DNA of 20,827 bases from a virus. The stretch spans positions 1-20,827 of IMG/VR virus record IMGVR_UViG_3300021961_000773; one strand, 5' to 3'. A program made the position numbers and the translations under genes. Shown here piece after piece: positions 1 through 20,827 of this stretch (its first letter is position 1; every line of letters begins with the position of its first letter). The notes beneath the pieces are model-generated. The model made no database searches. It saw nothing but the letters and a program-made list of their open reading frames with translations, and had not been told where the DNA came from.

Positions 1-263
1 AACCCTACCGTCTCGGCCAACTGGGTCGCGGTCCCGAACTGGCCCGGGGTTCCAAGGTTGGAAATGCCCCGCATGGCCTGAGTTTCATAGGGACTGAACT
101 GAGCCAGCCTCTGACCCGGGAACGCCTCATAAGGACGCGCACTCTCGTACACGCCCCTCTGGAGCAGATGCTCGTAATACGGCTGTGCGTATTCGGGCAA
201 GTTAGTGGTTGTAGTGGTTACCTCTTGGGCACCACCGCCGCCTCCGCCGCCTCCGCAACACAT
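1..263 (-). CDS. Start of a virion protein beginning Met-Cys-Cys-Gly8, cut by left edge
   Basis: From the ATG at 263 the minus strand stays open to base 1 (87 codons and two bases). It reads MCCGGGGGGGGAQEVTTTTT, then NLPEYAQPYYEHLLQRGVYE, SARPYEAFPGQRLAQFSPYE and TQAMRGISNLGTPGQFGTAT. The Gly-run opening followed by LPEYAQPYYExLL and RLAQFSPxExQAM is a pattern I recall at the N-terminus of long virion proteins in environmental phages. The full length is unknown because the 3' end is outside the window. It starts three bases after the GNAT stop, with no Shine-Dalgarno. Two cysteines at positions 2-3 are odd for a cytoplasmic virion protein. Confidence 0.75.
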   Translation of the reverse strand, partial: MCCGGGGGGGGAQEVTTTTTNLPEYAQPYYEHLLQRGVYESARPYEAFPGQRLAQFSPYETQAMRGISNLGTPGQFGTATQLAETVG

Positions 264-266
264 AGT

Positions 267-731
267 TTAAACCTCCGCCAAAAAGATTCCGCCCACTGGG
301 ACGAAACCTCTTTTTTGCATCATTGCGAACTTTTGTTCGATGTCCGTGGCATTCAGGACACCTACCATGAGGGGGAGTCCCCTCTTCTTTGCAAAGTCTT
401 TGGCGGCTTCAAGGAGCCTAGCAGCGACTTTGTTTGCTCGGTGTTCCGGTAGCACATACAGCCAGCCGTCACCAAGGTATTTGGCTTCGGACCACCAAGG
501 GCTATCTTCGTGTAGCCCTATAGATCCTACCATTTTTCCGTCCTCATCGACTGCCACAAAGGTGGCAACGTCGATGTTTCTGATCATCCAGTGGATTACC
601 TTGTCAGGACTATGGGTCTCTCCACTCAGGCTCCCAAGGTCATGCTCCACTGCGAAGTGATTGGTCAACAGGTTAAACAGTTCAGCAAACTCGTTAGGGT
701 TCTTTTCAAACTCCCTGATGGTGTAGTTCAT
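267..731 (-). CDS. GNAT-family N-acetyltransferase
   Basis: A 154-residue protein with the GNAT layout: an N-terminal helix, FVAVDEDGKMVGSIGLHED as the beta2-beta3 hairpin, LGDGWLYVLPEHRANKVAAR as beta4 and the acetyl-CoA loop, the helix LLEAAKDFAKKRGLPLMVGV, and MMQKRGFVPVGGIFLAEV as the final beta-alpha-beta. The pyrophosphate-binding loop reads R-A-N-K-V-A (98-103) and lacks the usual glycine of Q/R-x-x-G-x-G/A, so activity may be altered. GNATs move an acetyl group from acetyl-CoA to an amine; the phage substrate is unknown. It sits between two structural genes, coupled by ATGA. Its TAA lies within GTTTAAAC, four bases before the next ATG. Confidence 0.8.
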   Translation of the reverse strand: MNYTIREFEKNPNEFAELFNLLTNHFAVEHDLGSLSGETHSPDKVIHWMIRNIDVATFVAVDEDGKMVGSIGLHEDSPWWSEAKYLGDGWLYVLPEHRANKVAARLLEAAKDFAKKRGLPLMVGVLNATDIEQKFAMMQKRGFVPVGGIFLAEV

Positions 732-3085
732 GAAAACAACGGTTCAGGCTGCTTGGTCGTGCCGGTACGGGCCATCCTGATGGAGTCCAGCATCTCGTCA
801 AGGATGCTGGCACCCGCATCAGTGCTGCCATCGCCCAGTCCAGAGACCACATCCGCCGGGATGATGTACTCACCCGGGGACACAGCAACCCTCTGTTCAC
901 TGCCGATCATGCCATCGACCTCGTCATCCATACCGCCGCCGTTGCCATCGATCAGGCCCTCGGTCTGGGCACCGGGAACGATCTGCTTAAGGACCGCGTC
1001 CCTCAACTGGGCAAACGCCTCAGGGCCGTATTCGGCAACGAAGGCTTCAATGATCTGGTCTGCGCCTTCCTCAATCTCGCCCTTGATGGCAGCGACAGTC
1101 ATGTTGACCAACTGGTCGTACTCTGAACGGGGATCGATGGTCTCAGGCTGTTCCATATCGGAAAGCATCATTTCCATGTTGGATACGGAATCGACAGGCT
1201 CATCCATCATCACTGGACCGCCTTCCTGATAACGCTTGACTTTGTTGCCAATGGTTAAGCCGCCCTCTGCATAAGGAAGCTCATCTAATTCTACATAGCC
1301 TCTTTTTAAAAGGTTGCTTCCTCCTCCGTAATTAAAAACAGCATTTGAACCAAAATCCAAAGGAGACATACCGCCGCCACTAGTGTATGAAGGTCCTGAT
1401 GAGTAAGGGGTAACGGTATTAAGGGTATTCTGTACGGTTCCAGCGGGAGAAGTACTACTATTAGCCGCCGCCGCATCTAACTCTTCTTGCGTTGGCGCGG
1501 TTCCAGACTCAACTGTTCCGTCTGGCTTTACGACAGTACCATCCGGATAAACTCTAGTTCCGTCAGGGTATTCCCACCATGACTGGGCTGGAGGCGCTTC
1601 TGTAGTAACAGTTCCGCTTTTTTCATATCCGCCGGGTAGATTGACGCCAAATTGATTGGCAAGCCAATCTATGCCGGTGTAACCAAGTTTAGCCGCTTGA
1701 AAAGTTGGGCTAAGTTTTCCAAGAGTAACAACTCCTTCTTTGGCTACTTCAAGGGGTTTCTGATACCAAGGCTGATTTAGTAATTCTTCTGGAAGGTGAA
1801 GCTCCCCGGGGATTACATCTGGCCTGAAATATTCTTCCCAGTTAATCGGCTCATCTTCTTCTGATTCTTCTGATTTGCTAGGCAAAACATCTTGATCAGA
1901 ATATGGAGAGTTAAAATACATATTAAGAAAACCGCCCCAATCATAAGGATTGGTGGGTCCAGCGGTTCCCGGGGAAGGCTGGTTCCCGCCAAAGATTCCG
2001 CCGTCAGCTCCTCCGCCTCCCGGGGGAGGGAGAACGCCAGAATTTCCGCCGCCGCCTCCGGTTCCAGAGCCGAAGTACATGAACTCAGGAGCGAGTCCCG
2101 GCATATAGCCTGATCCACCCTGATGCAGGGCGGAGTAGTCAACCGGGGGAGGGGTGTTGATAGTAGCGCCCCTCAGGCCGGCCTGAACGCTGATGGGGTC
2201 AGGGAGAATCACATCTGGAACTTCATCTTCCGTACTTTTCCCTTTAGCCATCTTTTTGATCTGCCCGCCATGGGCATAGCCCTGACCGTAGGTGTACCCA
2301 AGGCCCGGGTAGTCGCGCTGAATGCCCTGTAGAGCCCCGTAGAGGCCCATACGGGCTCGCCTCAGTTCGTTCTCCCTGTCAGCACCAAGCTTCTTGGCAT
2401 ACCTCTTTCTGGCCTTCATAGCGTCCATGGCGGCAATGTTGCCCTCGCCCACATAGATGGGAAGCATCGTACCGGGCTTTCCAAGGGAAGACATGAATGC
2501 CCCAATCCCTTCTTTGCTGCTGAATGGTTGTTTAAACCGTTCAAAGAAAGACATTTCTTCTGGGGTGGCGGCGGTTTCGGCTGGTCCAAATTCAATTTGA
2601 GGGCCGGGGTCATAAATCCCGCTTGGTTGATTTTGGAGATACTCAGGAACAGTGGAGTTATCGACAGGGGCATTGGCGGCATCTGCGGCTTCAGCAGCAG
2701 CCATTTCTTCGGCTACTTCAGCGGAAGCTCCGGCCTTCATCGCCTCGCTGATGGCGTTCCCGAACCCATAGCCACTGATCCCCGCCATAATGCCCTTCTT
2801 GAGGTCGCCGGTCACAAGACCGGTGGTGGCAGCAGATCCAAGGACACCCGCCAACTGAGGGCCTAGCAATTTACCAAAGATAGCATTGCCTAAATAAGCC
2901 CCCAGTCCAGACAAAAAGAACGCCTCTGGCTGACCAGTGACAGGGTTGGTGGTCAACTGACCGGTGGGGGAGAGAGAGGCAAGTGCCTGAACCTCCATGG
3001 GATTCATATGGACAAGCGTGGAATCGCCGTACCTGCCCTGTTGGGCTAAGTGGCCCGCTATACCTCTCATGGGTGCGTCAAACAT
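728..3085 (-). CDS. Large internal/structural virion protein with glycine-zipper segment
   Basis: A 785-residue protein. Residues 57-115 are glycine-alanine-rich and hydrophobic (LSGLGAYLGNAIFGKLLGPQ; AGVLGSAATTGLVTGDLKKG; MAGISGYGFGNAISEAMKAG), resembling membrane-active segments of ejected internal virion proteins. The middle is disordered, with glycine runs, an acidic SKSEESEEDEP, and three PDGT hairpin units near residues 505-530. KGG/EGG elements occur (YAHGGQIKKMAKG, YAEGGLTIG, YQEGGPV). The C-terminal 55 residues contain SPGEYIIPADVVSGLGDGST and LDSIRMARTG, a motif I recall from marine phage structural proteins. It is likely a virion component, perhaps ejected; function inferred. It has a strong AAGGAGA before the ATG and overlaps GNAT by ATGA. 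Confidence 0.7.
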   Translation of the reverse strand: MFDAPMRGIAGHLAQQGRYGDSTLVHMNPMEVQALASLSPTGQLTTNPVTGQPEAFFLSGLGAYLGNAIFGKLLGPQLAGVLGSAATTGLVTGDLKKGIMAGISGYGFGNAISEAMKAGASAEVAEEMAAAEAADAANAPVDNSTVPEYLQNQPSGIYDPGPQIEFGPAETAATPEEMSFFERFKQPFSSKEGIGAFMSSLGKPGTMLPIYVGEGNIAAMDAMKARKRYAKKLGADRENELRRARMGLYGALQGIQRDYPGLGYTYGQGYAHGGQIKKMAKGKSTEDEVPDVILPDPISVQAGLRGATINTPPPVDYSALHQGGSGYMPGLAPEFMYFGSGTGGGGGNSGVLPPPGGGGADGGIFGGNQPSPGTAGPTNPYDWGGFLNMYFNSPYSDQDVLPSKSEESEEDEPINWEEYFRPDVIPGELHLPEELLNQPWYQKPLEVAKEGVVTLGKLSPTFQAAKLGYTGIDWLANQFGVNLPGGYEKSGTVTTEAPPAQSWWEYPDGTRVYPDGTVVKPDGTVESGTAPTQEELDAAAANSSTSPAGTVQNTLNTVTPYSSGPSYTSGGGMSPLDFGSNAVFNYGGGSNLLKRGYVELDELPYAEGGLTIGNKVKRYQEGGPVMMDEPVDSVSNMEMMLSDMEQPETIDPRSEYDQLVNMTVAAIKGEIEEGADQIIEAFVAEYGPEAFAQLRDAVLKQIVPGAQTEGLIDGNGGGMDDEVDGMIGSEQRVAVSPGEYIIPADVVSGLGDGSTDAGASILDEMLDSIRMARTGTTKQPEPLFS

Positions 3086-3123
3086 AATCCGTCTCCTTCG
3101 CCTATGTACCCACAGGCACTCAC

Positions 3124-3152
3124 ATTTTTCTCTAAAAGCGTTTAAATATCAA
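3124..3152 (-). promoter_or_regulatory. Weak sigma70-like promoter candidate in the 80-base gap
   Basis: The gap 3086-3165 between the 412-aa and 785-aa genes is the longest non-coding stretch in the window. On the minus strand it holds TTGATA (3152-3147), 17 bases, then AAAAAT (3129-3124), an acceptable -35 and a poor -10. AAGGAGA follows at about 3090-3098, ahead of the ATG at 3085. AT-richness alone could produce such a match. Confidence 0.2.
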
Positions 3153-3165
3153 TCTATAAAAATTG

Positions 3166-4404
3166 TTAATCCGTTAGGTCGTAAAAAGAAATTGAACCTA
3201 TTGCTTCTCCGGAAGTTGCCCCGGCAACGGTCCTGACCCCCAATGTATATACATCACTTACCCCGGCAAGAGACGCCCCCAATTGAAGATCAAAGTTATA
3301 CCCAGACGTAGATAGAGGGGAGACTGACAATTGGCTCGCTGAATCATAGTTCGATTGAACTATTAACCCACCAGACATGGCGGTGGCAGAAACGTCATAA
3401 TCAACGTGATTGAATTCAGTGGTGTTATAAGAAGCCCCGGTCAAAGACGCATTTTTAGTCAAAACTATTTCATAATCCTGAGAAACCGTGGGAAGCGTAT
3501 TTATTTTGTATGGCAAAACCACTGCTCCAAGCGAATTTGATGCAAGCCTTATGGATACCAGAGGAACGAATGTAGTTGATATTGAGGATAGCACTGAAGT
3601 TCTTCTTGCAACGCTTTCCTTTACAACCCTTTGATACCCTCCCTCAGATATTACAGTAGCGCATATTTGCTTCATGCTAGATGAAGTTGATGTTGCGCCA
3701 GTATTTGTTAGCTCATAACGAAGGGGAAGAATTGCCGTTGTCATGTAAACGCTAGTTATTGCGTTTGAATTCATAAATGTATGACAAACTATATATTGCC
3801 CATTTATGATAAAACCACATCTTACATTTCCGACTCCAAGCCACTCAAAATCAAAAAATAAAATTTGAGCCTTGCTTGTATCAAGAGTTACTCCGCTCAA
3901 GCCTGTTCCATCTAATTTATCGCCGTTCCAGTTTGATTGATTTACAGTGCTTTCCACAACGCTGCCACTGGTGTAACTTCTTAATACAAAAGACTTGGTG
4001 CTGTCGTTTAATTGAAAAAAGCATCCATTCTGGGTGTCAAAATAACCAAGTCTCTGTCTAAGATTTGACTTGGGTTCATTCATGACAAATGTCTGTAGCG
4101 TCAAAAGGCTCTTACCGGGCTGGTAATGGAGCCTTCTGAAACTTTGCCTAATTACCTCTGATCCCGATGCAGTGGTTACGTCAAGCCTTACCGTGCTTTC
4201 ATTTGGCAAATATGTTGTTGATCCTCCTGACGCAGTTGATTCGTCGAATTGATCATCCTTTTCATATCTGTTTTGACTGTCAAACAAAGTATATGGCTCG
4301 CTGGCCCTGAGCCTCCCGAATGCATCTGTCTGCATTCCAGAATAAGAAATATAAAGACTATTACCCGGTCCAGATCCGTATGGGGGGTAAAGAGCGATAG
4401 TCAT
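3166..4404 (-). CDS. Large beta-rich virion protein (DAFGRLR motif family)
   Basis: A 412-residue protein starting ALYPPYGSGPGNSLYISYSG, followed by QTDAFGRLRASEPYTLFDSQ at about residues 25-44. The DAFGRLRxSxPxTLFDSQ signature is shared, as I recall, by structural proteins of many environmental phages. The rest is a succession of beta strands (LYTSG-like; GFIINGQYIVCHTFMNSNAI; MKQICATVISEGGYQRVV), with C-terminal repeats of strand-turn-strand. It is thought to be a virion surface or tail-appendage protein; no enzyme motif is visible. It overlaps the upstream gene by ATGA and is followed by the only sizeable gap in this half of the window. The coding DNA is noticeably AT-rich. Confidence 0.7.
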   Translation of the reverse strand: MTIALYPPYGSGPGNSLYISYSGMQTDAFGRLRASEPYTLFDSQNRYEKDDQFDESTASGGSTTYLPNESTVRLDVTTASGSEVIRQSFRRLHYQPGKSLLTLQTFVMNEPKSNLRQRLGYFDTQNGCFFQLNDSTKSFVLRSYTSGSVVESTVNQSNWNGDKLDGTGLSGVTLDTSKAQILFFDFEWLGVGNVRCGFIINGQYIVCHTFMNSNAITSVYMTTAILPLRYELTNTGATSTSSSMKQICATVISEGGYQRVVKESVARRTSVLSSISTTFVPLVSIRLASNSLGAVVLPYKINTLPTVSQDYEIVLTKNASLTGASYNTTEFNHVDYDVSATAMSGGLIVQSNYDSASQLSVSPLSTSGYNFDLQLGASLAGVSDVYTLGVRTVAGATSGEAIGSISFYDLTD

Positions 4405-4736
4405 GACGCTTCGCCTCCGGATATGCTAATCGTGCATCCAGACGCAGTCGCCCTGACTTGTATCGTATCGTCCTGTAAAATGATCTGAGTTCCGGTCCAC
4501 TGAACTGTCGTGCTGCCCGGGACGCTTGCGTTATAAAACAATGCGTTGGAAGCGCCAGCAGTTTCTCCAGTCGGGACCAGAGATACATATACACTAATCG
4601 GGGAGGAAGTGGTATTGCAGATATCAATTCCTTTTATATATGTTCTGGTATCTGCGGGAACCTTGTATATAACAGCATAAGAGGTTCCTAAAGACGCCTG
4701 AGCAATCCTCGTTCCAATTATGTCTTGAAACTTCAT
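4401..4736 (-). CDS. Small beta-sandwich virion protein, 111 aa
   Basis: A 111-residue protein: GTRIAQASLGTSYAVIYKVP, then TRTYIKGIDICNTTSSPISV, YVSLVPTGETAGASNALFYN, VQWTGTQIILQDDTIQVRAT, and GCTISISGGEAS. Alternating strands with a regular pattern imply a jelly-roll or Ig-like sandwich. The family is recurrent among tailed phages in my memory and is usually called a structural or decoration protein. It starts by TGATG coupling and its stop overlaps the following ATG (ATGA). I infer that it decorates the tail or provides a fibre-attachment domain. Confidence 0.7.
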   Translation of the reverse strand: MKFQDIIGTRIAQASLGTSYAVIYKVPADTRTYIKGIDICNTTSSPISVYVSLVPTGETAGASNALFYNASVPGSTTVQWTGTQIILQDDTIQVRATASGCTISISGGEAS

Positions 4737-4927
4737 CAGAAAGACCCTGTAGAAAGCCAGTTCATAACAGAGAGATTATTTGTCTTCTGTATAAGAGACC
4801 TAGAAACATCGTCCAATTCATTAAAGTACAGCCTAAAAACATTGTTTAACTGATTTTGATACTGGATGCTGTACTCTTCTGGAGCGGAGACTAGGCTTGG
4901 CGCTTTTGGGGTTTTCTGATAGTCCAT
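4736..4927 (-). CDS. Small virion-region protein, 63 aa
   Basis: Sixty-three residues: MDYQKTPKAPSLVSAPEEYS, then IQYQNQLNNVFRLYFNELDD, a likely amphipathic helix, then a short polar tail ending MNWLSTGSF. The 'APSLxxAPEEYxxQYQNQLNNVxRLYFNxLD' pattern is common in phage structural clusters that I remember, next to nozzle genes, with no assigned function. It may be a small neck or nozzle partner. TAATG and TGATG overlaps fix both ends. Confidence 0.7.
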   Translation of the reverse strand: MDYQKTPKAPSLVSAPEEYSIQYQNQLNNVFRLYFNELDDVSRSLIQKTNNLSVMNWLSTGSF

Positions 4928-7239
4928 TACTGCCTCCCGTCAGACCTTAGGTCTATTCTCATCGCGCCCATCTGCCAAGCGACCCCAATTGAATTTGAAT
5001 CAAGGGTGAACCTCATTTGCCTTCCGCGAACACGGGTAAAGATCTCTCCCGTGTACTGCTCTACAGGGATCACTGCGGTGCGGGTCACTGATGGGCTATC
5101 AGCAGTAACATAATTGTTACCAGAGTTCTGCCTGCCCTCTACGGTCATGGTAACAACCGGACTGGCTCCTGTTGACCCTGAAAAAGTAAGGTCTGGCAAC
5201 ATTCTCCATACGAATCCAAATTGATTGCCGTCTTCTATGTCGAAGTCAGCCGAAGATACATACGATCTTATCGCTACCGGTGTCGCTGAAGAATAGTCAT
5301 CATTACCTGTTTCATGGATCATTATTTGATTGTTTACAAGATAAGTTATCGCAGAGTACCTCAAATGAGATGCGGCTGTTGTTCCGTTAACGCCCCTTGT
5401 GCATCCGGTGAACTGCTGGGAATTTACATTCAATCCTGAATAAGAGATTTCCTCTGAATCGATCAACAATGTTCCAGATGTCGGGTAAGATGAGACATCA
5501 ATTCCCTGAATAATGTCTGTTGAATCATTTATATCAATATCGATATAAGTGTTCTGGATGCTGAACGCACCCATTGGGCCTGACCTGAGCGGAGAGTCTA
5601 ACCATCCGGTCCGGTTCAATGATCCGTAGTACCAGACCTTTTCAAGGTAGTTATAGATAACATACCTATCATTAACTTGGCTGTTAGCGGAAGGATAAAA
5701 CCACCATACTTCGCTATAGCCCTCATTTGTTCCTGATACGACCTGATCTATCTGGCCCCTGTTTATGTCGTTGAATACATAGTTTCTAAGCGTACAAGGA
5801 AGCGTTTCAACACGCCCCGTGTAAACGTAGAATTTATCAACGCCCATCCAGTAAGTGACGTTAGCGGCAGTTATTGCTGAATTCGGGGATGCTATGGATA
5901 TGTTGTCCATAAGCAAATTGAACCCGAAAACAAACGGTGGGCCTAGGTACTGCATTGAGTAAATAGCAGAATCAGACCATATAAGTATCTCTTGACGATT
6001 GGTCTGGGCTGTTACTAGGTATGAGCCATTGCTCAATATCTGCTCACCAGATTGGTTGGTTACCTCTGGAACCCACTCAAACGCATTTTCCTGATCAGAC
6101 CACCTAACCAATAACGGGTTGTATGTTGTATTGAAATTGGTAGGGTCATATGGTGTAGCGCCAAGCGCCACAATAAATTTGCTCACTTCTGAGCTTACGA
6201 TAAGACCAGCCTGCTGTGGAACGTAACGACCAGAATAGCTAAACAAATAGACCCCGGAAGCCGCCCCAGTTGTGGCGGATGATAACGTCACAGTTCTAGT
6301 TCCTAGGTTCACAGAAACGACATAGTCAACGCCGGGGTTTGCTATGTTTGTGCCAGATATCACAACGGAGCCAACATTTACTCCGCTTACGTCTTCCAAG
6401 ACTATGCTGGTCCCAGCCCCTGCGGACGAGCCATATGCAGAAAATTTCCCGGTTAAATTTGCTTTTTCCTCAAGGGTAATCGCCCTTGCGTAAGTGGAAG
6501 TATCTAGCGTCCAGTAATATATCTCCCCGTTCCTTGGGCATATAAGCAAGTCCTGACCAAAATTTGTATGCGACCACAAACGAATCTGAGGCCCTGTAGA
6601 GGAGCCAGATGACTGGCCCCATGATCCGTTCCCCCAAGGACCAAGGCCCCACCCAGAGCCTCCAGAGATGACAGAGGAGCTTCCTGCATTGATCTGATAG
6701 GTAACCGTTACGGTTCCGCCTCCTGCCGCAGTCGAAGAAGCCGCAGTCGGACTTGATATGGTGTATGTATTGGCGTCGATGATTTCTACAATCTCGTATT
6801 CGCCAGATATGTTTAAACCGCCAACAGAGGCGGTGCTAGTTATTGTGATATAGGTTCCTGCAACCGCCGAATGGGAGGCTGCGGTGATAGTCACAACCTT
6901 GCTTCCATTGGTGACAGATATGGGACTCGCTCCCAAAGATACCGCGCCAGTTCTTAGTGGAGTAATGTCGTAATAATCAAGACCATCTTTGTCTATGTAG
7001 TATTTTTGACTGGTTCCTATCCCGAGCATATTTTCGCTGGAGTTAGTGATCCAGTTCCACAGGTTCCTAGCAATTCCCTTATACGTTTTACTAAAAGCCT
7101 GATTGACCCATCCGCCGATCTTCTCCGCGTAGCCAGACCTGAATCTCGCCCAGTTCGCATCATAAAAAGTCCCCTCATTTGCATAAGAGGTTGACTCTTT
7201 GGTTATACCCGGCGCAAATTGTATTCTTTTAAGGGCCAT
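4927..7239 (-). CDS. Tail nozzle / tail-tubular-B-like structural protein
   Basis: A 770-residue protein. The N-terminus reads RIQFAPGITKESTSYANEGT, then WARFRSGYAEKIGGWV, a hallmark of large phage proteins that sit at the tail tube end. Residues 100-185 look like an inserted beta domain (NGSKVVTITAASHSAVAGTY; GEYEIVEIIDANTYTIS). Residues 194-209 form a Gly/Trp loop (GSGWGLGPWGNGSWGQ). The centre has WD-like beta-propeller strands (QEILIWSDSAIYSMQYLG; YVIYNYLEKVWYYGSL). A GCTRGVNGTTAASH element lies near residue 625. Together these suggest the nozzle of short-tailed phages (T7 gp12/SU10 nozzle/P22 gp10 class). It is coupled by TAATG on both sides. Its position after lysis genes is unusual. 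Confidence 0.65.
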   Translation of the reverse strand: MALKRIQFAPGITKESTSYANEGTFYDANWARFRSGYAEKIGGWVNQAFSKTYKGIARNLWNWITNSSENMLGIGTSQKYYIDKDGLDYYDITPLRTGAVSLGASPISVTNGSKVVTITAASHSAVAGTYITITSTASVGGLNISGEYEIVEIIDANTYTISSPTAASSTAAGGGTVTVTYQINAGSSSVISGGSGWGLGPWGNGSWGQSSGSSTGPQIRLWSHTNFGQDLLICPRNGEIYYWTLDTSTYARAITLEEKANLTGKFSAYGSSAGAGTSIVLEDVSGVNVGSVVISGTNIANPGVDYVVSVNLGTRTVTLSSATTGAASGVYLFSYSGRYVPQQAGLIVSSEVSKFIVALGATPYDPTNFNTTYNPLLVRWSDQENAFEWVPEVTNQSGEQILSNGSYLVTAQTNRQEILIWSDSAIYSMQYLGPPFVFGFNLLMDNISIASPNSAITAANVTYWMGVDKFYVYTGRVETLPCTLRNYVFNDINRGQIDQVVSGTNEGYSEVWWFYPSANSQVNDRYVIYNYLEKVWYYGSLNRTGWLDSPLRSGPMGAFSIQNTYIDIDINDSTDIIQGIDVSSYPTSGTLLIDSEEISYSGLNVNSQQFTGCTRGVNGTTAASHLRYSAITYLVNNQIMIHETGNDDYSSATPVAIRSYVSSADFDIEDGNQFGFVWRMLPDLTFSGSTGASPVVTMTVEGRQNSGNNYVTADSPSVTRTAVIPVEQYTGEIFTRVRGRQMRFTLDSNSIGVAWQMGAMRIDLRSDGRQ

Positions 7240-7772
7240 TACTCAGCTCTCGTTTTGATTATCCAGTCAATTAAGGCGTTGAGTTGGACGGCGGTTCCGT
7301 CGCATCGTCTGGCGAGGTCTGCTGCAAGCTCTTGTAAAACAACATCAGCCGCTCTTGGCTGTCCACTGTTTTCTTCTGGATTAGCTCCGGCGGAGGCGGG
7401 GGGTATTGGCAAGACACTTGTTGCGCCGCACAACCTGACATCACGACGCATATCGGCAAGACGAAGATTGAGGGCGTCCATCTTGATGTTCTGGTTTTCA
7501 TACTGATTCCTCACTTCGTCCCGAATCTGAATCTGTTTAACCGCTGCGGTTTCTAGGGCCTTGGCAACCTCCGCCTTGTAGTCGGCAAGCATTTGTTCCG
7601 CCCTGAGCGCCCGTGGTAATGCGCTTGCCTTACCTGCCTGCCAACCGGTGTAGTAACCAAATCCAGCGCCAATGATGAGCGTAAGCAGGGTAGGGCTCCG
7701 AAAAATCCAAATGAAGACGGTCCAAGCAGTGAGGACAATCTTTTTCGGATAATTCGGAGCCCCCTCGCTCAC
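7239..7772 (-). CDS. Rz: Rz-like inner-membrane spanin (GTG start)
   Basis: A 177-residue protein with an N-terminal anchor (TAWTVFIWIFRSPTLLTLII, continuing to about residue 44). A periplasmic charged coiled coil follows (ALRAEQMLADYKAEVAKALE; QIQIRDEVRNQYENQNIKMD). This matches the i-spanin plan: the C-terminal domain crosses the periplasm to meet an outer-membrane lipoprotein and disrupts the outer membrane. The gene starts with GTG at 7772, overlapping the holin stop by four bases (GTGA); the longer anchor makes this start sensible. A second lysis gene lies entirely within it in another frame. Lambda Rz is not closely similar in sequence; the name is by architecture. Confidence 0.8.
   Translation of the reverse strand: MSEGAPNYPKKIVLTAWTVFIWIFRSPTLLTLIIGAGFGYYTGWQAGKASALPRALRAEQMLADYKAEVAKALETAAVKQIQIRDEVRNQYENQNIKMDALNLRLADMRRDVRLCGATSVLPIPPASAGANPEENSGQPRAADVVLQELAADLARRCDGTAVQLNALIDWIIKTRAE
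7271..7501 (-). CDS. Rz1: Rz1-like outer-membrane lipoprotein spanin, nested inside Rz
   Basis: This 76-residue frame lies wholly inside the Rz-like gene, in a different frame of the same strand. It has a basic n-region (MKTRTSRW), a hydrophobic core (IFVLPICVVM), a lipobox-like MSGC with cysteine 24, and a proline-rich mature part (CQYPPPPPELIQ). These are the hallmarks of Rz1 o-spanins, which are short, lipid-modified and proline-rich and pair with the i-spanin. GAGGA lies six bases before the ATG, so it has its own ribosome site. Lambda and many phages use the same nested arrangement. The Met at lipobox position -3 is less usual than Leu. I consider it a real gene. Confidence 0.8.
   Translation of the reverse strand: MKTRTSRWTPSIFVLPICVVMSGCAAQQVSCQYPPPPPELIQKKTVDSQERLMLFYKSLQQTSPDDATEPPSNSTP
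7508..7512 (-). promoter_or_regulatory. Shine-Dalgarno GAGGA for nested Rz1-like gene
   Basis: The minus strand reads GAGGA, six bases before the ATG at 7501, within the Rz-like coding sequence. It independently supports translation of the nested frame. Confidence 0.6.
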
Positions 7773-8020
7773 TTGGCTTCAGTCTTGCCGAGAAGCGCCA
7801 GAATGACCGGACCAGCAATCGAGCGGAACCGGGCGACCAACAGGCTCACAGCCACAACCTTGGCGGTGAGATCCGGGGTGACCTCTCCAAACCAGCCGAC
7901 CACGGTAACGAGGACATCCGGAAGACCGGACACAACGGCCCAAATCACACCTAGCCATACGGTCCAAGAAGGAACCGCCTTAGTGAGAATGGCCTTAACA
8001 GCTTCAATCAATGCGCTCAT
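7769..8020 (-). CDS. Putative holin, two membrane segments
   Basis: An 83-residue protein with two hydrophobic segments, about residues 19-43 (WTVWLGVIWAVVSGLPDVLV and onward) and 53-77 (AKVVAVSLLVARFRSIAGPV and onward). A short polar loop (GEVTPDLT) separates them and the C-terminus is basic (LGKTEAK). Size, topology and position between the endolysin and the spanin pair fit a two-span holin that opens the inner membrane. I recall similar phage proteins (the W-x-V-W-L-G-V-I-W motif), but no experimental link. AGGAG lies six bases before the ATG. The stop overlaps the next gene's GTG as GTGA. Confidence 0.7.
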   Translation of the reverse strand: MSALIEAVKAILTKAVPSWTVWLGVIWAVVSGLPDVLVTVVGWFGEVTPDLTAKVVAVSLLVARFRSIAGPVILALLGKTEAK

Positions 8021-8031
8021 ATCTATCTCCT

Positions 8032-8385
8032 TTACTGAACACCGTTGTGTTCGATACTGAAATGGTTGCCGTCAACCTTCTTAAAATCCCCACCCCAACG
8101 ATGGTCTGGACCCATTGCCTTCCAACGCTCTCCCATAAACTTGTATGCCTCTGTGCCGGTTTGGTAAATGCCATCCTTGTAAAGGATCAAATCGGCAGCT
8201 AGGCCAATCAAGTGGAGACTGTTTGAGATTCCCCTGCCAGACTTTGCATTAGCAAGGGCTTCTTCCTTGGTGCGTTTAACCTGATCAAAGGCGCAAGAGT
8301 ATCCCGGTTGATGATTAGCCCAGATCACAAGATTAGAGATATCAACCGAAAACCTGCAACGCTTTTCTGAAAGTTTCTCAGGCAT
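8032..8385 (-). CDS. Endolysin, M15-family peptidase (L-alanyl-D-glutamate peptidase type)
   Basis: A 117-residue protein consisting of one M15 peptidase domain. The zinc site is visible: SLHLIGLAAD gives H58 and D65 seven residues apart, and DGNHFS gives H108, with D105 as the likely catalytic acid three residues before it. This is the same spacing as in the phage T5 endolysin and VanX/VanY enzymes. HRWGGDF (95-101) is also typical. The family cleaves the L-Ala-D-Glu or D-Ala peptide bond of peptidoglycan. There is no signal peptide, so export needs the holin encoded next. At 117 residues it is compact but complete, with no separate cell-wall-binding domain. The start abuts the preceding TGA. 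Confidence 0.9.
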   Translation of the reverse strand: MPEKLSEKRCRFSVDISNLVIWANHQPGYSCAFDQVKRTKEEALANAKSGRGISNSLHLIGLAADLILYKDGIYQTGTEAYKFMGERWKAMGPDHRWGGDFKKVDGNHFSIEHNGVQ

Positions 8386-8517
8386 TCACTTCTTGTCCTG
8401 ATCGTACTTGCCGGGAAGGGCACCGCCGCCAGAATCACTACCGTGCGACTTGCCAGCCTTGTAGAAAAGGAATGCGCCGAACGCTACAAGAACTCCGATA
8501 AGAATGATGACTTCCAT
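8386..8517 (-). CDS. 43-aa single-span membrane protein at head of lysis cassette
   Basis: From the ATG at 8517 the minus strand reads MEVIILIGVLVAFGAFLFYK followed by AGKSHGSDSGGGALPGKYDQ and DKK, then TGA at 8388-8386. The first 19 residues form one transmembrane helix; the rest is short, Gly/Ser-rich and basic. AGGAG lies six bases before the ATG, among the better ribosome sites in the window. The stop directly abuts the endolysin ATG (TGAATG). Position and shape suggest a lysis accessory protein (small holin, antiholin or pinholin), but no family is recognised and a tail-associated membrane peptide cannot be excluded. Confidence 0.65.
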   Translation of the reverse strand: MEVIILIGVLVAFGAFLFYKAGKSHGSDSGGGALPGKYDQDKK

Positions 8518-8526
8518 TTGTTTCTC

Positions 8527-9240
8527 CTAAGTAAATTCTATCCTTACTCTGCCTACTACACCCACAACTCCTAGATTGCTATTACCAGCGCCACCTGATC
8601 CATTTAAGTTACTTATATCTCCAGCAACCGCGCTGCCGCCCGGGGCGGGGTCTGAGACGGTACCGCTAGTACCTGCATTGCCTACGGATGATCCTGACCC
8701 ACCATCTCCACCTGAAGTGGTTCCAGCCGTTCCGCCAGCCTGACCGTTGGAATAACTACGTCCACCACCGCCGCCGCCTCCGGTTATGGAAAAAGTCGTA
8801 GATAAAGTCGATCCAGAGCAGGTGGAATTACCACCATTCCCGCCGTTACCGTCTACTCCACCTCTAGTGCCTAGCGCACCAACTGTATAGTTAATAGTCT
8901 TACCTGCGTCTGCGGAAATTAAAGTACGGGTAATTTTTGCGTAACCACCGCTGCCTCCACCGCCGCCTCCTTCACTAATATTTGTAGTGCCTCCACCGCC
9001 ACCACCACCGCCGCCAAATACGCGAACAACTATTTGAGAAGCTCCGGTTGGAACAGTTACAGAATTAGTTCCTGCGGTTGTAAAATCATAAGTGACAGGA
9101 CTAAAAGAACTATAAAACTCCTTCCATGCTCCTGCGACTTTCACATACCCGGCAGACACGGTCTTCCATGCACCGCCAACCTTCACGGAAGGTATGTCAA
9201 CCTGCTTCCAAGCGCCGCCAACCTTAACGTGCATCGTCAT
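8527..9240 (-). CDS. Glycine-rich tail tip/adhesin protein with VKVGGAWK repeats
   Basis: A 237-residue protein. Residues 4-42 hold three repeats of VKVGGAWKxV (VKVGGAWKQV, VKVGGAWKTV, VKVAGAWKEF). A beta segment follows (VTYDFTTAGTNSVTVPTGAS). The rest is glycine-rich, with runs of nine glycines at 76-84, six at 91-96 and seven at 154-160, ending VVGVVGRVRIEFT. Gly-rich domains of this kind resemble the polyglycine-helix tip adhesins of the S16 gp38 type and the glycine-rich domain of other phage tail proteins. I infer a receptor-binding tip that could cap a fibre encoded just upstream. The stop is TAG, and AGGAG for the next gene overlaps it. Confidence 0.75.
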   Translation of the reverse strand: MTMHVKVGGAWKQVDIPSVKVGGAWKTVSAGYVKVAGAWKEFYSSFSPVTYDFTTAGTNSVTVPTGASQIVVRVFGGGGGGGGGTTNISEGGGGGGSGGYAKITRTLISADAGKTINYTVGALGTRGGVDGNGGNGGNSTCSGSTLSTTFSITGGGGGGGRSYSNGQAGGTAGTTSGGDGGSGSSVGNAGTSGTVSDPAPGGSAVAGDISNLNGSGGAGNSNLGVVGVVGRVRIEFT

Positions 9241-9244
9241 GGTA

Positions 9245-10918
9245 TTAAGCCGTGTACTTCAGCCAGATGTCGCCGTCAGAACCGCCGGTCGGGTCAGTAG
9301 TGGAAAGCGTCACTTCACCGGAGGTATACGATCCGGTGTGTTTAATCAGGGCCTTGCCTTCCACGCCCAGTTTTGCAGCAGACAACCTAGATAGGGTGGT
9401 ATCTAAGGCATTGCCTACATCAATGACACCACTTGTGCTGATTGCTGCAAAGCCTGCGGTTCCGGTGAAAGTCGGAGAGGCGCTGAATACAAGATTTCCA
9501 GTGCCAGTCTCATCGGTCACCGCAGAGGCCAAATTGGCGCTAGTGGGGGTGGCGAGGAATGTAGCAACATTAGCACCAAGACCGCTGATTCCGCTTGCTA
9601 CAGGCAATCCTGTACAATTTGTGAGGGTTCCAGAAGATGGAGTTCCAAGGGCTGGAGTCGTCAGTGTTGGGCTTGTTGAGAGAACGACACTGCCCGTTCC
9701 AGTAGAAGAACCTACGCCTGTTCCGCCTCTTGCTACTGCCAAAGTTCCGGTAGAAATGCTTCCTGCATTTAAACTGGTTAAAGCGGACCCGTTGCCATTT
9801 GGGGCAAGGACGTTTGTTCCTATAACAAGCCCTAAGTTTGTTCTGGCACCGCTGGCAGTAGATGAGCCCGTTCCTCCATTATCCAAATCCAATATTCCAC
9901 TTAGAGTAAATGTGCCTGATCCAGTTATCTCTTGGGTTTCTGCTCCGCTAACCAAGAGGCCGGTCCCAGTGGTAGCCAAAGTCACTGAAGTTACAGTGCC
10001 GCCACCTCCTGCGGAAACGGTTGCCCAAGAAACCGCGCTGCCATTAGTAGTTAAGTATTTGCCGCCATTTCCAGTCTGGGATGGAACCAATGCATTGATT
10101 GCATTGGATGCGTTATTTTGACCTGTTCCGCCATTGGCAATTCCAAGAATGCCGGTAACCTGAGAGGCTAAATTGACGCCGCTAAGAGTTCCGCCAAGAG
10201 TCAGCGTGACGGCAGAGCTTCCGCTTCCAGATAGCGTTATTCCATTTACAGTTCCAGTTCCAGAAACACTGGTAACGGTTCCGCTGCTGCTCCCGACTGG
10301 GCTCCCATCTATATAAAGCGCGGATGCGTTAATGGTCCCGGCACCCTGAAATCCTCCAACTGGACTCCCAATCTGGACGCCAGAAGAAGATGCGGTAAGT
10401 ATGTTAGTGCTATTTGCCGCAATTCCTACATTGTTTGCGCTTGGCAAATACATCCCATTTGCAGGGATCGACGAACTGAGCGGGACAAAAGAACCGGCAT
10501 AAGAAACAGATGTATAGTCAGCGGCCTGAACAGCGTCAGTCCCGTTGCAAACAAGAGAGATTTTCCTTCCATTAGGGACGGTGACGCCAGTCTGACCAGA
10601 AACCTTTACAACTATAGAATGACCGCCAGTGGTATTGTTGTAAATAAAATACAACTTTTTATTGGCGGGAATGATCAGATTTCTGGTAGCTGTTAGGGCT
10701 CCGGTGACCTCAATAGCCATATTCCTTGGAACAGAAGTCGATCCATTATTCATGCTAAGGGTCAAGTCAGAATCAGACATTGACTGAATCACATAGCCAC
10801 TAATGGCCTGCTCAATCAGGGTTCCAAGGTTGGTATTTGTGATATTCCCCCAGTTTCCGGACTCTTCTCCGGTTGCCATGAGGGTTATGGCTAGGTTGGT
10901 TGAATATGTACTAGGCAT
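9245..10918 (-). CDS. Tail fibre protein with GGTG motifs
   Basis: A 557-residue protein. The N-terminal domain (STYSTNLAITLMATGEESGN, then NTNLGTLIEQAISGYVI) is typical of phage fibre N-termini that attach to the tail. The central and distal parts are Ser/Thr/Gly-rich and carry three classic fibre motifs: IANGGTGQNNASNAINAL, LDNGGTGSSTASGARTNLGL and VARGGTGVGSSTGTGS. After them comes VVLSTSPTLTTPALGTPSSG. The C-terminus ends in DPTGGSDGDIWLKYTA, also seen in fibres. It should form a trimeric shaft used in host recognition. An AGGGG lies six bases before the ATG, and a 44-base spacer separates it from the repeat-fibre gene. I see no intramolecular chaperone domain. Confidence 0.85.
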   Translation of the reverse strand: MPSTYSTNLAITLMATGEESGNWGNITNTNLGTLIEQAISGYVIQSMSDSDLTLSMNNGSTSVPRNMAIEVTGALTATRNLIIPANKKLYFIYNNTTGGHSIVVKVSGQTGVTVPNGRKISLVCNGTDAVQAADYTSVSYAGSFVPLSSSIPANGMYLPSANNVGIAANSTNILTASSSGVQIGSPVGGFQGAGTINASALYIDGSPVGSSSGTVTSVSGTGTVNGITLSGSGSSAVTLTLGGTLSGVNLASQVTGILGIANGGTGQNNASNAINALVPSQTGNGGKYLTTNGSAVSWATVSAGGGGTVTSVTLATTGTGLLVSGAETQEITGSGTFTLSGILDLDNGGTGSSTASGARTNLGLVIGTNVLAPNGNGSALTSLNAGSISTGTLAVARGGTGVGSSTGTGSVVLSTSPTLTTPALGTPSSGTLTNCTGLPVASGISGLGANVATFLATPTSANLASAVTDETGTGNLVFSASPTFTGTAGFAAISTSGVIDVGNALDTTLSRLSAAKLGVEGKALIKHTGSYTSGEVTLSTTDPTGGSDGDIWLKYTA

Positions 10919-10962
10919 CTTTAGCCCCTATGGGAATTAATGAATTATGTTTGTTTGGACGT

Positions 10963-12927
10963 TTAAATCCAAGAAGAATTTTGAGTCTTATCTACACTAT
11001 TCCAGTCAGAAACTCCAGTAGTATCAACATTCTCCCATGTATCAGACTGAGCTTTGTTGACATCTGACCATCCGGGATCACCGGGCAAAACAACTGGATT
11101 CCAGTTTCCAGAACCAGAAGATGTGTCAATCGTATACCAAATAGAGTAAGGACCTATTGAGACGGTTCCCGTCAACCCATTTACGGCAACCGTTACGCCA
11201 GTTATGAGGCTTACGGTTACGTTTCCGACCTGACCGGAGGAAGATATCCCAGTTATTGGAATATTTACGTCCGCTATGGCAGTGACTACACCGAGAACTG
11301 CGTTTAAACTTTCACCGCTAACCGTGACAAGTGCGGTTCCAGTTGCGGTCAGGGTTCCGGCAGATACGGTAGCCGAAAGGCCAGATACAGAAATCGTTAC
11401 ATCTTGAGTTGACGTAACAGTGACAGAGCCTGTCTGTCCCGTGGCTGAAACGCCGCTCAGGGATGTATTGGCGGCTCCGGTTACGGAAGCGGTTCCAGTC
11501 GCCCCAGTGGCAGATAGCCCCGTGACGGGCACCAGAAGAGTCAGATCGACGGTTGCAGTTCCAGTCTGCCCTGTAGCCGATACTCCAGTTACAGAGAACA
11601 GGGCTGTCCCGGTTATGGTCGGGGTGCCAGCCAGAGCCGAAGCCTCTACCCCGGAGACGCCTACGGAAATATTACCGTCTGCTACTACGTCTACCGTGCC
11701 GGTCTGGCCTGTCGCAGAGACCCCGGTGGGGAATACGTTTGCCGTTCCCGTAATCGTTGGGGTTCCCGTCTCGCCAGTAGCCGATACCCCCGTGGGGAAT
11801 ACTGTCGCTCCCAACGAGAAAGTAACCGTGCCGGTCTGGCCTGTAGCGGATACTCCGGTTACCGGGACTACTGCATCGCCGGTTACGTTTACGGTCCCTG
11901 TTTGACCCGTTGCAGATACCCCAGTTACAGGGACATTGGCTGAAGCTGAAACAGTAACTGCGCCCGTCTGACCCGTGGCGGATACGCTAGTTGGGAATAC
12001 GTTTGCCGATCCCGTGACCGTGACAGTCCCGGTCTGACCTGTGGCAGAGACTCCGGTAACACTTACGTTAACGGCACCGAACAAGGCACCAATGTTCATC
12101 AACAGCGGCAAATAAACCGCTGCGCCAGATACAGTGGTTACGCTACCTACTTGCCCTGTGGCAAACTCGCCTGTTGCAGATGAAGAGACACTTATGGATA
12201 CCGTTTCGTCGCCAAGCTGACCTGTAGCGGATACCCCGCTGACAGGGGTAGAAATACTTATTGCTACGGTGACATCACCGACTTGGCCTGTTCCCAGTAC
12301 TGTAGTGACGGGTACGTTTGCATCGCCAGTAACCGTTGGGTCGCCTGTCTGGCCTGTCGCAAATACGGTTGTTACGTCTACGGGAGTAACAAGATCTACA
12401 GTTACGTCACCAACTTGTCCCGTACCAGATACAGTTGTAACAGGTACAGTTACGTCAACCGAAGCGGTATAATCAAGAGTCCCGGCAAATGCGTCGATAT
12501 TGACCGACGCACTGTCAGGCATACCGCCACCCTCGGTGACGGTTAATCTTACATATAAACTATTTAATTGAGCGGTGGAATACCCGCTTACGTCAAATGC
12601 TGAATCAGAGTATTGGGTTATAGTCGAAGTCAGGTCACTGGTTGTAAAAGATCGTATTAACGACCCGCCAGCCGCCGGATCTCCTATATATAGGTCAACT
12701 TCAACTTGTTTTGCTCGGTTGACTGTCCCGCTTACGCTCGCCCAGACTTTGAGCGTAATTGTGTTACTTGAACCAGATGGCGGATTATCAAGACTACCAT
12801 CTATGAATTCACCAGCCGTGCCGCCAGAAGCTACGTTACCATCGACGCTCGCAAGAGAGGTTACAGTGGCGTTTGTCCACCCTGTAGCGGCTGTAACACT
12901 ATCTATTTTTAAGTCAATTGTCGCCAT
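10963..12927 (-). CDS. Giant-repeat tail fibre/adhesin, about 19 repeats of about 22 aa
   Basis: A 654-residue protein in three parts. Residues 1-156 form a beta-rich head (VEVDLYIGDPAAGGSLIRSF; LNSLYVRLTVTEGGG). Residues about 157-591 are about 19 tandem repeats of 20-24 residues centred on VPVTGVSATGQTGTVTVTG; copy 5 carries an extra hydrophobic YLPLLMNIGALFGAVN. Residues 592-654 are a tryptophan-rich tail with two related units (WSDVNKAQSDTW, WNSVDKTQNSSW). There are almost no charges or cysteines in the repeats, as in fibrous beta-structured adhesins. I infer a long virion fibre or receptor-binding spike, consistent with the LamG and fibre neighbours. The repeat length gives a ready route to copy-number change. 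Confidence 0.75.
   Translation of the reverse strand: MATIDLKIDSVTAATGWTNATVTSLASVDGNVASGGTAGEFIDGSLDNPPSGSSNTITLKVWASVSGTVNRAKQVEVDLYIGDPAAGGSLIRSFTTSDLTSTITQYSDSAFDVSGYSTAQLNSLYVRLTVTEGGGMPDSASVNIDAFAGTLDYTASVDVTVPVTTVSGTGQVGDVTVDLVTPVDVTTVFATGQTGDPTVTGDANVPVTTVLGTGQVGDVTVAISISTPVSGVSATGQLGDETVSISVSSSATGEFATGQVGSVTTVSGAAVYLPLLMNIGALFGAVNVSVTGVSATGQTGTVTVTGSANVFPTSVSATGQTGAVTVSASANVPVTGVSATGQTGTVNVTGDAVVPVTGVSATGQTGTVTFSLGATVFPTGVSATGETGTPTITGTANVFPTGVSATGQTGTVDVVADGNISVGVSGVEASALAGTPTITGTALFSVTGVSATGQTGTATVDLTLLVPVTGLSATGATGTASVTGAANTSLSGVSATGQTGSVTVTSTQDVTISVSGLSATVSAGTLTATGTALVTVSGESLNAVLGVVTAIADVNIPITGISSSGQVGNVTVSLITGVTVAVNGLTGTVSIGPYSIWYTIDTSSGSGNWNPVVLPGDPGWSDVNKAQSDTWENVDTTGVSDWNSVDKTQNSSWI
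11155..12459 (-). repeat. Coding tandem repeat, about 66-bp period
   Basis: About 19 diverged direct repeats of roughly 66 bases (60-72) lie in frame inside the fibre gene. On the plus strand the best-kept core reads close to CCGGTCTGGCCTGT followed by GCAGA-ACCCC-GT. The copies are degenerate at third positions, so protein selection as well as recombination has shaped them. The segment around 12060-12130 is interrupted by an insertion coding for hydrophobic residues. Confidence 0.8.
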
Positions 12928-13213
12928 ATGCTAAATCCCAGATGGCGAAATACTCGGCGTCAGGCAGTAACGCTCCGTACTTGATAGACCCATAGTTCAA
13001 TGGATCATACTCATCAACGCCGGTATAGAACGTAGATGAATTCTTGGCTGTGTAAACAAACCCAGTCGTAAACCTATCTGGCAAGTTAGGAAACACCGGC
13101 TGGTGTTCCAAGACAACTACGACTTGAACGTCCTGATCAGGAGCGTTTATCCAATCCTGCTGCCCATCACCCTGATAAACAGTGTCGCTGTAATAAATCT
13201 TGAAATGCGACAT
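12914..13213 (-). CDS. Small phage hypothetical protein in fibre block, 99 aa
   Basis: A 99-residue protein rich in aromatic and acidic residues: SHFKIYYSDTVYQGDGQQDW, DVQVVVVLEHQPVFPNLP, and a C-terminus with LPDAEYFAIWDLAYGDN. It has no signal, membrane segment or repeat. I do not know its function. Similar short proteins occur in phage fibre regions, where they could be chaperones or tip components. There is no visible Shine-Dalgarno, so translation probably couples to the gene upstream, whose stop lies six bases away. Its own 3' end overlaps the fibre gene by 14 bases. Confidence 0.65.
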   Translation of the reverse strand: MSHFKIYYSDTVYQGDGQQDWINAPDQDVQVVVVLEHQPVFPNLPDRFTTGFVYTAKNSSTFYTGVDEYDPLNYGSIKYGALLPDAEYFAIWDLAYGDN

Positions 13214-13219
13214 TTATAA

Positions 13220-13705
13220 TCACGCTGGATCGCTAGACGTAATAGGCTCTGCCGCACCGCTTGAAGTCAGGGTTGAGGTCCATGCAGAGGTAGCATCGTC
13301 TTCCTTGGTGACAGTTAAAGTAGTTCCAGAGATAGACCACTTGTTACGCAGAAATCTCAGGGCGTTAATGACAGACCTAGCCGCCTCACCGGTTACCGAA
13401 CTCCAGTCACGCTTGAGCAGGGCATCGGCGTAGTCGTTAAGGACGATTGGGTAGGTCTGTACAGTCACTGAAACAGCAGAAGTATTGACAAAAGTAAACG
13501 CGACATGGCTAGCATCGGTATCAGACTGGGTGCAAGCATAAGACCAGCACCCGTTGCCCTCATGTGTGACAGTACCTGATCCGGTTGTCTGCGATCCGCC
13601 GTCCTTCAGGACGTATACAGTCGTTGTTCCAGTCGTAATATTAGACCCGTCAGTCAGGCTGACCAACTGGGCTGCAATATACTGGGAGGCTGTGTTTCTA
13701 TACAT
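13220..13705 (-). CDS. Phage tail-region protein, 161 aa (possible fibre attachment or baseplate-like)
   Basis: A 161-residue protein. The N-terminal half is beta-rich (SQYIAAQLVSLTDGSNITTG, then WSYACTQSDTDASHVAFTF) and resembles the small beta-sandwich N-terminal domains of receptor-binding assemblies such as BppU. A short helical stretch (DYADALLKRDWSSVTGEAAR) leads to SVINALRFLRNKWSISGTTL and a KEDDATSAWTSTLT hairpin. That C-terminal pattern is one I have seen repeatedly in phage tail-associated hypotheticals. It may anchor or link a fibre to the particle; this is inference. GGGAG precedes the ATG. The stop lies six bases before the next start. Confidence 0.6.
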   Translation of the reverse strand: MYRNTASQYIAAQLVSLTDGSNITTGTTTVYVLKDGGSQTTGSGTVTHEGNGCWSYACTQSDTDASHVAFTFVNTSAVSVTVQTYPIVLNDYADALLKRDWSSVTGEAARSVINALRFLRNKWSISGTTLTVTKEDDATSAWTSTLTSSGAAEPITSSDPA

Positions 13706-13717
13706 TATCGTCTCCCG

Positions 13718-15220
13718 TTAAATAACAGAATTTATGTTTACAACAAAATAAGATTTAAACGCTGGAATGCTCGGATTCTCCGCATCCCACACCGCCCCAC
13801 CACTTAACAGGGCGTGTTTACCCTGAATGACTTCTTCCATGTACTGACTGCCATCAATCGTAATGACGGAGCCGGGCCAGTAACACACAAGGTTGCTTAG
13901 TTGAATAGAGAGTGGGGACGTTCCGTTGTACAAAGAAGCCATCTCGGCGTCCGACAAGACCGTTGACCAGATGGCGACTCTAGAAATAAGTCCGTCGAAG
14001 TTTCTGCCCGCCTGTCCAAGCGAAATCGCTTCGCGGCCAATCACGGTTTCAACAAGCGTTGGGAAAGCTTGTGCCCCACCTGTCACCACAGGAATGGTTA
14101 AATCATTTCCGTCCTTATATCCTTTTAAGGTTGGAGATACTGGAGTTGTGTTCCATGTTCCTCCAACAGCAGCCCAGCTATTTACTTGCAAAAACGATGC
14201 ATTACTTGTTACTACCGCATTTGCAATAGACGATGTTCTACATCTTGCTAAAGCCTGTATATCGCCCGCTGCATAACCAGTCACTCCACCATATAAATCC
14301 GTATTTGCGAGGTTCAACCTCAAAAAATTCAAATTTGACGTGCCATCAACACACAAAACCCCAAACTGTCTGTCTGAACCCGCTGGCACGTTGGGGGTTG
14401 GGACAGAATACGGCTTGCAAAACGCAAACATTGACACCGGGAACGAACTGACCACCGCCGACGCAACGCGAGCCATTGAGGTAGCCCCGGCTGAGAAGTC
14501 AACCGACCCTGTGTTAATAGGTAGAAATATCTTGGTTGAGTTCTTGTTGGTCGCGCCTGTGACAACCGGCTCAGATAGCTGCGAGGTTGTTCCTGTGTTG
14601 GTCAGCGCGTTTCGACCAATGATATCGATGTCGCTTGAGTCTCTACCCAGATACGGCACATAGAAAACAAGATTCTGCGGCCTGACGAGTAGCGGCGAAA
14701 CGCCTTGTGAAAGCATCACAATCTCAGCGTCGGACAGGGCAGCGTTCCAGATCGCGGGATAAGCTACCCTTCCTTGCGTGGTCTGCTGGTTCGTTGTGAC
14801 AGGATACAAAGACCCCACGTTTGTGCGGTTAAAAAGCCCTGCCAAACTTGCGATAGTGGTGGTGTTCGTTCCCTTGTTTGCTGTGTCACCGTTGAGATAG
14901 CTGTAACGCTCAGAGACCCCAACCATTACTCCAGCGAGGTGATTCCACCCGCCATTAGCGGTCAAACTGTTGCTGGTGTAGGCGTGAAAGTAGGTACCCG
15001 ATCTGCGTATTGAGAAATTGACCGTCGCGCTGAAGTCGAAAGAGCAGTTCAGGAACGCTTGGTTTTGGTTGGTTGTCTGGTTGACAAGCGCAACGCAAAC
15101 CTGACCAGCGTTGTTATCGGTGTCGTAAGCAGCCCAAGCAGAAAAGGTAAATGCGTCCCCGCTTATCGGAGATGCGTCTACGATACTCTTGTCAGTTGAT
15201 CCGCTGTAACCCCGCGACAT
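13718..15220 (-). CDS. Tandem LamG/concanavalin-like virion protein (putative receptor binding)
   Basis: A 500-residue protein built from two related halves. Each half ends in the same signature: residues 156-189 contain AIWNAALSDAEIVMLSQG and QNLVFYVP, and residues 416-449 contain AIWSTVLSDAEMASLYNG and SNLVCYWP. The preceding regions have LamG-like features: FTFSAWAAYDTD and GGWNHLAGVMVG in the first copy, NSWAAVGGTWN and GYKDGNDLTIP in the second. The family fold is a concanavalin-like beta sandwich that often binds carbohydrate. A cell-surface or capsule-binding role on the virion is therefore likely but inferred. No catalytic motif is visible. It starts two bases after the preceding stop and opens the host-contact block. 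Confidence 0.75.
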   Translation of the reverse strand: MSRGYSGSTDKSIVDASPISGDAFTFSAWAAYDTDNNAGQVCVALVNQTTNQNQAFLNCSFDFSATVNFSIRRSGTYFHAYTSNSLTANGGWNHLAGVMVGVSERYSYLNGDTANKGTNTTTIASLAGLFNRTNVGSLYPVTTNQQTTQGRVAYPAIWNAALSDAEIVMLSQGVSPLLVRPQNLVFYVPYLGRDSSDIDIIGRNALTNTGTTSQLSEPVVTGATNKNSTKIFLPINTGSVDFSAGATSMARVASAVVSSFPVSMFAFCKPYSVPTPNVPAGSDRQFGVLCVDGTSNLNFLRLNLANTDLYGGVTGYAAGDIQALARCRTSSIANAVVTSNASFLQVNSWAAVGGTWNTTPVSPTLKGYKDGNDLTIPVVTGGAQAFPTLVETVIGREAISLGQAGRNFDGLISRVAIWSTVLSDAEMASLYNGTSPLSIQLSNLVCYWPGSVITIDGSQYMEEVIQGKHALLSGGAVWDAENPSIPAFKSYFVVNINSVI

Positions 15221-15222
15221 GA

Positions 15223-15723
15223 TTAGGTGTCGCTATAGTCGATGCCAACCTGAACAACCAAAGCGTCTGCGGCCATCGTGTCACCAGCGTCGGCTACCTT
15301 TCGAGCAAGCCGAAGAACACACCAGTCGGTGCTGCTGATACTGTCTAGGTTGGAGATGGTAAAAGAAGTCTCGTTCAGAGCCTTGCTGCTGGTCGATACC
15401 GTATCTGACGCACTGACGTTTTCGGTTGCAAACGCCTTGGCTTCGATACTGGTGGTGTCTGTATTTGGGGTAATCGCGGCAACACTGCCGCCCCACACCA
15501 CGCCACCGCTAGTCGCACTGGAGTACCACTGGACGGTAACGGTTAAGTTACCAGCACCGTAGTTCACGGCGGGGAACTGAAAGTAAACCGTTTCAGATGT
15601 GGTCTGATCGAACGCGAGCGATTCCACCGGGAAGTTGGTTCCCGACACCGACTGATAGGTAGCGTAGTTGGTGGCCGGGTATTGCGCGTCCCTAGGCCCA
15701 AACCGATGCTTGACTGTTGCCAT
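15223..15723 (-). CDS. Beta-rich virion-associated protein
   Basis: A 166-residue protein with alternating hydrophobic and polar residues and few charges. Segments include SETVYFQFPAVNYGAGNLTV, VQWYSSATSGGVVWGG, DTVSTSSKALNETSFTISN and WCVLRLARKVADAGDTMAAD, ending VQVGIDYSDT. The 'VYFQFPAxNYGAGxLTVxVxW ... WCVLRLxR ... AGDTMAxDALVxxV' pattern is one I associate with phage virion proteins lying ahead of receptor-binding genes; it suggests a jelly-roll or carbohydrate-binding-like sandwich. The role is inferred from position. It is coupled to the upstream gene by TAATG and separated from the LamG gene by two bases. Confidence 0.65.
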   Translation of the reverse strand: MATVKHRFGPRDAQYPATNYATYQSVSGTNFPVESLAFDQTTSETVYFQFPAVNYGAGNLTVTVQWYSSATSGGVVWGGSVAAITPNTDTTSIEAKAFATENVSASDTVSTSSKALNETSFTISNLDSISSTDWCVLRLARKVADAGDTMAADALVVQVGIDYSDT

Positions 15724-16172
15724 TACGCAATCCGGATAATAGCGTTACTCGCGTCAGCAGTCGGGAACTGGATCGTGAACGTGCCAGCCGTCGAGGTCTT
15801 GTCAGAACCAAAGGCCAGAACCGCAACCGACTTGTTGGAGTTGCTGCTGTTATAAATCAGCGCACCGTTAGCCGTGATGGTAGCGGTAGTCCACTGAGTG
15901 TCGTTGAAATCGACAAAAGCAGTCGTTCCAGACGAAGTAGGGGCAACCGTAGTAAGCGTATTCCCGCCAGCGGTATAACCCGTTCCGACCACTTCGTTGG
16001 AAGTCGTATAAGCCGTGGTGGTTGCATCCAGCGTAGCAGAAGAAGTGTACAGTGCGATTTTGAACGTATCCTGCGTGTTGCTCGTCAGCGAACGGTTGGT
16101 GGTGTTGAAGTTATGCCCACCCGACAGGATGTCAACCTTGAAGGAAGTGGTCATTGCCTGACTAATAGCCAT
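15723..16172 (-). CDS. Small beta-rich virion protein
   Basis: A 149-residue, Thr/Ser-rich, almost charge-free protein. Recognisable segments are TFKIALYTSSATLDATTTAY, GTGYTAGGNTLTTVAPTSSG, NGALIYNSSNSNKSVAVLAF and FPTADASNAIIRIA. This layout is common among phage virion proteins that I remember from marine and freshwater genomes, usually labelled structural protein. I infer a beta-sandwich tail or head decoration protein. The start has a good AGGAG seven bases upstream, unlike most coupled genes nearby, so this may be a highly translated gene. The stop overlaps the next start as TAATG. Confidence 0.7.
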   Translation of the reverse strand: MAISQAMTTSFKVDILSGGHNFNTTNRSLTSNTQDTFKIALYTSSATLDATTTAYTTSNEVVGTGYTAGGNTLTTVAPTSSGTTAFVDFNDTQWTTATITANGALIYNSSNSNKSVAVLAFGSDKTSTAGTFTIQFPTADASNAIIRIA

Positions 16173-16183
16173 CGTAATTCTCC

Positions 16184-16459
16184 TTAGAGTTTGTCTAAAA
16201 CATTAGCAAGATCAGCGAAACCGTTTTCCGAGATCTTGATCTTTATGGTGGCCCTTTCTTCAGATTGAGCCTTGTGAAAATAACCAGTGAGGATTTCCTT
16301 GATCTGTTCCCTGAAAGCCTTGGCCTGTTCAATTACCAGTGGATGGCTATTCTGACCAACCTGAATAATTCGATTGGTAGCAAGTTCCGCCAACTCATCT
16401 GGGTTAAGCCCGCGATTGCTGGTTGCTATAACAAGGGGGGTTCCTAGTTCAATATTCAT
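16184..16459 (-). CDS. Conserved phage hypothetical protein, 91 aa
   Basis: Ninety-one residues: a short beta start (IELGTPLVIATSNRGLNPDE), helices (LAELATNRIIQVGQNSHPLV; EQAKAFREQIKEILTGYFHK), and a C-terminal helix with ADLANVLDKL. I recall this 'NRGxxPDELAxxxxNRII ... QAKAFRxQI' pattern from phage genomes, next to adaptor or tail genes and without function. It starts by TAATG coupling to the adaptor. Its TAA stop is part of the sequence leading into the AGGAG that serves the next gene. It is soluble, with no signal or membrane segment. Confidence 0.7.
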   Translation of the reverse strand: MNIELGTPLVIATSNRGLNPDELAELATNRIIQVGQNSHPLVIEQAKAFREQIKEILTGYFHKAQSEERATIKIKISENGFADLANVLDKL

Positions 16460-17094
16460 TACACAGGAACCCTTTGCCTTCCGCTTCTATAAGAATCTGA
16501 GGTATTTCTGCCCTCACCAAGTTGCTTGAGAAGAATTATTCCTTCTTGGTACTTTGATTCATAATAAGAAACCATATCCTGATCGCCCTTCATGTAAAGG
16601 TAAGCCTCCCTGAGGCATCCATACAACAGGACATTTTCAAAATTATCCCCAACCCAGCTTGTCCCTGCTGTTACTATCGATTGAGGATAGTACCCATAAT
16701 GCATTTCCACAGAATAATTTTGATCTGGGGTTGGCCCTAAAATAAGGGTATCGTCATCAAATATGGCGTAATGAGTAGGAATCCCGTTTGCCGAAGGATT
16801 TGGGAAAGCCTGCCTTATGTAGTTAACATCCTTATTCAGAAGAAAAGACTGATTGTTATTTGAAATATTTATAACCGCAAGAGAATATGTATAAAGCCAA
16901 TCATCTGGCAAATTAAGGTATTTGTTACCACTGGTCATCGTTCCAATTTGATTCCGCCTTAAAGCCGGGATCTGGACGGTGTTGTATATCCTCTCTTCAG
17001 CCTGAGAAACAAACAAAGGAATATTAGCCACGAAACTCGTCTCAGAGTTTCCTGTGTATTCCTGAATTGCACTTACCAGATCAGAATAATTCAA
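16459..17094 (-). CDS. Head-tail adaptor (phage SU10 adaptor-like)
   Basis: A 211-residue protein. The N-terminus has helices (YSDLVSAIQEYTGNSETSFV; FVSQAEERIYNTVQIPALRR), the centre is beta-rich (NKYLNLPDDWLYTYSLAVIN; YAIFDDDTLILGPTPD), and the C-terminus is helical (FENVLLYGCLREAYLYMKGD). This succession matches my memory of the adaptor family named after phage SU10, which forms the ring between portal and nozzle in short-tailed phages. Initiation must be non-ATG: the codon at 17094 is TTG, an in-frame TAA lies two codons upstream, and the first internal ATG comes about 50 residues in, past conserved sequence. GAGG eight bases upstream supports the TTG. The stop overlaps the next ATG as TAATG. 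Confidence 0.75.
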   Translation of the reverse strand: MNYSDLVSAIQEYTGNSETSFVANIPLFVSQAEERIYNTVQIPALRRNQIGTMTSGNKYLNLPDDWLYTYSLAVINISNNNQSFLLNKDVNYIRQAFPNPSANGIPTHYAIFDDDTLILGPTPDQNYSVEMHYGYYPQSIVTAGTSWVGDNFENVLLYGCLREAYLYMKGDQDMVSYYESKYQEGIILLKQLGEGRNTSDSYRSGRQRVPV

Positions 17095-17097
17095 TTT

Positions 17098-17244
17098 TTA
17101 ATCCTCAAAACGATCTAGCCGCTTCTTTCGCCTGTTTCGTTTATTCCTGTACTCAAAGTCATCCTGATCTCGTCTTTTGGACTCAACGTATGAATGACCG
17201 TAATCCCTAAGCTGATTCCTGCTGTTCTTGTCTCGATTAGCCAT
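17098..17244 (-). CDS. Small highly charged protein, 48 aa
   Basis: Reading the minus strand from the ATG at 17244 gives a 48-residue protein: MANRDKNSRNQLRDYGHSYV, then ESKRRDQDDFEYRNKRNRRK, then KRLDRFED, and TAA at 17100-17098. It fills the space between two accepted genes exactly. It begins three bases after the upstream stop and ends three bases before the TTG of the adaptor gene. More than half of its residues are charged or polar, with a basic R/K cluster at residues 34-43. The function is unknown. No Shine-Dalgarno is visible, so it probably relies on re-initiation after the zinc-ribbon gene. Confidence 0.6.
   Translation of the reverse strand: MANRDKNSRNQLRDYGHSYVESKRRDQDDFEYRNKRNRRKKRLDRFED
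17103..17106 (-). promoter_or_regulatory. GAGG ribosome-binding site for the TTG-started adaptor gene
   Basis: GAGG on the minus strand ends eight bases before the TTG at 17094 and lies in the last codons of the 48-residue gene. It supports the TTG as the true start. Confidence 0.45.
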
Positions 17245-17247
17245 AGT

Positions 17248-17595
17248 TTAAACGATAATTATAGTAACTGACCCTATTTCTCCAGACCCAACTAAATTAT
17301 TCTGGGTCAGGCCAAAATCCCCGGCCATTCCTACAGGGCTCCATCCCCATTGGATGTCCCTGCTCTGACTCACATTCTTCTCTGGCCTTGGATCAAAAAT
17401 GGCCTGAGGGTCATTGACCGGGTACTTGCCAAGGTCGTCCTGCGGGTTTTCTGGTTCCCAGCATTCTGAACACACCTTGATATCTACCGTCTGGCCGTTG
17501 ACCTCCAGTTTCTTCAGTTCTTTCAACTTGTACTTAAAGCCGCACCTATCGCATTCGGCTATTGCGTGTTTGCCAGATGCAAAAGCAGACGACAT
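17248..17595 (-). CDS. Zinc-ribbon-containing phage structural-region protein
   Basis: A 115-residue protein with a four-cysteine metal site: C15-x2-C18 and C42-x2-C45, within AECDRCGFKYKLKELKKL and VCSECWEPENP. The spacing fits a zinc ribbon. The remainder has a KYPVNDPQAIFDPRP segment and a hydrophobic C-terminus (GSVTIIIV). I remember homologous small proteins in phage neck clusters, always without assigned function. The position between two adaptor-like genes suggests a neck or tail-associated role, or a late regulator; the sequence does not decide. The start is fixed by a TAATG overlap, and the stop lies in a GTTTAAAC octamer just before the next ATG. Confidence 0.7.
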   Translation of the reverse strand: MSSAFASGKHAIAECDRCGFKYKLKELKKLEVNGQTVDIKVCSECWEPENPQDDLGKYPVNDPQAIFDPRPEKNVSQSRDIQWGWSPVGMAGDFGLTQNNLVGSGEIGSVTIIIV

Positions 17596-18311
17596 TAGAT
17601 TTGGGCCTTAGGAACAAACCTAACCGTTGCTTTTTCACGATCCTCATCTGATGCCCTTTGCCATTCTTCGTCATAGATCGCCTTCAGCATCACAGGACGG
17701 TTTGGATCTACATCTGGAAGTTTAAGCGACAAATAATAGGCAAGCCCAGCCACAAGACAGGGCAGGAACCTGAAAGGGATGTCCTGACCACTAATTCCGG
17801 TTCCCTGATCCTGAATACGCCTCAGACGCCAGTAGACGAGCGTGTAGGGCTGAGAGTCGTCCGGGACAGGCCAGACAGTCACCTGAGGATACTGAGTTAC
17901 ACCGGAACTGTTATTGGCTCCAGATAGGCGTTTAACCACAATCTGTATAGGCAGTCCCGTCACATTCTTGTTTGGAATGGTGGCGTAGACACTGTTAGAT
18001 ATACGGTTGATAGTCGTATCTGCCTGATTGATCCCAGAGTTCGTCCTGATCACATGGTCAAGGAGATCCACTGTGTCAGCAGGAAGATTGTAGGTTGCCG
18101 TTCCAGAGACCAATGAGATCGATCCCTCTGAAATGGTCCACAGGTTGATGCCCCGATTCGCCCATTCTAGGAGCATCAGGTTCAGGGACCGGGTAGCGGT
18201 CCTGAAATCGTACCCGGTCCTTAGCTCCCGACCACAACGCTCAAAGGCTTCCTCAATGACTTCATTGAGGTCGAGGTTGAAGTTAGTGGTATCTGTGGTG
18301 TTGTAGGCCAT
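17595..18311 (-). CDS. Virion neck / head-tail adaptor-like protein
   Basis: A 238-residue protein opening with a helical segment (LDLNEVIEEAFERCGRELRT, then ATRSLNLMLLEWANRGINLW). A beta-rich core follows (SLVSGTATYNLPADTVDLLD; VTVWPVPDDSQPYTLVYWRL), and the C-terminus is helical (PCLVAGLAYYLSLKL, then EEWQRASDEDREKA). A helix bundle with an inserted beta sheet, and the 'TYNLPxDxxxLL ... WPxPD ... LxYW' succession, resemble adaptor proteins of the P22 gp4/T7 gp11 type. The same pattern recurs in the SU10-type adaptor four genes' distance downstream. The exact family is uncertain. It would bind below the portal and help close the packaged head. The ATG is nine bases past the preceding stop, and the stop overlaps the next start as TAATG. 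Confidence 0.6.
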   Translation of the reverse strand: MAYNTTDTTNFNLDLNEVIEEAFERCGRELRTGYDFRTATRSLNLMLLEWANRGINLWTISEGSISLVSGTATYNLPADTVDLLDHVIRTNSGINQADTTINRISNSVYATIPNKNVTGLPIQIVVKRLSGANNSSGVTQYPQVTVWPVPDDSQPYTLVYWRLRRIQDQGTGISGQDIPFRFLPCLVAGLAYYLSLKLPDVDPNRPVMLKAIYDEEWQRASDEDREKATVRFVPKAQI

Positions 18312-18320
18312 TACTTCTTC

Positions 18321-18566
18321 TTACTTACCCGCTTGGCGATAGCGGCGCGTTTTTTGAGCGATACCCTTGGGCTGGGGGACAAACTGCTTACCTTGCGCTT
18401 TGCCTTTGCGCTTGGCGGCGGTGGTTCGGGCATACTCGGAGGGGCTGAGAGCCTTGATCGCAGCCTCTGGAAGATACCTTTCACCTGTGTCAGTAGACCG
18501 TTTACCACTTTTCGTTCTCCATTTCTGAGCGGTCCATGCTTTCAAGGACTTTTGCGGGGCTTTCAA
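18321..18566 (-). CDS. Small basic phage protein with LKAWTAQKWRTKSGK motif (TTG start)
   Basis: Eighty-one residues. The N-terminal LKAWTAQKWRTKSGK is followed by TGERYLPEAAIKALSPSEYA and a basic tail containing GKQFVPQPKGIAQKTRRYR. The same order of elements occurs in a widespread small phage family of unknown function that I remember. No ATG is available near the N-terminus. The frame starts at a TTG (18566) whose last two bases begin the upstream stop (TTGA overlap), and GGAGG lies nine bases before it, so TTG initiation is well supported. With its neighbours it makes a run of four small, basic or low-complexity proteins. Confidence 0.75.
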   Translation of the reverse strand: MKAPQKSLKAWTAQKWRTKSGKRSTDTGERYLPEAAIKALSPSEYARTTAAKRKGKAQGKQFVPQPKGIAQKTRRYRQAGK

Positions 18567-18748
18567 TCGCGGTAACCTCCGCCCTTGGCCTTATATTGCT
18601 TTGCAAGAAGCTGGGCCTTTCTCGCGCTCCATTTTCCTGCCGCAGTGCCTTGGACGTTCTGACCCTTAATCTTGTTGAACAGTGCTTTACGCATACTGGG
18701 CTTGGTGTAGTTCCCGGCAGCGTTGACCTTGCTCTTAGCCTTCGCCAT
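18563..18748 (-). CDS. Small basic phage protein with GKWSARKAQLLAKQYKAKGG motif
   Basis: Sixty-one residues, strongly basic. The C-terminal half carries GKWSARKAQLLAKQYKAKGG, which I recognise as a recurring segment in small proteins of marine phages (annotated as a domain of unknown function). The N-terminus reads MAKAKSKVNAAGNYTKPSMR. The frame could be extended two codons to a TTG at 18754, but the ATG at 18748 forms TGATG with the upstream stop, as at many junctions here, so I use it. The function is unknown. The basic, helix-forming C-terminus suggests nucleic-acid contact, which is inference only. Confidence 0.75.
   Translation of the reverse strand: MAKAKSKVNAAGNYTKPSMRKALFNKIKGQNVQGTAAGKWSARKAQLLAKQYKAKGGGYRD
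18576..18580 (-). promoter_or_regulatory. Shine-Dalgarno GGAGG for the TTG-started gene
   Basis: On the minus strand GGAGG sits nine bases before the TTG at 18566, inside the 3' end of the preceding gene. It is the main evidence for the non-ATG start of the 81-residue protein. Confidence 0.6.
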
Positions 18749-18966
18749 CAGCAACGCTTCCCTTTCTTGGTCATTCCGCCAGACTTCATACCCTTCTTCT
18801 TTAGGTCCTCAGTAATTCGCATGAGGGGTTCGGTCACGCCCTTGGTGACGGGATGCATCTGGGAGGCCGCACGGGCAGCATTCATGGACTCAGCGGCCAG
18901 TTTCTCGTTCTCGAAAGCCTCCTTAGAGGCGTTCCGGGAACCAATAGGGTTCTGATTGGCTGGCAT
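18748..18966 (-). CDS. Small phage hypothetical protein ending in GGMTKKGKRC
   Basis: Seventy-two residues. The first half is mixed helical (ASKEAFENEKLAAESMNAAR) and the C-terminus is basic (LKKKGMKSGGMTKKGKRC). Its GGMTK tail repeats the GGMTKS element near the end of the protein encoded just upstream, and a 15-base identical DNA stretch underlies both. I do not recognise a functional family. Start and stop are both fixed by 1-base overlaps with its neighbours (TAATG in, TGATG out), which strongly supports it as a real gene. Confidence 0.7.
   Translation of the reverse strand: MPANQNPIGSRNASKEAFENEKLAAESMNAARAASQMHPVTKGVTEPLMRITEDLKKKGMKSGGMTKKGKRC
18766..18780. repeat. 15-base direct repeat, copy 1
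   Basis: CTTGGTCATTCCGCC occurs here and again at 19020-19034, on the plus strand in both cases. On the minus strand both encode GGMTK, in two adjacent genes and in the same phase. Confidence 0.7.
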
Positions 18967-19913
18967 TACACCATCCTCCCGCGAGTCTTGCCGCGAGTGG
19001 CGCAGCCATCCATACGGCTCTTGGTCATTCCGCCCTTAGCCGTTCCAGTCTTGCCGCCTTTTTTAAAGTCAATTTGAACCGGGGGAGGGGTGATTGGCTT
19101 ATAGTCCTCCCCGTCAACTTTCAAACCATAGCCACCTGAGCCGCCAGCAGGAGGAAGAGTTTCGACCTGAGGCATGGCGGGGGGCGTCTCAGGGGTGATT
19201 TCAGCCGGACCACCGGGGGTTCTGATAGGCATTCTGGAAGCCATCAAGTCCCTAGCCCTCTGAGAAGCCTGAGCGGGAAGGGTGGGAACCCGGCGCATAT
19301 CCATTCCACGGCCCTTGTTTTGGCGAGCAGCCAACGCCGCAGCGGCCCTAGGGTTTGCTTTAGAGGGAAGAGTGGGAGGGGTGGATCCCCTCAATGTCAC
19401 CTTGGTGGAATCGTTGGAATCGTATCCAGCAGGGATAGGGGTAGGGGTGCTTCCCGCGCTGCCCGTATCAGCAGGGGAACCCGGAATAATGGGCGGAGAA
19501 TAAGACGGAACTGGAGGAACGCCTTTGATTGAATTAGGCATTGAGGACATTCCCCCAAATGCCATTTTCTTGGTCTTCCCACCGGCACTCATCTTGGGAT
19601 TCTGGTTGGTTCCCAAGTTATACAAGGCACCAGCCTTTCTAGGATTCGGATCTTTGGTGGAACCGCCCCCCAACATTCCGCGAGCGCCCGCAAAACGCTC
19701 CATAGCGGAAGCAGCCTTGGAGGACGCCTGCGAGGGCAGGGACGGCTTGGAGGGCATCTTGCCCCCCTTCATGTAACGCTTCATATCGGTCTCCTTGTCT
19801 TCTTTAACGAACTCTTTGCCAACGGAGACCGGTACGCCGACCTTCTTGGCAAACTCTGGGTTATGTGCCACGGCTTGCATAAATCTTTCCTGCTTGTTGC
19901 TATTGCTAGGCAT
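18966..19913 (-). CDS. Low-complexity Pro/Gly/Lys-rich phage protein with KGG motifs
   Basis: A 315-residue protein. The N-terminus is an ordered basic segment: SNKQERFMQAVAHNPEFAKK, then VGVPVSVGKEFVKED. This opening recurs in marine phage proteins that I remember but cannot name functionally. The remainder is disordered: proline-rich stretches (GVPPVPSYSPPIIPGSPADT), repeated LPSQAS/LPSKAN/LPAQAS units, and several KGG or GG-M-T-K elements (YMKGGKMP, KKMAFGGMS, KKGGKTGTAKGGMTKS). There is no transmembrane segment and no catalytic motif. It starts by TGATG coupling to the gene upstream and ends by TAATG coupling to the next. The composition would suit an internal head or DNA-associated protein, or a flexible scaffold, but nothing here proves it. 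Confidence 0.75.
   Translation of the reverse strand: MPSNSNKQERFMQAVAHNPEFAKKVGVPVSVGKEFVKEDKETDMKRYMKGGKMPSKPSLPSQASSKAASAMERFAGARGMLGGGSTKDPNPRKAGALYNLGTNQNPKMSAGGKTKKMAFGGMSSMPNSIKGVPPVPSYSPPIIPGSPADTGSAGSTPTPIPAGYDSNDSTKVTLRGSTPPTLPSKANPRAAAALAARQNKGRGMDMRRVPTLPAQASQRARDLMASRMPIRTPGGPAEITPETPPAMPQVETLPPAGGSGGYGLKVDGEDYKPITPPPVQIDFKKGGKTGTAKGGMTKSRMDGCATRGKTRGRMV
19020..19034. repeat. 15-base direct repeat, copy 2
   Basis: Second copy of CTTGGTCATTCCGCC, within the C-terminal coding part of the 315-residue protein, 254 bases from copy 1. Confidence 0.7.
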
Positions 19914-20152
19914 CAGTCTTTGTCATCATTAAGACGGTCAATCTTCTGTTCCAGCCTGTCAAACCTATCAAGCAACTGCTTCATATCGTGTCTAAACTCG
20001 CTCCTAGTAATATGATCCCTAGCAACTTCCTCTCTAGTCTTGTTTAACAAGACCCCAAGGCGCTGTAATTCTGCGAACTTATCTTTCATAAAAAAACCAA
20101 GAATAGACACTATTCCGGTCAAGATCATGTTCCAGATTACCATCTCCATCAT
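19913..20152 (-). CDS. Small membrane-anchored coiled-coil protein
   Basis: About 79 residues. The N-terminus has one hydrophobic segment (VIWNMILTGIVSILGFFM, about residues 5-22). The rest is highly charged and heptad-like (FRHDMKQLLDRFDRLEQKID), so a single transmembrane helix followed by a cytoplasmic or periplasmic coiled coil is likely. A longer frame opens at a TTG at 20155, but ATG codons at 20152 and 20149 sit 4 and 7 bases after AAGGA, so I start at 20152. The stop overlaps the next ATG as TGATG. Similar small proteins occur in many phage structural clusters without a proven role. A holin-accessory or spanin role is possible, but the real lysis cassette is elsewhere in the window, so I leave the function open. 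Confidence 0.75.
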   Translation of the reverse strand: MMEMVIWNMILTGIVSILGFFMKDKFAELQRLGVLLNKTREEVARDHITRSEFRHDMKQLLDRFDRLEQKIDRLNDDKD

Positions 20153-20161
20153 CAATTCCTT

Positions 20162-20440
20162 TTAGCAGTCCCATGCCCTAAGTGACTTATTGATCCTGCT
20201 ATTAGGATCTTTTGCGGTCTTGGCGGAAGTAAGCCGCTTCTTCATACCGGTCATCCTCGCACAGAATGACTTACGCCTAGCCGCAGACTTGGGGGACTTG
20301 GCTGCTTCGGCCCTTTTAACCGGAGCCTTGAGACCCGGCTTGCCGGGATTAGAACGGTTATAGGACGTACGACCTGCGGCGTTTAGACCGCCTTCCGGGT
20401 TCTTGCCTTCTTTGCGAGTCCAAGCCTGAGTCTTAGGCAT
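20162..20440 (-). CDS. Small basic phage protein (DUF6321-like)
   Basis: A 92-residue lysine- and arginine-rich protein. The order of elements is a KEGKNPEGGLNAAGRTSYNR segment (residues about 10-29), a basic proline-containing linker, RRKSFCARMTGMKKRLTSAK, and a C-terminal LRAWDC. This pattern matches, from memory, the small phage family DUF6321, whose function is not established. The ATG at 20440 has GGAG six bases upstream and overlaps the preceding stop by 8 bases. Strong positive charge could mean nucleic-acid or capsid-interior binding, but that is inference. Its place just upstream of the neck genes suggests it is made late, with the virion proteins. Confidence 0.75.
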   Translation of the reverse strand: MPKTQAWTRKEGKNPEGGLNAAGRTSYNRSNPGKPGLKAPVKRAEAAKSPKSAARRKSFCARMTGMKKRLTSAKTAKDPNSRINKSLRAWDC

Positions 20441-20827
20441 TGATATCTCCAGTAATGATTTTCAATCCAAGCCTGTCAAAAGCTACGAACGGTTCCTGCG
20501 TGGTCACATCGCAGTTGGCGAACAGATCATCTATCTGCGCCTGAGTAACGGACATACCCGCCTCAATGCACATATTATACAATGCAACGGGGTCACCCGG
20601 AATATCATCAATCAAGTCCCAAGTATCCAGTTCACTGTCGTATTCCCAGACTTGTTCAGGCATCAAAGCTGCAAACTCGGTACTGATGTATCCCGTCGAG
20701 ATACAGTGCGTGGCTGGTTCGTTGCCGTCTGCCGACAGCCCGGTGATCCACATTCCTGCGCCGTGGACGGGTGACAGCGACTCAGCGATCTGCCGTGCAA
20801 GCGGTGCCTCGGCAGCGGTGACAATCA
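20433..20827 (-). CDS. Conserved phage hypothetical protein, 5' end cut by window edge
   Basis: The reading frame is open to the right edge. It adds 24 codons (IVTAAEAPLARQIAESLS... reading into HGAGMW) before the internal ATG at 20753. The two bases left at the edge are TG, so a single missing A would make ATG the start; the gene is probably complete except for that base, giving about 132 residues. The upstream residues look like real coding sequence and resemble the N-terminus of a recurrent phage hypothetical family that I recall beginning MIVTAAEAPLA. The C-terminal part is acidic (the DSELDTWDLIDDIPGD stretch) and ends FDRLGLKIITGDINA. The function is unknown to me. It overlaps the next gene by 8 bases, so it heads the small-gene cluster seen here. 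The coding call is firm; the role is not. Confidence 0.8.
   Translation of the reverse strand, partial: IVTAAEAPLARQIAESLSPVHGAGMWITGLSADGNEPATHCISTGYISTEFAALMPEQVWEYDSELDTWDLIDDIPGDPVALYNMCIEAGMSVTQAQIDDLFANCDVTTQEPFVAFDRLGLKIITGDINA

Follow-up and report, generated by a model that had tools for sequence, protein, structure and literature searches.

The internal proteins IPI, IPII, and IPIII of phage T4 are small and basic, occur several to a phage, and combine diverse bodies with one conserved terminal signal, as described in two reports (PMC9026906, PMC3012670). In this signal, the capsid targeting sequence (CTS), residues 4 and 7 serve targeting and residues 8 and 10 serve processing, according to PMC9026906. 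T4 ipIII and ipII both start with MKTYQEFIAE. The DUF6321 family (PF19846; phrog_727, phrog_3477, and phrog_4689), which has no known function and for which a literature search returned no paper naming it, forms the end of a 165-495-aa protein in four T4-like cyanophages, where its gene lies near terS and the neck genes. Lastly, phrog_16759 (PHIKZ165.1), phrog_25121, and phrog_22033, virion structural proteins of jumbo phages, have a 39-aa N-terminal module in common, referred to below as MOD.

The window, i.e., the whole 20,827-nucleotide stretch of viral DNA that was analysed (IMGVR_UViG_3300021961_000773), carries all its genes on the minus strand. The block of interest, its parts, and the adjoining landmark are given in Table 1.

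Table 1. Positions of the block genes, their parts, and adjoining features in the window
Feature	Coordinates	Strand	Match or model
D92: DUF6321 protein, 92 aa, pI 11.3	20162..20440	-	PF19846; AlphaFold2 pLDDT 89.9
H80: 80 aa, not basic; TM-like start and coiled coil by eye	19913..20155	-	
S315: N-terminal module, low-complexity basic body, C-terminal tag	18966..19913	-	phrog_16759, residues 1-44
MOD: N-terminal module of S315, 39 aa, also in jumbo phages	19797..19913	-	
C-terminal tag of S315, DGCATRGKTRGRMV	18969..19010	-	
P72: basic orphan, ends GGMTKKGKRC	18748..18966	-	
W63: WSARKAQ family; 61 aa if ATG at 18748 is used	18563..18754	-	phrog_17747
T81: SLKAW..QKWRTKSGK family; TTG start	18321..18566	-	phrog_14910; AlphaFold2 pLDDT 90.7
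Head-tail adaptor (SU10_adaptor), landmark adjoining the block	17595..18311	-	PF24175
Acidic ORF, at least 130 aa, cut at the window edge	20433..20825	-	

The initial annotation described seven consecutive small genes with shared overlaps and mostly positive charge, which holds in part. The ORFs of 92, 80, 315, 72, 61/63, and 81 aa are indeed short, the seventh being the cut ORF of at least 130 aa, and neighbours overlap by 1-8 nt, with the exception of a 6-nt gap between the 92-aa and 80-aa genes. Five of the seven proteins are strongly basic (pI 10.0-11.3), as are the small internal proteins of the T4 type, with net charges per 100 aa of +22.2 (T81), +22.2 (W63), +9.7 (P72), +8.3 (S315), and +20.7 (D92) vs -13.8 to +2.4 for all other scored genes of the window; the two non-basic proteins of the block are H80 (pI 6.1) and the 130-aa fragment (pI 4.05). 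The fragment has no relative among 287 sequences and is probably not part of the system; it and P72 gave two matches each, which must be the window and its own copy L001. H80 was found in 49 of 121 related blocks. Peptide patterns of P72 matched no viral contig and yielded no relative, and its type of tail, GGMTKKGKRC, is also present in relatives. The adaptor scored 42.5 bits against PF24175 (gathering score 27).

The three motifs quoted in the initial annotation proved to be real families. D92 is a member of DUF6321 (79.5 bits vs a gathering score of 28.5, profile positions 1-72 of 72, E 2.9e-22), and W63 and T81 belong to phrog_17747 (1.4e-29) and phrog_14910 (2.1e-35), respectively. Scans of IMG/VR returned at least about 600 stretches for each of DUF6321, W63, and T81, and these families are thus common in environmental viruses; no role was found for any of them. 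DUF6321 and T81 are predicted to be well-folded, compact proteins, and have conserved Trp and Cys residues; one relative that had been scored as discordant in cysteine count ends in RWNC beyond the aligned part and has both. The DUF6321 model had no Foldseek match in the PDB up to E 10 and a best VIA Z of 2.4 over 41-43 residues; for the T81 model the best structural match had E 5.2, with none at Z 2. By sequence, the PDB gave no useful match, the best for DUF6321 being 7pkt_J (E 0.27). A new fold is not implied by the missing PDB matches. Against BFVD, T81 matched a T4-like 'virion protein' at E 2.1 only. A segment of the type 'SLRDWF' is fused to DUF6321 in 79 of 90 matches. Homology between it and T81, noticed by eye, was not adopted and is suggestive only (hhalign probability 3.6-4.9%, with 4 of 300 column-shuffled profiles scoring as high).

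In relatives, capsid or cement genes precede the block, the adaptor follows it, and the gene order is likewise DUF6321 - (S315 type) - W63 - T81 - neck adaptor; many loci of the first synteny count had been fetched via the block proteins themselves, and the collection scans took the best 80 loci each, which means that the counts apply to close relatives. Of 71 clusters fetched with the adaptor, 32 extended 4 kb upstream of it, and all of DUF6321, W63, and T81 lay within these 4 kb in 18 of the 32, with none of the families in three. W63 and T81 are encoded as a single protein in 19 of 182 contig clusters, and because of these fusions they probably work jointly; a count by ORF gave 25 such fusions. 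MOD is fused to W63 once (L107) and to DUF6321 twice (L274, L577). In six distant isolates, the distance between W63 and T81 was at most 2 kb in all six. DUF6321 lies no more than about 1.5 kb from W63/T81 in HTVC033P, HTVC034P, and MEP401 and 17 kb away in HTVC103P; in HMO-2011 it gave a sub-threshold match only, and in CRP-13 none was found. The cluster of MEP401 directly precedes terL, about 7 kb from the adaptor. Conservation as a block, as first claimed, is borne out for related contigs, and the cluster does not always adjoin neck genes, as MEP401 shows; the motifs are not scattered within the group and are partly scattered across distant groups. That modules of distant phages need not adjoin neck genes was counted against the internal-protein reading given below.

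S315 was found to consist of three parts, namely, the 39-aa MOD, a basic body that varies, and a tag at the C-terminus. Its residues 1-44 matched phrog_16759 at 1.1e-20. Among related proteins, blastp picked up MOD in 4221 of 4278 pairs and the bodies in 2586 of 4278; the bodies are less conserved than MOD, yet many have K/G/M-rich stretches in common. This structure of module and tag, which the initial annotation had missed, is the strongest sign of a system.

The tag was defined as 0-2 mismatches to [DE]G[ICV]A.[KR]GK[TS][KR] near the C-terminus, and S315, which ends in DGCATRGKTRGRMV, carries it. Of 121 related loci, 101 have ORFs that end in it, 231 ORFs in total with many different bodies. 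In 229 of the 231 it lies no more than 40 aa from the C-terminus, and a shuffled control showed it in 0 of 9256 ORFs. The 280 tagged bodies form 123 single-linkage families, the basis for calling the bodies different and a count that may be raised by short or spurious frames. All 265 tagged ORFs examined for position share the strand of the adaptor, and 260 start within 4 kb before it. In a scan with the tag only, the adaptor was nearby in 31 of the 33 usable independent contigs, i.e., those of 63 with enough flank (30 were dropped). Because D, G, A, and GKT are set by the pattern itself, the 100% columns and some of the 77% identity arise by construction; independently of this, the distribution of mismatches is bimodal (0-2 in 276 of 1005 ORFs and 3 in two), with three matches at 0-2 mismatches in the rest of the ORF and none in shuffled sequences. 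Identical tag residues within a genome used different codons in 975 of 1972 cases (0.49) vs a background of 4174 of 6895 (0.61), and because the figure is slightly below background, some tags may be recent copies. The tag is rich in Lys/Arg, and its letters fit the phosphate-binding pattern GxxxxGKT.

Among isolates, the tag had no match at E 1, a value that the core of so short a query could hardly reach, and three isolate records, all of one genome length, matched at E 10. In the isolated Planktothrix phage Pag-Yong1, an ORF of 308 aa near the adaptor (51312-52238 of the record) carries the tag at its end, with one mismatch, and DUF6321 lies 5 kb beyond the adaptor. In phage DSL-LC04 the genes are laid out in the same way (portal, GroES, capsid, cement, DUF6321, H80, a weak W63 relative of 14.6 bits, and adaptor), yet no tag is present, and the island can thus exist without it. 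Four tag strings occur in three papers, unrelated by title, and a literature search found no common C-terminal tag in capsids.

Relatives of the block proteins have been reported in virions. S-CREM2 ORF137, which ends in DUF6321, has four peptides and 4.1% coverage in the virion table (PMC10665884), where the peptides are not located and need not fall in the domain. CBB_322, which starts with MOD (39 of its 847 residues), has 30 peptides, the highest number among 55 virion proteins (PMC5259590). S-SZBM1_192, a DUF6321 protein with a targeting-like start, is absent from the 30-protein virion table of its phage, and the DUF6321 protein of S-SM1 is recorded as hypothetical in a record that calls other genes structural; both observations, like the missing tag of DSL-LC04, were counted against internal packaging. 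Text passages on RaK2 do not name ORF156, its MOD protein, and a literature search found no virion proteomics for a phage carrying the tag, W63, or T81. A start like that of T4 IPIII occurs in 10 of 134 DUF6321 ORFs vs 9 of the 2112 remaining ORFs with 80 aa or more on the same contigs; this divides into 6/68 vs 6/1214 at loci biased by a query that had that start and 4/66 vs 3/898 at other loci. The nine other ORFs form a single family, and with ORFs of at least 150 aa as the comparison set the count is 0 of 628. None of the block proteins of the window starts with a T4-type CTS. A place in the head for the block proteins is supported only indirectly, i.e., by the capsid-neck position, the virion presence of S-CREM2 ORF137 and CBB_322, and the T4-like starts on some DUF6321 proteins.

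On balance, the block is somewhat more probably than otherwise an island whose proteins are internal to the head and carry sorting signals, comparable to the T4 internal proteins and with signals unrelated to the CTS. A set of small basic proteins would be made from genes between the capsid and neck genes, comprising the fixed folded modules DUF6321, W63, and T81 and proteins with fast-changing bodies that bear a constant N-terminal MOD and/or a constant C-terminal tag. These constant ends would dock onto one component of the assembling head, be it the scaffold, the portal, or the inner face of the capsid. Different cargoes would thereby be packed with the DNA, balance its charge, and perhaps exit with it on infection. 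The gene set and order, the charge, the fusions, and the tag with its position and its conservation at the protein level are observed, and the virion presence of one DUF6321 protein and one MOD protein comes from other phages; that this phage packages the proteins, that MOD or the tag docks them, and that they contact DNA and are ejected are steps that we infer. More tentatively, and with the odds rather against it, the tag (approximately RADG[ICV]A.[KR]GKT[KR]G[KR][MF]V-COOH) may itself sort a changing protein set into heads, with DUF6321, W63, and T81 as fixed packing partners, in a code independent of the T4 N-terminal targeting sequence both in sequence and in the protein end used. The core letters fit GxxxxGKT, and so contact with DNA or with a nucleotide at the portal is conceivable for the tag. 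A common job for the block, as first proposed, is supported by synteny, by fusions, and by a tag common to different neighbouring proteins; the particular jobs suggested there, DNA condensation, ejection, or a scaffold, are conjectural.

Other explanations would place these proteins elsewhere or give the tag another task. Tag and modules might dock proteins on the outer capsid surface or at the neck, as cement and head-fibre proteins do. The genes directly follow the capsid and cement genes and precede the adaptor, and the virion presence of relatives fits this equally well; however, strong positive charge and the T4-type internal targeting starts on some DUF6321 proteins point inwards, and an outer location is considered unlikely. 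The main idea of the initial annotation was that of DNA condensers, i.e., that basic proteins and a basic tag simply bind DNA in the head, the tag being a DNA-binding tail and not a sorting signal. The charge of the block proteins and the Lys/Arg-rich, GxxxxGKT-like tag agree with this, but DUF6321 and T81, predicted to be compact and having conserved Trp and Cys, would be unlike a simple protamine-like condenser, and the tag preserves exact residues beyond charge alone, making this quite unlikely.

The proteins might instead be late-operon factors that target the host or take part in assembly and remain in the cell, with the tag marking a place in the infected cell. The 123 families of tagged bodies do resemble fast-changing accessory or counter-defence genes, and S-SZBM1_192 was not detected in virions; still, S-CREM2 ORF137 and CBB_322 are in virions and the tag is confined to the capsid-neck interval, so that such a role appears distinctly improbable. 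Several tags per genome on many different bodies could also reflect a cassette in which the repeated tag is mainly shared DNA for recombination and body swaps, without protein function, but this is very improbable given that half of the identical tag residues are differently coded, near background, and that the tag is C-terminal in 229 of 231 ORFs.

Carriers of the tagged basic cluster are a group of mostly uncultured water phages, in which the tag may mark proteins for packing into the head. If the tag is a head-loading signal, many unknown proteins would at once be named as packaged, perhaps injected, factors; it would be a second, independent example of the role of the T4 capsid targeting sequence, and a short tag would become available in the laboratory for loading phage heads with proteins. 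A direct test is possible, given one isolated phage with the tag (Pag-Yong1, one mismatch).

With respect to the described systems, D92 is free-standing, unlike the cyanophage DUF6321 proteins, and S315 shares MOD with the jumbo-phage proteins and differs from them in its body, which ends in the tag. Processing and packaging of the T4 kind are conjectural here. Some DUF6321 proteins of other contigs have a CTS-like start, as in the T4 internal proteins. As with IPI, IPII, and IPIII, several small basic proteins per phage combine diverse bodies with a conserved terminal signal, which here is either a DGxAxRGKTRGxxV tag at the C-terminus or a 39-aa module at the N-terminus; neither resembles the T4 CTS.

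The late genes of the 20.8 kb window, a virus record, are on the minus strand, and its end reads, 5' to 3', a cut acidic ORF, D92 (DUF6321 protein, PF19846, 92 aa), H80 (80 aa), S315 (315 aa), P72 (basic orphan, 72 aa), W63 (phrog_17747), T81 (phrog_14910) and an SU10-type neck adaptor (PF24175). The initial annotation grouped seven small proteins as mostly positively charged; D92, S315, P72, W63 and T81 are basic (pI 10.0-11.3, net charge +8 to +22 per 100 residues, vs -13.8 to +2.4 for the remaining scored window genes), and since H80 and the cut ORF are non-basic, only five of the seven are alike. The block genes are probably expressed late. The gene after the adaptor, which has 187 relatives among the loci collected, gave only weak zinc-ribbon matches (best E 0.076), and an ORF at the left edge matches a PHROG named DNA ejection protein (E 5.4e-6).

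S315, the sole tagged ORF in the window, consists of a 39-aa N-terminal module (MOD), a basic body and a C-terminal tag, DGCATRGKTRGRMV. In relatives, 231 ORFs from 101 of 121 block loci (DUF6321 and adaptor on the same strand, at most 5 kb apart) end in the tag, which lies no more than 40 residues from the stop in 229 of them and is found in 0 of 9256 shuffled ORFs. It occurs in 132 of 247 cluster representatives, 92 of which carry it on at least two ORFs. All 265 tagged ORFs in adaptor-bearing loci are on the adaptor's strand; 260 begin no more than 4 kb ahead of the adaptor, two further upstream and three after it, downstream coverage being 2-3 kb in 122 loci and 4-5 kb in 74. The 280 tagged bodies form 123 single-linkage families, including MOD proteins (56) and DUF6321 proteins (7). 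A motif-free count returned GKTKG as the most widespread 5-mer at block-ORF C-termini (103 of 121 loci), and mismatches to the tag leave a clean gap, with 0-2 in 276 of 1005 ORFs, three in two ORFs, and the others resembling shuffled sequence. Where tags of one genome share a residue, its codon differs in 975 of 1972 cases, against a background of 4174 of 6895; therefore, the protein and not the DNA is conserved.

The Walker A pattern is GxxxxGK[ST]. By letters, it is matched by the core of the tag, G-[ICV]-A-x-[KR]-G-K-T, in the window and in 291 tags of relatives, at the extreme C-terminus, with no room for a P-loop fold after it. The likeness may be due either to chance or to a phosphate-binding element.

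As an independent test, IMG/VR was scanned with the tag's DNA pattern alone and contigs overlapping earlier loci were removed. This yielded at least 63 new contigs, at least 33 of them with 3.5 kb or more downstream; among the 33 such contigs listed, the adaptor was nearby in 31, T81, W63 and MOD in 19 each, and DUF6321 in 17. In cellular genomes, the pattern occurred in five contigs, by title metagenome bins or uncultured isolates, three of which carry block or neck genes and are therefore phage sequence. A 656-aa frame on a contig binned as Patulibacter also ends in the tag; none of the block and neck families searched for was found in the 8 kb examined around it. Among isolates, a tag search at E 10 matched three records of 65,014 bases each; in the one checked, Pag-Yong1, the tag, with one mismatch, forms the C-terminus of a 308-aa ORF close to the adaptor, making this phage a growable test case.

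Coordinates of the features discussed
Feature	Sequence	Positions
Tag of S315, with Walker A-like core	window	18969-19010
Gene after the adaptor	window	17248-17595
Left-edge ORF	window	3-263
Tagged 308-aa ORF, Pag-Yong1	L471	7770-8696 (record 51312-52238)
Tagged 656-aa frame	L578	165-2132
PHIKZ165.1, free-standing MOD copy	L287 (phiKZ)	6001-6177
Glycosyltransferase-like protein (example)	L149	2073-2813
Frame of 106-119 aa with T4-IPIII-like start	L310, L314, L324, L326, L338, L344, L437, L438, L452	

By tblastn against 50,697 phage records, DUF6321 was found in 473 (455 named Synechococcus phage, Prochlorococcus phage or cyanophage), W63 in 10 and T81 in 17, the latter two in phages of SAR11, SAR116 and Roseobacter-clade bacteria and T81 also in those of Methylophilales. 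IMG/VR scans gave at least 600 stretches for W63 (at least 590 confirmed), 599 for T81 (at least 597) and 600 for DUF6321 (at least 597); only the best 80 per family were analyzed further, so that later counts describe close relatives. The 80 loci retrieved by the adaptor alone form 71 clusters. In the 32 of these that extend 4 kb or more upstream of the adaptor, the upstream stretch contains T81 in 22 cases, W63 in 23 and DUF6321 in 25; 18 have all three and three have none of the families. Over all loci collected, a set partly chosen by block proteins, the counts are 65, 66 and 73 of 82 clusters, respectively. The usual order is DUF6321-(H80)-(S315)-W63-T81-adaptor, and 182 of 189 T81 clusters have W63 in the same locus (W63 first in 135, T81 first in 28, fused in 19). 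Contig L225 and phage DSL-LC04 have block genes in the interval from the major capsid gene to the adaptor. Six distant isolates have the cluster opened up or located elsewhere: DUF6321 is no more than about 1.5 kb from W63 and T81 in HTVC033P, HTVC034P and MEP401, 17 kb away in HTVC103P, a sub-threshold match in HMO-2011, and without a match in CRP-13. In 25 of 121 block loci, the region that starts 1.5 kb ahead of DUF6321 and ends at the adaptor encodes a protein of about 247 aa that by eye resembles a glycosyltransferase; in L225, a 245-aa neighbor matches phrog_1574 and, weakly, a glycosyltransferase PHROG.

The families are also joined by fusion, namely, W63 with T81 (25 ORFs, 19 clusters), MOD with W63 (L107) and MOD with DUF6321 (L274, L577). 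In the T4-like cyanophages S-SM1, Syn9 and S-CREM2, DUF6321 forms the C-terminal end of a protein of 443-495 aa, and in S-SZBM1, another such phage, of one of 165 aa; these proteins are encoded near terS and neck genes, and between both terminase genes where both are in view (S-CREM2, S-SZBM1). The domain is the very C-terminus, with zero residues beyond, in 307 of 345 uncut ORFs. AlphaFold2 predicts five helices for DUF6321 (pLDDT 89.9, pTM 0.72), and its T81 model has pLDDT 90.7 and pTM 0.75; no convincing PDB match was found for either. DUF6321 has two cysteines, one internal and one C-terminal, that co-occur: both are present in 287 distinct domains and neither in nine (six with Leu, three with Ala); one domain scored as discordant has both, and two cut rows were excluded. 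One natural reading would be a disulphide that forms in the particle after release. Domains that have lost both cysteines carry C-terminal extensions.

S315 residues 1-50 match 107 phage records, and 39 of the 40 listed exceed 200 kb. PHIKZ165.1 of phiKZ is a 58-aa MOD copy for which searches found no role; three genes separate it from internal head protein 163. CBB_322 of phage CBB starts with MOD and, with 30 unique peptides and 43.57% coverage, has the highest peptide number among the 55 proteins of the CBB virion table (PMC5259590).

Phage T4 packs about 300 copies of each of its small basic internal proteins, which are described as diverse except for a conserved capsid-targeting sequence (CTS); 10 residues of this sequence are enough, and targeting depends most on residues 4 and 7 (PMC9026906, PMC3012670). 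The DUF6321 protein S-SZBM1_192 starts MKTFKQYITE, compared to MKTYQEFIAE in T4 IPIII. On contigs retrieved with two cyanophage DUF6321 proteins, CTS-like starts occur in 10 of 134 DUF6321 ORFs vs 9 of 2112 others (4 of 66 vs 3 of 898 in the portion free of query bias). Nine contigs have a frame starting MKS[FY]..[FY][LI]SE, directly after the DUF6321 ORF in eight. Because of the CTS parallel, the CTS-like starts of DUF6321 proteins, and S-CREM2 ORF137, a DUF6321 protein (matched by position) with four peptides in a virion table (PMC10665884), the block is read as probable internal head proteins, presumably packaged in the head, in contact with DNA and perhaps ejected, with the constant ends MOD and tag as putative docking signals that would do the job of the CTS with other sequences. 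Against the internal-head reading count the absence of S-SZBM1_192 from the S-SZBM1 virion table (30 proteins), the S-CREM2 peptides, which are not assigned to the DUF6321 domain, and DSL-LC04, which has the same layout and no tag; a further point against it is that literature searches found no proteomics of a tag-bearing phage. T4-type internal proteins begin with a CTS, whereas the window's block proteins do not; by membership, the block does not belong to the T4-type internal protein sets, but by mechanism it may work like one.
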